From positions 496,001 to 560,000 of the forward strand of contig NZ_QJTE01000002.1 of the NCBI RefSeq assembly GCF_003217255.1: DNA of 64,000 nucleotides. The letters run 5' to 3'. Below, one piece after another: positions 1 through 64,000 of the stretch. The notes under the pieces were generated by a model. The model searched no databases. It had not been told where the DNA came from and saw nothing but the letters and a program-made list of their open reading frames with translations. The position numbers and the translations under genes were made by a program. Source of the stretch: Pseudoroseicyclus aestuarii. Its GTDB lineage: Bacteria > Pseudomonadota > Alphaproteobacteria > Rhodobacterales > Rhodobacteraceae. Each line of letters opens with the position of its first letter. The stretch's first letter is position 1.

Positions 1-1078
1 CGGCAACCCGTCTGTCAGCATCCAGGACCTCGACCTGTCCTTCGGCGCCGTGAAGGTGCTGCAGGGGCTGAACCTCGACATCGCGGAGGGCGAGTTCCTC
101 GTGCTTCTCGGGTCTTCGGGCTGCGGCAAGTCCACGCTTCTGAACTGCATCGCCGGGCTGCTCGACGTCAGCGACGGGCAGATCTGGATCAAGGGCAAGA
201 ACGTCACATGGGCCGAACCCTCTGACCGGGGCATCGGCATGGTGTTCCAGTCCTACGCGCTCTACCCGCAGATGACGGTGAAGGGGAACCTGAGCTTCGG
301 GCTGAAGAACGCCCGCGTGCCCAAGGACGAGATCGAGCGGCGGGTGGCCCGCGCCGCCGAGGTGCTGCAGATCGAGCCGCTGCTGGACCGCAAGCCGGGC
401 GCCCTGTCGGGCGGCCAGCGTCAGCGTGTCGCCATCGGCCGGGCGCTGGTGCGCGACGTCGACGTCTTCCTCTTCGACGAGCCCTTGTCCAACCTCGACG
501 CCAAGCTGCGCGCCGACCTGCGGGTCGAGCTCAAGCGCCTGCACAACCAGCTGCAGAACACGATGATCTACGTCACCCACGACCAGGTCGAGGCGATGAC
601 GCTGGCCGACCGGATCGCGATCATGAAGGGCGGCGAGATCATGCAGCTCGGCAGCCCGGACGAGATCTACAATCGCCCGCGCAACCGCTACGTGGCCGAC
701 TTCATCGGCTCGCCTTCGATGAACTTCATGGACGGGCACCTCGAGAACGGCGTGTTCAGCACCGACGAGCTGAGAATGCCGATGGATGGCTACGAGTTCA
801 CCGCGCGCCAGCCCGGCGGCCCCGCCATCCTCGGCATCCGGCCCGAGCATGTGGTGACCGGAGAGCTCGTCTCCGGCGCCCCGGTCCAGCACGAGGTGAC
901 GGTCGATCTGGTCGAACCCATGGGCTCCGACACGCTGGTCTGGGCGAAGCTGGGCGAGCAGATCTTCCGCATCCGCATGGACGGCCAGTCGCGCGTCAAG
1001 CCGGGCGAGACCATGGTGATCGGGCTCGACCCCTCGCGCGCATCCCTGTTCGATGCAGGCACCGAAGACAGACTGTGA
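1..1078 (+). CDS. Sugar ABC transporter ATP-binding protein (UgpC/MalK type), 5'-truncated by window edge
   Basis: This is the ATPase that powers import of a sugar through a membrane permease pair. The frame is open to the left edge, so the true start lies outside; a GTG at 50 falls inside the first beta strand and is not the start. Visible motifs are Walker A GSSGCGKST near 110-137, the signature LSGGQRQR near 403-427, Walker B VFLFDEP near 466-486 and the switch histidine in THD near 577. A C-terminal TOBE/OB region follows, as in MalK/UgpC proteins. The stop overlaps the GTG start of the beta-mannosidase by four bases (GTGA), so the two are translationally coupled. The operon context points to a mannoside or related oligosaccharide as substrate; that is inference. 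Confidence 0.93.
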   Translation, partial: GNPSVSIQDLDLSFGAVKVLQGLNLDIAEGEFLVLLGSSGCGKSTLLNCIAGLLDVSDGQIWIKGKNVTWAEPSDRGIGMVFQSYALYPQMTVKGNLSFGLKNARVPKDEIERRVARAAEVLQIEPLLDRKPGALSGGQRQRVAIGRALVRDVDVFLFDEPLSNLDAKLRADLRVELKRLHNQLQNTMIYVTHDQVEAMTLADRIAIMKGGEIMQLGSPDEIYNRPRNRYVADFIGSPSMNFMDGHLENGVFSTDELRMPMDGYEFTARQPGGPAILGIRPEHVVTGELVSGAPVQHEVTVDLVEPMGSDTLVWAKLGEQIFRIRMDGQSRVKPGETMVIGLDPSRASLFDAGTEDRL

Positions 1079-3510
1079 GAGACACCTTGCCCGCAACGAC
1101 CCGCGACCTGACCGGCGACGCCTGGACCCTGAGCGACGCCGACGAAGACTATTCCTGTCCCATCGCCCTGCCCGGCGATGGGGTCACCGCCCTGCAGCAG
1201 GCCGGGCTGATCCCGGACCCCTACTGGGGCCGCAACGAATACGACCTGCGCTGGATCTGCCACCGCGACTGGACCGTCACCCGCGATCTCGACCTCGATG
1301 AGACCGAGGTTGACTTGGTGCTGACCGGCCTCGATTGCGCGGCGCAGGTGCTGCTGAACGGGCAGCCGGTTCTCGAGGCGGCGAATGCGTTCCGCACCTG
1401 GCGGGCGGATCTGTCGGGCGCGGCGAAGGTCGGGAGCAACCGGCTGGAGATCCGGTTCCGCGCCCCGGTCGAGGCCGCGAACGAACGGCAGGCGGCACAG
1501 CCCTTCTACATCCCCTGGCACGAGGGGAACTGCCCGCTGCCCAACGGGAACATGCTGCGCAAGCCGCAGTGCGACTTCGGCTGGGACTGGAACATCGCCC
1601 TCGCGCCCTTCGGCGTCACCGGCGGCATCGTGCTCGAGCCGCGCCATGTCCCGCAGGTAAAGCGGTTGAGCGTTTCGCAGGACTGGCAGGGAGAGGCGGT
1701 GACGCTGCATGTCACCGCCCATGCCGAGAATGCCGAGGGGCAGGAGGCCCTTCTGCGCTTTGCCGGGCAGGAGGTGCGGGCAACCGTCACCGGCGGCACC
1801 GCCAGCGCCGCTTTCCACATCGAGACGCCGGAGCTCTGGTGGCCCAACGGCCTCGGGCCGCAGGTGCTGCACGATCTGAGCGTGACGGTGGGCGAGGCCG
1901 AGGCGCACCGCCGCATCGGCCTGCGCAGGATGGAGCTGGTGGCCGAAAAGGACGCCGCCGGCACCGCCTTCGGCATCCGCGTCAACGGCCATCCGGTCTT
2001 CGCCAAGGGCGCCAACTGGATTCCCGCCGACGCGCTGGCGGGGCGGATCACCGATGCCGCGACGCGCGATCTGCTGCAATCGGCGGCGGATGCCAACATG
2101 ACGATGATCCGCGTCTGGGGCGGCGGGCGCTACGAGGCGGACAGCTTCTACGAGGCCTGCGACGAGCTGGGGCTGATGGTCTGGCAGGACTTCATGTTCG
2201 CCTGCCATCTCTACCCCTCGACGCCCGAGTTCCTGTCGGACGTCGAGCAGGAGGTGCGCGAGAACGTCGCCCGGCTGCACCACCATGCCTGCCTCGCGCT
2301 CTGGTGCGGCGACAACGAGCTGATCGGCGCGCTCGGCTGGTTCCCCGAAAGCACGAAGGACCGCGACCGCTACCTCGTGAACTACGACCGGCTCAACCGC
2401 GCGGTGGAGCGGGCGCTGAAGGAGACCGATCCGGGCGCCAACTGGTGGCCCAGCAGCCCCAGCCCCGGCCCGATGAGCTTTGGCGACGCCTGGCACGACG
2501 ACAGCGCGGGCGACATGCACTTCTGGTCGGTCTGGCACGAGGGGCGCGATTTCGACCACTACCGCGACGTCTCGCCCCGCTTCTGTTCGGAGTTCGGCTT
2601 CCAGTCCTACCCGAACATGACGACGATCCGCACCTTTGCCGATCCGGCGGATTTCAACGTCGCGGCGCCGGTCTTCGAAAGCCACCAGAAGAACGCCGGC
2701 GGCAATGCCCGCATCGCCGAGACGATGTTCCGCTACTTCCGCTTTCCGCAGAAGTTCGAGGATTTCGTCTGGCTGTCGCAGATCCAGCAGGGGATCGCGA
2801 TCAAGACCGCCGTGACCCACTGGCGCAGCCTCAAGCCGCATTGCATGGGCACGCTCTACTGGCAGCTCAACGACACATGGCCCGTCTGCTCCTGGTCCTC
2901 GCTGGATTACGGCGGCGAGTGGAAGCTGCTGCACCACATGGCAAAGGATTTCTACGCGCCGCTCACCGTCTCGGCTGTGCCGGAGGGCGGGGCGATCCGC
3001 CTTGTCGGCATTAACGACCACCGCGAGGCGCAGGAGATCACCGTCACTGCCCGCGCGCTGGGCATGAGCGGCGAGACGCGCGCGCTGGGGCAGGCGACCG
3101 CCACCCTCGGCGCCGATGCCGCCGAGGTTCTGCGGATCGAGGCGGGCGCGCTGGCCGAAGGCGAAGTTCTCGCCTTCGACTGGCGGTCCGCTGGGGGCGA
3201 GGGGCGTGACATCCACGCGCCCGAGCCCTGGAAAAGCTACGACCTGCGCGATCCGCAGGCCGTGCTCGACGTCGCCGAGGAGGGCGGCGTCTGGTGGGTC
3301 GAGGTTACGGCCCATGCCGCCCCCGCCTTCTTCGCGACGGTCGAGGCCGATGTGCCCGGCCGGCTGACGGATGCGGCGGGACACATCATGCCGGGCGAGA
3401 CCGCCCGCATCGGTTTCACGCCGCGCGATCCGGGCGCGCGGCCGCGCTTTACCCTGCGCGATCTCTACACCGCCACCACGGCGGTCCCGGAGGGAGGAAA
3501 GGACTTCTGA
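1075..3510 (+). CDS. Glycoside hydrolase family 2, beta-mannosidase
   Basis: Predicted to release terminal beta-D-mannose from mannosides. The 811-residue protein has the GH2 order: an N-terminal jelly-roll (roughly 1-180), an immunoglobulin-like domain, a TIM barrel (about 290-600) and C-terminal beta domains. The acid/base glutamate is E415 in WCGDNE (the family usually has a W-x-G-N-N-E-like motif) and the nucleophile is E506 in CSEFGFQS. There is no signal peptide, so it acts in the cytoplasm on imported oligosaccharide. It starts with GTG overlapping the ABC ATPase stop, and its TGA overlaps the next ATG. Beta-mannosidase fits better than beta-galactosidase from overall sequence character, but substrate is not proven. 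Confidence 0.9.
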   Translation: MRDTLPATTRDLTGDAWTLSDADEDYSCPIALPGDGVTALQQAGLIPDPYWGRNEYDLRWICHRDWTVTRDLDLDETEVDLVLTGLDCAAQVLLNGQPVLEAANAFRTWRADLSGAAKVGSNRLEIRFRAPVEAANERQAAQPFYIPWHEGNCPLPNGNMLRKPQCDFGWDWNIALAPFGVTGGIVLEPRHVPQVKRLSVSQDWQGEAVTLHVTAHAENAEGQEALLRFAGQEVRATVTGGTASAAFHIETPELWWPNGLGPQVLHDLSVTVGEAEAHRRIGLRRMELVAEKDAAGTAFGIRVNGHPVFAKGANWIPADALAGRITDAATRDLLQSAADANMTMIRVWGGGRYEADSFYEACDELGLMVWQDFMFACHLYPSTPEFLSDVEQEVRENVARLHHHACLALWCGDNELIGALGWFPESTKDRDRYLVNYDRLNRAVERALKETDPGANWWPSSPSPGPMSFGDAWHDDSAGDMHFWSVWHEGRDFDHYRDVSPRFCSEFGFQSYPNMTTIRTFADPADFNVAAPVFESHQKNAGGNARIAETMFRYFRFPQKFEDFVWLSQIQQGIAIKTAVTHWRSLKPHCMGTLYWQLNDTWPVCSWSSLDYGGEWKLLHHMAKDFYAPLTVSAVPEGGAIRLVGINDHREAQEITVTARALGMSGETRALGQATATLGADAAEVLRIEAGALAEGEVLAFDWRSAGGEGRDIHAPEPWKSYDLRDPQAVLDVAEEGGVWWVEVTAHAAPAFFATVEADVPGRLTDAAGHIMPGETARIGFTPRDPGARPRFTLRDLYTATTAVPEGGKDF

Positions 3511-4256
3511 TGCACGTCTCTTATCAACTTTACTGCTCGCGCAAGTTCGGCCCGATCGAGGCCACGCTCGCGATGCTGGCCGAGGCCGGCTACCGCGAGG
3601 TCGAGGGCTACGGCGGCCTCTACGAGGACGTGAATTCGCTGGAAACGGCGCTGCAGGACACCGGGCTTGCCATGACCTCGGCCCATATCGGGCTCGATAT
3701 GGTCGAGGGCGACCCCTCGCGCGTGCTCGGCATCGCCGAGCGGCTGGGCATCCAGAAGATCCTGGTGCCGCACCTCGCCCCCGATGCCCGCCCGACGGAT
3801 GCCGCCGGATGGGAAGCTTTCGCCACCCGTCTGGTCAAGGCCGGGCAGCCCTACCGCGACGCGGGGCTGGTCTTCGGCTGGCACAACCACGACTTCGAGC
3901 TGGCCGATCTCGGCGGCGGGCGCACGCCGCTGGATATCCTGGCGCAGACGGACGGCATCGAGCTCGAGCTCGATCTCGGCTGGGTGCGCGTCGCCGGGCA
4001 CGATCCGCTGGACTGGCTGACCCGCTACGGGCCGAAGATCACCGCCGCGCATGTCAAGGACATCGCCCCCGACGGGCAGGCGCAGGACGAGGACGGCTGG
4101 GCCGACGTGGGCCATGGCATCATGGACTGGGATGCGCTGTTCCCGGCGCTGCGCGAGGCGGGCGTCGATCACGTCGTGGTCGAACATGACAACCCCAGCG
4201 ACGACCGCCGCATGGCGACCCGCTCGCTGGAAACCATCAAGGGATACGTGAAATGA
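3510..4256 (+). CDS. Sugar phosphate isomerase/epimerase, xylose-isomerase-like TIM barrel
   Basis: A 248-residue AP-endonuclease/xylose isomerase-like TIM barrel. Metal-site residues are recognisable in the motifs [22 protein letters not shown] and VVEHDN. The start is the ATG at 3510, which overlaps the TGA of the mannosidase gene (TGATG) and has a GGAGG-rich ribosome site inside that gene's end; an in-frame extension upstream lies wholly within the mannosidase and is not used. Its own stop overlaps the next ATG (ATGA). Within the operon it would isomerise or epimerise a released sugar or its keto derivative. The exact reaction cannot be read from sequence. Confidence 0.88.
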
Positions 4257-5380
4257 GCGCGCTGGGCGTAGGCATCATCGGCTGCGGCAATATCTCGGCG
4301 GCCTACCTGCGGCTGGCGCCGCTGTTCAAGGACATCACCGTCAAGGCCGTGGCCGACATCAACCCCGAGGCCGCGAAGGCGCGAGCCGAGGAGTTCGGCG
4401 TCCGCGCCGAGACGGTCGAGGACATCCTTGCGGCGCAGGACGTGGACGTCATCGTCAACCTGACGGTGCCGGCGGCGCATTACGAGCTGACGCGCCGCAT
4501 CCTCGAGGCGGGCAAGCACGCCTATTCCGAAAAGCCGCTGGTGCTGGAGCTGGATCAGGCCAAGGCCCTGCAGGAGCTGGCGGATGCCAAGAATCTGCGC
4601 ATCGGCTCGGCCCCCGACACCTTCCTCGGCGGGGCGCATCAGGCCGCGCGCCGGGCGATCGACGACGGCACGACGGGCCGCATCCTTGGCGGCACCTGCC
4701 ACGTCATGAGCCGCGGGATGGAGCATTGGCATCCCAACCCCGACTTCTTCTTCCTGCCCGGCGCCGGGCCGGTCCTCGATATCGGGCCCTACTACGTCAC
4801 CAACCTGATCCAGCTGATCGGGCCGGTGAAGGCGGTGACGGCAATGTCCAGCTCTGCCTGGAGCGAGCGGACCATCGCCAACGGTGCGCGCACCGGAGAG
4901 GTGCTGCCGGTGAAGACGCCGACCAACATCCACGCCATCCTCGAGTTCGAGAACGGCGCGGTCGTCACGCTGGGCGCCAGCTGGGACATCCATGCCCATC
5001 GCCATGCCAACATGGAGCTTTACGGCGAGAACGCCTCGCTCTACGTGCCCGACCCGAACTTCTTCGGCGGCAAGGTCGAGCTGGCGGGTCCCGAGGCGGC
5101 GGTGCTCGACGGCGCCGACCATCCCTTCGGCGCGCCGAACCAGGATGTCGGCACCGCCAAGGAGCAGGCGAACTACCGCACCGCGGGCCTTGCCGACATG
5201 GCCGCCGCGATCCGCGAGGGGCGGCCGCATCGCTGCAGCCTCGATCTCGCGGTGCATGCGATCGACGTGATGACCTCGATCCTCAAGGCAGGCGAGCAGC
5301 GCGGCTACGTCGAGATGACGACCACCTGCGAGCGGCCCGCCCCGATGACAGCCGAGGACGCGCGCGCCCTGATGGCCTGA
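4253..5380 (+). CDS. Gfo/Idh/MocA family NAD(P)-dependent oxidoreductase
   Basis: A 375-residue two-domain dehydrogenase. The N-terminal Rossmann fold shows GIIGCGNIS at residues 6-14 and the family EKPL motif near 95 (YSEKPLVLE). The C-terminal alpha/beta domain forms the substrate site. Family members oxidise or reduce hydroxyls of sugars and cyclitols. It is the last gene of the four-gene operon and is coupled to the preceding isomerase by a four-base ATGA overlap. Together the pair probably convert a mannose-derived sugar into a central intermediate. A strong GC hairpin at 5391-5416 follows its stop and may end the transcript. Confidence 0.9.
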
Positions 5381-5390
5381 GGCTGACCAG

Positions 5391-5416
5391 CCCCGCGGCC
5401 GGGTGCGGCCGCGGGG
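5391..5416 (+). terminator. GC-rich hairpin after the mannoside operon
   Basis: A perfect 10-bp inverted repeat, CCCCGCGGCC and GGCCGCGGGG, encloses the 6-base loop GGGTGC. It begins 11 bases after the oxidoreductase stop. There is no T tract after it, so it may be a transcript-stabilising hairpin rather than a classical intrinsic terminator. Confidence 0.55.
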
Positions 5417-5521
5417 CAAACCGCCTTGAACTTCGCGCCGATCCCGACGAGTGCTGCGCGCCGGGGAGGAGGGGACGCGCCCCTCCAACGCCCCTCGCGC
5501 GGAGCCGACAGGATCGACAGC

Positions 5522-6721
5522 ATGACCAAGACAGACAGCCCCGCCATGCCCACGGGCCGCAGCGCCGCCCCGGCAGGCACGCGGATCGTCCTTTTCGCGC
5601 TGGCCATGGGCGGCTTCACCATCGGCACGACCGAGTTCGCCGCCATGGCCCTCGTCCCCTATTTCTCGGAAGGGCTCGGCATCACCGAGGCCTCTGCCGC
5701 CTATGTCATCGCGGCCTATGCGCTGGGCGTGGTGATCGGCGCGCCGCTGATCGCGGTGCTGGCCGCGCGGCTGCCGCGCCGGCGGCTGCTGGCGGCGCTG
5801 ATGCTGCTGTATGGTGCCGCGAACCTCGCCTCGGGTCTTGCGCCGAATTTCGCGTCACTGGTGGCGCTGCGCTTCCTCGGCGGGCTGCCGCATGGGGCCT
5901 ACTTCGGCATCGCCACGCTGCTGGCCGCCGGGATGATGGCGCCGGGCCAGCGCGGGCGCGCGATCTCGAAGATCATGATGGGGCTGACGGTGGCGACGAT
6001 CATCGGCGTGCCCGGCGCGAATATCCTCGGCCAGACGATCGGCTGGCGCTGGTGCTTCGCCATCGCGGGCGCGCTGGCGCTGGCGACGGCGGCGATGATC
6101 TACGCCTTCGCGCCGCGCGGCACCGGCACCGCCTCGGACCCCTTGAAGGAGCTGGACGCGCTGAAGAACCGGCAGGTGATCCTGACGCTGCTTTTCGGCG
6201 CCATCGGCTTTGGCGGCATGTTCGCCGTCTACACCTACCTCGCCTCGACGCTCGAGCAGGTGACGGGCGTCGCTCCGGGGATCGTGCCGCTGTACTTCTC
6301 GCTCTTCGGGGTCGGGATGACGCTGGGCACCTTCGTCGCCGGCTGGGCGACGGATCTGTCGCTGAACGGATCGACCTGGGGCGTTCTGGGCGGGATGACG
6401 CTGCTTCTGGCGATCTACCCCGCGGTGACCGGCAGCCCGCTGGGCATGGCCGTCATGGCGCTGCTGATCGGCGGGGCGGGGTGCCTGACGATCATGCTGC
6501 AGACCCGGCTGATGATGGTCGCCCGCGAGGCGCAGACCCTCGCCGCGGCGCTGAACCACGCGGCACTGAACGTCGGCAATGCGCTGGGGCCCTGGCTGAC
6601 GTCGCTTTTCCTGGCGGCGGGCTATGGCCTGCCCGTGGCCGGACCCGTGGGCGCCGTTCTCGGTGTCGCGGGGCTGGCGCTGTTCGCGCTGACGCTCTGG
6701 GACGAGCGGCGCGCGGGCTGA
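5522..6721 (+). CDS. MFS transporter, DHA1/AraJ-like exporter
   Basis: A 399-residue, 12-helix major facilitator protein. The first helix is at about 20-40 ([15 protein letters not shown]). The loop between helices 2 and 3 carries the basic RLPRRRLL segment typical of MFS motif A. A DxxG-like TDLSLNG loop lies in the second half. It resembles the DHA1 group that includes AraJ and drug or sugar exporters. I chose the ATG at 5522; the upstream extension is GC-rich, non-conserved-looking sequence. It is separated from the mannoside operon by a hairpin, so it is probably a separate unit. It converges with the DUF3035 lipoprotein gene; a dispersed GC-hairpin element lies between them. Substrate unknown. 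Confidence 0.85.
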
Positions 6722-6723
6722 CA

Positions 6724-6787
6724 CCGGGGGAGGGGGCGCTGCCCCCGAGGCCTGCGGCCTCTCCCCCGGGATATTTTCAAAGAGAAG
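6724..6787 (+). repeat. Dispersed intergenic element, copy 1 (three-way hairpin plus ATATTT tail)
   Basis: An outer 9-bp stem (CCGGGGGAG at 6724-6732 with CTCCCCCGG at 6761-6769) encloses two small hairpins: GGGGC-GCT-GCCCC and AGGCC-TGC-GGCCT. The tail GGGATATTTTCAAAGAGAAG runs from 6768. The same hairpin-plus-tail plan recurs at five other sites in the window. It lies between convergent genes. Confidence 0.8.
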
Positions 6788-6795
6788 ACGGCGGC

Positions 6796-7251
6796 TCAGT
6801 CCCGGGGAGGGGCCGAGGGGGTGGCGGCGCCGGCGGCGCGCCAGCGGGCGAGCTCGGCCGGGGCATCGAGGCGCTGGGCGGCGAAGCGGCCGTAGTAGCG
6901 CGCGGTTCCGGGGCGGGCGCCGCCCTGGCGGGCCGCGGCCTCGCCGGCGAGGGTGGCGCGGATCTGCGGCTCGGGCGCGCCGGCGGCGGCGAGCAGCGCG
7001 GCGTCGGAGGCCGGGATGCCGGACCCCGAGGGGCTGCCGCCCAGCCGGGCCACGGCGTCGAGGGTCGGCGTGCGGTCGGTGCGGTTCGTCCCGCCCGGCG
7101 TCGGCTGCGGCAGGCTCAGCACATCGGGGATCTGCAGGGCATCGCTCGGCAGGACCGAGAATTCGTCGGGTCCGCCGCCGCCGCGGGTCCGGTTGCAGCC
7201 GGAGACGAGGGCAAGGGCGCAGAGCGCCGCGATGATATGCGTGGTCCTCAT
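6796..7251 (-). CDS. DUF3035-type lipoprotein
   Basis: A 151-residue secreted lipoprotein of unknown function. The signal peptide [19 protein letters not shown] ends in the lipobox LVSGC, so Cys19 would be lipidated and the protein anchored to an envelope membrane. The mature part is rich in Pro, Gly, Arg and Ala and looks poorly ordered in its first half, with a more compact C-terminal part ([15 protein letters not shown]). It starts nine bases downstream of the lspA stop, so the peptidase that matures lipoproteins and this candidate substrate are co-transcribed. DUF3035 proteins in this position are known from Rhodobacteraceae, but no activity is established. Confidence 0.8.
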
Positions 7252-7260
7252 GGCGCCTCT

Positions 7261-7895
7261 CTAGCGCGCTTCGCCGGGGGCGTCACGCGGGGTCTTGCCC
7301 TCGGGTGCGGGGGCTGGGGCGGGGGCCTTGGCGGGCCGCCGCGCGGGGGCCTTGCGCTTGCCTTCGGCGGGGGCCGCCTTGGCGCGCCTGGTGCCGCCCT
7401 TGGGCGCCGCGCCGCCGGGCTTTGGCGGATCGCCGGCGAAGAGGATCAGCCCGACGGCGCCGAGGAAGATCGCGATATCGGCGACGTTGAAGGCATAGGG
7501 GTTCTCGATGCCGCAGCAGGTCACGTTCAGGAAATCGGCCACAGCGCCGTAGAGCAGGCGGTCGACGACATTGCCCAGCGCCCCGCCGACGAGCAGCCCG
7601 GCGGAGAGCTGCACCCAGCGCGTCGCCGCGCCGCGGGCGATCCAGACCAGCACCCCGGCGCTGATCGCCAGCGCCACGCCGATCAGCACCCAGCGCATGT
7701 CGAAGCCGGAAAACAGGCCGAAGTTCACGCCTTGGTTCCAGGCCATGCGAAAGCCGATGAAGCCGGGGATCACGTCGAGCGCCATGCGCCCGGACAGATC
7801 GAGGGCGTGGACGACGACGTATTTCGTCGCCTGATCGGCGAGGAAGACCCAGAAGGCGGCGGTCAGCGTGATGCGCAGGGCGGGGGGCATCGCCA

Positions 7896-7896
<1 letters not shown>
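7261..7896 (-). CDS. lspA: Signal peptidase II (prolipoprotein signal peptidase) with long basic C-terminal tail
   Basis: Cleaves signal peptides of lipid-modified prolipoproteins at the inner membrane. Four transmembrane helices span about residues 1-150. Conserved motifs are all present: DQATK near 21, the Asn in [15 protein letters not shown] at 109-113, VADF with catalytic Asp121 and FNVAD with catalytic Asp140. The protein has 211 residues, while the family norm is about 160. The extra roughly 55 residues form a cytoplasmic tail of Lys, Arg, Ala and Pro (for example [23 protein letters not shown]). Its ATG overlaps the purH stop (ATGA), so the two are coupled. Confidence 0.95.
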
Positions 7897-9479
<1,583 letters not shown>

Positions 9480-9506
9480 GGCATTCTCCGGGCCGCCGGC
9501 GCGGCG

Positions 9507-11318
9507 CTACTCCTCGTCCTCGGGCCGTGCGACGTCGCGCAGGCCCTGCGGCGTATCCTGCGCCTTGGACAGGGTCCAGCGCACGCGCGTCGCATAGGCC
9601 ATCGCGCGGGCGGATAAAACCACCTGCTGCGTGGGCCGGGGCGCGGGGCGCCCGGCCTCGAGGTACATCGACCGCTCCAGCGCGAGGCTGGCGGCGCCGT
9701 CGTGGCGCAGGACCCAGATCTCGCCGTTGCGCAGCGCCAGCGCGACGGCGCTGCCGCCCTCGGCCTCGGCGGCATCGACATCGGGGTGCAGGTGGAAATG
9801 GATCGAGAAGCCCAGCCCCCTGTTGCCGCCCTGGCCAAGCATCTGGTCGAAGCGGCGGGTGTCGCCGGGGCTGAGCGTCGTCAGCAGGTCCTCGCCCGTC
9901 AGGCTGCGCCCGTCGCTCGACAGATCGAGGATGCGGGCATGGGTCAGGCCATGCGTGCGGCGCCAGCCGTCATGCGCCGTCTCGAGGCGCAGCGCGATGG
10001 CCTCCGGCTCGACGGGCACGGTGCGCGGGCCATCGGTCAGACGCTCGGCCCCGCCGCGCCCGGCCTGCCCGAAGCGCGCGGAGGAGTAGCCCTGCAGCGC
10101 CAGCGTGGAGTGGCTGGCCGTGGCGCGTCCGGCCTGCCGCCAGTCGGGGCCGAAGTCGCCGCCGGCGCCGCAATTGACGATCAGCGGGCGCCGCCCCGAG
10201 GTCAGCTCGAAGGCGAGGGTCGAGGCATGGGGCTCTGCCCCGCCGGCGCCCGAGGGCGGCGGCGCGGCATCGAGGATCAGCGTCGTGCGCCCGGCGCCGA
10301 GGCGAGCGTAACCCATGTGCAGCCCCGGCCCCGGCCGCGCCCGGCTGCCCGAGGCGGCCAGCGCCTGGTCGAGGCGGCCCTCGGCGCCGCGCCCGCCGCC
10401 GTGGAACCGCGCGAGGCCGCCGTCGGCATGGCGCAGCGCCCGCAGGGTGGCGGCGATGCGCCCCATCGCGAGGCGCAGCACCGGCGGCACGCGCCGCTCG
10501 GCGGAGACCAGCGCCTGCACGGTGCCGCCCAGAAGGGACAGGATCTCCAGCAGCGCCTCGGGGTTGCGGCTGTGGATCGCGCCTGTCTCGTCGATCCGGC
10601 GCGTCACCTCCTGCGCCAGCGCGCCCGTGGCAGGCTCTGCCGGATCGCCGATCCCCTCCAGCGACAGGCCGGCATGGATCAGCCCGGCCAGCGCCTCGAT
10701 CCGGGGCAGGCCGGGCTCGGCCCGTTGCCAGTGCCGGGCGAGGAAGGCGGTCTGCGCGCCCAGGCTGCGCAGGAGGCGCGCCCGCTCGTCCTCGGTGCAA
10801 CCGCGCAGCACGAAGGGCGCATGGTCAATCCAGCGCATCAGCCGCCGCGCCATGATGCGCGGCGCCCAGCCGGGCCCGCGGCCACCGCCGTAGCGGGCGA
10901 TCCAGCCCTGCAGCCAGTCCTGCGCCCGCCCCCGCGCCTGCGCCCCGCCGAGGGCGGCGAGATCCTCGAGCCAGGCAAAATCGTGCAGCGCCTCGGCGGC
11001 GGAAGCCTCTGCCGTCCCGATGTCCCAGATCGAGCGGCCTTCGAGCTGCACCCGCTCCCCCTCGATCAGGGCCCGCCCCGCGAGCAGGTCCCTGCCGCGC
11101 TCGAGGCTGCCGATGCTGCGCGGCTCGGGCGGGGTGGCAAAGCCGGTGGCGGCGGGCGCGCGAGCGGCGAGCCTGACCTGCAGGCGGTCCAGCAGCCGCC
11201 GCCGTCCGGCCCAGGCCGCGCCGCGCGGCTGCGCCGGGGCGCGGGCCCCTGCGGATGCCGCGTCCTGCGGCGGCCCGATCGCCCCGTCGTCCCTGCCGCT
11301 GCGCTTGCCGATCTTCAC
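9507..11318 (-). CDS. Heparinase II/III-family protein
   Basis: A 603-residue protein with the two-part layout of heparinase II/III polysaccharide lyases: an alpha-helical toroid in the N-terminal half (WLEDLAALGG, WIARYGGGRGPGW, RLMRWIDHAPF) and a beta-sandwich in the C-terminal half (FELTSGRRPLIVNCGAGG, TASHSTLALQGYSSARF, FSIHFHLHPDVDA). The HxHxHPD segment near 540 sits in the sandwich. No signal peptide is evident, unlike secreted lyases. In Rhodobacteraceae such genes commonly sit upstream of purH; the natural substrate is unknown. The start is GTG at 11318, supported by GGAG five bases upstream (GGAGACAAG-GTG). Confidence 0.85.
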   Translation of the reverse strand: MKIGKRSGRDDGAIGPPQDAASAGARAPAQPRGAAWAGRRRLLDRLQVRLAARAPAATGFATPPEPRSIGSLERGRDLLAGRALIEGERVQLEGRSIWDIGTAEASAAEALHDFAWLEDLAALGGAQARGRAQDWLQGWIARYGGGRGPGWAPRIMARRLMRWIDHAPFVLRGCTEDERARLLRSLGAQTAFLARHWQRAEPGLPRIEALAGLIHAGLSLEGIGDPAEPATGALAQEVTRRIDETGAIHSRNPEALLEILSLLGGTVQALVSAERRVPPVLRLAMGRIAATLRALRHADGGLARFHGGGRGAEGRLDQALAASGSRARPGPGLHMGYARLGAGRTTLILDAAPPPSGAGGAEPHASTLAFELTSGRRPLIVNCGAGGDFGPDWRQAGRATASHSTLALQGYSSARFGQAGRGGAERLTDGPRTVPVEPEAIALRLETAHDGWRRTHGLTHARILDLSSDGRSLTGEDLLTTLSPGDTRRFDQMLGQGGNRGLGFSIHFHLHPDVDAAEAEGGSAVALALRNGEIWVLRHDGAASLALERSMYLEAGRPAPRPTQQVVLSARAMAYATRVRWTLSKAQDTPQGLRDVARPEDEE

Positions 11319-11445
11319 CTTGTCTCCATGCCTGTGCCGTAGCGACGGCGCGTGCCTGCCCTGCCCGGTTCGCCGCCGTGGCGTGCGGCAGCCTATGGCG
11401 CCGCGCCGCCCAAGTCACGCCGCCGCCGTGATCGCCCCGTCCGCG

Positions 11446-11462
11446 CTAACCATTGGCTAACC
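11446..11462. promoter_or_regulatory. Direct repeat CTAACC-N5-CTAACC upstream of the RTX-like gene
   Basis: Two CTAACC hexamers start 11 bases apart, about one helical turn, in the 252-base divergent region between the heparinase-like and RTX-like genes. It resembles a degenerate CtrA box (TTAA-N7-TTAAC) with C for the first T in both halves. The binding factor is unknown, so this is only a candidate operator. Confidence 0.3.
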
Positions 11463-11570
11463 GCGGTACCCGGTTTGGCAGGGGGGAAGGGCGAACTTGT
11501 GGTAATTAGCTTTTGAAGAATTTCGGGACCGGAAGCCGTCCCTCACACCAAGAAGGAAAGGATCATCGCG

Positions 11571-12410
11571 ATGTTGGGATTTCTGGGCCTGATCGGCGTG
11601 TCGCTTGCGGGGCTGGCTTTCGTCTCTGGCGACGAGGACGACGACGAGGGCGGCAGCGCCGTCGAGCGTGACGACGGGACGGCCGTGGACATGGCGCCCG
11701 CGCAGGGCGAGGGAGAGCTGATCGACCTGCCGCCCGAGGAGGACGAGGCCGTCTATGAGCCGGAGCCGGTCGAGGTCACCTCGAACGAGACGGTCGTCGC
11801 CGGTGACTGGACCTTTGACGACGACGAGGAGCCCGAGACCGACTTGGACGAGGAAGCTCTCTGGGACGAGGTCTGGGACGAGGTCGAGCTTGCCCTCGAC
11901 GAAGAGGGCGATGTTCTGCCGCTGCGCGACGAGGGCGAAGCCTTGCCCTGCATGACCGGCGGCGAGGGCAATGACGTTCTCGAGGGCTGCGACAACGGCG
12001 GCCTGCTCAGCGGCGGCTGGGGCGACGATGTGCTGACCGGCAATGCCGGCGAGGACGAGATGCAGGGCGGTGCCGGCAACGACGTGCTCGACGGTGTCGA
12101 GGTCGGCGCGGCCGAGGCCGACATCCTGAACGGCGGCTCCGGCGACGACCGGCTGATCGGCGGCGCGGGCGACGTGCTTTCGGGCGGACGCGGCGCCGAT
12201 ACCTTCGAGATCGCCCCCGGCGACGAGGTCGCGGTGATCGCCGACTTCGACCCCGCGGCCGATGCGCTGGTGCTGCGCGGCGGCGCCGAGACCGTCCTCG
12301 ACACGCTGACCAGCGAAGACGGGCTGACGCTTCTCGCCGATGGGCAGCCCGTGGCCTACCTCTCGGGGGTGACGGCACTGGATCTGTCGCTGGTGCAGAT
12401 GGCGGCCTGA
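11571..12410 (+). CDS. Small acidic RTX-like (hemolysin-type Ca-binding repeat) protein
   Basis: A 279-residue protein with three parts. Residues 1-20 form a hydrophobic segment (MLGFLGLIGVSLAGLAFVSG) that could anchor it or act as a signal. Residues 21-125 are extremely acidic, with runs of Asp and Glu. Residues about 127-215 hold nonapeptide-type calcium repeats such as GGEGNDVLEG, GGWGDDVLTG, GGAGNDVLDG, GGSGDDRLIG and GGRGADTFE. The end (VIADFDPAADALVL) is the motif that caps many type I secretion substrates. No transporter genes are adjacent. It may be a surface calcium-binding protein; it is unlike classical RTX toxins, which are much larger. Ribosome site AAGGAAAGG lies upstream. Confidence 0.8.
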   Translation: MLGFLGLIGVSLAGLAFVSGDEDDDEGGSAVERDDGTAVDMAPAQGEGELIDLPPEEDEAVYEPEPVEVTSNETVVAGDWTFDDDEEPETDLDEEALWDEVWDEVELALDEEGDVLPLRDEGEALPCMTGGEGNDVLEGCDNGGLLSGGWGDDVLTGNAGEDEMQGGAGNDVLDGVEVGAAEADILNGGSGDDRLIGGAGDVLSGGRGADTFEIAPGDEVAVIADFDPAADALVLRGGAETVLDTLTSEDGLTLLADGQPVAYLSGVTALDLSLVQMAA

Positions 12411-12429
12411 TGACACGAGGCAGGTTGTG

Positions 12430-12466
12430 ATCGGCCGGGTCGGGACCCCTTCCCAACCCGGCCGAT
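12430..12466 (+). terminator. Terminator hairpin after the RTX-like gene
   Basis: An 11-bp perfect inverted repeat (ATCGGCCGGGT at 12430-12440, ACCCGGCCGAT at 12456-12466) has an inner GGGA/TCCC extension in its loop and is followed by AACCTTTAT. It separates the RTX-like gene from rpsO. Confidence 0.75.
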
Positions 12467-12576
12467 AACCTTTATAGGCGGCCATCCGCACCCGGACCCC
12501 GGGACGGACACCTTCAAGGGCCTTGCTGGACGACATCCCGGCTTGCGCCGTCCACCCTGTTTTCAAGGAGATCCCG

Positions 12577-12846
12577 ATGTCGATCACGCCGGAAGACAAA
12601 TCCAAGCTGATGAAGGACTACGCGACGCACGAGGGCGACACCGGTTCGCCCGAGGTGCAGATCGCGATCCTCTCCAGCCGCATCGCCACCCTGACCGAGC
12701 ACTTCAAGGTGCACGCCAAGGACAACCACGGCCGTCGCGGCCTGCTCAAGATGGTTGCCCAGCGCCGCAAGCTGCTGGACTACGTCAAGGGCAAGGACGA
12801 GGCCCGCTACCAGAGCCTGATCCAGCGCCTGGGCCTGCGCCGCTAA
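12577..12846 (+). CDS. rpsO: 30S ribosomal protein S15
   Basis: An 89-residue primary rRNA-binding protein of the 30S platform. The sequence carries the family signature regions [18 protein letters not shown] and [19 protein letters not shown], then LLDYVKGKD and [12 protein letters not shown]. The ATG at 12577 gives the standard length and has an AAGGAG site (TTTCAAGGAGATCCCG). Longer in-frame readings lack family similarity. It precedes pnp, the usual bacterial linkage. The usual upstream truB is absent here; the RTX-like gene occupies that place. Confidence 0.98.
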
Positions 12847-12868
12847 GCGCCGGACTTTGCGAATTTGG

Positions 12869-12897
12869 AAAAGGGGTCGCTTCGGCGGCCCCTTTTT
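12869..12897 (+). terminator. Intrinsic terminator between rpsO and pnp
   Basis: The stem AAAAGGGG-T-CGC pairs with GCG-G-CCCCTTTT across a TTCG tetraloop, with one G-U wobble. Five T residues follow. Expected to end part of rpsO transcription before pnp. Confidence 0.9.
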
Positions 12898-13090
12898 CGT
12901 TCCGCCTGCGCTTTGGCCCTCTCAGCGCACCGCTTCCCTCAGGGCCGGCTTTGCTGTATGGCCCCGCCATCTCGAACGGCGCGTCCGGCCCCTGGCGCAT
13001 GAGACAATGGAGGGGCGGCGGCAATACGGCCGCCACGCAATGAGGGACGGCAGGGAGGGCTCTGCCAGCGTCCCAGATAGGAATCGCATG

Positions 13091-15232
13091 ATGTTCAACG
13101 AAACGAAAAAATCGATCCAGTGGGGCGAAGAGACGCTGACCCTGGAATCGGGTAAGGTCGCGCGTCAGGCCGACGGCTCGGTCATCGCCACGCTGGGCGA
13201 GACCTCCGTCATGGCCAACGTCACCTTCGCCAAGGCGCCGAAGCCGGGCCAGGACTTCTTCCCCCTGACCGTGCACTACCAGGAAAAATACTACGCGGCC
13301 GGCAAGATCCCCGGCGGCTTCTTCAAGCGCGAGGCGCGCCCGTCCGAGAAGGAGACGCTGACCGCGCGCCTGATCGACCGCCCGATCCGCCCGCTCTTCG
13401 TTCCCGGCTTCAAGCATGAAGTGCTGGTGATGTGCACCGTGCTGAGCCACGATCTGGTCAACGATCCCGACATCGTCGCGATGATCGCCGCCTCGGCCGC
13501 GCTGACGATCTCGGGCGTGCCCTTCATGGGCCCGATCGCCGGCTGCCGCGTCGGCTACACCGGCGGCGAATACGTGCTGAACCCGACGATCGACGATCTG
13601 GACGGCATCCGCACGAACCCCGAGCAGCGCCTCGACCTGATCGTCGCCGGCACGCAGGACGCCGTGATGATGGTCGAATCGGAAGCCTACGAGCTGACCG
13701 AATCCGAGATGCTGGGCGCCGTCACCTTCGCGCACGAGCAGATCCAGCCGGTGATCGACCTGATCATCGACCTGGCCGAGGATTGCGCGAAAGAGCCCTT
13801 CGATTTCACCCCGCCGGATTACAGCGGTCTCTACGACAAGGTGAAATCCGCCGGCGAGCAGAAGATGCGCGACGCCTACGCCATCTCCGACAAGCAGGAG
13901 CGGACGAGTGCCGTCGCCGCCCTGAAGAAGGAGCTGATCGAGGGGCTCTCCGAAGAGGAGCAGGCCGATCCGAACCTCGGCGCCGCCCTCAAGAAGCTGG
14001 AATCGACCGTGCTGCGCGGTGACGTGGTCAAGAACGGTCGCCGCATCGACGGCCGCGCCCTCGACCAGGTCCGCTCGATCGACGTGCAGACCGGCCTGCT
14101 GCCGCGCACCCATGGCTCGGCCCTGTTCACCCGGGGCGAGACGCAGGCGCTGGTCGTGACCACGCTGGGCACCGGCGATGACGAGCAGTTCATCGACGCG
14201 CTGGAAGGCACCTCGAAGTCGAACTTCCTGCTGCACTACAACTTCCCCCCGTACTCGGTGGGTGAAGTGGGCCGCGTCGGCTCCCCCGGCCGCCGCGAGA
14301 TCGGCCACGGCAAGCTGGCCTGGCGCGCGCTTCAGGCGGTGCTGCCGGCGAACACCGACTTCCCCTACACCATTCGCCTGGTGTCGGAGATCACGGAATC
14401 CAACGGCTCCTCCTCCATGGCCTCGGTCTGCGGTGGCAGCCTCGCGATGATGGATGCCGGCGTGCCGCTCAAGGCCGCCGTCGCCGGTGTCGCCATGGGC
14501 CTGGTGCTGGAAGACGACGGCTCCTGGGCCGTTCTGACCGACATCCTGGGCGACGAGGATCACCTCGGCGACATGGACTTCAAGGTCGCCGGTACCGAAG
14601 AGGGCATCACCAGCCTTCAGATGGACATCAAGGTGGCCGGCATCACGCCCGCGATCATGGAAAAGGCGCTCGAGCAGGCGAAGGCCGGCCGGATGCACAT
14701 CCTGGGCGAGATGAACAAGTCGGTCTCCGGCGTCGGCCAGTTCTCGGTCCATGCCCCGCGGATCGAGACGATGACGATCCCGCAGGACAAGATCCGCGAA
14801 GTCATCGGCTCGGGCGGCAAGGTCATCCGCGAGATCGTCGAGGTTTCGGGTGCCAAGGTCGACATCAACGACGACGGCGTCATCAAGATCGCCAGCGCCA
14901 ACGGCGAGGCCATCCAGAAGGCCTACGACATGATCTACTCGATCGTGGCAGAGCCGGAAGAGGGCAAGGTCTACAAGGGCACGGTCGTCAAGCTGGTCGA
15001 TTTCGGCGCCTTCGTGAACTTCTTCGGCAAGCGTGACGGCCTCGTGCACGTCAGCCAGATCGAGAACCGCCGCCTGAACCACCCCTCCGACGTGCTGAAG
15101 GAAGGCCAGGAGGTCTGGGTCAAGCTGCTGGGCTTCGACGATCGCGGCAAGGTGCGCCTGTCGATGAAGATCGTCGATCAGGAGACCGGCGAAGAGATGA
15201 AGAAGGACGAGGAAGAAGCCGCGGCCGAGTAA
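13091..15232 (+). CDS. pnp: Polyribonucleotide nucleotidyltransferase (PNPase)
   Basis: A phosphorolytic 3'-5' exoribonuclease and degradosome component. The protein is 713 residues, normal for alphaproteobacteria. Order: RNase PH domain 1 (about 10-145), an all-helical linker, RNase PH domain 2 (about 320-550, with [21 protein letters not shown]), KH domain ([16 protein letters not shown]) and S1 domain ([20 protein letters not shown]). Two ATG codons lie in tandem at 13088 and 13091; I prefer 13091 because AGGA at 13079-13082 then has an 8-base spacing and the family starts MFN. An antisense reading of over 800 codons across this gene is a GC-content artefact. Confidence 0.97.
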
Positions 15233-15252
15233 GGCCAGGGTTTCCCCGTCCG

Positions 15253-15286
15253 AAAGGCCCCCGAAGGAGACTTCGGGGGCCTTTTT
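15253..15286 (+). terminator. Intrinsic terminator after pnp
   Basis: A 14-bp perfect stem (AAAGGCCCCCGAAG with CTTCGGGGGCCTTT) with a GAGA tetraloop is followed by further T residues. This is a textbook factor-independent terminator. Confidence 0.95.
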
Positions 15287-15497
15287 CGTCTTCGGCTGCC
15301 GGCTCTCTTGGCGCGCGGGTTTGGCCATGGCTCACGGCAACGTGGGGCCATCAGGGCATCAGGGCCGGGGATCGCGGGCAGGGCGGGGGCTTCCGGGCTT
15401 GATGTGACCGGGCGCCCGGCTTAGCTGTGGCGGGATCACGGGCCCTCAGCAGGCCCGCCGAAAGCGCTGCTGAGCGCAAGTCAGACGAGGGAACCCG

Positions 15498-16163
15498 ATG
15501 TTCACACGGCGCCATCTTATCGCTTCGACAGCCGCCGCGATCGCGGCCCCCGCCGTCCTGCGCGCGCAATCCGCGACCCTGCCGGCGATGACCGATTTCG
15601 CCGGGGCCCCGGCCCCCGCGCCCCAGCGGCAGGCCGCCGCCGCGCAGCCCGAGCCCGTCATCGATCTGCCGCCGACCGTGCAGGACGGCTACCAGATCCC
15701 GCCGCAGTACCAGGCCGTCGTGGTGCCGACCCGCGGCCTCGCGGCGAACCAGATCCACATCGTCCCGCAGGAATACCACCTGTATTTCACCCTGCCGGGC
15801 AACCGCGCCATCCGCTACGGCGTCGCCGTCGGGCAGGAGGGTCTGGGCTGGTCCGGCAGCGCGACGATCAAGCGCAAGGTCGAATGGCCCAGCTGGACCC
15901 CGACCCCCGACATGATCGAGCGCGACCCCGAGCATTACGAGCAGTACGCCGACGGCATGCCCGGCGGCCCCGAGAACCCGCTGGGCGCCCGTGCGCTCTA
16001 TTTCTACCAGGGCGACCGGGACACGGCGATCCGCGTGCATGGCACGACCTCGCCGGCCAGCATCGGCAAGTCGGCCTCGAACGGCTGCTTCCGCATGTAC
16101 AACAGCCACGTGATCGACCTGTACAACCGGGTGCCGATTGGCGCCCGCGCCTTCGCCTACTAA
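15498..16163 (+). CDS. L,D-transpeptidase (YkuD/ErfK family), first of a pair
   Basis: A 221-residue cell-wall cross-linking or lipoprotein-attachment enzyme of the periplasm. The N-terminus MFTRRHLIASTAAAIAAPAVLRA has an RR pair and hydrophobic stretch, so export is probably by Tat. An Ala/Pro/Gln linker spans 35-55. The YkuD domain covers about 90-221. The active-site motif is VHGTTSPASIGKSASNGCFRM, with His and Cys of the H-x(n)-S-x-G-C-x-R pattern. The next gene is a paralogue, but the two differ clearly in sequence and each seems to have its own leader. Confidence 0.93.
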   Translation: MFTRRHLIASTAAAIAAPAVLRAQSATLPAMTDFAGAPAPAPQRQAAAAQPEPVIDLPPTVQDGYQIPPQYQAVVVPTRGLAANQIHIVPQEYHLYFTLPGNRAIRYGVAVGQEGLGWSGSATIKRKVEWPSWTPTPDMIERDPEHYEQYADGMPGGPENPLGARALYFYQGDRDTAIRVHGTTSPASIGKSASNGCFRMYNSHVIDLYNRVPIGARAFAY

Positions 16164-16183
16164 GTCCAGGCCGAAAGGTTCAG

Positions 16184-16217
16184 CGCCGCGGCGGCCGATG
16201 GGCCGGCGCGGCGTTTC
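16184..16217 (+). terminator. Hairpin after the first L,D-transpeptidase gene
   Basis: A 13-bp stem with one mismatch (CGCCGCGGCGGCC with GGCCGGCGCGGCG) and a GATG loop is followed by TTTCC. It probably separates transcription of the two transpeptidase genes. Confidence 0.65.
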
Positions 16218-16249
16218 CTATTCGTGATGCCCCTCGCACCCCTGGGCTG

Positions 16250-16264
16250 TTAAAGCTGCCTTAA
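16250..16264. promoter_or_regulatory. CtrA-like box TTAA-N7-TTAA
   Basis: TTAA-AGCTGCC-TTAA is a perfect match to the spacing and core of the alphaproteobacterial CtrA consensus TTAA-N7-TTAAC (the final base is G here). It lies 60 bases upstream of the ATG of the second L,D-transpeptidase. AT-rich tetramers are rare in this GC-rich DNA. Binding is inferred, not shown. Confidence 0.5.
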
Positions 16265-16324
16265 GGGATGACGCAGAATCCTTGGGCAGAGCAGGCCCGG
16301 ACGCGAGGGAGGGGACAGGATACC

Positions 16325-16909
16325 ATGACAGGATCGAACATCGGCCGTCGCGCCTTTCTGGCCGGCGGGGCCGCCGCCGCCGGTCTGGCTGCCGCGCCGG
16401 CTGCCGCGCAGGTGATGTCGCAGCGGCCCTTCGACATCCCCGAAAGCTGGCGACCGCGCGTGGTCGACATCAATGCCGATGCGCCAGCCGGGCTGATCTA
16501 CGTCGATACTGCTGAACGCCGCCTTTACTGGACCCTGGGCGAGGGGCGGGCGATCCGCTACCTGATCGCCGTCGGTGCCGCGGGCCGAAATTTTCAGGGC
16601 GAGGCGCGGGTCGGGCGCAAGGCGGAATGGCCGCGCTGGACGCCGACGCGCAACATGATCCGCGCCGAGCCCGAGGTTTACGGCCCCTATGCCGGCGGCC
16701 TGCCGGGCGGGCACGAGTGGAACCCCCTCGGGGCGCGGGCCCTCTACATGTACCAGGGCAATCGCGACACGATGTACCGCATCCACGGCACGCCGCAGCC
16801 CTGGACCATGGGGCAGAGCTTTTCCTCGGGCTGCATCCGCCTGGTGAACGAGCATGCGATGGATCTCTACAGCCGGGTGCCTGTTGGCACGCGGGTCGTG
16901 GTCAGCTAG
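16325..16909 (+). CDS. L,D-transpeptidase (YkuD/ErfK family), second of a pair
   Basis: A 194-residue paralogue of the preceding enzyme. The leader MTGSNIGRRAFLAGGAAAAGLAAAPAAAQ is a clear Tat-type signal (RRAFLAG) ending in a type I cleavage site near AAAQ. The catalytic region is RIHGTPQPWTMGQSFSSGCIRLVNEHAMDLY, with the canonical H...S-S-G-C-x-R. I chose ATG 16325 because a GGAGGGGACAGG stretch precedes it; the ATG at 16268 has no properly spaced site. It may be under CtrA-like control (see 16250-16264). Its TAG stop interlocks with the TAG of the convergent glycosyltransferase in a shared CTAG at 16906-16909. Confidence 0.93.
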   Translation: MTGSNIGRRAFLAGGAAAAGLAAAPAAAQVMSQRPFDIPESWRPRVVDINADAPAGLIYVDTAERRLYWTLGEGRAIRYLIAVGAAGRNFQGEARVGRKAEWPRWTPTRNMIRAEPEVYGPYAGGLPGGHEWNPLGARALYMYQGNRDTMYRIHGTPQPWTMGQSFSSGCIRLVNEHAMDLYSRVPVGTRVVVS

Positions 16910-17769
16910 CCCATCAACCGACGCTCGGCCCGCCGGTAACGCAGCACCGCCGCAGGCCCCCGCCGCAGCGCGGCCAGCCGCAGGGGCCCCCATGGCTTGT
17001 GCGGCCCGTGAAAGTGCAGGACCCGCGGGGCCAGGGCCTCGCTTTCCTGCGCCGAGGGGTCGAGCCCGCGCATCTGCCGGTGCTGGCGCCCGACGCGCCC
17101 CCAGGAGCAGTTCCAGGCCGGGTTCAGGTGATGCACCTGCCCCTTGAACAGCAGGTTCAGCCTGTCCTGATCGACCGTGGCGTAGCCCGCCGCGGCCTCC
17201 ATGTCGGTCATCGCCTCGGCCAGACCGGGGGTGGCCTTGATGGCTGCGGTGTCCATCAGCAGGACCCCGGAATTGAAGTAATCCGTCGCCGGATGCGGCG
17301 CCATGAGCTGCGCCGTGCCCTGCAGGCGATCCGCCCGCGCAGGCCGCGCCGCGCGCCGCGTCACCACGTAGTCGCGCACGGCGCCCATTGGGCGGCCTTG
17401 AAGATCCAGCGCGAAAAGCGGCGAGAGGTCCCCCGTCACGAGGGTGTCGCCATCGAGGTAGAGCACCCGCCCTTCGAGGAGCCGCGGCAGGAACATCCGG
17501 CCCAGAGCGACCGGCGTGATATGCGCCTTGGGGCTGCGCGCCTGCGCCAGCAGCGCCGGATCGAGTTGGTGCACGGTCAGCGCCCCCGGCGCCAGCGCCT
17601 CTGCCCGGCGCTGCGCCTCGGCCCTGGCGGTGTCGGTCAGCCCGTGTCCGAAGAGGTGCACGGCAATCGGCCCCGAGGCGGCCTCAAGCGCCGAGAGGAT
17701 CGACAGGAGCGTGGGGCGAAACAGGCCCATGTCGGTGACATAGGCGATCTGGATGGGCGGCAGGGTCAT
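16906..17769 (-). CDS. Glycosyltransferase family 8-like protein
   Basis: A 287-residue GT-A fold glycosyltransferase of the GT8/LgtC type. Features are the N-terminal QIAYVTDMGLFRPTLLSILSAL, the metal-binding DxD in LYLDGDTLVTGDLSPLF near residue 100, YFNSGVLLMD and the closing HFHGPHKPW, which matches the GT8 H-x(n)-KPW ending. It would transfer a hexose from a nucleotide sugar to a surface glycan. The ATG overlaps the upstream gene's TGA (ATGA at 17766-17769). The stop shares CTAG with the convergent L,D-transpeptidase gene. Acceptor unknown. Confidence 0.85.
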   Translation of the reverse strand: MTLPPIQIAYVTDMGLFRPTLLSILSALEAASGPIAVHLFGHGLTDTARAEAQRRAEALAPGALTVHQLDPALLAQARSPKAHITPVALGRMFLPRLLEGRVLYLDGDTLVTGDLSPLFALDLQGRPMGAVRDYVVTRRAARPARADRLQGTAQLMAPHPATDYFNSGVLLMDTAAIKATPGLAEAMTDMEAAAGYATVDQDRLNLLFKGQVHHLNPAWNCSWGRVGRQHRQMRGLDPSAQESEALAPRVLHFHGPHKPWGPLRLAALRRGPAAVLRYRRAERRLMG

Positions 17770-18644
17770 GCCGCCAGCCTGTCGTCGAAGGGGATGCCGA
17801 TGTCCAGCAGCGCGGAGACCGGCGAATGGCAGGTCAGCGCGATGCCGCGCTTCGCCGCCTCGTCCCGCGCGAGGGCGAAGAGCGGCAGAATCCGCCCCTG
17901 CGCCTGCGCCACGCCGGAAAAGGCGGCGCCGCCCGTCTCGTAAAAGCGCGGCGCATCCGACAGGTCGATGCCGGCCAGACCGATGCGCCGGGCGCTGGTT
18001 GCAAGCGCGCATTGCAGCGCGCTGGTGGCCACGGTGCCGCTGATGATCACGCCCCGCGCCGGATCGCGCGACAGAGCGGCCTGGCCCTGCCGTAGCAGGT
18101 GCGGCGCAAGCGCGGGATCGTCCAGACCGCGCCGGGCGCCGCCCAGCGGCTTGCGCAGATCGTCCAGCAGGAGGATGCGCCGGTCCTCGGCCCAGGCCGG
18201 ATCGAGCGTGAGCAGCGCCCGCAGCGCGCCCGGCGAAAGCAGCGCCCAGCTGTCTCGCGGCAGGTGCTGCGCGATCATCGCGTGATGGCGCCAGACAAAG
18301 CGCTCGTCCTCGATCACCGCCGCCAGCGCCCCGCCCAGCCGCGGCACGAGGCTGAGTGCGCCGTTCAGCACCATCGCCTCGCGCGCCGCGACCCGCTCCA
18401 CCGCCTGGCCGCGAAGCGAGGGGCCGGAGCCGAAGATCACAAGGCTCTCGCCGGCCTCCTCCGCGAAATCGGCAAAGGGCGAGAGGCCCCCGGCGCGCCG
18501 CCCGCGCCAGAGGATCTCGCCCCCGCCCGCCGCATCGCGCGCAAGGCGCAGGTGCGGCCAGGCCGCCTCGTCATGGGCGCGGGCCATCCCTCGCAGGCGA
18601 AAGCCCAGCCGGATCAGGCGCCGCGTCAGCGGCCTGTCGGACAT
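17766..18644 (-). CDS. Putative sialyltransferase-like / MptE-like (DUF115-type) protein
   Basis: A 292-residue protein I do not identify firmly. It has LVIFGSGPSLRG near residue 70, the nucleotide-binding G-x-GPSL motif shared by GT42 sialyltransferases and MptE-like (DUF115) proteins. It also has ISGTVATSALQCALATSARRIGLAGIDLS near 200-230, resembling the later GT42/MptE region where a Gly-Ile-Asp motif follows a helix. No signal peptide or membrane span. It overlaps the GT8-like gene, so the two probably build the same surface glycan. Either a glycosyltransferase or a pyrophosphokinase-like fold is possible; I favour a glycan role from context. Confidence 0.6.
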   Translation of the reverse strand: MSDRPLTRRLIRLGFRLRGMARAHDEAAWPHLRLARDAAGGGEILWRGRRAGGLSPFADFAEEAGESLVIFGSGPSLRGQAVERVAAREAMVLNGALSLVPRLGGALAAVIEDERFVWRHHAMIAQHLPRDSWALLSPGALRALLTLDPAWAEDRRILLLDDLRKPLGGARRGLDDPALAPHLLRQGQAALSRDPARGVIISGTVATSALQCALATSARRIGLAGIDLSDAPRFYETGGAAFSGVAQAQGRILPLFALARDEAAKRGIALTCHSPVSALLDIGIPFDDRLAA

Positions 18645-18647
18645 CGG

Positions 18648-19301
18648 TCAGGCCGGAACCTTGGCCTTGCGCAGGTAGGGCAGCACATGCTCCAGCTCGC
18701 CGAACTTGGCCGTCGCTTCCTCGTCCGACAGGGTGGCGGGCACGATCACGTCCTGCCCGACGGTCCAGTCGGCGGGGGTGGCGACGCCCTTGGAGGAGGT
18801 CAGCTGCAGCGCGTCGAGGGCACGCAGCACCTCGGCGAAGTTGCGGCCCACCGTCATCGGGTAGGTCATCGACAGCTTCACCTTCTTGTCCGGCCCGACG
18901 ATGAAGACCGAACGCACGGTCGCGGTATCGGCAGGCGTACGGCCATCGGGAAGATAGGCCTCGGCGGGCAGCATGTCGAAGGCCTTGGACATCTTCAGGT
19001 CGGTGTCGGCGACCATCGGAAACTCGGGCGTGCTGCCGCCGGCCTTCTCGATATCGGCCTTCCAGCGCTTGTGGTCCTCGGCGCTGTCGACCGAGACGCC
19101 GATCGGCTTGGCGTCGCGGGCCGCCCATTCCTTGGCCAGCGTGGCGACGGCGCCGAACTCGGTGGTGCAGACGGGGGTGAAATCCTTGGGGTGGCTGAAG
19201 ATGATGGCCCAGCTGCCGCCGATGTAATCGTGCAGGGACAGGCTGCCCTGGTCGGTCTCGACGGTCAGGTCGGGGATCGTGTCGTTGATGCGCAGTGCCA
19301 T
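18648..19301 (-). CDS. 1-Cys peroxiredoxin (Prx6/AhpC-TSA family)
   Basis: Reduces hydrogen peroxide and organic peroxides in the cytoplasm. The 217-residue protein has the peroxidatic Cys45 in FTPVCTTE and no other cysteine, so it is a true 1-Cys enzyme needing an external reductant. The long C-terminal domain (GRNFAEVLRALDALQLT, then ATPADWTVGQDVIVP) is typical of the Prx6 subgroup. GGAGA precedes the start at 19301. It lies three bases upstream of the GT42/MptE-like gene and could share a transcript. It is divergent from the aldehyde dehydrogenase gene, with 144 bases between starts. Confidence 0.95.
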   Translation of the reverse strand: MALRINDTIPDLTVETDQGSLSLHDYIGGSWAIIFSHPKDFTPVCTTEFGAVATLAKEWAARDAKPIGVSVDSAEDHKRWKADIEKAGGSTPEFPMVADTDLKMSKAFDMLPAEAYLPDGRTPADTATVRSVFIVGPDKKVKLSMTYPMTVGRNFAEVLRALDALQLTSSKGVATPADWTVGQDVIVPATLSDEEATAKFGELEHVLPYLRKAKVPA

Positions 19302-19445
19302 CGCTAGGTCTCCCACTAGGGTAATCTCGTCTCGCGTGATGCGGGGCGCCTCCGCATATAAGCCCGCAGGCTGCGCATGCCACCCCGTTGCAGCGCCCCG
19401 GCCGGAATGGCACCTTCTGCGCGAAACCGCCCGGGGGATGCCGCG

Positions 19446-20894
19446 ATGATGATCAAACGAGACTTCTACATCGACGGCGCCTGGGTGCCGCCGCAGACCC
19501 CGCGCGATTGCGCGGTGATCGATCCCTCCACCGAAGAGGCCTGCGCCACCATCAGCCTTGGGGGGCAGGCCGATACCGATACCGCCGTCGCCGCCGCGCA
19601 GCGCGCCTTTGCCTCTTGGTCCATCAGCCCGCTGGCCGAGCGGCGGCGCCTGGTCGAGGGCATCCTCGCGCAATACGAGGCGCGCAAGGAAGAGATGGCG
19701 CAGGCGATCAGCCTCGAGATGGGGGCGCCGATCGACATGGCCCGCTCCAGCCAGGCGGAATGCCTGCCCGAGCATCTGACCGCCTTCCTCGAGGCCTTCG
19801 ACAAGATCGACTGGATCCGCCCGCTCGGCCCCCATGCCCCGGACGACCGCATCGCGCTGGAGCCGATCGGTGTGGTCGGCCTGATCACGCCCTGGAACTG
19901 GCCGATGAACCAGGTCACGCTCAAGGTGATCCCAGCGCTTCTCGCGGGCTGCACCGTGGTGCTGAAGCCGTCGGAAGAGGCGCCGCTCTCCTCGATGCTC
20001 TTTGCCGAGTTCGTGCATGACGCCGGCTGCCCGCCGGGCGTCTTCAATCTGGTGAACGGCGATGGCGCCGGGGTGGGCACACAGCTTTCGGCGCATCCGG
20101 ACGTGGCGATGATCTCCTTCACCGGCTCGACCCGCGCCGGCCGCGCGATCAGCCGCACCGCCGCCGAGACGCTCAAGCGCGTGACGCTGGAGCTTGGGGG
20201 CAAGGGCGCGAACCTGGTCTTCGCCGATGCCGGGCTCGAGGCGGTGGAGCGCGGCGCCCGCTCCTGCTTCAACAACACCGGCCAGTCCTGCAACGCCCCG
20301 ACGCGCATGCTGGTCGAGCGTAGCCTCTACGACGAGGCCATCGAGGTCGCTGCCCGCACCGCCGAGGCGACGGGCACCGCCCCGGCCTCCGCGCCCGGCG
20401 CCCATATCGGCCCGCTGGTGAACAAGGCGCAGTGGGACAAGGTGCAGGCCCTGATCGAGACGGGAATCGCCGAGGGCGCGCGCCTCGTCGCCGGCGGGCC
20501 CGGCCTGCCCGAGGGCGTCAACCGCGGCTTCTTCGTCCGGCCCACGGTCTTCGCCGATGTGACGAACGAGATGACCATCGCGCGGGAGGAGATCTTCGGC
20601 CCGGTCCTGTCGATCATCCCCTTCGAGACCGAGGGAGAGGCCGTCGCCATCGCCAACGACACCCCCTACGGCTTGACCAACTACGTCCAGAGCAGCGACG
20701 GCGCCCGCCGCAACCGCCTCGCCCGCCAGCTGCGCTCGGGCATGGTCGAGATGAACGGCCAGTCGCGCGGCGCCGGCAGCCCCTTCGGCGGGATGAAGGC
20801 CTCTGGCGGCGCGCGAGAGGGCGGGACCTGGGGGATCGAGGAATTCCTTCAGGTCAAGGCGATCTCCGGCTGGGACAGCGCGGCAGAGGGCTGA
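19446..20894 (+). CDS. NAD(P)-dependent aldehyde dehydrogenase
   Basis: A 482-residue cytoplasmic enzyme that oxidises an aldehyde to the acid. The NAD-binding regions include ITPWNWPMNQ and FTGSTRAGRAI. The general base is E249 in LELGGKGANLVF and the nucleophile is C282 in NNTGQSCNAPTR. FGPVLSIIPF and NGQSRGAGSPFGGMKASG complete the family pattern. ATG codons are tandem at 19446 and 19449; the first has GGGGG eight bases upstream. Substrate is not predictable. It ends before a hairpin-rich dispersed element and converges with rpsU. Confidence 0.93.
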   Translation: MMIKRDFYIDGAWVPPQTPRDCAVIDPSTEEACATISLGGQADTDTAVAAAQRAFASWSISPLAERRRLVEGILAQYEARKEEMAQAISLEMGAPIDMARSSQAECLPEHLTAFLEAFDKIDWIRPLGPHAPDDRIALEPIGVVGLITPWNWPMNQVTLKVIPALLAGCTVVLKPSEEAPLSSMLFAEFVHDAGCPPGVFNLVNGDGAGVGTQLSAHPDVAMISFTGSTRAGRAISRTAAETLKRVTLELGGKGANLVFADAGLEAVERGARSCFNNTGQSCNAPTRMLVERSLYDEAIEVAARTAEATGTAPASAPGAHIGPLVNKAQWDKVQALIETGIAEGARLVAGGPGLPEGVNRGFFVRPTVFADVTNEMTIAREEIFGPVLSIIPFETEGEAVAIANDTPYGLTNYVQSSDGARRNRLARQLRSGMVEMNGQSRGAGSPFGGMKASGGAREGGTWGIEEFLQVKAISGWDSAAEG

Positions 20895-20903
20895 CGCCCC
20901 TCA

Positions 20904-20973
20904 TTCTTCTCTTTGAAAATATCCTCGGGGGGAGGCGCCGCCAGCGGCGGCGCCGGGGGGCAGACAGCCCCCC
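20904..20973 (-). repeat. Dispersed intergenic element, copy 2 (minus orientation)
   Basis: Read on the minus strand it has GGGGGG-N7-CCCCCC, then a 9-bp perfect hairpin (GGCGCCGCC, loop GCT, GGCGGCGCC), then CCCCCCGAGGATATTTTCAAAGAGAAGAA. The tail is near-identical to copy 1. It lies between the convergent aldehyde dehydrogenase and rpsU genes. Confidence 0.8.
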
Positions 20974-20998
20974 TGCCGCGCCGGACACAGGCGCAACG

Positions 20999-21027
20999 AA
21001 AAACCCCCGAGGCGGCGCCACGGGGGT
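20999..21027 (-). terminator. rpsU terminator
   Basis: On the minus strand a 7-bp stem (ACCCCCG with CGGGGGT) and an 11-base loop run into TTTTT. It lies about 50 bases beyond the rpsU stop. Confidence 0.8.
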
Positions 21028-21075
21028 CATCCTGCGAATGCAGTGGTCGCGATGGACCGGTCTGAAGCGCGGAGC

Positions 21076-21282
21076 TTAAAGCATGCCCTCGCGCTGCAGC
21101 TTCTTGCGAGCGAGCTTGCGCTGACGGCGAATCGCCTCGGCCTTCTCACGCGCTTTCTTCTCGGACGGCTTCTCGAAATGCTGCTTCAGCTTCATTTCCC
21201 GAAACACGCCCTCGCGCTGCAGCTTCTTCTTCAGGGCGCGAAGCGCCTGATCCACGTTGTTGTCGCGAACGCTAACCTGCAT
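21076..21282 (-). CDS. rpsU: 30S ribosomal protein S21
   Basis: A 68-residue basic protein of the small ribosomal subunit. It shows [31 protein letters not shown], the conserved core, and a long Lys/Arg-rich C-terminal helix. The length is standard for alphaproteobacteria. AAGGTGGTGA precedes the ATG. It is a single gene, divergent from COQ9 and followed by its own terminator. Confidence 0.98.
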
Positions 21283-21417
21283 GTGGTTTTCACCACCTTT
21301 CCAGTTGAAGTTTCGATCTCAGGCAGGAACACGCGTCTCTATCAAACCGTTCCCCGCTTGTCTAGGCTGCAGCAACGGGCAGCGCCCGCGCCGCAGGCAT
21401 CACTCCGGAGGACGAGC

Positions 21418-22107
21418 ATGACACGGTCCGACATCCCCGCCGATCCCGCCGCCATTCGGCTTCTGGACGCCATCCGCGCCCATGTGCCCTTCGACGGCTG
21501 GTCCGACGCGGCCTTCCGCGCCGCCGCCCGCGATGCCGGCATCCCCCTGCCCGAGGCGCGGGCCCTGGTGCCGAAGGGGGCGGCGGGGCTGGCCGCCCTG
21601 CTGCACCGGCAGGGCGATGCGCAGGCGAGCCACGCCATCCGCGAGGCCGACTTCGCGGCGATGAAGTACAGCGACCGCGTCGCCCATGCGCTGAAACTGC
21701 GCCTCGATGCGATGCCCGGCCGCGAGGAGGTGCGCCGCTCTACCGCCCTCTTCGCTCTGCCGCAGCACGCGGGCGAGGGCGCGGCGCTGATCTGGGGCAC
21801 CGCCGATACGATCTGGTCCGCGCTGGGCGATACCTCGGACGACGTGAACTGGTACTCCAAGCGGGCGACGCTCTCTGCGGTCTGGTCCTCGACCGTGCTC
21901 TACTGGCTGGGCGACGACAGCCCCGGTGCCGCCGAGACCCGCGCCTTCATCGACCGCCGCATCGCCGGGGTGATGCAGATCGAGGGCGCGAAGGCCAAGG
22001 CGCGGAACTCCGCCCTGCTGCGCCCCGTCACCGGCGCCCTCGGCCTTCTGACCCGCAACATCCGCGCGCCGCGCCAGCCGGGCGGCCTTCCGGGGCGCTG
22101 GACATGA
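21418..22107 (+). CDS. COQ9 family protein
   Basis: A 229-residue homologue of COQ9, a lipid-binding accessory protein needed for ubiquinone synthesis in mitochondria and some alphaproteobacteria. The C-terminal COQ9 domain shows ADTIWSALGDTSDDVNWYSKRATLSAVWSSTVLYWLGD, the most conserved stretch of the family. The N-terminal part is TetR-like and helical (FRAAARDAGIP). ATG 21418 has GGAGG seven bases upstream; the longer reading runs back into the rpsU region. Its stop overlaps the quinone oxidoreductase ATG (ATGA), linking two quinone-related genes. Confidence 0.9.
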   Translation: MTRSDIPADPAAIRLLDAIRAHVPFDGWSDAAFRAAARDAGIPLPEARALVPKGAAGLAALLHRQGDAQASHAIREADFAAMKYSDRVAHALKLRLDAMPGREEVRRSTALFALPQHAGEGAALIWGTADTIWSALGDTSDDVNWYSKRATLSAVWSSTVLYWLGDDSPGAAETRAFIDRRIAGVMQIEGAKAKARNSALLRPVTGALGLLTRNIRAPRQPGGLPGRWT

Positions 22108-23084
22108 CGATGATGCCGGTGATCGAGATCGCCCGCCCCGGCGGGCCAGAGGTGCTGACCCTGGCCGAGCGCGAGATCCCGCAGCCCGGCCAGGGCGAGG
22201 TGCTGATCCGCGTGGCCTACGCCGGGGTCAACCGCCCCGATGCGATGCAGCGGGCCGGCCAGTATCCCATGCCCCCCGGCGCCAGCGACCTGCCGGGCCT
22301 CGAAGCCTCGGGAGAGATCGTGGCCCTGGGCGAGGGCGTAACCGGCTGGTCCATCGGCGACAGCGTCTGCGCGCTGCTGCCCGGCGGCGGTTACGCCGGC
22401 CATGCCGTGGCGCCCGCCGGCCATTGCCTGCCGGTGCCCGAGGGGCTGGACCTGCGGCAGGCCGCGGCCCTGCCGGAGACGGCCTTCACCGTCTGGTCCA
22501 ACGTCTTCATGCGCGGCGGGCTGCAGGGGGGCGAGCGCTTTCTCGTCCATGGCGGCAGCTCCGGCATCGGCACCATGGCGATCCAGATCGCGACCGCGCT
22601 GGGCGCCCGCGTCTTCGCCACCGCCGGCAGCGCCGAGAAATGCGCCGCCTGCACCCGCCTCGGGGCCGAGCGCGCGATCAACTACCGGCAGGAGGATTTC
22701 GTCCAGCTGCTGCAGGACGAGGGCGGCGCCGACGTGATCCTCGACATGGTCGGCGGGTCCTATGTGCAGCGCAACATCGCGGCGCTGGCGACAGGCGGGC
22801 GGCTGGTGCAGATCGCCTTCCTGCAGGGCGCAAGGACAGAGGTGAACCTCGCGCCGCTGATGATGAAGCGCGCGACCCTCACCGGCTCGACCCTGCGGCC
22901 GCAGAGCGTGGCGGCCAAGACCGAGATCGCCGAGGCGCTGCGCGCCCATGTCTGGCCGCTGATCGCGGCGGGGCAGGTCGCACCGCTGATCGACAGCGAA
23001 TATCCCCTGGCCGAGGCCTCTGCCGCCCATGCCCGGCTCGAGACCTCGGACCACATCGGGAAGATCGTGCTGAAACTGCCCTGA
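22104..23084 (+). CDS. NAD(P)H-quinone oxidoreductase, PIG3/zeta-crystallin type
   Basis: A 326-residue zinc-free member of the medium-chain dehydrogenase family. It shows the GroES-like N-terminal part (VAYAGVNRPDAMQRAGQYPMP), the cofactor-binding loop FLVHGGSSGIGTMAIQIA and ADVILDMVGGSYVQRN. PIG3-like enzymes reduce quinones using NADPH. It is cytoplasmic and coupled to the COQ9 gene by a four-base overlap. It ends about 120 bases before etfB, with no clear terminator seen. Confidence 0.9.
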   Translation: MTMMPVIEIARPGGPEVLTLAEREIPQPGQGEVLIRVAYAGVNRPDAMQRAGQYPMPPGASDLPGLEASGEIVALGEGVTGWSIGDSVCALLPGGGYAGHAVAPAGHCLPVPEGLDLRQAAALPETAFTVWSNVFMRGGLQGGERFLVHGGSSGIGTMAIQIATALGARVFATAGSAEKCAACTRLGAERAINYRQEDFVQLLQDEGGADVILDMVGGSYVQRNIAALATGGRLVQIAFLQGARTEVNLAPLMMKRATLTGSTLRPQSVAAKTEIAEALRAHVWPLIAAGQVAPLIDSEYPLAEASAAHARLETSDHIGKIVLKLP

Positions 23085-23206
23085 GGCGGTGATGCGCCCT
23101 TTTTCGTGACGTCGCGCCCCTCTGCTGGGTCGGTTTTGCCCTGTCATCCATGGGTGCGGGCCGCTACCACTTCGAGGGGACGCAAGGAATTCTGGAGGCA
23201 GCGCTC

Positions 23207-23965
23207 ATGAAGGTTCTCGTACCGGTCAAGCGCGTGATCGACTACAACGTGAAGGTCCGGGTCAAGGCTGACGGCAGCGGCGTCGACCTGGCCAACGTCA
23301 AGATGAGCATGAACCCCTTCGATGAGATCGCCGTCGAAGAGGCGATCCGCCTGAAGGAGAAGGGCGCCGCCGAAGAGGTCGTCGTCGTCTCGATCGGCGT
23401 GAAGCAATCGCAGGAAACGCTGCGGACCGCCCTCGCCATGGGCGCCGACCGCGCGATCCTGATCACCGCCGCCGAGGACCCCGCCCAGGACATCGAGCCG
23501 CTGGCCGTCGCCAAGCTGCTCAAGGCGGTGGTCGACGAAGAGCAGCCGGGCCTCGTCCTCTGCGGCAAGCAGGCGATCGACAACGACATGAACGCCACCG
23601 GCCAGATGCTGGCCGCGCTTCTGGGCTGGAGCCAGGCGACCTTCGCCAGCAAGGTCGAGATCGAGGGCGATGCCGCCACCGTCACCCGCGAGGTCGACGG
23701 CGGTCTGCAGACCGTGAAGGTCAAGCTGCCGGCCATCGTCAGCGCCGACCTGCGCCTGAACGAGCCGCGCTATGCCTCGCTTCCGAACATCATGAAGGCC
23801 AAGAAGAAGCCGCTCGAAGAGAAGACCGCCGCCGATCTGGGCGTCGATGTCACGCCGCGGCTGACCACGGTCTCGGTGGCTGAACCCGAAAGCCGCAAGG
23901 CCGGGATGATGCTGGGGTCGGTCGACGACCTCGTCGAGAAACTCAAGGACCTGGGGGTGGTGTGA
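23207..23965 (+). CDS. etfB: Electron transfer flavoprotein subunit beta
   Basis: The AMP-binding small subunit of ETF, which carries electrons from acyl-CoA and related dehydrogenases to ETF-ubiquinone oxidoreductase. The 252-residue length is normal. Signatures are [62 protein letters not shown] and [32 protein letters not shown] 23207 has GGAGG at 23194-23198; the upstream extension is not conserved. The stop overlaps the etfA start (TGATG). Confidence 0.97.
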
Positions 23966-24891
23966 TGGCTGTTCTTCTGATTGCCGAAGTGACGGACGGC
24001 GCCCTGAACATGGATGCCACGGCCAAGGCGGTCTCCGCCGTCGCTGGCCTGGGCGAGGTCACGGTCCTCTGCGCCGGCGGCGAGGTCGAGGGCGCGGCCA
24101 AGGAGGCGGCGACGATCCAGGGTGTCACCAAGGTGCTGACGGCCGAGGATCCGCTTTACGGCCACCGCCTGGCGGAGCCGACCGCGGCGCTGATCGTCAG
24201 CCTTGCCGAGGGCTACAGCCATATCGCCGCCCCGGCGACGACCGACGCCAAGAACGTCATGCCGCGCGTCGCCGCGCTGCTCGACGTCATGGTGCTGTCC
24301 GACGTCATCGGCATCGACGATGCCGAGACCTTCCGCCGCCCGATCTACGCGGGCAACGCGATCCAGACGGTGAAATCCGGCGATCCGGTCAAGGTGATGA
24401 CGATCCGCACCTCGGGCTTCGACGCGGCGCCGACGGGGGGCGAGGCCGCCATCGACAGCGTGCCGGTCGGCACCGATCCTGCCCTGTCCGAATGGGTCGA
24501 GGACAAGGTCGCCGCCTCTGACCGGCCCGAGCTGACTTCGGCCGGGATCGTCGTCTCCGGCGGGCGGGGCATCGGGTCGAAAGAGGATTTCGCGATCATC
24601 GAGGCGCTGGCCGACAAGCTGGGCGCCGCCGTCGGTGCCAGCCGCGCCGCCGTCGATTCGGGCTATGCGCCCAACGACTGGCAGGTCGGCCAGACCGGCA
24701 AGGTCGTCGCCCCCGAGCTCTACGTCGCCGTCGGTATTTCCGGTGCGATCCAGCACCTTGCCGGGATGAAGGACAGCAAGGTGATCGTCGCGATCAACAA
24801 GGACGAAGAGGCGCCGATCTTCCAGGTCGCCGATTACGGCCTTGTCGGCGATCTTTTCACCATGGTGCCGGAGCTGACGGAAAAGCTCTGA
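23965..24891 (+). CDS. etfA: Electron transfer flavoprotein subunit alpha
   Basis: The FAD-binding large subunit of ETF, 308 residues. The C-terminal FAD site is clear: [77 protein letters not shown]. The start overlaps etfB by one base, so the subunits are made together. A variant of the dispersed element follows the stop. Confidence 0.97.
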
Positions 24892-24924
24892 CCCTCATGG
24901 CTCGTTAAATACTCCGGGGGGCGC
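24892..24924 (-). repeat. Dispersed intergenic element, copy 3 (diverged, minus orientation)
   Basis: On the minus strand it reads GGCGCCCCCCGGAGTATTT, then AACGAGCCATGAGGG. It matches the GGAGTATTT...CATGA subtype seen at 52.3 and 61.9 kb, with changes in the middle. This is the only copy that lies between co-directional genes (etfA and the M3 peptidase). Confidence 0.6.
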
Positions 24925-25001
24925 CATCGGCCCGCCACTGGCGTTGAGGCCGGTGGCGGCGGGGCTGGCCCCCGGCCCTCCGCCAGACAGCGGAGCGCAG
25001 C

Positions 25002-27011
25002 ATGACCTCTTTGACAGACCCCTGGACCAGCCACTTCGGCCTGCCCCCCTGGGGCAAGATCGACGACGACGCCTGGGCCCCCGCCTTCGATGCGGCGATG
25101 GACGAGGCGCGCGCCGAAGTCGCGCGGATCGCCGAGAATTCCGAGGCGCCGAGCTTCGAGAACACGATCCACGCGCTCGAGCTGTCGGATCGCACCCTCT
25201 CGCGGATCACCGGCGCCTTCTACGCCGTGCCGGACCAGACGCCGGCCCGCCAGGCGATCGAGCGCGAGTATGAGCCCAAGTTCGCGGCCCTCGGCTCAGA
25301 GATCATCGGCAATGCCGCGCTTTTCGCGCGGATCGAAGCGCTGTGGCAGGACCGCGAGAGCCTGGGCCTGATGGAGGAGCAGGCCCGCGTCCTGCACCTG
25401 ACCCACCGCAACTTCGTCCGCCAGGGCGCGCAGCTGACCGGCGAGGACGCCGCGCGCATGGCAAAGATCAAGGGCCGGCTCTCGGTGCTGGGCACGCAGT
25501 TCGCGCAGAACGTCCTTGCCGACGAAAGCGGCTGGCGGCTTGAGCTGTCGCCAGAGGACCTGACAGGCCTGCCCGATTTCGCCCTCGCCGCCCTGCGCGC
25601 GGCGGGCGAGGGGCGGCCCGTGCTGACGCTGTCGCGCAGCGTCATCGTGCCCTTCCTGCAATTCTCGCCCGACCGCGCCCTGCGGCGCCGCGCCTACGAG
25701 GCCTGGGTCAGCCGCGGCGAGCATCCCGGCGAGACCGACAACCGCGGCATCGTCGCCGAGACGCTGGCCCTGCGCGAGGAGCGGGCGCGGCTTCTGGGCT
25801 TCGACAGCTTCGCCGCCTGGAAGCTGGCGCCGCAGATGGCCGGCAGCCCCGAGGCCGTGCGCGAGATGCTGCACGCGATCTGGACCCCGGCCCGCGCCGC
25901 CGCCCTCGAGGATGCCGCCGAGATGGAGGCGATGCTCGCCGAGGATGGCGAGAGCGGCCCGCTCGAACCCTGGGATTGGCGCTACTACGCGGAGCGGCTG
26001 CGCCAGCAGCGCCACGACCTCAACGAGGCGGTGCTCAAGCCGTATTTCCAGCTCGACCGCATGGTCGAGGCGGCCTTCTGGACCGCCGGGCGGCTGTTTG
26101 GCCTCTCGTTCCGGGCCATCGAGCCGGACCTTTGGGATCCGCATTGCAAGGCCTGGGAGGTGACGCGCGAGGGGCAGCATATCGCCGTCTTCATCGCCGA
26201 TTACTTCGCCCGCCCGCCCAAGCGCTCGGGCGCCTGGTGCATGGCGTCGCGGTCGCAAAGCCGGGCCGAGGGCGAGACCCGCCCCGTGGTCGTCAATGTC
26301 TGCAACTTTGCCGCGCCCGAGGCCGGGCAGCCGGCGCTTCTATCCTTCGACGATGCGCGCACGCTGTTCCACGAGTTCGGCCATGCGCTGCACCAGATGC
26401 TGTCCGACGTGACCTACGAGAGCATCTCGGGCACCTCGGTCGCGCGCGACTTCGTGGAGCTGCCCAGCCAGCTTTACGAGCATTGGCTGGAAGTGCCCGA
26501 GCTTCTGCAGCGCTTCGCCACCCATGCCGAGACCGGAGAGCCGCTGCCCGAGGCGATGATGGAGCGGCTGCTGGCGGCCAATACCCATGACATGGGGTTC
26601 CAGACGGTCGAGAACGTCGCCTCCGCGCTCGTGGACCTCGAATTCCACGATGCGCCTGCGCCCAGCGATCCGATGCAGCGGCAGGCCGAGATCCTCGACG
26701 GCATCGGCATGCCCCATGCGATCCGGATGCGCCACGCCACGCCGCATTTCCAGCATGTCTTCTCGGGCGACGGCTATTCCGCCGGCTACTACAGCTACCT
26801 CTGGTCCGAGACGATGGATGCCGATGCCTTCGAGGCCTTCCGCGAGGCGGGCGATCCCTTCGACGCGGAGCTTGCGGCCAAGCTCGAGGCGCATGTCCTC
26901 TCGCGCGGGGGCTCGGAGGAGGCGGCGGCGCTGTATGAGGCCTTCCGCGGGCGGATGCCGGGGGTCGAGGCGCTGCTGAAGGGGCGGGGGCTTCTGGCCG
27001 AGCCGGCCTGA
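25002..27011 (+). CDS. M3 family zinc metallopeptidase (oligopeptidase A / Dcp type)
   Basis: A 669-residue cytoplasmic thimet-oligopeptidase-like enzyme that degrades short peptides, including cleaved signal peptides in related systems. The zinc site is H457-E458-F-G-H461 in LFHEFGHALHQML, with the third ligand E486 in ARDFVELPSQLYEHW. The helical N-terminal half and the GYYSYLWSETMDADAFEAF segment near the end are typical. No signal peptide. It stands alone and converges with rarA across dispersed element copy 4. Confidence 0.95.
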   Translation: MTSLTDPWTSHFGLPPWGKIDDDAWAPAFDAAMDEARAEVARIAENSEAPSFENTIHALELSDRTLSRITGAFYAVPDQTPARQAIEREYEPKFAALGSEIIGNAALFARIEALWQDRESLGLMEEQARVLHLTHRNFVRQGAQLTGEDAARMAKIKGRLSVLGTQFAQNVLADESGWRLELSPEDLTGLPDFALAALRAAGEGRPVLTLSRSVIVPFLQFSPDRALRRRAYEAWVSRGEHPGETDNRGIVAETLALREERARLLGFDSFAAWKLAPQMAGSPEAVREMLHAIWTPARAAALEDAAEMEAMLAEDGESGPLEPWDWRYYAERLRQQRHDLNEAVLKPYFQLDRMVEAAFWTAGRLFGLSFRAIEPDLWDPHCKAWEVTREGQHIAVFIADYFARPPKRSGAWCMASRSQSRAEGETRPVVVNVCNFAAPEAGQPALLSFDDARTLFHEFGHALHQMLSDVTYESISGTSVARDFVELPSQLYEHWLEVPELLQRFATHAETGEPLPEAMMERLLAANTHDMGFQTVENVASALVDLEFHDAPAPSDPMQRQAEILDGIGMPHAIRMRHATPHFQHVFSGDGYSAGYYSYLWSETMDADAFEAFREAGDPFDAELAAKLEAHVLSRGGSEEAAALYEAFRGRMPGVEALLKGRGLLAEPA

Positions 27012-27019
27012 GCGCGGCA

Positions 27020-27074
27020 GGGGCCGGGGGGGCAGCCCCCCGGACCCCCCGGGATATTTGCAAAGAGAAGAAGG
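27020..27074 (+). repeat. Dispersed intergenic element, copy 4
   Basis: An 8-bp hairpin (CCGGGGGG with CCCCCCGG, loop GCAG) is followed by ACCCCCCGGGATATTTGCAAAGAGAAGAAGG. The tail matches copies 1 and 2. It lies between the convergent M3 peptidase and rarA genes. Confidence 0.8.
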
Positions 27075-27099
27075 GGGGCGGGGAAGAAGGGGGGGGGCG

Positions 27100-28428
27100 T
27101 CAGCCGCCCTTCTTGGCGCGCAGGTTCGCGAAGAAATCGACGCGTTTCTTCAGGTCGCGCTCGAAGCCGCGGTCGACGGGCAGGTAATAGACCCCGCGCT
27201 TCATCGTCTCGGGGAAGTAGTTCTGGCCCGAGAAGGCGTCTTCCTGGTCGTGGTCGTAGGCATAGCCCGCGCCGTAGCCCTGCTCCTTCATCAGCTTCGT
27301 CGGGGCGTTGCGAATATGCTTGGGCGGCGGCTCGGAGCCGGATTTCTTCGCCTCGGCCATGGCGGCCTTGTAGGCGACGTAGCCGGCATTCGATTTCGGC
27401 GCGAGGGCGAGGTAGATGACCGCCTGGCCCAGCGCCAGCTCTCCCTCGGGGCTGCCGAGGCGTTCATAGGTCTCCCAGGCGTGCTGGCAGAGGGTCTGGG
27501 CCTGCGGATCGGCGAGGCCGATATCCTCGATCGCCATGCGCAGGATGCGCCGCGCCAGGTAGCGCGGATCCTCGCCCCCCGTCAGCATCCGCGCCAGCCA
27601 GTAGATGGCGGCATCGGGGTCCGAGCCGCGGACCGATTTGTGCAGCGCCGAGATCAGGTTGTAATGCTCGTCGCCGGACTTGTCGTATTTCGTGGCGCGG
27701 CGGGTCAGCCGGGTTGTCAGCGCCTCGCGCCCCAGCGGCTTGTCCAGCTTCCAGGCGGCGACCTGCTCGATCAGGTTCAAGAGCGCCCGCCCGTCGCCAT
27801 CGGCCATCTCCAGCAGCGCGTCGCGGGCGGAGCCATCGAGCGGCAGGCTGCGCCGCAGCTCCTGCTCGGCGCGCTGGGCGAGGCGTTCGAGGTCCGCCAG
27901 ATCCAGCCGCTCCAGCACCAGGACCTGCGCGCGGCTCAGGAGCGCGGCGTTCAGCTCGAAGGAGGGATTCTCGGTCGTCGCGCCGACGAGGAGGATGGTG
28001 CCGTCCTCCATATGCGGCAGGAAGCTGTCCTGCTGCGCCTTGTTGAAGCGGTGGATCTCGTCGACGAAAAGCAGGGTGCCGCGGCCCTGGCCGCGGCGCA
28101 TCTTGGCCGCTTCGAAGACCTTGCGCAGTTCCGGGACGCCGGTGAAGATCGCGCTGATCTGCACGAAGTGCAGGTCGGTGGCATCGGCCAGCAGGCGGGC
28201 GATGGTGGTCTTGCCCACCCCCGGCGGCCCCCAGAAGACCAGCGAGGACAGCGCCCCCGAGGCCAGCATCGCGCCCAGCGGCGCCTCTGGGCCCAGGACA
28301 TGGGCCTGGCCGATCACTTCGGTCAGGGCGCGCGGGCGCAGCCGGTCGGCCAGCGGCCGCGGCGCCGCGGCAGAGGCGTCGGGGCGGGAGGGGGCGGGCT
28401 GCGGCGTGCTGTCGAAGAGATCGGCCAT
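27100..28428 (-). CDS. rarA: Replication-associated recombination protein A (RarA/MgsA AAA+ ATPase)
   Basis: A 442-residue AAA+ ATPase related to clamp loaders and acting at stalled replication forks. It shows Walker A GPPGVGKT at 67-74, Walker B LLFVDEIHRF around 119-128, sensor 1 GATTENPSF and the C-terminal tetramerisation region ending in YLPVDRGFERDLKKRVDFFANLR. ATG 28428 begins MADLFDSTPQ, typical for the family; the longer open frame upstream antiparallels trkH and is an artefact. The start is about 140 bases from the divergent trkH start. Confidence 0.95.
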   Translation of the reverse strand: MADLFDSTPQPAPSRPDASAAAPRPLADRLRPRALTEVIGQAHVLGPEAPLGAMLASGALSSLVFWGPPGVGKTTIARLLADATDLHFVQISAIFTGVPELRKVFEAAKMRRGQGRGTLLFVDEIHRFNKAQQDSFLPHMEDGTILLVGATTENPSFELNAALLSRAQVLVLERLDLADLERLAQRAEQELRRSLPLDGSARDALLEMADGDGRALLNLIEQVAAWKLDKPLGREALTTRLTRRATKYDKSGDEHYNLISALHKSVRGSDPDAAIYWLARMLTGGEDPRYLARRILRMAIEDIGLADPQAQTLCQHAWETYERLGSPEGELALGQAVIYLALAPKSNAGYVAYKAAMAEAKKSGSEPPPKHIRNAPTKLMKEQGYGAGYAYDHDQEDAFSGQNYFPETMKRGVYYLPVDRGFERDLKKRVDFFANLRAKKGG

Positions 28429-28570
28429 GCCCCGACATCTAGGGCCGAACGGGCGCGGCCGGAAGGGGCGAGAGGCGGCCCCGCCGCGGGCACGCTGGAC
28501 AGTGTCGCGGGGCCGGACTACCGATCCAGGCGGCGCCACGCTTTCGACGGCGCCGCGTCCGGGGCCACCG

Positions 28571-29989
28571 ATGACCTTCGTCCTTTTCGTCAATGCGCTG
28601 ATCCTCTGCGCCGCCGGCGGCCTGATGCTGGTCGAGGGGCTGCTCTTTCCGCTCACGCGAGGGCCCTTCCTTGAGGCGGGAATGCTGGCGCTCTGCGCGG
28701 GCCTGCTGACGGGGCTCTGCGCCTCGCCGCGGCTGGAGGCGATGCGGCCTCTGCACACCTTTTTGCTGACGGCGAGCGTCTGGCTGACGGCGGGGCTGGC
28801 CGGGGCGCTGCCGCTCTGGCTTTGGGGGATGAGCTTCACCGACGCCGTCTTCGAGGCGATCTCGGGGATCACCACGACGGGATCGACGGTGATGACCGGC
28901 CTCGACGATACGCCGCAGGGCATCCTGTTCTGGCGGGCGCAGCTGCAGTGGTTCGGCGGCGTCGGCTTCATCGTCACCGGCATGGCGCTGCTTCCGGTGA
29001 TGCGCGTGGGCGGCATGCAGCTCTTTCGCACCGAAAGCTCCGAGCGCGGCGAGAACGAGCTGACCACCGCCACCCGCTTTGCCAGCGCGACGCTCTGGGT
29101 TTACTGCTCGCTCACCGCCGTCTGCGCCATGGTCTATGCGCTGGGCGGGATGACCGCCTTTGAGGCGGTGGTCCATGCGATGACCACGCTGTCGACGGGG
29201 GGCTTCTCGACCTCCGATTCGTCCTTCGGGCAATTCGCCAGCCCCTGGCTCCAATGGTCCGGCACACTCTTCATGCTGGCCGGCGGCTTGCCCTTTGCCT
29301 GGTACATCCACATCGCCCGCGGCGGCAGCCCCTGGAGCGAGCAGGTGACGGCGTTGCTGCGGACACTGGCCTTCGTGATCGGCGGGCTGACCCTCTGGCG
29401 CATGATCTCGGGCGAGGTCGGGCTGGAGCCGGCGCTGCGCGAGGTGGCCTTCAACGTCGTCTCGGTGGTGACGACGACGGGCTTTGCCACCACCGATTAC
29501 CTGACCTGGGGCGCCTTCGCGGCCACCGCCTTCTTCGTGCTGACGGCGATGGGGGGCTGCACCGGATCGACCTCGGGCGGGGGCAAGATGATGCGCTGGA
29601 TCCTGCTCTCGCGCTCCATCTCGGCGGAGATTGCGCGCATCCACCAGCCGCACAGGATCGACCGCATCCGCTACGAGGGGCGGGCGGTGGGGCAGGACCG
29701 CATCGACGGCGTGATCTCCTTCATGGGGTTCTTCTTCCTGACCTTCGCGCTGCTCTCGGTGGCGCTGACGCTGCTGGGCCTCGACATCGCGACGGCGACC
29801 AGCGGCGCGCTGACGGCGCTGGCGAATGTCGGCCCCGGCGTCGGGTCGATCATCGGCCCGGCGGGCACCTTCGCGCCGCTGCCGGACGGGGCGAAGTGGC
29901 TGCTGGCGGTGGGTATGTACGTCGGCCGGCTCGAGATGCTGACGGTCTTCGTGCTGCTGACGCCGGTCTTCTGGCGCGAGGCGACCTAG
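28571..29989 (+). CDS. trkH: TrkH-family potassium uptake protein
   Basis: A 472-residue ion-conducting subunit of the Trk potassium system in the inner membrane. The four pore loops of the MPM fold are visible: AISGITTTGSTVMTG, ATTLSTGGFSTSD-like MTTLSTGGFST, SVVTTTGFATTDY and ALANVGPGVGSI. The K-binding glycines are in place. ATG 28571 gives the family length; the longer reading overlaps rarA. The gating partner TrkA is not in the window. The TAG stop interlocks with that of the convergent LuxR-type regulator in CTAG at 29986-29989. Confidence 0.93.
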   Translation: MTFVLFVNALILCAAGGLMLVEGLLFPLTRGPFLEAGMLALCAGLLTGLCASPRLEAMRPLHTFLLTASVWLTAGLAGALPLWLWGMSFTDAVFEAISGITTTGSTVMTGLDDTPQGILFWRAQLQWFGGVGFIVTGMALLPVMRVGGMQLFRTESSERGENELTTATRFASATLWVYCSLTAVCAMVYALGGMTAFEAVVHAMTTLSTGGFSTSDSSFGQFASPWLQWSGTLFMLAGGLPFAWYIHIARGGSPWSEQVTALLRTLAFVIGGLTLWRMISGEVGLEPALREVAFNVVSVVTTTGFATTDYLTWGAFAATAFFVLTAMGGCTGSTSGGGKMMRWILLSRSISAEIARIHQPHRIDRIRYEGRAVGQDRIDGVISFMGFFFLTFALLSVALTLLGLDIATATSGALTALANVGPGVGSIIGPAGTFAPLPDGAKWLLAVGMYVGRLEMLTVFVLLTPVFWREAT

Positions 29990-30606
29990 AGCAGGTTGAG
30001 GTCGCGCCCCAGCATCGCGGCATGGGTCCGGTTGCGGGCGCCCAGCTTGCGCGACAGCGTCTTGACGTGCAGCTTCACCGTCACCTCCTGCAGCCCGTGG
30101 TCGCGCGCGATCTCCTTGTTCGACTTGCCCTCGGAGAGGCCGCGCAGGACCTCGGCCTCGCGACGTGTCAGGACGATGCGGCCGGCGCCATCGCCGGTGC
30201 CACCCTCTTCGGCGGGCGTCATGAAGCCCCGCGGCACGAAGACCTCTCCGGCGATCATGAAATGCACCGCCGCCACGACGGAGCGCGAGGACAGCGACTT
30301 GGGCAGGAAGCCCGCCGCCCCGGCCGCGAGCACGGAGGCGGCGACCTCGCGCGTCGCCCCGCCCGAGATGACGGCCACGGGCGCGCCCTGCGCCGCCTGC
30401 ATGGCATGCTTCAGCGGCTCGATGCCGGCCATGCCGGGCATGTGCCAGTCCAGAAGGGCCAGGTCGACGGGATCGCGGCCAGCCAGAACCTCCAGCGCGG
30501 AGGGCAGGCACCCGGCGCCGCTGACGGCGAAGCCGGCGGTCTGCGTCAGATAGGCGGCGAGGGTCTCTCGCACCAAGTCGTGGTCATCGGCGATCAGGAT
30601 GCGCAT
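29986..30606 (-). CDS. LuxR/NarL-family response regulator
   Basis: A 206-residue two-component output protein. The receiver domain (1-120) has the acidic pair in LIADDHD, phospho-acceptor Asp53 in LALLDWHMPGM, and Lys in FLPKSL. The C-terminal HTH (about 143-200) reads LTRREAEVLRGLSEGKSNKEIARDHGLQEVTVKLHVKTLSRKLGA. Divergent to it, 155 bases away, are the sulfite-oxidase-fold protein and hybrid kinase genes, so it is the likely phosphorelay target or parallel output. The stop shares CTAG with trkH, which is unrelated in direction but might be a target. Confidence 0.92.
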   Translation of the reverse strand: MRILIADDHDLVRETLAAYLTQTAGFAVSGAGCLPSALEVLAGRDPVDLALLDWHMPGMAGIEPLKHAMQAAQGAPVAVISGGATREVAASVLAAGAAGFLPKSLSSRSVVAAVHFMIAGEVFVPRGFMTPAEEGGTGDGAGRIVLTRREAEVLRGLSEGKSNKEIARDHGLQEVTVKLHVKTLSRKLGARNRTHAAMLGRDLNLL

Positions 30607-30650
30607 GGCCGGTCCTTTCGGTCGGAGACCGGGACCTATCCCTTTGGCTC

Positions 30651-30700
30651 TTAAGGGCGTCTGAACGGCTAGGGCAGGGGGTGCTTAAACCTTGCTTGAG
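30651..30700. promoter_or_regulatory. Two near-CtrA half-site pairs in the two-component divergent region
   Basis: TTAA-N7-TGAAC at 30651-30666 and TTAA-N7-TTGAG at 30685-30699 both fit the CtrA spacing with one core mismatch. They lie between the response regulator and the sulfite-oxidase-fold/kinase operon. They may instead be promoter elements. Low-confidence prediction. Confidence 0.3.
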
Positions 30701-30760
30701 AAAGAGGCTCTAGGACCGGACCCGCGGACATTTCCGTTTCGCCGCCCAAGGAGGGGTCTC

Positions 30761-31282
30761 ATGCTGCATTCGTTCAACTCGGCACGGCGGCTGGCGCTAG
30801 CCGCGATCCTCGCCTCCGTGCCCGTCGGGCCGCTCATGGCCGATCTGACTCAGCCCGAGGGGCCGGTGATCCTGACCGTCTCGGGCGCCATCGCGCAGAC
30901 GAACGGAGACGGTGCGGCGACCTTCGATCTTGCGATGCTCGAGGCGATGGACCCCCAGAGCTTCGAGACCGGGACGATCTGGACCGAGGGCACCAGCACC
31001 TTCACCGGCGTACCCCTGCGCCGCATCCTCGAGGCGGTCGGCGCCGAGGGCGAGGTGCTGACCCTGCGGGCGCTGAACGACTACTCCGTCGAGATGCCCA
31101 GCGAGGCGGTCGATGACAACGCGCCGCTGATCGCCTACGCCCGCGACGGCGCGCCCCTGTCGCGGCGCGACCGGGGGCCGCTCTGGGTGATCTACCCCTA
31201 CGATTCCGATGCCGCCTACCGCAACGACACGATCTACACCCGCTCGGTCTGGCAGCTCGATCGCATCGAGGTCGGGGGCTGA
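30761..31282 (+). CDS. Secreted molybdopterin-dependent-oxidoreductase-fold protein lacking the Mo cysteine
   Basis: A 173-residue exported protein with a signal peptide (ARRLALAAILASVPVGPLMA, cleavage near residue 27). The rest matches the small sulfite-oxidase-like domain: ILTVSGAIAQ, FTGVPLRRILEAVGAEG, LRALNDYSVEMPSEAV, LIAYARDGAPLSRRDRGPLWVIYPYD. In catalytic members a cysteine binds molybdenum; this protein has no cysteine at all. An AGGAGGGG site precedes the ATG. It is followed two bases later by a hybrid histidine kinase gene, so I infer a periplasmic ligand-sensing role for that kinase rather than catalysis. Confidence 0.82.
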   Translation: MLHSFNSARRLALAAILASVPVGPLMADLTQPEGPVILTVSGAIAQTNGDGAATFDLAMLEAMDPQSFETGTIWTEGTSTFTGVPLRRILEAVGAEGEVLTLRALNDYSVEMPSEAVDDNAPLIAYARDGAPLSRRDRGPLWVIYPYDSDAAYRNDTIYTRSVWQLDRIEVGG

Positions 31283-31284
31283 GC

Positions 31285-33855
31285 ATGGCGGCCCCACGCC
31301 GGCCCCGGCTGCCACGGCTGCGTCCCGCCCTTACCGTGGCGGCCGCGGCGTTGGCCCTCGTCGTTCTCGGCGCGATGACGCTGGACCTGCTGCGCAAGCG
31401 GAACCTCGAATCGCTGGTCCGCTCCGACAACGTGCAGTGGAACCTCAGTCAATTGGAGGTCGAGTTCCTGCGTCTGGAGAACGCGGTCATCGTCGCGCGC
31501 AACGCCGATGCCGAGCCTGGCCGCGCCCCCGACGAGGCGGACTTCGAGGCGATCCGTCGCTGGTTCGATGTCCTCTACAGCCGGGCCGCCTCGCTGGGGC
31601 AGGCGCCGATCTTCGACGGTGTAGCCGCCGAAGAGCATGCCACGGCGCTGGGCCTCTTGCGCGACACCCTCGATACCTGGGTTCCGCTGATCGACGGCAG
31701 CGACGCGGCGCTGCGGCGGGTGCTGCCCGGTCTGGCGACACGGATCGCGGACAGCCGGGACGAGATGCGTACCCTTTCGATACAGGGGCTGACCGCCTCG
31801 ACCGTCATGGCCGAAAGCTACCGGCGCGAGGTGGACGCCACGCTGCTCCGGGTCGGCCTCGGGGGGGTCGCGCTGCTCGCCCTTCTGCTGCTGCTTCTGG
31901 TTTCGACCCTGCGCAGCGGCCGTCGTGCCCAGATCAATGCGGATGCGGCGGGCGAGGCCTCGTCCCGCTACGAGGCGCTGCTGTCGTCTTCCATGGACGC
32001 GATCATCGCGACCGATTCCCATGGCAGGATCATCGAGTTCAACGCCACCGCGAGCCGCCTTTACGGCTGGCCCCGCGACGAGGCCGTGGGCCAGACGATC
32101 CAGGGTCTTCTGTCGCCGCCCGAACGCCGGGGTCTCGTGGCGAAAGCCTATGCAGAGCTGCGGAACGGCGAACGCCCGCCCTCGGAAGAGCCCGTGCAGA
32201 TGCTGGGTCTGCGCCGGGACGGCACGACATTCCCGGGCGAATGCCGGCTGCGAATCGCGCGCCAGGGTTGCGACATGCTTTTCGTCATGGCCGTGCGCGA
32301 CGTCTCCGCCGAGGTCGCCGCGAAGGAGGCGATGGCCCATGCCCGCGACGAGGCGCTGGCCGCCGCCAAGGCCAAGAGCGACCTTCTCGCCGTCATGAGC
32401 CACGAGATGCGCACCCCGCTGAACGGCCTTCTGGGCACGATGGAGCTGATGCGCGACGAGGAGATGACCGACCGCCAGCGCGACCGTCTGCGGATCATCG
32501 AGACCTCGGGCCGGCTGCTGCTGAGCCATGTGAACGACGTGCTCGACATCTCGCGCCTCGATTCGGGCAAGGTCGACCTCACCGAGGAGGCCTTCGACCT
32601 TGAGGCGCTGCTGACCGAGGTGGCGGAGGGGCAGCGCAGCCTCGCGCAGGCCCGGGACACCGAGATCACCGTCGCGCTCGACCCGGCGCTGCCGCAGTAC
32701 TTCACGGGCGATCCGATCCGCCTGCGGCAGATCGTCCTGAACCTCGTCGGCAATGCCGCGAAGTTCACCGAAGGCGGCACCGTGATGATCGAGGCCGAGC
32801 GCGGCCTGCCCGGCGAGGTGGAGCTGCGGGTGATCGACACCGGTTGCGGCATGTCGAAGCAGAACCTGATGCGGATCTTCGAGGATTTCGTCACGCTCGA
32901 CAGCTCCTACACCCGGACCTCGGGCGGCACCGGGCTGGGCCTCGGGATTGTGCGGCGGCTGGTGCGGGCCATGGGCGGCAAGATCGGCGCCGAGAGCGAG
33001 GAGGGCGCGGGCAGCGTCTTCACCCTGCACCTGCCCCTGCGCTCGGCCGAGCAGCCGATCGGCAGCGTCGCGGCCAGCGAGCCCGATCCGCAGGTGCCCG
33101 CGCGCCGGATCCTCGTGGTCGAGGACAACGAGATCAACCGCATCGTCGTCTCCGAGATGCTGCGCAAGGAGGGGCACGAGGTCACCCTGGCCTGCGACGG
33201 GGCCGAGGGCGTGGCAACGGCCCAGGGCGGGGGCTTCGACCTGATCCTGATGGATATCTCCATGCCGCGGATGGACGGCGTGACGGCCACGCGGACGATC
33301 CGCGGCACCGAGGGGCCCTGCCGCTTCGTGCCCATCGCGGCGCTGACCGCCCATGCCATGCCCGAAGAGATCGCCCGCTTTCACGAGGCCGGGATGCAGC
33401 ACGTGCTGACCAAGCCGCTCTCGCGCGCCGCGCTGCGCGACCTGATCCTCAGCGCCGGGACACCGCCCAAGGCCGAGGACGGGGAGGCCGCGGTCGAGAC
33501 CTGCCGTTCGGAGGTTGTGGACCAGGCGGTGCGCGACGCCTTCTACGCCGACCTCGGCGAGGACCGGGCTGGCGAGTTGCTCGAGACCTATATCGAGGAC
33601 AGCGGGCGCAGCCTCTCCCGGCTGGTCGAGCAGAGCGAATCGCTGCCCGCGCGGCAGCTGCAGGCAGAGCTGCACCGCCTTGCCGGCGCCGCCGGTCTGT
33701 TCGGCGCGGTCCGCCTGACCGAGGCGCTGCGCCGCCTCGAGACGCTGGGCAAGACTGGGCAGGAACCGGCGATGCGCGCCGGTGTCGCCCGGTTGCCCGA
33801 AATCTGGGAGGCGACCGTCACCCAGCTGGTCTCGCGCGGCTCCGCGGCGGCCTGA
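31285..33855 (+). CDS. Hybrid sensor histidine kinase (PAS, HisKA, HATPase, REC, HPt)
   Basis: An 856-residue membrane sensor. Order: transmembrane helix 1 (about 16-34), periplasmic helical region (35-190), helix 2 (about 190-212), PAS domain (about 228-345), HisKA with H373 in VMSHEMRTPLNG, HATPase (NLVGNAAKF, DTGCGM, GGTGLGLGI), receiver with D657 in LILMDISMPRMDG, and an HPt domain with H797 in ELHRLAGAAGLFGA. The internal receiver and HPt make a complete phosphorelay that could pass phosphate to the adjacent LuxR-type regulator. The signal is unknown; the preceding secreted protein is the likely partner in the periplasm. Confidence 0.93.
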   Translation: MAAPRRPRLPRLRPALTVAAAALALVVLGAMTLDLLRKRNLESLVRSDNVQWNLSQLEVEFLRLENAVIVARNADAEPGRAPDEADFEAIRRWFDVLYSRAASLGQAPIFDGVAAEEHATALGLLRDTLDTWVPLIDGSDAALRRVLPGLATRIADSRDEMRTLSIQGLTASTVMAESYRREVDATLLRVGLGGVALLALLLLLLVSTLRSGRRAQINADAAGEASSRYEALLSSSMDAIIATDSHGRIIEFNATASRLYGWPRDEAVGQTIQGLLSPPERRGLVAKAYAELRNGERPPSEEPVQMLGLRRDGTTFPGECRLRIARQGCDMLFVMAVRDVSAEVAAKEAMAHARDEALAAAKAKSDLLAVMSHEMRTPLNGLLGTMELMRDEEMTDRQRDRLRIIETSGRLLLSHVNDVLDISRLDSGKVDLTEEAFDLEALLTEVAEGQRSLAQARDTEITVALDPALPQYFTGDPIRLRQIVLNLVGNAAKFTEGGTVMIEAERGLPGEVELRVIDTGCGMSKQNLMRIFEDFVTLDSSYTRTSGGTGLGLGIVRRLVRAMGGKIGAESEEGAGSVFTLHLPLRSAEQPIGSVAASEPDPQVPARRILVVEDNEINRIVVSEMLRKEGHEVTLACDGAEGVATAQGGGFDLILMDISMPRMDGVTATRTIRGTEGPCRFVPIAALTAHAMPEEIARFHEAGMQHVLTKPLSRAALRDLILSAGTPPKAEDGEAAVETCRSEVVDQAVRDAFYADLGEDRAGELLETYIEDSGRSLSRLVEQSESLPARQLQAELHRLAGAAGLFGAVRLTEALRRLETLGKTGQEPAMRAGVARLPEIWEATVTQLVSRGSAAA

Positions 33856-33871
33856 GAGGGGCAGGGGGCAA

Positions 33872-33891
33872 CGGCGGGGCTTGACCCGCCG
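33872..33891 (+). terminator. Hairpin after the hybrid kinase gene
   Basis: A 7-bp perfect stem (CGGCGGG with CCCGCCG) and 6-base loop GCTTGA begin 16 bases after the stop. There is no T run, so it may be Rho-assisted or only stabilise the message. Confidence 0.4.
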
Positions 33892-33959
33892 CGCCCAGGG
33901 CGCAGAGTTTCCGGATCGGCGGCGCCCCTCGCGCCGCCCGCGAAAGCCGGAGGCCGCGC

Positions 33960-35339
33960 ATGGACGACAGAGCGACGAACGACCCTTCCGCGGTGATCGA
34001 GGCTGACCGCGCCCATGTCTGGCACCACCTGTTGCAGCACAAGCCCTACGAGACCGTCGATCCCCGGATCATGGTCGAGGGGCGCGGCATGCGGGTCTGG
34101 GACATCACCGGCAAGGAGCATCTCGACGCCGTCTCGGGCGGCGTCTGGACGGTGAACGTCGGCTTCGGCCGGACCGAGATCGCCGATGCGGTGCGCGACC
34201 AGCTGGTGACGATGAACTACTGGGCCGGGGCGCAGGGCACCGTGCCCGCCGCCCGCTTTGCCGAGCGCCTGATCGAGAAGATGCCCGGCCTCAGCCGGGT
34301 CTACTTCGGCAGCTCCGGATCCGAGGCCAACGAGAAGGCCTTCAAGATGGTGCGCCAGATCAGCGCCAAGCATCATGGCGGGCGCAAGTCCAAGATCCTC
34401 TACCGCGACCGCGACTACCACGGCACCACGATCGCCTGCCTCTCGGCCGGCGGCCAGAAGGAGCGCAACGCGCAATACGGCCCCTTCGTGCCCGAGTTCG
34501 TCGCCGTGCCGCATTGCCTTGAGTATCGCGCGCAGGAGGGGCTCGCCGGTGAGGACTACGGGGTGCGCGCCGCCGAGGAGATCGAGAAGGTCATCCTGCG
34601 CGAGGGGCCCGAGACCGTCGGCGCCCTCTGCCTTGAGCCGATCACCGCGGGCGGCGGCATCATCGTCCCGCCCCGGGGCTACTGGGAGAAGGTGCAGGAG
34701 ATCTGCCGCAAGTACGAGATCCTGCTGCATATCGACGAGGTCGTCTGCGGGATGGGCCGCACCGGCCGCTGGTTCGGCTACGAGCAGTTCGGCGTGCAGC
34801 CCGATATCGTGACGCTGGCGAAGGGCGTCGCCTCGGGCTACGCCGCGATCTCGGCCTGCGTGACGACCGAGGCGGTCTTCGAGATGTTCAAGGACGACAC
34901 CGATCCGCTCGGCTACTTCCGCGACATCTCGACCTTCGGCGGCTGCACAGGCGGGCCGGCGGCGGCGCTGGCGAACATGGACATCATCGAGCGCGAGGAT
35001 CTTTGCGGCAATTCCGCCCGCACCGGCGCCTATTTCGGTGAGCAGCTGCATGCGCTGGCCGACCGCCAGCCGCTGATCGGCGATGTGCGCGGGATCGGCT
35101 TGTTCCAGGGGATCGAGCTGGTCGCAGACCGCCGCACGAAAGAGCCGCTGGACGAGCGGCAGGTGATGGCGGCGGTGGCCGATTGCCTGAAACAGGGCGT
35201 GATCGTTGGCGCGACCAACCGCTCCGTTCCCGGCTACAACAACACGATTCTCTTCGCCCCGGCCCTGATCGCCGGGCAGGGCGAGATCGACGAGATCGTC
35301 GGTGCGGTCGAAGGGGCCCTGTCGCGGCTGCCGGGCTAG
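33960..35339 (+). CDS. tpa: Taurine--pyruvate aminotransferase
   Basis: A 459-residue class III PLP aminotransferase that converts taurine and pyruvate to sulfoacetaldehyde and alanine. The N-terminal segment ADRAHVWHHLLQHKPYE and VSGGVWTVNVGFG closely resemble known Rhodobacteraceae Tpa proteins. PLP features are FGSSGSEANEKAFKM, the Asp in LLHIDEVVCGMGRTG and Lys288 in VTLAKGVASGY. GGAGG precedes the ATG. The partner genes for sulfoacetaldehyde (xsc) and taurine uptake are not here. Other omega-aminotransferase substrates remain possible. The stop interlocks with the convergent acyltransferase gene in CTAG at 35336-35339. Confidence 0.85.
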   Translation: MDDRATNDPSAVIEADRAHVWHHLLQHKPYETVDPRIMVEGRGMRVWDITGKEHLDAVSGGVWTVNVGFGRTEIADAVRDQLVTMNYWAGAQGTVPAARFAERLIEKMPGLSRVYFGSSGSEANEKAFKMVRQISAKHHGGRKSKILYRDRDYHGTTIACLSAGGQKERNAQYGPFVPEFVAVPHCLEYRAQEGLAGEDYGVRAAEEIEKVILREGPETVGALCLEPITAGGGIIVPPRGYWEKVQEICRKYEILLHIDEVVCGMGRTGRWFGYEQFGVQPDIVTLAKGVASGYAAISACVTTEAVFEMFKDDTDPLGYFRDISTFGGCTGGPAAALANMDIIEREDLCGNSARTGAYFGEQLHALADRQPLIGDVRGIGLFQGIELVADRRTKEPLDERQVMAAVADCLKQGVIVGATNRSVPGYNNTILFAPALIAGQGEIDEIVGAVEGALSRLPG

Positions 35340-36532
35340 GCTGACGGGGCCGCAAGGGGCCTTGTCCCCGCGCGGCGCCGTGCCCAGGGCAGCGGGCCCA
35401 GCCCGATGGTCCAGGACAGCGCCGGTACGCGCGACAGCGCCAGGGCCAGAGCATAGCTTCCCGCGACGGCGAAGCCGATATTGGTAAGCACGTAGAGGCT
35501 CGGCGTCATGATGCGCCCCTCGGCAATCAGCCGGAACAGGTCCAACAGCATCGGGTGCACCAGGAAGATGCCGAAACTGTAGGGCGCCAGCCGACCGATC
35601 CAGCCCGGCCAGCGCAGAGGCGCCAGCATCACCAGCCCGAACAGGGCCACTGGCATCAGCAGGTGGGCCGAATCGGCGTTCGGGTAATTCCGCGACCATG
35701 TCCCGGACTGGATGACCGCCATGGCTTGCCCGAACTTGATCCAGAGGCAGGCCAGCGCGAGCAGCCCCAGCGAGGTCAGCACCGCGCGCTGCAGCCGCGC
35801 ACTGCGGGCCCGATCCCAGCTGCCGCCCTCTCCACCGGCGCCGACCCGCAGGAAGATCCCGTAGAAGGCGGCGCCGACGAGGCCGTAGCCGGTATAGGTG
35901 GCGATGCGGATTGCCCGCAGCAGGTACTGTGTGGCGACCGGATCCTCGATCCCGCCCCACACGGCCATGTTCAATTGGCGCTTGAGGATCAGCAGCGGGA
36001 TCAGCACCAGCCCCAGCGCCGGCCGCGCCACCGCCATACGGTAGAGCGGAAAGGCGAGGACCAGCGCGAAGAGCGTCGGCAGGAAGTGCATGTGCTGCTT
36101 CACATCGCCCAGGAGCAGGTAGCCGATCCAGATCTCGGCCTGGCTTGTCAGCGCACGCAGCAGGTAGTGGCCCCAGCCGAGGTGATAGCCGAGCGCGAGG
36201 TTCACGCAGACGTAGACCGCGACCCAGAAGACGAAGGGCACCAGCAGCCGCTGCGCCTGCTCGGCGATGACCGCGCCGTAGCCGCGCGGCCGCCGGTGCA
36301 GCGACATCGCGAGGAGGAACAGGGAGATCACGAGGAACAGCTCGGTCCGGGCCATGTAGAACAGCGTCTGCAGCAGCACGGGCAGCGCGCGTCCGGCGGG
36401 CGTGGCATCGGAGAAGGGGCTTCCGTCGGGCGCCGCCGATGCATGCATGCAGATGATCGAGACCCCGGCCAGCACGCGCAGCGCGTCGAGCCAGAGGAGG
36501 CGGGCGGAGGGGGATGCGGGTGCCGTCGACAT
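35336..36532 (-). CDS. Acyltransferase 3 family integral membrane protein
   Basis: A 398-residue membrane protein with about ten hydrophobic helices. The family N-terminus is clear: LLWLDALRVLAGVSIICMHASA, with the conserved Arg and the His in CMHAS. Family members transfer acetyl, succinyl or other acyl groups to cell-surface sugars (for example O-acetylation of polysaccharides). Target unknown. The ATG at 36532 has GAGGGG upstream. A TetR-family gene lies 87 bases upstream on the same strand, separated by strong hairpins. Confidence 0.87.
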   Translation of the reverse strand: MSTAPASPSARLLWLDALRVLAGVSIICMHASAAPDGSPFSDATPAGRALPVLLQTLFYMARTELFLVISLFLLAMSLHRRPRGYGAVIAEQAQRLLVPFVFWVAVYVCVNLALGYHLGWGHYLLRALTSQAEIWIGYLLLGDVKQHMHFLPTLFALVLAFPLYRMAVARPALGLVLIPLLILKRQLNMAVWGGIEDPVATQYLLRAIRIATYTGYGLVGAAFYGIFLRVGAGGEGGSWDRARSARLQRAVLTSLGLLALACLWIKFGQAMAVIQSGTWSRNYPNADSAHLLMPVALFGLVMLAPLRWPGWIGRLAPYSFGIFLVHPMLLDLFRLIAEGRIMTPSLYVLTNIGFAVAGSYALALALSRVPALSWTIGLGPLPWARRRAGTRPLAAPSA

Positions 36533-36564
36533 GCACCCCTCGTAAGCGTCAATGTTTAAAGATG

Positions 36565-36608
36565 GCTTGCGCCGGAACGGCGCCCAAGCGGCGTCGGTGT
36601 CGCCGCTT
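36565..36608 (-). terminator. Double hairpin between the TetR-family gene and the acyltransferase gene
   Basis: On the minus strand an 8-bp perfect stem AAGCGGCG/CGCCGCTT with a 7-base loop is followed at once by a second hairpin containing GGCGCC-GTTCC-GGCGC. CATCTTT follows. It likely limits read-through from the TetR gene. Confidence 0.45.
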
Positions 36609-36619
36609 GCCGCTGCCGG

Positions 36620-37267
36620 TCAGTGCGACAGGGCGCCCGCGTCTTCGGCTGTTTGGCCATCGGTCGTGGCGGGCGCGCGCTGCGCGACGTAGCTGTCGAT
36701 CAGCCGGGTGATCGCCTCGCGCGCGGTGCGGTTCATCTCGGACGAGAAGCCGAGAGAGCCGACCATCGTCCAATGCCCGTAAAGCAGCGAGACGAAGAGA
36801 TGGGCGATCTCGGTGCAGGCGGGCTGGTCCAGCTGCGGCCGGCTGACCTGCAGCTCCATCGCCACGACCTCCTGCAGCAGCTGGAACTGGTCGTGCAGCG
36901 CCGTCCGGATCTTGTCGGACCCGGTCGCGAGGCTCAGCAGCGCGTCGTAGACGGGTTCGTCGGCCGGCTTCTCGAGGCCGTCGAGCACGCCGAAGAAGAA
37001 GTCGAGGAACAGGTCCAGCCGCTGCGCGCGCCGCGTCTCGAGGATGCCCTGCGACAGAAGCTCGCGGTAGCGCGCGGCGAGCCGGTCGCAGACCGAGACC
37101 ATCATCGCCTCGGGACTGGGGAAGTAGTGCCGGATCAACTGGCGGGACATCTCCGCCTCGCCCGCGATCAGGTCGTAGGACAGGCTGGGCAGCCCGTTCT
37201 TCGCGATGGCTCTCAGGGCGCCTTCGATGATCTCGGGGCGGCGCACTTCCGCGATCGGCTTCGTCAT
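36620..37267 (-). CDS. TetR/AcrR-family transcriptional regulator
   Basis: A 215-residue regulator. The N-terminal DNA-binding helix-turn-helix is RPEIIEGALRAIAKNGLPSLSYDLIAGEAEMSRQLIRHYFPSPEAMM, typical TetR with the HYF motif. The C-terminal ligand domain is helical and resembles BetI-like regulators in length. The start at 37267 (MTKPIAEVRRPEII) suits the family; a longer in-frame reading to 37336 adds 23 residues of unlikely sequence. An inverted repeat lies 97-120 bases upstream. The target could be the downstream acyltransferase or itself. Confidence 0.87.
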   Translation of the reverse strand: MTKPIAEVRRPEIIEGALRAIAKNGLPSLSYDLIAGEAEMSRQLIRHYFPSPEAMMVSVCDRLAARYRELLSQGILETRRAQRLDLFLDFFFGVLDGLEKPADEPVYDALLSLATGSDKIRTALHDQFQLLQEVVAMELQVSRPQLDQPACTEIAHLFVSLLYGHWTMVGSLGFSSEMNRTAREAITRLIDSYVAQRAPATTDGQTAEDAGALSH

Positions 37268-37363
37268 CCGCAATACATGCTCCGGTCCTGCATTCTGAGG
37301 CGGTGTTAACCTTTCCGCCACCCGGTGCAACATCACTTCTGTAGACGTGGTAAATCCGGTGCC

Positions 37364-37387
37364 ATTCGGTACAGAGAGCGACCGAAT
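37364..37387. promoter_or_regulatory. Inverted repeat ATTCGGT-N10-ACCGAAT between TetR and algH
   Basis: A 7-bp perfect palindrome with a 10-base spacer, in the 124-base gap between the TetR start and the algH stop. It could be an operator for the TetR protein or a weak hairpin ending the algH transcript. Confidence 0.35.
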
Positions 37388-37391
37388 CGGG

Positions 37392-37958
37392 TCAGGCGTG
37401 ACCCGCGCTGGCCGAAAGATTCAGCGGATCGACGCCCAGCGTCTTGAGCGCGGCGGCCCATTTATGCTCGCTCGCGCGGCCGAAGACGATGCCATGGGGC
37501 GCCTCGGCGATCAGCCAGCCGTTCTGCGCGATCTCCGCCTCGAGCTGGCCCGCGCCCCAGCCGGCATAGCCCAGTGCCAGCAGAGAGGACTGCGGCCCGC
37601 GCCCCTCGGCAATCGCCTCGAGCACATCGAGCGTCGCGGTCATCGAGGTGCCGGTGTCGATCTGCAGCGTCCCCTGCTCCGATTCGTAGTCCGCGCTGTG
37701 CAGGACGAAACCGCGCGTCTCCTCGACCGGCCCGCCGAGGTGCACGCGGATATCGCGCAGCTCGGGGCCCTTCTCGATATCCAGCTGCTCGAGCAGGTCG
37801 GCGAAGCGGATCTCGGGCGCCGGCTTGTTGACGATCAGCCCCATCGCGCCGTCGTCGGAATGGGCGCAGACGTAGATCACCGCCTGGCCGAAGCGCGGAT
37901 CGCCCATGTCGGGCATCGCGATGAGAAGCTTTCCGCTCAGGTCGGTGATATCGGTCAT
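37392..37958 (-). CDS. YqgE/AlgH family protein (UPF0301)
   Basis: A 188-residue conserved protein of unclear function. Signatures are [55 protein letters not shown] and [23 protein letters not shown]. It was first linked to alginate regulation in Pseudomonas, but most homologues are uncharacterised. No signal peptide. It is divergent from the DsbD-alpha-like gene, with roughly 100 bases between. Confidence 0.93.
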
Positions 37959-38063
37959 GTCGATGAAATGTGGTGCATTCCCGCCGCGATCAAGGGGCGG
38001 CGCAGGGCCGTCTCTCCGCGAAGTGACTTAACATCGGCAGCGCGTTGGAGGATGTCCCTTGCC

Positions 38064-38864
38064 ATGCTCAATCGCTTCATCACCGCCTGCTGCGCCACGA
38101 TCTGCCTAGCCTGTCCTGCCGCTGCAGAGCGCGCGATGCCGCTGTCGCTGGCGGTGCTGCCGGGCTGGCAGGCCGAGGACGGGACCCGCATGGCCGCGCT
38201 GCGCCTGACGCTCGATCCGGGCTGGCACACCTACTGGCGCGTGCCCGGCGACGTCGGCATCCCGCCGCTGCTGGACTGGCAGGGCAGCGAGAACCTCGCC
38301 TCGGTGCAGGCGGCCTGGCCGGTGCCCGAGGTCCTGCGCGAGAACGGCATGATTTCTCTCGTCTATACCGATCAGGTGGTGATCCCGCTGGCCCTCACGC
38401 CAGAGCGGCCGGACCAGCCGATCCGCCTGCGGGGCGAGGTCGATCTGGGCGTCTGCGAGACGATCTGCATGCCGGTGGTGCTGGACATCTCCATCGACGT
38501 TGCGGCGGGCGAGGGGCGGCGCGATCCGGCGATCCTCGCGGCGATGCTGGACCGGCCGCAGACCGGCGCCGAGGCGGGGGCGCGCGGCGCCACCTGCCAC
38601 CTGTCCCCGGAGGGCAGTGATTACGCGCTGAGCGCCGAGGTGACCCTGCCGGCGCTGGCCGAGGAAGAGGTCGTTGTGGTCGAGGCGGCGGATCCCGCGC
38701 TCCATGCCCTGCCGGTCCCCGGCCGGCGCAGCGGTGAGCGTCTGACCGCGGTGACGGCGCTCACGGCCACTCAGCCGGGCGTGGCGGTCGACCGCTCGGC
38801 CCTGACGATCACCGTGCTGGGCGGCGGGCGCGCGGTGCAGATCGACGGCTGCACCGCCGGCTAG
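38064..38864 (+). CDS. DsbD-alpha-like (protein-disulfide reductase N-terminal domain) secreted protein
   Basis: A protein of about 266 residues with a signal peptide (LNRFITACCATICLACPAAA). The body matches the N-terminal thiol-disulfide domain of DsbD/ScsB: LDPGWHTYWRVPGDVGIPPLLDW, MISLVYTDQVVIPLAL and LGVCETICMPV, which holds the paired cysteines C-x3-C. The transmembrane and thioredoxin parts of full DsbD are absent. An in-frame ATG at 38052 directly abuts GGAGG, so I prefer 38064, though its spacing of 12 is long. It probably shuttles electrons in the periplasm. Its stop shares CTAG with the RND pump gene. Confidence 0.8.
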   Translation: MLNRFITACCATICLACPAAAERAMPLSLAVLPGWQAEDGTRMAALRLTLDPGWHTYWRVPGDVGIPPLLDWQGSENLASVQAAWPVPEVLRENGMISLVYTDQVVIPLALTPERPDQPIRLRGEVDLGVCETICMPVVLDISIDVAAGEGRRDPAILAAMLDRPQTGAEAGARGATCHLSPEGSDYALSAEVTLPALAEEEVVVVEAADPALHALPVPGRRSGERLTAVTALTATQPGVAVDRSALTITVLGGGRAVQIDGCTAG

Positions 38865-41800
38865 GCCCGCCGCGCCGCCAGTCCCGCCGCCAGCCGGATC
38901 GCCAGCAGAATAAGGGCCAGTGCCCCGAGGTAGAGCCCCAGCGCCGCGCCGAAGCCCTGCGGCAGGGCCGCCAGCGCCCAGGGCGCTGCGGGCCAGAGCG
39001 CGGGCACGATCAGCAGCACGAAAAGCGCCAGCGCCGCTGCGGCGGCAAGACCCATCGGCAGGCGCAGCACCGGCGCCCGCAGGCCCCGCCGCGCCGCCCG
39101 CACCCGCGCGGCCCAATCCGCCTGCACCGCCAGCAGCGCCGGCACCACGCAAAGCACCAGCACGAAGCCGAAGCCCAGGCCGTAGACCAGCGTGATCACC
39201 GTCGGCTTGAGGAATTCCGCTTGGCTCGAGGTTTCGTACATCAGCGGCGCAAGGCCGATCACCGTGGTCAGCGTGGTCAGGAAGACCGGGCGCAGCCGGT
39301 CCGTCGCGGCGTCGATGATGGCGGGCCCCAGCCCGCGCGCCTCGGAATACTCGTCCACCGTCGTCACCAGCACGATGGAATCGTTGATGATGATGCCGGC
39401 CATGCCGATCATCCCGACGATCGAGAACATCGAGATCGGGATCCCCCATAGCGCATGGCCCCAGATCGCCCCGATCAGGCCGAAGGGGATCACGCTCATC
39501 ACCACGACGGGGCGGGTCCAGCTGCCGAAGATCCAGCACAGCGCAAGGTAGATGCCGCCCAGGCAGAACAGCAGGCCGGTGCGGGCGTCGGACAGGAACT
39601 CCTCCTCCTGCTCGCTCAGGCCCGACAGGCGCGTGGTGACGCCGTAGTCCGCCTCGATTTGCGGCAGGACGCGCGCCTCGATCTGGGCCATGATCTCGCT
39701 CGCGCGGTCGGCGTCCTCGTCGTCGAGCCCGCCGTTGACCGAGATCTGCGCCACGCCGTTCTCGCGCCGCACGCTGGAAAAGCCGCTGCGCTGCTGGACG
39801 GTCACGATATCGGCCAGTGGCAGGGTCGCGCCGCCTTCGGTCCGCAGCAGCGTCCGGTCCAGGAAATCGGCCGTCAGCTCGTCCTCGGGCAGCTCGACGC
39901 GGATGCTGGCGGTGCGGGTGCCGACGGGGTAGGTCGCGGCCTCGATCCCGCCAAGGCGCTGGCGCAGCTCCTGTCCCAGAGCCTCGATGGTGAAGCCCAG
40001 CGCGCGTCCCTGCGGCGTCAGCGTCAGGATCATCTCCTCCATGTCGTAGGCGAGAGAATCCTCGAGCCCCGAGACCTCGGGGTAGGCAGCGAGCGCGGTC
40101 TTCAGCGCCTCGGCGGCGTCCTTCAGGGTCTGCGCCTCTGCGCCGGCCAGCTGGATGTCGATGGCATCGCCGCCGGGCCCCGCGCCCCAGCTTCGGAAGC
40201 TGAGGACCTCGGTCATCGGCAGGGTCTGCACCTCCTGCTGGAGGCGGGTCACGAAGGCGCTCGCCGTCATCGGGCGCTGGTCGCTGTCGGTCAGCTCGAC
40301 CTCGATCGCGCCCAGCTGCCAGTCCTCCTTGCTGTCGACGCCCGACAGGCCGCGCCCGGCGGTGCCGCCGGTCTGCGCGGTGACATAGGCGACGGGGTTC
40401 ACCCCGGTCTCCGCCTCGTAGGCCTCGCCAAGGTCGAGTGCGGCCTGCTGCAGCGCGATCATCTGCGCGCGGGTGTCGTCCCGCTCCGCGCTGTCGAGCA
40501 TGGCGAAATTGCCGGTCAGCACCCGCTGCTCGGGCGAGGAGAAGAAGCGCCACTGCACGTCCCCGCTGATGTAGAGCGCGACCTGCGAGGCAAGGCCCAG
40601 CACCGCCAGCGCCAGCACCGGGTAGCGCAGCGCCACGACGGCGGTGATGAAGGGCCGGAACAGCCTGTCCCGCACCCAGGAAAAGCCGCGGTCCACCTGC
40701 CGCGAGGGCCAGTCGTACCAGGGCTTTCCCGTCTGCCCGACCGAATGGCGCAGGTGGTTGGGCAGGATCACGAAGCATTCCACGAGCGAGGCGATCAGCA
40801 CGATGATGACGGTGACCGGGATCGCCTGCATCAGGTCGCCGAAGCGCCCGCCGACCGTGACCAGCCCGAAGAAGGCGATGACCGTCGTCAGGGTCGAGCA
40901 GAAGACCGGCAGGAACATCCGCCGCGCCGCCGTCTCGGCGGCGGTGGCGGGCGCCTCGCCCAGCTGGCGGGCGCGGAAATCGGCATGTTCGCCCACCACG
41001 ATGGCATCGTCGACGACGATCCCCAGCGTCAGGATCAGCGCGAAGAGCGACATGATGTTCAGCGTCATGCCGAAGGCATACATCAGCGCGATGCCGCCCA
41101 GCATGGCCGCGGGGATCCCCAGCGCCACCCAGATCGCCGTGCGCGCGCTGAGAAACAGGAACAGCAGCAGCACCACGAGGCCGAGGCCCATCGCCCCATT
41201 GTCCAGCAGCAGGCGCAGGCGGCCCGTGATCTCCTCGGCGCGGCTGTCGACCAGATCGACCGAGACGCCCTGCGGCACGCCGGCGCGGACCTGCCGCGCG
41301 ACCTCCTCGACGCTGGATTGCAGCGCGATGGTATCGCCTGTGGCCGAGCGGCTGACATGGATGCGCACCGCCGGATCCGCCCCGACGAACAGCGCGGCGT
41401 CGCGGGTCGGGCCCTGCTCTTCGACGCGGGCGACATCGCCGACGGTCAGCTGCGTGCCGTCCGCCTCCTGGCGCAGCACGATGGCGGCGATCTCGTCGGC
41501 GCCGCGGCGGGCGGTGCCGGTGCGGATGCGGGCGTCGCCCGCTTCGCCCGCCGGGCTGGCAGAGACTTCCTGCGCGATGGCCTGCGCGACATCGGAAAGG
41601 CCGATGTCGTAGCGGATCAGCGACAGCGAGGGCACGGTGACCAGCGTCTCGGGCGCGGTGACGCCGCTGACCTCGGCCTGGGTGACACCCTGCGCGAAAA
41701 GCTGCTGCACCATGCCATCGGCGATCCGGGCAAGCTGATCGACCCCGATCGGGCCGGTCACAACGACGTCCGTCACCGTGTCCGACCAGCCGCCGCGCCG

Positions 41801-42208
41801 CACCACCGGATCGTCGACGCCGTCGGGCAGGCCCGAAACCTCGTCGACGGCGGCCTGCACGTCGCGCTCGGCGCGGTCCATGTCGTAGTTCGGCTCGAAC
41901 TCCAGCCGCAGGCGGGCGCTGCCTTCCGAGGCGCGGGCGTCGGTCTCGGTCACCCCGGTGACGGCCTGAAACGCGGGCTGCAGAAGCTGCACGATGCCGG
42001 CATCGACATCCTCGGCCCCCGCGCCGTCCCAGGAGACGCGCACGTCGATGGAATCGATCACCACGTCGGGAAAGAACTGCGCCCGCATCCGCGGCAGGGC
42101 GAAAAGGCCCGCCACCACCATCAGGCACAGCACGAGGTTCGCGGCGGTGCCGTGGCGGGTGAAATAGGACAGCAGGCCGCCCGCGGGCTGGCCGTCAGGC
42201 CGGGCCAT
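38861..42208 (-). CDS. RND-family efflux transporter permease
   Basis: A 1115-residue inner-membrane proton-driven exporter. The 12-helix RND plan is visible, with two large periplasmic domains. TM4 holds the proton-relay pair in LGIVVDDAIVVGEHADFRAR. Other motifs are FFPDVVIDSIDVRVSWDGAGAEDVD at the start and IWGHALWGIPISMFSIVGMIGMAGIIINDSIVLV. It is the AcrB/MdtB-like type with a C-terminal extension of extra hydrophobic segments (VLALFVLLIVPALWP, LGLYLGALALILLAIRLAAGL), beyond the usual 1040 or so residues. Substrate unknown; the adaptor gene overlaps upstream. Confidence 0.93.
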   Translation of the reverse strand: MARPDGQPAGGLLSYFTRHGTAANLVLCLMVVAGLFALPRMRAQFFPDVVIDSIDVRVSWDGAGAEDVDAGIVQLLQPAFQAVTGVTETDARASEGSARLRLEFEPNYDMDRAERDVQAAVDEVSGLPDGVDDPVVRRGGWSDTVTDVVVTGPIGVDQLARIADGMVQQLFAQGVTQAEVSGVTAPETLVTVPSLSLIRYDIGLSDVAQAIAQEVSASPAGEAGDARIRTGTARRGADEIAAIVLRQEADGTQLTVGDVARVEEQGPTRDAALFVGADPAVRIHVSRSATGDTIALQSSVEEVARQVRAGVPQGVSVDLVDSRAEEITGRLRLLLDNGAMGLGLVVLLLFLFLSARTAIWVALGIPAAMLGGIALMYAFGMTLNIMSLFALILTLGIVVDDAIVVGEHADFRARQLGEAPATAAETAARRMFLPVFCSTLTTVIAFFGLVTVGGRFGDLMQAIPVTVIIVLIASLVECFVILPNHLRHSVGQTGKPWYDWPSRQVDRGFSWVRDRLFRPFITAVVALRYPVLALAVLGLASQVALYISGDVQWRFFSSPEQRVLTGNFAMLDSAERDDTRAQMIALQQAALDLGEAYEAETGVNPVAYVTAQTGGTAGRGLSGVDSKEDWQLGAIEVELTDSDQRPMTASAFVTRLQQEVQTLPMTEVLSFRSWGAGPGGDAIDIQLAGAEAQTLKDAAEALKTALAAYPEVSGLEDSLAYDMEEMILTLTPQGRALGFTIEALGQELRQRLGGIEAATYPVGTRTASIRVELPEDELTADFLDRTLLRTEGGATLPLADIVTVQQRSGFSSVRRENGVAQISVNGGLDDEDADRASEIMAQIEARVLPQIEADYGVTTRLSGLSEQEEEFLSDARTGLLFCLGGIYLALCWIFGSWTRPVVVMSVIPFGLIGAIWGHALWGIPISMFSIVGMIGMAGIIINDSIVLVTTVDEYSEARGLGPAIIDAATDRLRPVFLTTLTTVIGLAPLMYETSSQAEFLKPTVITLVYGLGFGFVLVLCVVPALLAVQADWAARVRAARRGLRAPVLRLPMGLAAAAALALFVLLIVPALWPAAPWALAALPQGFGAALGLYLGALALILLAIRLAAGLAARRA

Positions 42209-43674
42209 CAGCCGCCCATCCTTGTCTCGATCCGTGTCACCGTCTCTGCCGGGACCATGGGCGCGCGCAGCTGCGCCAGCAGCCTTTCGCGGGTATCCTC
42301 GGGGAGGCCATCGTTCTCTTCGATATAGGCCAGCAGCCTGTCCCGCCGGTCGGGGGACAGCGCGATCATCTCGGGCGCTGCCTCGGCGCTTTGCGTCTCG
42401 GCCTCCTCGGACCTCTGCGCCGGCTCGGCGCGCAGCCCGGCGCCCAGCAGCGGCGTGCGCAGGGCGACGACCTCCTGCCCGGCGAGGTCGGGCGCCCGCA
42501 CCAGCACGTCGTCGCCCTGCCGCCGCACCAGCTGCGCCTCGGCCAGCGCCAGCCGCCCGTCCCGCAGCACCAGCACCGTCCCGTCCGAGGCGAGCGCTGT
42601 GGCCGGCAGCCGCGCCAGCCCGTCCAGCGGCGGCTCCTGAATCGCGACGGTGACGAAATCGCCGGGCCGCAGGAAAGGGGCCGCATCCAGCGCGGCATAG
42701 ATCAGCCGCCCCGTCTGCCCCTCGGCCACCGCGGCGCTTTCGCGGGTGATGCGGCCCGTGGCGGTCAGGTCGAGGTCCTGCGCGGGCAGGGTGGCCGTGA
42801 CCTCGGCGGCAATGAGGTCGCCGCCCTCGCCCAGAAGCTGCGCATATTGAGAGGTCGAGATGCGGAAGGAGACCTCCAGCTGCGCGGGATCGAGCAGCGT
42901 GGCCAGCGCCTCGTTCTGGCTGACCCGCACCCCCTGCGCCACGGCGACATCCGAGAGAACGCCGCCGAAGGCCGCGGTCAGGCGCGTGTCCTCCAGCGCC
43001 CGCTCCGCCTCGGTCACGGCAAGCTCGCTACGGGTCAGGGCAGTAGCGGCCTGATCGACCCGCGCCTCGGCCTGGTTCACCGCCTCGCGCGCGGTCAGCA
43101 CGGCCTGCTCGGCGCTGGCGGCGGCCAGCTCTGCCGTTTCGAGGTCGGCGGCGGTCGAAAAGCCGCCATCGTCCAGGGTCCGCTGCCGCTCCAGCGCGCG
43201 GGTCCGCAACTCGGCCTGGCTGCGGGCGGCGGCCAGCTCGTCCTCAGACAGGGTGACGGAGCGGCGGGCATCGCGCTGCTCGGCCTGGGCATCCGACAGA
43301 TCGGCCTGCGCGCGCGTCAACTCGGCCTGGGCCGTGGCGGGGTCGATAATCAGCAGCCTCTGGCCCGCGCTCACGGCGCCGCCTTCGACGAAAGCCTCGT
43401 CGATCTCGGTCACGATGCCCGAGGCGGGGGCGCGCAGGTCCAGTGTCCGGCCCGCCTGCACCTGCCCGTAGACCGTCAGGATCGGGGCGATGGTCTCGGG
43501 GGTGACTGTGACCGTGCTGACTGTCGTCACGGGTTCGCGCTGCTCGAATTGGCGCGGCTGCTGCGACAGGCGCGATTGCGCCGCGCCCCAGAGGATCGCC
43601 CCGGCCCAGGCCAGAAGCGCCAGGGTCAGGGCCATCAGGAAAAGGCCGGTCAGGGATCGGCTTAGAAATTTCAT
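42208..43674 (-). CDS. RND efflux periplasmic adaptor (HlyD/MFP family)
   Basis: A 488-residue membrane fusion protein that joins the RND pump to an outer-membrane channel. The N-terminal helix (LTGLFLMALTLALLAWAGAILWG) anchors it. The lipoyl half-motif is LDLRAPASGIVTEIDEAFVEGGAVSAGQRLL, followed by a long coiled coil (ELTRAQADLSDAQAEQRDARR onward) and the second half LTAAFGGVLSDVAVAQGV. A long C-terminal extension (about 410-488) carries a Glu/Ala-rich stretch. Stop and pump start overlap by one base (TGATG). No outer-membrane factor gene is adjacent. Confidence 0.93.
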   Translation of the reverse strand: MKFLSRSLTGLFLMALTLALLAWAGAILWGAAQSRLSQQPRQFEQREPVTTVSTVTVTPETIAPILTVYGQVQAGRTLDLRAPASGIVTEIDEAFVEGGAVSAGQRLLIIDPATAQAELTRAQADLSDAQAEQRDARRSVTLSEDELAAARSQAELRTRALERQRTLDDGGFSTAADLETAELAAASAEQAVLTAREAVNQAEARVDQAATALTRSELAVTEAERALEDTRLTAAFGGVLSDVAVAQGVRVSQNEALATLLDPAQLEVSFRISTSQYAQLLGEGGDLIAAEVTATLPAQDLDLTATGRITRESAAVAEGQTGRLIYAALDAAPFLRPGDFVTVAIQEPPLDGLARLPATALASDGTVLVLRDGRLALAEAQLVRRQGDDVLVRAPDLAGQEVVALRTPLLGAGLRAEPAQRSEEAETQSAEAAPEMIALSPDRRDRLLAYIEENDGLPEDTRERLLAQLRAPMVPAETVTRIETRMGG

Positions 43675-43785
43675 CGTTTGCGGGTCCGGGTTTGCCTGGC
43701 AGAAGCCTGCGGGGGGCAGGCGTTCTTGTCCATGCCAAAGCCCTTCAACGTTGCATGAGCGGGCGTCCGTCGCGGGTCGCCGCCT

Positions 43786-44316
<531 letters not shown>

Positions 44317-44355
44317 GGCTGTCTCCAGAAGGGCTGCGGGGCCAGGCAGGGCGCG

Positions 44356-45183
44356 TCAGGGGGCAAGCCGGGCCTTCAGGGCTAGAAGGTCGGCCCAGGC
44401 GTCGCGCTTGCCGGATGGGTTGTCCAGAAGCCGCGCGGGCGGCAGCATCGGCAGGGCGGGGCGGCCCAGCGCCTCGGCCCAGGTGCCGCGCAGACGCAGG
44501 GCACTGCCGCCCAGCAGCGCATGGCAGGCCGCGCCCATCGGCACGATCACCGCCGGATCGACCAGCGCCACCTGCCGCTCGAGGAAGGGGCGCAGCATCG
44601 CCAGATCGCCCGGCTCGGGCGGGCGGTCGCCGGGCGGGCGCCAGGGCAGGATCGCGGCGGCATAGGCAGCCTGGGCGGCGTCCTCGGCATCGAAGGAGAG
44701 GCCGATGGCCGCCAGCATCCGGTCCATCAGCCCGGCGGCGGGGCCGGCGAAGACGGCGCCGGTGCGTTCCTCTTCGGCGCCGGGCGGATCGGCGATCAGC
44801 ATGACCCGCGCCGCGGGGCTGCCCTGCCCGAAGATCGTCGCCCGCGCCCCGCGCCTGAGCGGGCAGAGGGTGAAGCCATCCAGCGCCGCCTCGAGCGCGG
44901 CCAGATCGCCGGCCCCCTGCGCCGCGGCCCGCGCGGCCTCCACCGGGTCCGGCCCGTCCCGCGGCGGGGCAGGCTGGGCCTGCTGCGGCGCGCTGCGCGC
45001 GGCCTCGCCCGCGGGCATGTCGGGGGCGGCGGGCGCCGAGCGCGGGGCGGCGGGACGCGGCGGGGCAGCGTCGGTCAGCGTGGTGCGGTCAAGCGGCGCG
45101 TCGAGCATCGCCTCGTCCACGCCCATCTCGATCTGCCAGTCGAGCAGCGCGCGCGCCGTCCAGTAATCGAGCTGCTGTGTCAT
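44356..45183 (-). CDS. Uracil-DNA glycosylase family 4/5-like protein with degenerate Fe-S and catalytic motifs
   Basis: A 275-residue homologue of the iron-sulfur uracil-DNA glycosylases. An N-terminal Pro/Ala linker (40-80) precedes the core. Motif 1 reads IADPPGAEEERTGAVFAG where family 4 has G-E-A-P-G. Of the usual four cluster cysteines only C107 remains; the partner is R110, the C in the VVKCRPP motif is W181, and that in the AxxCRPFL motif is L197. Motif 2 has LPPARLL in place of HPAxLL. The fold seems intact, but I doubt normal cluster binding or excision activity. It is followed by moaB. Confidence 0.8.
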   Translation of the reverse strand: MTQQLDYWTARALLDWQIEMGVDEAMLDAPLDRTTLTDAAPPRPAAPRSAPAAPDMPAGEAARSAPQQAQPAPPRDGPDPVEAARAAAQGAGDLAALEAALDGFTLCPLRRGARATIFGQGSPAARVMLIADPPGAEEERTGAVFAGPAAGLMDRMLAAIGLSFDAEDAAQAAYAAAILPWRPPGDRPPEPGDLAMLRPFLERQVALVDPAVIVPMGAACHALLGGSALRLRGTWAEALGRPALPMLPPARLLDNPSGKRDAWADLLALKARLAP

Positions 45184-45264
45184 GCCGCCCAGCCTACCGC
45201 CTTCGCGCGCAAAGGGGCAGGGGGTGCGGCACCGGCGCGCGCCTGACGCGGCGCGCGGCAGGCA

Positions 45265-45594
45265 TCAGGCCTTCTTCTGATGCTTGTCGATCCAGTCGCG
45301 CAGCTCCTCGGTTTCGGACCGCGCCTCGCGCAGGCCCTCCATCGCGGTGCGCAGCTCGGCCTCGAGCTGCTGGTTGCGGGCATTGAGCTTCGCTTCCTGC
45401 TCTTCCATCTGGATCAGCGCCTCGTCGCGCGTCTCCTCGGCATCGTGCAGGGCCTGCGCCATGCGATCCAGCTCGCCGATCTCGGCCCGGGTGACGCGGG
45501 TGAAGCGGTAGACCAGCCAGTTCGCGAACCAGCCAAGGGCAAAGGCCACGAACAGGATGACTGCCGTCACCACGATGAATTCCGTCCTGTTCAC
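45265..45594 (-). CDS. Membrane-anchored coiled-coil protein, function unknown
   Basis: A 109-residue protein. One transmembrane helix spans about 6-30 (FIVVTAVILFVAFALGWFANWLVY), followed by a charged coiled coil from 36 to the end (heptad-like LDRMAQALHDAEETRDEALIQ and onward). It starts with GTG at 45594. It sits 40 bases downstream of the OmpA-family gene on the same strand, so an envelope role such as scaffolding is plausible. No known family recognised. Confidence 0.7.
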   Translation of the reverse strand: MNRTEFIVVTAVILFVAFALGWFANWLVYRFTRVTRAEIGELDRMAQALHDAEETRDEALIQMEEQEAKLNARNQQLEAELRTAMEGLREARSETEELRDWIDKHQKKA

Positions 45595-45634
45595 GCCGCG
45601 CGTCCCTTCATGTCTCGTCCTGTTCCTGTGCCGT

Positions 45635-47602
45635 TCATTCGCCCGAGACGTCGAGGTCGTCGGGGCGCGCGCGGGGCAGGCCCGGCGCCTCGGCCGCGTC
45701 CTGCGCGGTGTCTGCTTCGCCCTCGGCGGTCTCGCTGTCTTCCGCCTCTGCCTCGGCGTCCCCGGGCGCGGCGTCCTCTGCTTCGCTCTCGGCCTCCGCC
45801 GCCTCGGCTGAGGCGCCGATCAGGTTGAACTCGATCCGGCGGTTGGCTTCGCGGCCCTCTTCGGTGGCGTTGTCGGCGATGGGATCGGCCTCGCCGTAGC
45901 CGACCGCCTCGAAGGCGGCGACGGGCACGCGGGCCTGCCGCAGCGTGTCCAGCACCGCATCGGCCCGGCGCTGGCTCAGGCGCTGGTTGCCGCCCTCGGA
46001 GCCCTGCGAATCGGTATAGCCCGCGACCTCGAGTTCGATATTGGGGCAGCGCTGCAGGATCTCGGCGATCTGGTCGACGACGGGGCGCGTGCCCGCGGTG
46101 ATCGAGGCGCTGCCCGGATCGAAGGTGATCTTCTGCGCCTGGCTGACGAAGCGAATCTGCTGCACGCATTCCTGCGGGCTGGGCAGCCCGGCGATGGGAT
46201 CGAGCGCCTCGACATAGGTGACGTCCAGCGCCAGCTCCGCCGCGGGGCCGAGGCGGTCGGCCACCATCACCGCGATCTCGTCGCTGGCGTCGGCATTGCC
46301 GGTCTGGCCGCGCAGGTCGATGCCCTCGGGCGTGACGGTCAGCGTCCCGTTCGACAGTTCGGCCAGCGCGCTCAGCCCGGTCAGCACCCGCAGGGACCAG
46401 TCGCCGGGCAGGTCCTGCGCCAGCCGCGTGCCGTCGCTGATCTCGGCGCCGAACTCGGCCCGCGCCAGCTGCGCGGCGGTCTGCTTGGCCTGGGCATCGG
46501 GCATCCGCCCGCGCAGGCGCAGCGGCCCCTCCTCGGGGAGGGTGGCGGTGAACTGGGGCGGCCCCTCGGGCTGCGGCTCGGGCGTCTCGGGCAGCTCCGC
46601 CTCGAGCGCGAAGAGGTCGGGCAGATCGCCGGTCAGGTCGCCCACGACCTCGTCGAAGAGGGCCGGCGCCGTACCCATCGGCGCGACGAGCGAGACGTCG
46701 GCATCGGAGAAGGTCAGCGTGCCGCCGCCCAGCGCCTGCACCGCGGCGATGCCGCGGGCCACCGCCTCGCCCCAGCGGGTCGAGGGCACGCCAAGGCCCA
46801 GCCGGCAGGTGGCCGGGCCGGGCACGCCGGCCTCGATCGCGGCCTCGACGATGCGCGCGCGCGCCTCTTCGGTATCGGCGGAGCAGGCGTCGAAATGGGC
46901 GGTGCCGTCCTCTTCCATGACGAAGCGCAGGGTGAAGGGGGTGATGACGGGGCGCGGCGCGCTGACAGAAAGATCGAGCTCGACCTCCTCCGGCGCCTCG
47001 GCCTCGAGCGTGGTGATCAGCTCGCGCTGTTCCTCGGGGCTGTCGGCGATGGTCTCGATCGCCACGTGCCCCGCCCCGACCGAGATCTTGGCCCGCGGCA
47101 GCGTCTCGAGCGTCTCGATGGCGAAGCGCAGCGCGGCGTTCCAATCCTCGGGCAGCGGGTAGTCGGCCTCGTCCAGCAGGTCGGTCACCGTCGCGCCGCC
47201 CGCGATGCGGCCGATGGCGCGGGTCATCGCCTCGCGGTCGGTGCTGGCGGGCACGAGGCCGATCAGCGAGACGCCGGAATCGTTGCGCAGGATCTCGACG
47301 GCGAAGTCCGGCACCTCGATCGGCTCGGCGGCGGCGACGCTCATCGCGTCGATCACCCGGCTCGCCTCGACCACGCCGCCGGCGGCGGAGATGGCGCGGA
47401 AGCGGTCCGCCTCGCTCGGGGCCTCGCCCTCGATCACCACCTGCAGCCCGTCGGCCTGCACCCGCGTCCAGTCGAATTCCGCCAGCGCCTCGCGCACCGA
47501 GCGGGTCGAGGCGCCCTCGACCACCGCGACGGCGACGCGGGCCGAGACGGCGCAGAGCGCTGCGGCGAGGACGAAGGCGAAAAGCGGGATCAGGCGACGC
47601 AT
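45635..47602 (-). CDS. OmpA-family peptidoglycan-binding protein with acidic tail
   Basis: A 655-residue envelope protein. The N-terminal hydrophobic segment (MRRLIPLFAFVLAAALCAVSARVAVAVV) is a signal or anchor. BON-like repeats follow in the first half (VIEGEAPSEADRFRAI, SLIGLVPAS). The OmpA domain is at about 490-600, with FDPGSASI, VAGYTDSQGSEGGNQRLSQRRADAV and GYGEADPIADN, including the Asp and Arg that bind diaminopimelate. The last 50 residues are Glu/Ala-rich. The start at 47602 leaves out an unlikely Cys/Arg-rich upstream extension. It probably stabilises envelope to wall contact. Confidence 0.87.
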   Translation of the reverse strand: MRRLIPLFAFVLAAALCAVSARVAVAVVEGASTRSVREALAEFDWTRVQADGLQVVIEGEAPSEADRFRAISAAGGVVEASRVIDAMSVAAAEPIEVPDFAVEILRNDSGVSLIGLVPASTDREAMTRAIGRIAGGATVTDLLDEADYPLPEDWNAALRFAIETLETLPRAKISVGAGHVAIETIADSPEEQRELITTLEAEAPEEVELDLSVSAPRPVITPFTLRFVMEEDGTAHFDACSADTEEARARIVEAAIEAGVPGPATCRLGLGVPSTRWGEAVARGIAAVQALGGGTLTFSDADVSLVAPMGTAPALFDEVVGDLTGDLPDLFALEAELPETPEPQPEGPPQFTATLPEEGPLRLRGRMPDAQAKQTAAQLARAEFGAEISDGTRLAQDLPGDWSLRVLTGLSALAELSNGTLTVTPEGIDLRGQTGNADASDEIAVMVADRLGPAAELALDVTYVEALDPIAGLPSPQECVQQIRFVSQAQKITFDPGSASITAGTRPVVDQIAEILQRCPNIELEVAGYTDSQGSEGGNQRLSQRRADAVLDTLRQARVPVAAFEAVGYGEADPIADNATEEGREANRRIEFNLIGASAEAAEAESEAEDAAPGDAEAEAEDSETAEGEADTAQDAAEAPGLPRARPDDLDVSGE

Positions 47603-47666
47603 CGGCTGGGGGACCTGCGGCTGTTTCGGGCGCCCCCTTCTAGGGCGCCCGCAGGCCGAGGTACAA

Positions 47667-48644
47667 TCACAGCGCCGAGGCGACGGCGAAAAACAGCACA
47701 GGCAGCAGCCCGGCATCCCGGTTCGAGCGGAACAGTCGCAGCAGACCGGCCGTATCGTCCGCGTCGAAGCGCGCCAGCTGCCATGTCATGTGCCAGCCCA
47801 GCGCCCAGGGCCCCGCCAGCGCCACCAGCAGCGACAGGATCGACCGCTCCTGCGCCGCAAGGACGACGGCGGTGCCCATCAGCAGCACCGTCAGCACGAG
47901 GAACCCGCGCAGCCAGCGCCTTGTGTTCTCGCCGAAGAGGCGGGCGGTGGATTTCACGCCGATCAGCGCGTCGTCCTCGGTGTCTTGATGGGCGTAGATC
48001 GTGTCGTAGAACAGCGTCCAGGCGATGCCCGCGAGGTACAGCAGCACCGGCGCCCAGCCCAGCGTGCCGGTCAGCGCCGCCCATGCCAGCAGCGCGCCCC
48101 AGTTGAAGGCGAGGCCGAGGAAGACCTGCGGCCACCAGGTGAAGCGCTTGGCAAAGGGATAGACGGCGACGGGCAGCAGCGACAGCACGCCAAGGCCAAT
48201 GGCGGCCCAGCGGAAACTCAGCAGGATGGCGCAGGCCACCAGCGCCTGCACCGCCATCCACACCAGCGCGCCCTTCACGCTGACGGCGCCCGAGGGGATC
48301 GGGCGCGAGCGGGTGCGCGCCACCCGCCCGTCGATGTGCCGGTCGGTCACGTCGTTCCAGGTGCAGCCCGCGCCGCGCATCAGAAAGGCGCCGATCGCGC
48401 AGCCCGCCGCGATCCAGGCGCCCTGCCAGCCGAAGCGCCCAGCGCTCAGCGCCGCCAGCGCAAGGCCCCACCAGCAGGGCAGCAGCAGCAGCCATGTGCC
48501 GATCGGCCTGTCGGCCCGCGACAGCCGCAGGAAGGGCCGCGCCCACTGCGGCGCGCCGGTATCGACCCAGTTTCCGGTGACGGAATCCGAGACCCGCCCA
48601 TGCGCGGGATCCCGATGCTCTGGCGCCGCGCCCCTGCCGGTCAT
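47667..48644 (-). CDS. ubiA: 4-hydroxybenzoate polyprenyltransferase
   Basis: A 325-residue membrane prenyltransferase of ubiquinone synthesis. Both Asp-rich motifs are intact: NDVTDRHID near 97 and DTIYAHQD near 215. About nine transmembrane helices are evident. It begins only 12 bases from the divergent rsmE start, so the real start may be a little downstream (for example a GTG at VSDSVTGNW), since the first residues look unstructured. Together with COQ9 and etf genes the window is rich in quinone functions. Confidence 0.95.
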   Translation of the reverse strand: MTGRGAAPEHRDPAHGRVSDSVTGNWVDTGAPQWARPFLRLSRADRPIGTWLLLLPCWWGLALAALSAGRFGWQGAWIAAGCAIGAFLMRGAGCTWNDVTDRHIDGRVARTRSRPIPSGAVSVKGALVWMAVQALVACAILLSFRWAAIGLGVLSLLPVAVYPFAKRFTWWPQVFLGLAFNWGALLAWAALTGTLGWAPVLLYLAGIAWTLFYDTIYAHQDTEDDALIGVKSTARLFGENTRRWLRGFLVLTVLLMGTAVVLAAQERSILSLLVALAGPWALGWHMTWQLARFDADDTAGLLRLFRSNRDAGLLPVLFFAVASAL

Positions 48645-48656
48645 ATGGTCTGCCCC

Positions 48657-49379
48657 ATGGCTGTTCCGAGGCTCTATCTAGATCACCCGCTGGCGCCGGG
48701 GCAAACCGTTCCTCTGGAACGGGCGCAGGCGCATTACCTCTCCTCCGTCATGCGGCTGGGGGCGGGGGCCGAAGTCCTCGTCTTCAATGGTCGCGACGGC
48801 GAGGTGCTTGCCCGCATCGAGGAGGCCGGCAAGCGCGGCGGATCGCTGCGCGTCGAGGCGGCGACGAAACCGCAGATGGCGCCGCCCGATCTCTGGCTGC
48901 TGTTCGCACCGATCAAGAAGGCGCGCACCGATTTCATCGTCGAGAAGGCGACAGAGATGGGCGCCGCGCGCATCCTGCCTGTACTGACCGATTACACCAA
49001 TGCCGAGCGCGTGCGCACGGACCGGCTTCAAGCCCATGCCGTAGAGGCCGCCGAGCAATGCGGCGGCACCTATGTGCCGCAGGTGGCAGAGCCGGTGAAG
49101 CTGGGGGCCCTGCTGGATGGCTGGGACCCGGCGCGGCGGCTGATGTTCTGCGACGAGGCGCTGGTGGGCGCAGGCTCGGGCCTGCCCGCGCGGGCCGCCG
49201 CGCCGGGGCCATGGGCGATCCTGATCGGGCCCGAGGGCGGTTTCACCGAGGTCGAGCGCAAGCGCATGGCGGGCCTCGAGGCATCGGTGGCCGTCAGCCT
49301 CGGCCCGCGGATCCTGCGCGCCGATACCGCCGCCGTGGCGGCGATGACGCTGTGGCAGAGCGCGCTGGGGGACTGGTGA
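48657..49379 (+). CDS. rsmE: 16S rRNA m3U1498 methyltransferase
   Basis: A 240-residue SPOUT-class methyltransferase of the small-subunit rRNA. The N-terminal PUA-like domain starts VPRLYLDHPLAPGQTV. The SAM-binding trefoil knot shows FAPIKKARTDFIVEKATEMG, AILIGPEGGFTEVE and SLGPRILRADTAAVAAM. An ATG at 48645 is in frame but the family starts at 48657. The stop TGA overlaps the GNAT start (TGATG). Confidence 0.96.
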   Translation: MAVPRLYLDHPLAPGQTVPLERAQAHYLSSVMRLGAGAEVLVFNGRDGEVLARIEEAGKRGGSLRVEAATKPQMAPPDLWLLFAPIKKARTDFIVEKATEMGAARILPVLTDYTNAERVRTDRLQAHAVEAAEQCGGTYVPQVAEPVKLGALLDGWDPARRLMFCDEALVGAGSGLPARAAAPGPWAILIGPEGGFTEVERKRMAGLEASVAVSLGPRILRADTAAVAAMTLWQSALGDW

Positions 49380-50254
49380 TGACTGGCTCCCGGCTCTGGC
49401 CGGCGGATCGCGGCGACGTGCCGGCGCTGCGCGATTTCCTGCAGCGGCATGTGCTGACCTCGATGTTCCCGCTGTCGAACCTCGATGAGTTCGGGCTGGT
49501 CGTCGATATCGCCGACCACCCGCGCGCCACGCGGTTCTGGCTGGAGCAGGGGCCGGAGGGGCTGCGCGGCGTACTGGGGTTGACGGTGGCCGGCATGGCG
49601 ATGCCGCAGATGCCCGGCGGCGACATGGGTGCCGCCGCCCGCGCGCTGGCGGGGCAGGAGGTCTTCGGCATCACCGGCGAAAGCGGGCAGGTCGCCGCTC
49701 TGGCGCAGGCGCTGGACGCCGGGACCCGCCCGCTGCGGATGAACGACGACGAGCCGCAGTATGCGCTGGATCTTGCGAATCTCGTGATTCCCGATGGAGA
49801 CAGCCGCCTCGTGCCGCTGGACGAGACGCAGCGAGAGGTGGCGATTCAATGGCGCGCCGCCTACGAGCAGGAGGTGCTGGGCGAGACGGCCGAGCGCGCG
49901 CCAGGGGTCGCGGCGCGCGGCGTCGCCGAGTGGATCGCGGGCGGCAGCCACCGCGTGCTGCTGCAGGACGGAGAGCCGGTGGCGATGACCGGCTTCAACG
50001 CCGCGCTGCCCGACATCGTGCAGATCGGCGGCGTCTACACCCCGCCCGCCCTGCGCGGGCGGGGCCTCGCGCGGCGCGCCGTCGCACTGCATCTGGAGGA
50101 GGCGCGGGAAGCCGGGGTGCGCCGCGCGACGCTCTTCGCAAGCTCTGCCGCCGCGGCGCGCGCCTACGAGGCGATCGGCTTCCGGCAGGTCGGCCGTTTC
50201 ACCATCCTTCTTTTCGCCCAGCCTTTCGTGGTGCCGGAGGCGGCGGATGGCTGA
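49379..50254 (+). CDS. GNAT-family N-acetyltransferase
   Basis: A 291-residue acetyltransferase. The C-terminal GNAT domain (about 150-285) has the acetyl-CoA-binding motif VYTPPALRGRGLARRAVALHLEEAREAG and the later ASSAAAARAYEAIGFRQVGRF. The N-terminal half is a diverged, possibly GNAT-like domain. It overlaps rsmE by one base at its start and the next gene by eight bases at its end, so it belongs to the rsmE operon. Substrate unknown. Confidence 0.87.
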   Translation: MTGSRLWPADRGDVPALRDFLQRHVLTSMFPLSNLDEFGLVVDIADHPRATRFWLEQGPEGLRGVLGLTVAGMAMPQMPGGDMGAAARALAGQEVFGITGESGQVAALAQALDAGTRPLRMNDDEPQYALDLANLVIPDGDSRLVPLDETQREVAIQWRAAYEQEVLGETAERAPGVAARGVAEWIAGGSHRVLLQDGEPVAMTGFNAALPDIVQIGGVYTPPALRGRGLARRAVALHLEEAREAGVRRATLFASSAAAARAYEAIGFRQVGRFTILLFAQPFVVPEAADG

Positions 50255-50801
50255 GTTCCTGAGGCCCGAGGCGCGCGCCGCCCTCTGGCGGGCGCGCGAG
50301 GCGATCGTTGCGCTGGTCGTGGCGGCGCTGGGCGGCTGGTGGGCCGCCGAAAGCTTCGGCGCCATGCGCTGGCTGGGGCTTGTCGTCTGCGCCGCCGGGC
50401 TGGTCGCGGCGGCGGCGGCGGTGCAGCGGCTGCGGGTGCCGCGCGGCGGGACGGGACCGGGCGTGGTGACGCTGGACGAGGGGCGGATCGCCTACATGGG
50501 GCCGCTGACCGGCGGCAGCATCGACCTCGCCTCGGTCGAGGTGCTGAAGCTGGATCGCGGCGCCACGCCGCCGCACTGGATCCTCGAAGGGCAGGGCGCG
50601 CGGCTGGAGGTGCCGGCCACGGCGCTGGGCGCCGAGGTGCTGCCCGACGGCTTCGCCCAGCTGCGCGGGTTTCGCCACGGCCAGATGATGGCGGCGCTGA
50701 ACGACGCGGGCCGCGGGATGATCACCGTCTGGGACGGGCGCCGCGCCGCGCCGCAGGTTCCGCGCGACGGAACGCCGGGGGACCGCCGCCGCCTGCATTG
50801 A
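50247..50801 (+). CDS. Conserved hypothetical two-helix membrane protein
   Basis: A 184-residue protein of unknown function. Two transmembrane helices (about 17-35, 42-60) are joined by a short loop. The soluble part from 70 on is a small beta-rich domain (VVTLDEGRIAYMGPLTGGSIDLASVEVLKL). The ATG at 50247 overlaps the GNAT gene by eight bases. No motif gives an activity. It is in the rsmE-gshA cluster. Confidence 0.72.
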   Translation: MAEFLRPEARAALWRAREAIVALVVAALGGWWAAESFGAMRWLGLVVCAAGLVAAAAAVQRLRVPRGGTGPGVVTLDEGRIAYMGPLTGGSIDLASVEVLKLDRGATPPHWILEGQGARLEVPATALGAEVLPDGFAQLRGFRHGQMMAALNDAGRGMITVWDGRRAAPQVPRDGTPGDRRRLH

Positions 50802-50872
50802 CTTGCGGCCCTCGCATGGGCACCTGTGGCAAACCCGAAAACGGCGGGTGCAGCAGCGACGGAGCCAGACTG

Positions 50873-52243
50873 ATGTCCATCCCCCAGACCGGCGGAGGCG
50901 CGATCGAGCGCCCCGAGCAGCTGGCCGAATATCTTGCCGCCGGCTGCAAGCCCGCCGAGGACTGGCGCATCGGCACCGAGCACGAGAAGTTCGGCTACGA
51001 CAAGACCACGCTGCTGCCGCTGCCCTACGAGGGGCGCACCTCGATCCGCTCCATGCTCGAAGGGCTGCGGGACCGCCACGGCTGGGCCCCGGTGAGCGAG
51101 CAGGGCAACCTGATCGGCCTCGAGCGTGAGGGGGCGAACATCAGCCTCGAGCCCGGCGGCCAGCTGGAGCTGTCTGGCGCGCCGCTGGAGACGATCCACC
51201 AGACCTGCGATGAGGTGAACGGCCACCTGGCCGAGGTGAAGGACGTCGCCGATGCGATCGGCGCCGGCTTCATCGGCCTTGGCGCCGCGCCGATCTGGTC
51301 CGAGGATCAGACCCCGCTGATGCCCAAGGGCCGCTACAAGCTGATGGACCGCTACATGCGCGAGGTCGGGACCCACGGCACGCAGATGATGCGGCGCACC
51401 TGCACGGTGCAGGTGAACCTCGATTTCTCCTCCGAGGCGGACATGGTCAAGAAGCTGCGCGTGTCGCTGGCGCTGCAGCCGGTGGCCACCGCGCTCTTCG
51501 CCAATTCGCCCTTCTTCGACGGCAAGCCGAACGGTCTGAAAAGCTGGCGCAGCCGGATCTGGCGCGGGCTGGACGATGCCCGGACCGGGATGCTGCCCTT
51601 CGCCTTCGATGAGGGCATGGGCTTCCAGGCTTACGTCGACTGGGCGCTCGATGTGCCGATGTACTTCGTCTACCGCGAGGGGCGCTACATCGATGCCACC
51701 GGCCAGTCGTTCCGCGACTTCATGAAAGGCAAGCTGCCGGCCCTGCCGGGCGAGCTGCCGACGCTTTCGGACTGGGCCGATCACCTGACGACGGCCTTCC
51801 CGGAGGTCCGCGTCAAGAAGTTCATCGAGATGCGCGGCGCCGACGGCGGCCCCTGGCGGCGGCTCTGCGCGCTGCCCGCCTACTGGGTCGGGCTGCTTTA
51901 CGACGGCGCGGCGCTGGATGCGGCTTGGGATCTGGTGAAGGGCTGGGACGCGGACACGCGCGAGGGGCTGCGCGTCGCAGCCTCCGAGCGGGCGCTGGAG
52001 GCCGAGGCGGGCGGGGTGAAGATGCTCGAAGTCGCCCGCGCCAGCGTCGAGATCGCCGAGGCGGGTTTGAAGGCCCGCGCGCGCGAGGGCGCCGGCGGGC
52101 TGATCGCCGACGAGACGCATTTCCTTTCGGCCCTGAAGGAGAGCGTCGAGACCGGGCAGACCCCGGCGGACGAGCTTCTGGCGCGCTATCACGGCGATTG
52201 GAACGGCGATCTGAGCCGGATCTACGGCGAATATTCCTACTGA
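50873..52243 (+). CDS. gshA: Glutamate--cysteine ligase (alphaproteobacterial/plant type)
   Basis: Makes gamma-glutamylcysteine, the first step of glutathione synthesis. The 456-residue length is normal for this type. Features: WRIGTEHEKFGYD, LEREGANISLEPGGQLELSGAP, MMRRTCTVQVNLDF, SRIWRGLDDARTGMLPFAF, KKFIEMRGADGGPWRRLCALPAYWVGLLY. The ATG at 50873 is preceded by a weak GGAG site (GGAGCCAGACTG). It follows the rsmE cluster and ends before dispersed element copy 5. Confidence 0.95.
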   Translation: MSIPQTGGGAIERPEQLAEYLAAGCKPAEDWRIGTEHEKFGYDKTTLLPLPYEGRTSIRSMLEGLRDRHGWAPVSEQGNLIGLEREGANISLEPGGQLELSGAPLETIHQTCDEVNGHLAEVKDVADAIGAGFIGLGAAPIWSEDQTPLMPKGRYKLMDRYMREVGTHGTQMMRRTCTVQVNLDFSSEADMVKKLRVSLALQPVATALFANSPFFDGKPNGLKSWRSRIWRGLDDARTGMLPFAFDEGMGFQAYVDWALDVPMYFVYREGRYIDATGQSFRDFMKGKLPALPGELPTLSDWADHLTTAFPEVRVKKFIEMRGADGGPWRRLCALPAYWVGLLYDGAALDAAWDLVKGWDADTREGLRVAASERALEAEAGGVKMLEVARASVEIAEAGLKARAREGAGGLIADETHFLSALKESVETGQTPADELLARYHGDWNGDLSRIYGEYSY

Positions 52244-52268
52244 CGCCGCGCGGGGCCGCGGCGGCGGA

Positions 52269-52322
52269 GCGGGGGGCCAGCCCCCCGCACCCCCCGGAGT
52301 ATTTGAGGAAACATGAAGGGGG
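52269..52322 (+). repeat. Dispersed intergenic element, copy 5
   Basis: An 8-bp hairpin GCGGGGGG/CCCCCCGC with loop CCAG is followed by ACCCCCCGGAGTATTTGAGG and then AAACATGAAGGGGG. It is the second subtype (GGAGTATTT...CATGAAGGGG), nearly identical to copy 6. It lies between convergent gshA and plsY. Confidence 0.8.
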
Positions 52323-52907
52323 CTAGCGCCCCTTGCCGGCGCGCGGCTCGGTGCCGTTCAGAAGGCGGCGGATGTTCGAGACGTGGCGGATGTAGATCAG
52401 CACCGCCAGGATCAGCGCCAGGAGCGCGATCTCGGGCCGGCCGAGCAGCAGCGCCCAGAGCGGGGCGAGGGCGGCGGCGATCAGTGCCGAAAGCGAGCTG
52501 ATGCGCGTGGCGAAGAAACCGGCCGCCCAGGTGGCGCAGGCCAGCAGGCCCACCGGCCATGCCAGCGCCAGCAGCAGGCCGAGATGGGTCGCCACGCCCT
52601 TGCCGCCGCGAAAGCGCAGCCAGACCGGGAAGCAGTGCCCGAGGAAGGCGGCCGTGGCGGCGGCGTAACTGGCCGCTTCGCCGCCGAAGTGCCGCGCCAG
52701 GAGGACCGCCAGCGCGCCCTTGCCGCCGTCGAGCAGCAGCGTCGCGAGGCCGATGCTGCGCCCGCCGGTGCGGGCGACATTGGTGGCGCCGATATTGCCC
52801 GAGCCGGACTTGCGCGGATCGCCCTTGCCGGCGGCGATCATCAGGATCACGCCGAAGGGGATCGATCCCAGAAGGTAGCCGATGACGGCCCAGAGCGCGG
52901 CGGTCAT
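52323..52907 (-). CDS. plsY: Glycerol-3-phosphate acyltransferase
   Basis: A 194-residue integral membrane enzyme that acylates glycerol-3-phosphate with acyl-phosphate, opening phospholipid synthesis. Motifs: GSIPFGVILMIAAGKGDPRKSGSGNIGATNVARTGG, FLGHCFPVWLRFRGGKGVATHLG and the helical hydrophobic remainder (about five helices). The ATG overlaps the pyrC-like stop (ATGA). Confidence 0.96.
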   Translation of the reverse strand: MTAALWAVIGYLLGSIPFGVILMIAAGKGDPRKSGSGNIGATNVARTGGRSIGLATLLLDGGKGALAVLLARHFGGEAASYAAATAAFLGHCFPVWLRFRGGKGVATHLGLLLALAWPVGLLACATWAAGFFATRISSLSALIAAALAPLWALLLGRPEIALLALILAVLIYIRHVSNIRRLLNGTEPRAGKGR

Positions 52908-54181
52908 GCCTCGCCCCCGTGCACGCGGCTGCCGCCGACCCAGGTGCCGAGGACGCGGCCCTGCATGCGGGCGCCGTCGAAGGGCGTGTTCACGGACTTC
53001 GACAGCAGCGTCCAGCGGTCGAGGACGAAGGGCGCATCCGGGTCGAAGAGCACGAGGTCGGCGGGCGCGCCGAGCGCGAGGCGTCCAGTCTCGAGGCCGA
53101 GGCGCCGCGAGGGGTTCAGCGACAGCGCGCGGAAGAGCTGCGGCAGGGTGAGGTCGCCGGCGTGGACGAGGCGCAGGGCGGCGGGGAGCAGCGTCTGCAG
53201 TCCCACGGCGCCAGAAGCGGCTTCTTCGAAGGGCAGGCGCTTGCTCTCTTCGTCCTGGGGCGTGTGCATCGAGCAGAGGATGTCGATCAGCCCGGAGGCC
53301 AGCGCCTCGACCACGGCCTTGCGGTCGTCCTCGGACCGGAGCGGCGGCTTGAGCTTGAAGAAGGTGCGGTAGTCCGCGACGTCGAGCTCGTTCAGCGTCA
53401 GGTGATGGATGCCGACGCCCGCGGTGATGTCGAGGCCGTTGCGCTTGGCCCGTTCGAGCGCGGGCAGGGCGCGGTCGGTGGTGATCTGGTCAACATGGTA
53501 GCGCGCGCCCGTCATCTCGATCAGGGCGATGTCGCGGTCGAGGCCCATGCGCTCGGCCATGGGGGTCACGGAGGGCAGCCCGCGCAGTGAGGCGAAGGGG
53601 CCCGAGGTCGCGCAGGCGCCGCGCGAGAGGCCCGGCTCCTGCACATGGCCGATCACCAGCGCCTTCATCGCCGCGGCATAGCCGAGCGCGCGGGAGAAGA
53701 CGCGGGTATCGGTGACGACGTGGTCGCAATCGGAAAAGGCGACGGCGCCGGCATCCGAAAGCAGGCCCAGCTCCGTCATCTCGCGGCCCTCGCGGCCCTT
53801 GGTGAGGGCGGCCATGGGCAGCACCCGCACTGGCGCATCGGCCTGCGCGCGGCGATGGACGAATTCCAGCGTCTCGGGCGTGTCGATGGCGGGATCGGTG
53901 TCGGGGCGGGTGACGATGGTGGTCACGCCGCCGGCGGCGGCGGCGCGGCCGGCGCTGCGGAAGCTTTCCTTGTGCCGCTCGCCGGGTTCGGAGACCTTGA
54001 CGCCAAGGTCCACGATACCGGGGGCAAGGCAGGCGCCGCGACAGTCGATGCTGCCCTCGGGCGCCGCGCCGGGGGAGAGGAGGGCGGCGATGCGCCCGTC
54101 CTCGATCAGCAGGCCGCCCGGACTTTCGGTGCCGGCCTCGGGGTCGATCAGGCGCAGGTTATGCAGGCTCGTTCGGGTCAT
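52904..54181 (-). CDS. Dihydroorotase-like protein lacking metal ligands (PyrC' / PyrX type)
   Basis: A 425-residue cyclic amidohydrolase homologue. The metal motif D-x-H-x-H-x-R is here DLGVKVSEPG (residues 58-67): both histidines are replaced (G60, K62) and the substrate arginine is S64. The late Asp in the T-D-H-A-P-H motif is M305 in CSMHTPQ. Hence it is probably not a catalytic dihydroorotase. Such homologues in Pseudomonas help assemble aspartate transcarbamoylase. Family members in Rhodobacteraceae commonly sit between pyrB and plsY; pyrB is absent from the window and mdh is next instead. A non-catalytic partner is my inference. Confidence 0.85.
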   Translation of the reverse strand: MTRTSLHNLRLIDPEAGTESPGGLLIEDGRIAALLSPGAAPEGSIDCRGACLAPGIVDLGVKVSEPGERHKESFRSAGRAAAAGGVTTIVTRPDTDPAIDTPETLEFVHRRAQADAPVRVLPMAALTKGREGREMTELGLLSDAGAVAFSDCDHVVTDTRVFSRALGYAAAMKALVIGHVQEPGLSRGACATSGPFASLRGLPSVTPMAERMGLDRDIALIEMTGARYHVDQITTDRALPALERAKRNGLDITAGVGIHHLTLNELDVADYRTFFKLKPPLRSEDDRKAVVEALASGLIDILCSMHTPQDEESKRLPFEEAASGAVGLQTLLPAALRLVHAGDLTLPQLFRALSLNPSRRLGLETGRLALGAPADLVLFDPDAPFVLDRWTLLSKSVNTPFDGARMQGRVLGTWVGGSRVHGGEA

Positions 54182-54257
54182 GGTCCGCCGCTACCGGAAG
54201 GGGGCGCGCCGCGGGTCGCGGCGCGCTGGGGCCGGGGGCGGGGCCCCGGCCGGGCGA

Positions 54258-55325
<1,068 letters not shown>

Positions 55326-55379
55326 CTACGGCATATCGGCACGAAAAGGCACATCCTCACGAACAAGCAGGGCGGCACG

Positions 55380-55406
55380 AAAAAGGCCGCCCCCGAAGGG
55401 ACGGCC
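55380..55406 (-). terminator. Intrinsic terminator after the PRC-barrel gene
   Basis: On the minus strand a 9-bp stem GGCCGTCCC/GGGGCGGCC with one G-U pair and a TTCG loop runs into TTTTT. It starts about 25 bases beyond the PRC gene stop. Confidence 0.9.
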
Positions 55407-55430
55407 CGTTTGATGCAGGCGAGGCGTGAC

Positions 55431-56507
55431 TTATTCGGTCACTTCCGTGTCGGTGACGGCGCCGGCATCCATGCTGCCGTCAACGGCGGCTGCTTCGGGC
55501 TCGTACCGGGGCAGGTTCTTCAGCTCGTCCTCGGTGGCACCGATGTAGACGCGGATGTCGGACCGGTCTTCGTCGGTGAGGATCTGCAGGTCGTCGAAGC
55601 TGACCGCGACCGGCTTTTCGCCGATGCCGAGGAAGCCGCCGACGTCGATCACCGCCTCGTCGATGCTGGAGTTATCGGCGGACATCACCAGATCGCCGAT
55701 GTCGCCGACGTTCTCGTCGTCGAGGCCATAGACCGTGGCGCCGGTCAGCTCGTCGACGCTGAGCTCGCTGGCGTCGGTCAGGGCATAGCCCTCACGCTCG
55801 ACCATCATGTCGGAGCCAGTCTGCGCTTCGGTGCCGTCGGCCATGGCGGTATCCTCGGCCATGCCGGTGTCACCGACCGCGGTCGTGTCTTCGGCCATGA
55901 CATCCGCACCTTCCTCGGAGGTGGCGACGGCGTCATCGCTGGCGGCCATCGTGGTGTCTTCGCCGGTCAGGACGGCGTCCTGGCCATTATCGGCGCCGGC
56001 CATTGCGGTGTCGGTGGCCATGGCCCCTTCGCCGCCGGTGGTCGTGTCGGTCGCCATGGTGCCGTCCTCGGCCATGGGATCGGCCGGATCGGTGAAGGCG
56101 GGCGCCGCTTCAAGCGCCTCGGCGGTGGTGTTCACCACCATGTAGCGGACGCCGCTCTCGTCTTCGTAGGTCTGGATCTCGTCCATGGAGACGGCAACGC
56201 GCTTTTCGCCGATGCCGAGGAAGCCGCCGACGCCGACGATCACGGCACCCACTTCACCCTCGGGCGTCAGGACGATGTCGTTGATCTCGCCGATGTCGTC
56301 CCAGTCCTGCTGAGCGGCGTCGATCATGCCGTCGGTCTCGGCAACGGATTGGGCAGCATAGACGTCCATGCCCATCAGGTCGCTGGCGAAGAAGTCTTCG
56401 GCAGTGATCTCGACGTCGCCCAGGCCGTTGGTCGTGGCGGCGTCCTGTGCATAAGCAGTGGTGCCGAGGGCGAGGGCGGTTGCGGCGGTAGCGAGAAGGA
56501 TTTTCAT
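55431..56507 (-). CDS. Secreted tandem PRC-barrel domain protein
   Basis: A 358-residue exported protein. The signal peptide is MKILLATAATALALGTTAYAQ. Two PRC-barrel domains lie at about 38-130 and 240-335. Each contains VGGFLGIGEK followed by VAVS. They are joined by a 110-residue low-complexity linker rich in Met, Ala, Thr, Asp and Glu with repeated MA(T/E)DT units. The repeated segment includes a 32-base exact DNA repeat (55613-55644 and 56201-56232), implying a recent duplication or gene conversion. PRC barrels bind proteins or RNA; in the periplasm its role is unknown. AAAGGA precedes the ATG. Confidence 0.85.
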   Translation of the reverse strand: MKILLATAATALALGTTAYAQDAATTNGLGDVEITAEDFFASDLMGMDVYAAQSVAETDGMIDAAQQDWDDIGEINDIVLTPEGEVGAVIVGVGGFLGIGEKRVAVSMDEIQTYEDESGVRYMVVNTTAEALEAAPAFTDPADPMAEDGTMATDTTTGGEGAMATDTAMAGADNGQDAVLTGEDTTMAASDDAVATSEEGADVMAEDTTAVGDTGMAEDTAMADGTEAQTGSDMMVEREGYALTDASELSVDELTGATVYGLDDENVGDIGDLVMSADNSSIDEAVIDVGGFLGIGEKPVAVSFDDLQILTDEDRSDIRVYIGATEDELKNLPRYEPEAAAVDGSMDAGAVTDTEVTE

Positions 56508-56638
56508 CTTGTGTCCTTTCGACTGATGTCCGGGTCAGACGTCGCCGACTGGCAACGTCCCCGGGTTGAAAGGACAACGCGCAAAGGCGCTTTCGGGTTC
56601 GCGATCACGCAAGCGTGACAGCGCCCCCGGCAGCGGCG

Positions 56639-56965
56639 TCAGGCCTGCGGGTCGGTGTTCGGAAGCGCCTCCTTGAGTTCCTCGAAGGCGACGCCGGCGG
56701 CGATCATGCAGGTCTGCCCGCCGGGCCGGGTCATGGTGATCGTCCATGTCCCGGTCTCGTCGGCGGCGAAGATCTCGATCACCGCATTGTCCTGCGCCAA
56801 AGCGACGGCGTGGCGGCTTTCGCCGTAGCGTTCGGCAAGGCGTGAGGTCATCTCCTGATGGTCGGAGCAGCGGCCTTGCCGCGCCGTCTCGGCGGTGGCG
56901 GGCGGCGCCGCGGCCAGGCAGGCGGCGACGAAGAGGGCGGTGCAGCAGGCTTGGCGTGACATCAT
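56639..56965 (-). CDS. Small secreted protein of unknown function
   Basis: A 108-residue protein. The signal peptide MMSRQACCTALFVAACLAAAPPATAE probably is cleaved after TAE or ATA. The mature part has two cysteines (GRCSDHQE and QTCMIAAG) and a repeated beta pattern with a WTITMTRPGGQTC segment near 80-92. A GGGGAT ribosome site lies upstream. No known domain recognised; the short length and clean signal peptide support a real gene. It is divergent from nnrU with about 200 bases between. Confidence 0.65.
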   Translation of the reverse strand: MMSRQACCTALFVAACLAAAPPATAETARQGRCSDHQEMTSRLAERYGESRHAVALAQDNAVIEIFAADETGTWTITMTRPGGQTCMIAAGVAFEELKEALPNTDPQA

Positions 56966-57168
56966 GACGGGATCCCCGTGCTGAAGGCGCGGCTGGCGGC
57001 GCCGCAGAATGGGCGGACCTCTTGCCGTCTTCCCCTGCGGCCCGCGCCGACCCTTGTGCCACGGGCCCGGCAAAGACCGGGTTAAGGCGGCGCGCGTTGC
57101 GCGAGGCTTGCAATGCGCGGCGGGCCCGTCATGCTGACCTCGACCCGAAAGCGGCGCGAGGAGGCATC

Positions 57169-57717
57169 ATGCCCGGTCTTGTCCTGGGGCTCCTGCTCTG
57201 GAGCCTGCCGCATATGTTCAAGCGCCTCGCCCCCAACGCGCGCGCCAAGCTGGGCGAGCCGGGCAAGGGGCTGGTGTCGCTTTGCCTGGTGCTGGGCATC
57301 GTCTGCATGACCCTCGGCTACAAGAGCTGGGCCTCACCGCAGCTGTGGTATCCGGCGCCATGGCTGACGGGGGTGAACAACCTGCTGGTGCTGGTGGCCG
57401 TCTACCTCTTTGCCTGTTCCGGCATGAAGACCCTGGTGGCGCGGCGCTGGCGGCATCCGCAGCTGACGGCGGTGATCCTCTGGGCCGTGGCGCACCTGCT
57501 GGTGAACGGGGATCTCGCCTCGGTCGTGCTGTTCGGCGGGCTGCTGCTCTGGGCGCTGGCCGAGATCGCCCTGATCGAGGCTGGCGGCCCGCGCGAGGCG
57601 GTGCCGCCGCCCGCCGGCCCCCGCAAGGAGATGATGGCGCTCCTGGGGGCTGTCGTGGTCTATGGCCTTATCGGTCTGGTCCACGGTTGGGTCGGGCCCT
57701 GGCCCTTCGGAGGATGA
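57169..57717 (+). CDS. NnrU family protein
   Basis: A 182-residue membrane protein with about six helices. Features: LLLWSLPHMFKRLAPNARAKLGEPGKGLVSLCLVLG, YPAPWLTGVNNLLVLVAVYLFACSGMKT and RHPQLTAVILWAVAHLLVNGDLASVVLFGGLLLWALAEI. NnrU and its relatives occur with nitrite/nitric oxide reductase genes in denitrifiers but also alone; NnrU is related to heme-dependent isomerase Z-ISO of plants. The ATG at 57169 has GAGGAGG upstream. The tiny DUF1737 gene follows by one base. Confidence 0.88.
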   Translation: MPGLVLGLLLWSLPHMFKRLAPNARAKLGEPGKGLVSLCLVLGIVCMTLGYKSWASPQLWYPAPWLTGVNNLLVLVAVYLFACSGMKTLVARRWRHPQLTAVILWAVAHLLVNGDLASVVLFGGLLLWALAEIALIEAGGPREAVPPPAGPRKEMMALLGAVVVYGLIGLVHGWVGPWPFGG

Positions 57718-57718
57718 G

Positions 57719-57922
57719 ATGAAGGCATACCGATTCCTGAGCGGCGACGACACGAGCGCCTTCTGCCACAAGGTGACCGAGGCGCTGAGCAAGGGCTGGG
57801 TGCTGCACGGCGACCCGACCTACGCCTTCGATGCGGCCAATGGCGTGATGCGCTGCGGACAGGCCGTCACCAAGGAGGTCGAGGGGCCCTACGATCCCGA
57901 GGTACGGCTGGGCCAGCTGTAA
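57719..57922 (+). CDS. DUF1737 domain protein
   Basis: A 67-residue protein, MKAYRFLSGDDTSAFCHKVTEALSKGWVLHGDPTYAFDA, matching the small DUF1737 family of unknown function. AGGATGAG, the end of nnrU, contains its ribosome site. A stretch with palindromic operator-like sites starts four bases after its stop, ahead of the sdh operon. Confidence 0.82.
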   Translation: MKAYRFLSGDDTSAFCHKVTEALSKGWVLHGDPTYAFDAANGVMRCGQAVTKEVEGPYDPEVRLGQL

Positions 57923-57925
57923 AGC

Positions 57926-57956
57926 TGTGATCACACCGATCCGGCGCGTGATCACA
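57926..57956. promoter_or_regulatory. Double TGATCA palindrome upstream of sdhCDAB
   Basis: TGTGATCACA at 57926-57935 and CGTGATCACA at 57947-57956 have dyad centres 21 bases apart, two helical turns, so a protein could bind both on one face. A third perfect TGTGATCACA lies inside sdhC at 58301-58310. TATAGT at 57973-57978 may be the -10 box. A GntR-type or other dimeric repressor is a reasonable guess; none is identified. Confidence 0.6.
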
Positions 57957-58106
57957 TTCGCCAGTTCATCCGTATAGTGATGGCGTTTTCGCCCCTTCGC
58001 CCTTGCCCCGGCAGGGCTGAGGCGCGACAGTCGCGACCAACCGGGCCAGCCAGGGCGCCCGCGCCGCAGCAGGCGCCGCGCCCGCCCGCCGCAGGAGGAG
58101 CCGATC

Positions 58107-58496
58107 ATGGCCGACATTCCCCGGGGCAACCGTCCCCTGTCGCCCTACATGCTGGGGCCATACTACCGGATCCAGCTTACATCGCTGACCTCGATCCTGA
58201 CGCGGATCACCGGGAACGCGCTGATCGTCACCACCGCGCTCATCGCATGGTGGTTCGCGGCGCTCGTCTCGGGGCCCGAGGCCTACGCCACCGCGAACGG
58301 TGTGATCACAAGCTGGTTCGGCGATCTGGTGATGACCCTCTCGCTGCTGGGGCTGTGGTACCACACGCTCGCCGGCATCCGGCACCTGATCTGGGACAAC
58401 CTCGCCATGCTCGAGGTGCCCAAGGCCGAGATGCTGGGCTGGGCCTGCCTGGGCGGCTCGGTGGTGCTGACCCTTCTGACGATCATCATCCTCTGA
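58107..58496 (+). CDS. sdhC: Succinate dehydrogenase cytochrome b556 subunit
   Basis: A 129-residue membrane anchor of complex II. Signatures are [31 protein letters not shown] and the heme-ligand histidine in [18 protein letters not shown]. Three helices. AGGAGGAG precedes the ATG. First gene of sdhCDA-lipoprotein-B. Carries an internal TGTGATCACA that could be an operator. Confidence 0.95.
58301..58310. promoter_or_regulatory. Intragenic TGTGATCACA within sdhC
   Basis: A perfect 10-base palindrome identical to the upstream site at 57926, inside codons for Gly-Val-Ile-Thr. It may be a downstream operator that cooperates with the promoter pair, or a coincidence of coding sequence. Confidence 0.4.
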
Positions 58497-58504
58497 GGCT
58501 GGCC

Positions 58505-58918
58505 ATGCATTTCATCACCGACCGCAAGCGCGCCACCGGCCTCGGGGCCTCGGGCTCCGGCACGACCCGGCACTGGCGCCTGACCGTCACCTCCGTCGCG
58601 CTGGTCGCGCTGGTGGTCTTCTTCGTCTTCAGCTTCGGCTTCGCGCTGGGCATGCCCTACGAGGAGGCCGCGGCCTTCTACGGCCGGCCCTTCCCGGCGA
58701 TCGTCGCGCTGCTGACCTTCGTCGTGGGCATGTATCACTTCCGCCTCGGCAGCCAGGTGATGATCGAAGACTATGCCGGCGGCGCCACGCGTCACTGGCT
58801 GGTGATCGGCGCGATCTGCCTGGCCTACCTGCTGCTCGCCATCGGCGCGTTCTCGGTGATCGCGCTGGCCGTCCGGCCGCTGATCGTGCCCGCCGCGCCC
58901 CTCGTCCTTCCTGCCTGA
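58505..58918 (+). CDS. sdhD: Succinate dehydrogenase hydrophobic membrane anchor subunit
   Basis: A 137-residue anchor. [24 protein letters not shown] is followed by three helices, with the histidine in [21 protein letters not shown] that lies near heme and the Asp-Tyr pair of the quinone site. It starts eight bases after the sdhC stop and ends eight bases before sdhA. Confidence 0.93.
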
Positions 58919-58926
58919 GGTTCCCC

Positions 58927-60732
58927 ATGGCCGCCTATGAATACGAGACCCATTCCTTCGACGTCGTCGTGGTCGGTGCCGGCGGTGCCGGGCTGCGCGC
59001 GACGCTTGGCATGGCCGAGCAGGGGCTGCGCACGGCCTGTGTGACCAAGGTCTTCCCGACCCGCTCCCATACCGTCGCGGCGCAGGGCGGCATCGCCGCC
59101 TCGCTGTCGAACATGGGGCCGGACCACTGGCAGTGGCACCTTTACGACACGGTGAAGGGATCCGACTGGCTGGGCGATACCGACGCGATGGAATACCTCG
59201 CGCGCGAGGCGCCCAAGGCAGTCTACGAGCTGGAGCATTACGGCGTTCCCTTCAGCCGCACCGAGGAGGGCAAGATCTACCAGCGGCCCTTCGGCGGCCA
59301 TACGACGGAGTTCGGCGAAGGCGCCCCGGTGCAGCGCACCTGCGCCGCCGCCGACCGGACCGGCCACGCCATCCTGCACACGCTCTACGGCCAAAGCCTG
59401 AAGCAGAAGGCCGAGTTCTACATCGAGTATTTCGCCATCGACCTGCTGATGAGCGAGGATGGCCAATGCCAGGGCGTCCTCGCCTGGAAGCTGGACGACG
59501 GCACCCTGCACGTCTTCTCCGCCAAGATGGTCGTTCTGGCGACGGGCGGCTACGGCCGCGCCTACTTCAGCGCCACCTCGGCCCATACCTGCACCGGTGA
59601 CGGCGGCGGCATGGTCGCCCGCGCCGGCCTTCCGCTGCAGGACATGGAGTTCGTGCAGTTCCACCCCACCGGCATCTACGGCGCCGGCTGCCTGATCACC
59701 GAGGGCGCCCGCGGCGAGGGCGGCTACCTGACGAACAAGGACGGGGAGCGCTTCATGGAGCGCTATGCCCCGACCTACAAGGATCTCGCCAGCCGCGACG
59801 TCGTCAGCCGCTGCATGACGATGGAAATTCGCGAGGGGCGCGGCGTCGGCGAGAACGGCGACCACATCCACCTGAACCTGTCGCACCTGCCGCCCGAGAC
59901 GCTGCACGAGCGTCTGCCCGGCATCAGCGAATCGGCCCGCATTTTTGCCGGCGTCGATGTCACGAAAGAGCCGATCCCCGTGTTGCCGACCGTGCACTAC
60001 AACATGGGCGGCATCCCGACGAACTACTGGGGCGAGGTTCTGAACCCGACCGCAGAGGATCCCGATGCCGTGGCGCCGGGCCTGATGGCCGTGGGCGAGG
60101 CCGGCTGCGCCTCGGTCCACGGGGCGAACCGCCTCGGCTCGAACAGCCTGATCGACCTCGTGGTCTTCGGCCGCGCCGCCGCGATCCGCGCCGGCAAGGT
60201 CGTCGATCCCGCGACCCCGGTGCCGGATGTGCCCAAGGCCTCGCTCCAGAAGGCGCTGGACCGCTTCGACCACTTCCGTCACGCCAGCGGCGGCACACCG
60301 ACCGCCGCCCTGCGCGACGAGATGCAGCGCACCATGCAGCAGGACGCCGCCGTCTTCCGCACCGACAAGACGCTGGCCGAAGGCCTCGAGAAGATGACCG
60401 CCATCGCCGGCAAGGTGGGCGATCTGAAGGTCACCGACCGCTCGATGGTCTGGAACAGCGACCTGATGGAGACGCTGGAGCTGACCAACCTGATGCCCAA
60501 CGCGCTGGCGACCATCGCCGGGGCCGAGGCGCGCAAGGAAAGCCGCGGCGCCCATGCGCATGAGGATCACCCGGAGCGTGACGACGCCGAATGGCGCAAG
60601 CACTCGCTCGCGCATGTCGACGGCGACAAGGTGACGCTGGACTACCGTCCCGTGCACCTCGATCCGCTGACGCAGGAGGCCGAGGGCGGCATCCCGCTGG
60701 CGCGGATCGCGCCGAAGAAGCGGGTCTACTGA
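58927..60732 (+). CDS. sdhA: Succinate dehydrogenase flavoprotein subunit
   Basis: A 601-residue FAD protein that oxidises succinate to fumarate. It shows [19 protein letters not shown], the covalent-FAD region [43 protein letters not shown] and [12 protein letters not shown], all in order. The TGA overlaps the start of a small lipoprotein gene by one base, so sdhB lies one gene further on. Confidence 0.98.
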
Positions 60733-61028
60733 TGCGCGGCCCTGCCATCGGCGCCGTCCTCGCGGGCTGCCTTCTGGCGGGCTGCGCGCGGGCGCCGATG
60801 GATCCGATCTCGGCCGCGGACTACTGCGAGCAGCGCGCCCGCGCGGCGCAGGCCCCGACCGGCAGCGTCGCCGTCGGCGCCAGCAGCGGCGGCCGCGTCC
60901 GCAGCGGCGTCTCCATCGGCGTCAGCGCCGATCTTCTGAGCGGGCGCGACCCGACCACCGTCTACAATTCCTGCGTCTTCGAGCGCACCGGCCGGGCGCC
61001 GATCCGGCCCCCCAGCCTGCGCCCGTGA
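60732..61028 (+). CDS. Small lipoprotein encoded inside the sdh operon
   Basis: A 98-residue predicted lipoprotein. [20 protein letters not shown] has a lipobox LLAGC with lipidated Cys18. The mature protein has a Gly/Ser/Val-rich stretch ([22 protein letters not shown]) and two further cysteines (YCEQ, NSCVF). It is placed between sdhA and sdhB, overlapping the sdhA stop (TGATG) and 16 bases before sdhB. This placement occurs in related bacteria. Function unknown. Confidence 0.78.
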
Positions 61029-61044
61029 GGAAAGGAGCCGATCC

Positions 61045-61824
61045 ATGGTTCAACTGAGACTTCCGAAGAACAGCCGCATCACCACCGGCAAGACATGGCC
61101 GCAGCCCGAGGGCGCGAGCCGGATTCGCAAGCTGCGGATCTACCGCTGGAGCCCCGAAGAGGGCGGCAACCCGCGGATGGACACCTACTTCATCGACCAG
61201 GACAAATGCGGGCCGATGGTCCTGGACGCGCTGATCAAGATCAAGAACGAGATCGATCCGACGCTGACCTTCCGCCGGTCCTGCCGCGAAGGGATCTGCG
61301 GGTCCTGCGCGATGAACATCGACGGGGTGAACACGCTGGCCTGCACCTGGGGTCTCGACCAGGTGAAGGGCGACGTGACGATCTACCCGCTGCCGCACAT
61401 GCCCGTGGTCAAGGACCTGATCCCGGACCTGACGCACTTCTACGCCCAGCATGCCAGCATCAAGCCCTGGCTCGAGACCTCATCGAACACGCCGGCGAAG
61501 GAATGGCGCCAGTCCATCGAGGACCGGCGCAAGCTGGACGGGCTGTATGAATGCATCATGTGCGCCAGCTGCTCCACCGCCTGCCCGAGCTACTGGTGGA
61601 ACGCCGACCGTTTCCTCGGGCCGGCCGCCCTGCTGCATGCCTGGCGCTGGATCGTCGACAGCCGGGACGAGGCGACGGGCGAGCGGCTGGACGACCTTGA
61701 GGATCCCTTCAAGCTGTATCGCTGCCATACGATCATGAATTGCGCCAAGACCTGCCCCAAGGGTCTGAACCCCTCGAAGGCGATCGCGCAGATCAAGCAC
61801 AAGATGGTCGAGCGGCAGATGTAA
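61045..61824 (+). CDS. sdhB: Succinate dehydrogenase iron-sulfur subunit
   Basis: A 259-residue protein carrying three Fe-S clusters. The [2Fe-2S] site is [16 protein letters not shown] with a later ACTW cysteine. The [4Fe-4S] and [3Fe-4S] ligands are in [18 protein letters not shown] and [22 protein letters not shown] precedes the ATG. Ends the operon; dispersed element copy 6 follows. Confidence 0.98.
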
Positions 61825-61830
61825 GGGCCG

Positions 61831-61907
61831 GCGGGGGAGGGGGGCTGCCGCCCCCCGGCGCGCTGCGCGCGCCTCCCCCCGCGAGTATTTGAAGAAACAT
61901 GAAGGGG
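61831..61907 (+). repeat. Dispersed intergenic element, copy 6 (three-way hairpin)
   Basis: An outer stem GCGGGGGAGG (61831-61840) pairs with CCTCCCCCCGC (one bulged C), enclosing GGGG-CTGCCG-CCCC and GGCGCG-CTGCG-CGCGCC hairpins. The tail is CCCCGCGAGTATTTGAAGAA then ACATGAAGGGG. It copies the plan of element 1 with the tail subtype of element 5. Between convergent sdhB and deoD. Confidence 0.8.
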
Positions 61908-61914
61908 CGCGCCC

Positions 61915-62619
61915 TCAGACGAAGGCGGCCTTCAGCGCGACCTCGACCATGGCCTCGAAGCTGCGTTCCCGATCCTCGGCGGGGAGGGCAGCGCCGGTGA
62001 CGAGATGGTCGCTGACCGTCAGCACCGCCAGCGCCCGGGCGCCGTGGCGCGCGGCGAGGGTATAGAGCTCTGCCGCCTCCATCTCGACCCCGAGGATGCC
62101 GTGACGCATCAGCTGCTCGGTCAGGTCGCGGCGTTCGTCGTAGAAGGTGTCGGTGGAGTAGATGCCGCCGACGTGGACGGCCCCCGGCATCTGCTGCGCC
62201 GCCTGCCATGCTGCCTGCAGCAGGCCGAAATCGGCGCTGGGGGCGAAGTTGATCTCTCGCATGATGGCGCTGGAGGGGGTCGCGATGCTGGTTGCCGTCA
62301 TCGCCAGGATCAGGTCGCGCAGGCCCACCTTCTCCTGCATGCCGCCGCAGGAGCCGATGCGGATGATCGTCTTCGCGCCGTAGTCCCGGATCAGCTCGTT
62401 CACGTAGATCGAGAGCGAGGCCATGCCCATGCCGCTGCCCTGGATCGTGACGCGCTGCCCCTGCCAGGTGCCGGTGTAGCCCGACATCCCGCGGGTGCGA
62501 TTGACGAGGATCGGATCGGTCAGGAAGCGCTTGGCGGCCCATTCCGCGCGCAACGGATCGCCTGGCAGCAGCACCGTTTCGGCGATCTGACCGGGTTCGG
62601 CTGAAATGTGAACGGTCAT
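61915..62619 (-). CDS. deoD: Purine-nucleoside phosphorylase, DeoD type
   Basis: A 234-residue hexameric phosphorylase of purine salvage. Motifs: [62 protein letters not shown] and the catalytic Asp in [10 protein letters not shown]. The start at 62619 ([10 protein letters not shown]) has the family length; a longer frame upstream is not conserved. Cytoplasmic. Divergent from the DUF4329 gene. Confidence 0.95.
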
Positions 62620-62681
62620 GCCTGTCGCCTTGCGCCTGGTTTCCTGTTTATCTTTGCTAGCAAGCTGCTGCAGGAGGTCCA

Positions 62682-63200
62682 ATGCGCAAGGCCATGTTTT
62701 TCGCCCTTCTGATCACGATGCCGCAGGCCGCGGCGGCGCAGACACAGACGGAGATCGACTTCGTCAAGGACATGTTTCGCCCGATGCAGCAGGACAGTTT
62801 CGCCAAGCGGCGCGAGTATTGCGGTGTGATCGGCTACGATGAAACCGGGGAGCTCGTGGCGACCGAGGCGGCGCCGGGGACGATCGATTCCTGCGACTTG
62901 ACCTTTCCCGAGGATATCGCGGTCATCGCGAGCTATCACACGCATGGCTCTTTCGAGATCCCGTATTACAACGAGATGCCGAGCGAGATCGACATGCTCT
63001 CGGATCAGGCGATGCGGGTGAACGGCTGGATCGCGACGCCGGGCGGACGTCTATGGTATATCGACAGCCGCGCGATGATCGCGCGGCAGATTTGCGGTGT
63101 GGGCTGCCTGCCGATCGCCCCCGGCTTCTACAAGGCGCAGGCCGGGGACGTGGCCGAGGAATACAGCTACGACGAGCTGGTCGATCGATTGGGCCGCTGA
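62682..63200 (+). CDS. Secreted DUF4329 / JAMM-like protein
   Basis: A 172-residue exported protein with signal peptide [20 protein letters not shown]. The core [38 protein letters not shown] resembles a JAB/JAMM metal site: a His-Thr-His followed by Ser and Asp after about a dozen residues. This matches DUF4329, often found as a toxin or processing domain. Four cysteines may form disulfides. AGGAGG precedes the ATG. No immunity or secretion partner is adjacent. Metalloprotease activity is possible but unproven. Confidence 0.75.
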
Positions 63201-63203
63201 GGC

Positions 63204-63527
63204 CTAGATCGCGAAATCCGAAATCGGACGGCCGGCGGATTCGGCCTCGACGATCCAGCGCGGTTTGCGGCCACGACCGGACCAGGTCTGATCGGGATCT
63301 TCGGGATTGCGGTACTTCGGCGGCGTCTTGCTGCCGGTTTTCTTGCGCGTCGCGCTCGTGCCGCCGGCGAGATCGGAAACGCTGTAACCGTATTCGGCCG
63401 CCGCTTTTTCCATCGCGGCAATCGCCCGTTTCCGGTCGCGATCAGCGGCGGTGGAAAGCGCCTTGTCGACGTCACGGCGCAGGGTCTCAAGCTCCTGGCG
63501 GGACAGTGCGTCCAGATCGATTTGCAT
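63204..63527 (-). CDS. H-NS family nucleoid-associated protein
   Basis: A 107-residue DNA-binding protein. The N-terminal half is a coiled-coil dimerisation helix (IDLDALSRQELETLRRDVDKAL). The C-terminal domain has the H-NS DNA-binding core PKYRNPEDPDQTWSGRGRKPRWI. It silences AT-rich or foreign DNA in related bacteria. I chose ATG 63527, preceded by GGGTGAAG; a GTG at 63536 adds three residues. Its stop lies three bases from that of the convergent DUF4329 gene. Confidence 0.9.
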   Translation of the reverse strand: MQIDLDALSRQELETLRRDVDKALSTAADRDRKRAIAAMEKAAAEYGYSVSDLAGGTSATRKKTGSKTPPKYRNPEDPDQTWSGRGRKPRWIVEAESAGRPISDFAI

Positions 63528-63638
63528 GATCTTCACCCGTTTCTTCTATCTGCATTACGAATTGAAACGGCTATTGCAGAACAAAGTTCGCCGGGCAAGC
63601 GAAAACGGAATGGCATTGGGGCCGGGCCGGAGGCCGCC

Positions 63639-64000
63639 TCAGTTAAATTTCCGGAGAAATTGTCCGATATTGCCATCGCTCCAATTGTTCGCCGGGCGAA
63701 CGATCGGCGTGAAAGCCGAGCGAATGACCTCGGACCATTCGTCCGTTGTGGCACCGGCGCGGGCGCAGGCGATGGACGGCCCCATCAGGTTCACACGGCG
63801 TTTTGCCGCCTCGCGCAGGGCGAGGAAATACTTTTGCAGGGCATTGCCGTCGCGGCCCGGGTCCGCGGGTTTTCCCATGGTGCTTACCGTTTCCCGGCGC
63901 GGGCCTTCGTCGCGCAGCAGCGCCTGCCTTTCGGCGGGAAGCCGCTCCATTATCTGGCGCACATCCTTTTCGGGAAAATTGCTGACGTCATGCAACTGGC
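63639..64000 (-). CDS. 3' part of a gene with weak methylmalonyl-CoA-mutase-like similarity (truncated by window edge)
   Basis: The reading frame runs off the right edge, so only the C-terminal 120 residues or so are seen; a TTG at 63995 is just the first possible start and probably not real. The segment LREAAKRRVNLMGPSIACARAGATTDEWSEVIRSAF resembles the end of the catalytic domain in mutases such as MeaA and ethylmalonyl-CoA mutase (A-K-A-G-V-T-T-x-E-W). The rest, and the ending NNWSDGNIGQFLRKFN, do not fit clearly, so it may be a diverged or eroded gene. Base composition is slightly less GC-rich than neighbours. Confidence 0.35.
   Translation of the reverse strand, partial: QLHDVSNFPEKDVRQIMERLPAERQALLRDEGPRRETVSTMGKPADPGRDGNALQKYFLALREAAKRRVNLMGPSIACARAGATTDEWSEVIRSAFTPIVRPANNWSDGNIGQFLRKFN

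Follow-up and report, generated by a model that had tools for sequence, protein, structure and literature searches.

A PruR-DTB gene pair beside a divergent NarL/LuxR-type response regulator in Pseudoroseicyclus aestuarii, and a candidate operator of related loci

Results

Three genes lie together in the 64,000-nucleotide stretch of Pseudoroseicyclus aestuarii DNA that was analysed (hereafter the window). A NarL/LuxR-type response regulator of 206 aa, carrying Pfam Response_reg and GerE domains and proposed here as the kinase output, is encoded on the reverse strand (29986..30606), and pruR (30761..31282) followed by a DTB-type hybrid histidine kinase of 856 aa (31285..33855) on the forward strand. 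The regulator gene and pruR diverge from an intergenic region of 154 bp (30607..30760), while pruR, the first gene of the pair, is separated from the kinase gene by a gap of 2 bp. The ATG start of pruR lies downstream of a AAGGAGGGG stretch, and a scan of 30550-31350 for sigma-70-like promoters and terminators found none. These genes correspond to what the initial annotation had read from the sequence: a secreted, cysteine-free 173-residue protein with the molybdopterin-oxidoreductase fold, a kinase two bases after it with a periplasmic loop, PAS, receiver and HPt, and a divergent LuxR-type regulator.

The product of pruR is a predicted periplasmic pterin-binding protein of 173 aa with 0 Cys and a likely Sec signal peptide at about residues 1-27 (30761..30841, forward strand), judged by eye from the sequence. 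It matched PF00174 at 31.1 bits (Pfam cut-off of 24) and the A. tumefaciens PruR structure 7kos with a phmmer E value of 1.7e-33. The AF2 model has a pLDDT of 89.3, with low values at residues 1-7, and all of its top Foldseek matches are PruR (7kou: 43% identity, TMt of 0.94, rmsd of 1.1); TMt values of 0.93-0.95 against 7kou and 7kos place it in the SUOX-type fold. The protein is a member of the PruR family, for which the crystal structures 7KOS, 7KOU, 7RKB, 7KOM and 7KP2 are available. The pterin-site residues given for A. tumefaciens PruR in the available text of PMC13259868 are Asn102, Tyr104 and Trp160, and they align at equal spacing in 7kos with N106, Y108 and W164 here. Conservation of these positions in the PruR alignment is nearly complete (W164 and Y108 in 57/57 rows, N106 in 56/57), and W164 is one of two invariant Trp residues, the other being W74; one of the two would occupy the place of the Cys ligand.

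The PF00174 match, and the sulfite dehydrogenases and YedY (MsrP) that rank after the PruR structures in the fold search (Foldseek E of 4e-6 to 8e-4), would also suit a small sulfite-oxidase-type oxidoreductase that binds Moco and stands beside a kinase by coincidence. We consider this very improbable and rejected it, as the nearest structures are those of pterin-binding PruR, the protein has no Cys (with Cys beyond residue 30 in just 2 of 57 PruR rows), and the true PF00174 enzymes of the genome are encoded elsewhere by separate and longer frames of 282 and 314 aa. While the core fold is common to both, the PruR of the window lacks the Cys ligand of sulfite oxidase and YedY, is about half their size and is not expected to form a Moco-sized pocket. 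Because PruR proteins bind small pterins, the fold is unlikely to be empty, and "no cofactor" is better worded, by analogy with the family, as no Moco and probably a pterin ligand.

A PruR-fold kinase accessory protein that binds a non-pterin ligand, or acts free of ligand, is improbable in our estimation. It would agree with the genome search for PruA/FolM, in which no clear PruA was present (best NF006597 match of 129.2 bits versus a cut-off of 281), and the available text of PMC13259868 (section 9) describes the cognate ligand as uncertain for Agrobacterium PruR too. Against it, the N106/Y108/W164 pocket is kept in 56-57 of 57 rows, and PruR-DcpA pairs without PruA exist in Vibrio cholerae according to the same source. 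With no NF006597 match above its cut-off in the genome, P. aestuarii may not produce the reduced pterin of Agrobacterium. The best match to E. coli FolM (31% identity) was set aside as an ordinary SDR, encoded next to an alcohol/polyol-dehydrogenase-like gene, and a FolB-domain search of the genome returned one protein.

The sensor region of the kinase is all-helical in the AF2 prediction, comprising membrane helices and a DcpA-type periplasmic domain (31324..31932; residues 14-216), and by length its first and last helices could span the membrane. The only WX7E motif of the kinase is WNLSQLEVE (W52 to E60; 31438..31464); of 51 kinase rows, 49 have the W and all have E or D at the last position. 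The cytoplasmic Pfam domains, on the same forward strand, are PAS (31966..32301; residues 228-339), HisKA with H373 (32371..32568; residues 363-428), HATPase_c (32707..33042; residues 475-586), a Response_reg receiver whose D657 is placed by the LMDISMP box (33109..33447; residues 609-721) and Hpt with H797 (33574..33813; residues 764-843). No GGDEF/EAL output is present in the kinase, whose domains are of the TorS/BaeS-like type (Pfam, NCBIfam). A profile of the periplasmic domain also matched GGDEF-EAL proteins adjoining PruR at loci L113 (E of 1.5e-12), L112 (2e-11) and L106 (1.5e-7), and when the periplasmic model was used in a fold search, the matches, to four-helix sensor bundles, were all weak and did not reach E <0.001. 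In TorS/TorT, the periplasmic binding protein TorT reports to the hybrid kinase TorS. Among NCBIfam models, TIGR02956 TorS scores highest over the cytoplasmic part of our kinase, yet its 388 bits fall below the cut-off of 676.5, and the accessory protein has a fold unrelated to that of TorT.

A neighbourhood survey of this fold beside kinases, run without loci L001-L003 and L060, placed a DTB-type kinase (whole or cut) 3' of pruR in 50 of 56 related loci retrieved with PruR as the only query, which is above chance; the pair is thus conserved. We conclude that it is a PruR-DTB system, a further copy of a kind described recently, and that PruR very probably works together with the adjoining sensor kinase. 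The available text of PMC13259868 names PruR-DTB pairs, a Ruegeria example included, and reports the PruR-DcpA interaction in its section 7. The proposal that an enzyme fold has been turned into a sensor accessory was therefore right in kind (PruR, TM of 0.94) and not new, and the description of the system as poorly described does not hold for a family with crystal structures and with PruR-DTB pairs named in that source.

In the Ruegeria pomeroyi DSS-3 system, as shown in the available parts of PMC13259868 (section 8, Figure 5), pruR is likewise followed directly by a DcpA-type/WX7E kinase, the DTB protein WP_011045932.1, which, going by named relatives, comes from the same bacterial family and shares the cytoplasmic PAS, HisKA, HATPase and receiver. 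The kinase of the window has in addition an Hpt, whereas the Figure 5 legend lists none in WP_011045932.1. The divergent response regulator, also conserved, goes unmentioned in the available text, where the term "response regulator" has 0 occurrences. Compared with PruR-DcpA of A. tumefaciens (7KOS, 7KOU), the PruR proteins are 43% identical and share fold, pocket residues and gene order, and the partner's periplasmic domain is related to that of GGDEF-EAL proteins which other genomes encode beside PruR. The output differs, however: DcpA is a c-di-GMP cyclase/phosphodiesterase, whereas the partner here is a phosphorelay kinase in a genome without a clear PruA.

By alignment, the phospho-acceptor of the regulator is D53, and D7, D8, D53 and K103 are invariant across 45 rows. 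With a profile built from PruR-linked regulators, a search of the genome gave one full-length match at 287.5 bits and a runner-up at 58.4. The family survey comprised 74 of 76 loci after L071 and L074 were left out as contig repeats of L034 and L031. We found the regulator near PruR in 58 of 67 Rhodobacteraceae loci with the kinase versus 0 of 7 without it, counts that ignore kinship. In a further sample of 199 genomes, comprising the best 116 PruR rows (down to E of 1.1e-40) and 150 regulator rows among the matches listed, the regulator was upstream and divergent for 86 of the 116 strong PruR matches (kinship ignored), and lay within 500 bp of PruR in 67 when all linked matches listed were counted. 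Genome co-occurrence of PruR and regulator was 93/4/14/88 among the matches listed, again ignoring kinship, the 14 being genomes with the regulator and without a strong PruR row. The linkage gives independent support to the regulator as a third component of the system, as the initial annotation had supposed.

It is unlikely, in our view, that PruR-DTB is real while the divergent regulator is not cognate, with the Hpt feeding another receiver and the regulator kept nearby otherwise. Consistent with such separation, 61 of the 150 regulator matches listed are not beside a strong PruR match, the 14 regulator-only genomes (among the matches listed) point the same way, and 9 of the 67 kinase loci have no nearby regulator, one of these having just 629 bp upstream. 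The linkage is nevertheless far above chance, keeps a fixed divergent layout and is gone where the kinase is absent (0/7). Among the matches listed, 89 linked regulator-PruR pairs occur in 78 genomes, several of which carry a second cluster with a regulator of its own.

The palindrome ACCTATCC-N4-GGATAGGT occurs upstream of pruR and, where a locus includes exopolysaccharide genes, before other transcription units as well. It had 74 matches in the 74 family loci versus 2 for a control pattern, and in 25 genomes 37 of 65 matches were ≤6 kb from a pruR. From these sequence patterns, it is likely the candidate operator of PruR-DTB loci. That it is owned by another transcription factor, such as a global polysaccharide regulator, rather than by the NarL-type regulator seems improbable, even with a good site kept in L012, L034 and L028 without a nearby regulator (L028 having little upstream sequence). 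The palindrome had 0 matches in 40 PruR loci outside the family, where the regulator was not found upstream, and a copy stands at the regulator's own gene. Moreover, site class tracks residue 177 of the regulator HTH (V26/I1 for CC sites and V3/I11 for AC sites; Fisher 1.3e-6, ignoring kinship). In the window, ACCTATCCCTTTGGCTCTTA (30634..30653, forward strand) is a candidate operator remnant with a perfect left half-site and a poor right half, agreeing at 11/16 consensus positions, and its shuffle fraction of about 0.10 is not significant alone. Full-palindrome matches in the P. aestuarii genome were not above chance (5 at 3 mismatches versus 4 for the control). Off-cluster matches of the recurring ACCTATCCCGACGGCTCGGT type were rejected as operators, since they seem to be MORN-repeat coding sequence (one frame, L136, this genome).

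Discussion

The best explanation of the locus, and one that we hold to be likely, is a PruR-DTB signalling module equipped with a dedicated response regulator. The biochemistry of PruR proteins, together with the conserved residues, suggests that exported PruR would bind a pterin in a reduced-size pocket of the sulfite-oxidase fold. By analogy with PruR-DcpA, the loaded protein would dock through the WX7E region onto the kinase's helical periplasmic domain, and docking would alter how far DTB acts as a kinase or as a phosphatase. The observed domain order is consistent with a phosphate route from H373 to D657, H797 and then D53 of the regulator. In relatives, the regulator would most likely bind ACCTATCC-N4-GGATAGGT at the sites observed before pruR-dtb, before the regulator's neighbours and before exopolysaccharide or partner-switching genes.

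A broader reading, which we judge to be about evenly balanced between true and false, is that PruR-DTB of Rhodobacteraceae is a complete pterin-responsive phosphorelay whose dedicated NarL-type regulator recognises ACCTATCC-N4-GGATAGGT or CTATAC-N4-GTATAG. Its direct targets would be either exopolysaccharide genes, in units for chain length, export and flippase, or a partner switch (REC-SpoIIE/STAS/anti-sigma). With palindromes before polysaccharide genes, pterin signals would be linked to attachment by a second, transcriptional route. If true, extracellular pterins would govern surface attachment by transcription, as a counterpart of the c-di-GMP route of Agrobacterium. PruR-DTB systems have been counted in the literature, and the available text of PMC13259868 assigns them no output; the conserved regulator and predicted operator offer a testable one in culturable Rhodobacteraceae. 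Our literature search on the regulator or palindrome found nothing, and the primary PruR paper may already mention the regulator.

No exopolysaccharide relatives were found in the window near its pruR copy. Elsewhere in the genome, the WecG/sugar-transferase fusion is represented by partial relatives only.

The PruR–kinase pair is of a described kind

The small protein encoded at 30761–31282 on the forward strand has 173 residues and zero cysteines, and it matches PF00174 at 31.1 bits against a Pfam cut-off of 24, in agreement with the initial annotation of a cysteine-free protein with an oxidoreductase fold. Four sequences of solved structures were matched at E ≤ 0.001 (7kos, 1.7e-33; 7rkb, 4.1e-30; 7kom, 2.4e-20; 7kp2, 2.2e-19), all of them pterin-binding PruR-type proteins. 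Its AF2 model (57 aligned homologues, pLDDT 89.3) has the same fold as Agrobacterium PruR 7kou (rmsd 1.1, TMt 0.94, 43% identity), and sulfite dehydrogenases and YedY followed in the fold search with E values at least ten orders of magnitude worse. In a review (PMC13259868), PruR proteins are described as lacking the Mo-ligating cysteine and binding pterins in a truncated pocket through Asn102, Tyr104 and Trp160. By alignment the counterparts here are N106, Y108 and W164, conserved in 56/57, 57/57 and 57/57 homologues. A profile search of this genome gave no pteridine reductase above the cut-off tested, a gap also noted for Vibrio cholerae in PMC13259868; a different pterin may here take the place of the reduced one used in Agrobacterium. 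The genome encodes two more PF00174 proteins; both match strongly and have longer frames (282 and 314 aa), which is what genuine enzymes would show.

The kinase (31285–33855, forward strand) starts two bases after the pruR stop and carries PAS, HisKA, HATPase_c, receiver and Hpt domains; coordinates and Pfam domains thus confirm the adjoining kinase with PAS, receiver and HPt that had been proposed. It contains exactly one WX7E motif (W52–E60), and across 51 aligned kinases the Trp is kept in 49/51 and the last position is Glu or Asp in 51/51 (40 E, 11 D). The AF2 model of its sensor domain is an all-helical bundle (pLDDT 89.7) with only weak fold-search matches to other helical sensor domains. 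A profile of this periplasmic domain, built from Rhodobacteraceae kinases, matched PruR-linked proteins at loci L113 (E 1.5e-12), L112 (2e-11) and L106 (1.5e-7) that are GGDEF-EAL by Pfam; the kinase therefore has a sensor domain in common with DcpA-type cyclases/phosphodiesterases. The review cited above gives the name PruR-DTB to systems in which the gene after pruR encodes a kinase that has a WX7E motif and a DcpA-type periplasmic domain, with Ruegeria pomeroyi as an example (PMC13259868). Given the PruR structures, the motif and this named kind, the pair is already known, and the earlier view of a poorly described system does not stand.

Using the small protein alone as query, we gathered 56 loci, whose titles nearly all name Rhodobacteraceae genera. 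The gene 3' of pruR codes for a DTB-type kinase, complete or cut short, in 50/56 of them, which bears out the expectation of a conserved pair; 46 of these 50 were recognised by BLAST to the sensor region of the window kinase and the other four (L053, L057–L059) by WX7E plus kinase boxes. In the six kinase-less loci, PruR is followed by SelO, a protein adenylyltransferase (L014, L015, L032), by REC-SpoIIE (L040) or by a gene assigned to no family (L019, L034); the SelO neighbourhood is a possible second use of PruR. In overlapping genome samples, PruR occurred in 121/199 genomes of the family, 58/289 of the class and 73/397 of the phylum. Outside the family, a hand count over 40 loci put a kinase match after pruR in 29 and GGDEF-motif proteins lacking such a match in 6 (3 Pfam-confirmed as GGDEF-EAL), with 5 assigned to neither group.

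A divergent regulator accompanies the pair in Rhodobacteraceae

The LuxR-type regulator of the initial annotation is present at 29986–30606 on the reverse strand, with receiver and GerE domains, 154 bp from pruR. Upstream of pruR, on the other strand, a homologue is present in 44/56 loci; the genome sample added 20 family loci, 15 of which contain one, in a single case on the same strand. Across 74 unique family loci, the regulator was found in 58/67 with the kinase versus 0/7 without it (Fisher 6e-6). In the 199-genome sample (one per genus), 89/116 strong PruR hits had the regulator within 6 kb, 86 of the 89 upstream and divergent and 67 at most 500 bp apart; these linked pairs are spread over 78 genomes. 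Genome co-occurrence of strong PruR and regulator hits was 93/4/14/88, with a profile made from linked regulators and with genomes related by descent, and 61 of the 150 regulator hits listed had no strong PruR hit beside them. This genome has a sole full-length match (287.5 bits, next 58.4).

None of the 40 loci outside the family had a homologue of this regulator upstream; one of these (L108) has a 166-bit relative 4.8 kb downstream. At two others (L081, L098) a response regulator of the NtrC-type sigma-54 activator kind comes after the DTB kinase, so that the type of cognate regulator seems to differ between lineages. Some family genomes have two PruR clusters, each with its own regulator (e.g. 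G005, G046, G067, G154, G157, G161, G170 and G175). In the window, the regulator's 3' end overlaps by 4 bp (29986–29989) a convergent forward-strand frame ending at 29989, which resembles a TrkH-type potassium transporter.

A candidate operator and its possible recognition

Dyads such as TATCC-N4-GGATA and ACCTA-N10-TAGGT are abundant in the divergent regions, the full palindrome being ACCTATCC-N4-GGATAGGT. Where pruR and regulator are apart, it scored at least 11/16 upstream of pruR in 20/20 loci (mean 14.75 versus 9.35 in shuffles) and upstream of the regulator in 16/20. Shared gaps reached this score in 21/38, the window among them, and loci without an upstream divergent regulator in 7/17, a group that includes L064 with its same-strand regulator. 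Sites of at least 13/16 numbered 74 in 865 kb of family loci, where the reversed pattern gave 2; the loci outside the family, 488 kb in all, had none. Among 25 genomes picked for their clusters, 65 sites had at most two mismatches versus 6 for the control, and 37/65 lay within 6 kb of a pruR, in zones making up ~0.4% of the sequence. The remaining 28 include a recurring type, judged from one frame to be MORN-repeat coding sequence, and such mimicry accounts for some, at least, of the matches away from the clusters. The frame, in this genome, is a MORN-repeat gene at L136 (G000:C3 near 128417) whose repeats mimic the palindrome, with similar sites elsewhere.

Within 300 bp 5' of pruR, the fifth half-site position and its mirror are C/G in 29 loci, A/T in 15 and mixed (C/T or A/G) in 6, a symmetry (Fisher 9.5e-8) mildly biased by site templates that are themselves symmetrical. 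Site class tracks regulator residue 177, flanked in the HTH by invariant T176 and K178: C/G sites go with 26 Val and 1 Ile, and A/T sites with 3 Val and 11 Ile (hand counted; Fisher 1.3e-6, ignoring kinship). At the level of sequence, this correlation fits recognition of the palindrome by this regulator. The window keeps only ACCTATCCCTTTGGCTCTTA (30634–30653), which scores 11/16 with a shuffle fraction of about 0.10, and this genome has 5 sites with three mismatches versus 4 for the control; the operator claim therefore concerns the family's clusters, not this genome. In the literature searched, a single paper, the review PMC13259868, treats PruR-DTB, and the term 'response regulator' is absent from it. 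Nothing relevant to regulator or palindrome was found in that literature, the primary PruR paper lying outside that search; we claim only that both were not found described there.

Possible targets

Relatives of an exopolysaccharide set (WecG/sugar-transferase fusion, GalU, OPX export, Wzz-like, flippase) occurred in 22/74 family loci, at least two of them in 15. None of these, nor any REC-SpoIIE, STAS or DUF3131 relative, was matched within the window. At locus L052, palindromes lie at 2620 before a Wzz-like gene (starting 2580, reverse strand), at 5833 before pruR, and at 10280 between OPX (starting 10194, reverse) and a flippase frame (starting 10394, forward). A second set, in 8 family loci (L017, L022, L024, L033, L036, L039, L040, L043), places a REC-SpoIIE phosphatase next to the PruR cluster along with STAS, HATPase_c_2 and DUF3131 genes, and L022 and L039 have palindromes in front of their SpoIIE gene. 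Judged by gene content, this neighbourhood would be a recurring partner-switching output. REC-SpoIIE also stands beside PruR outside the family, at L095 and L102.
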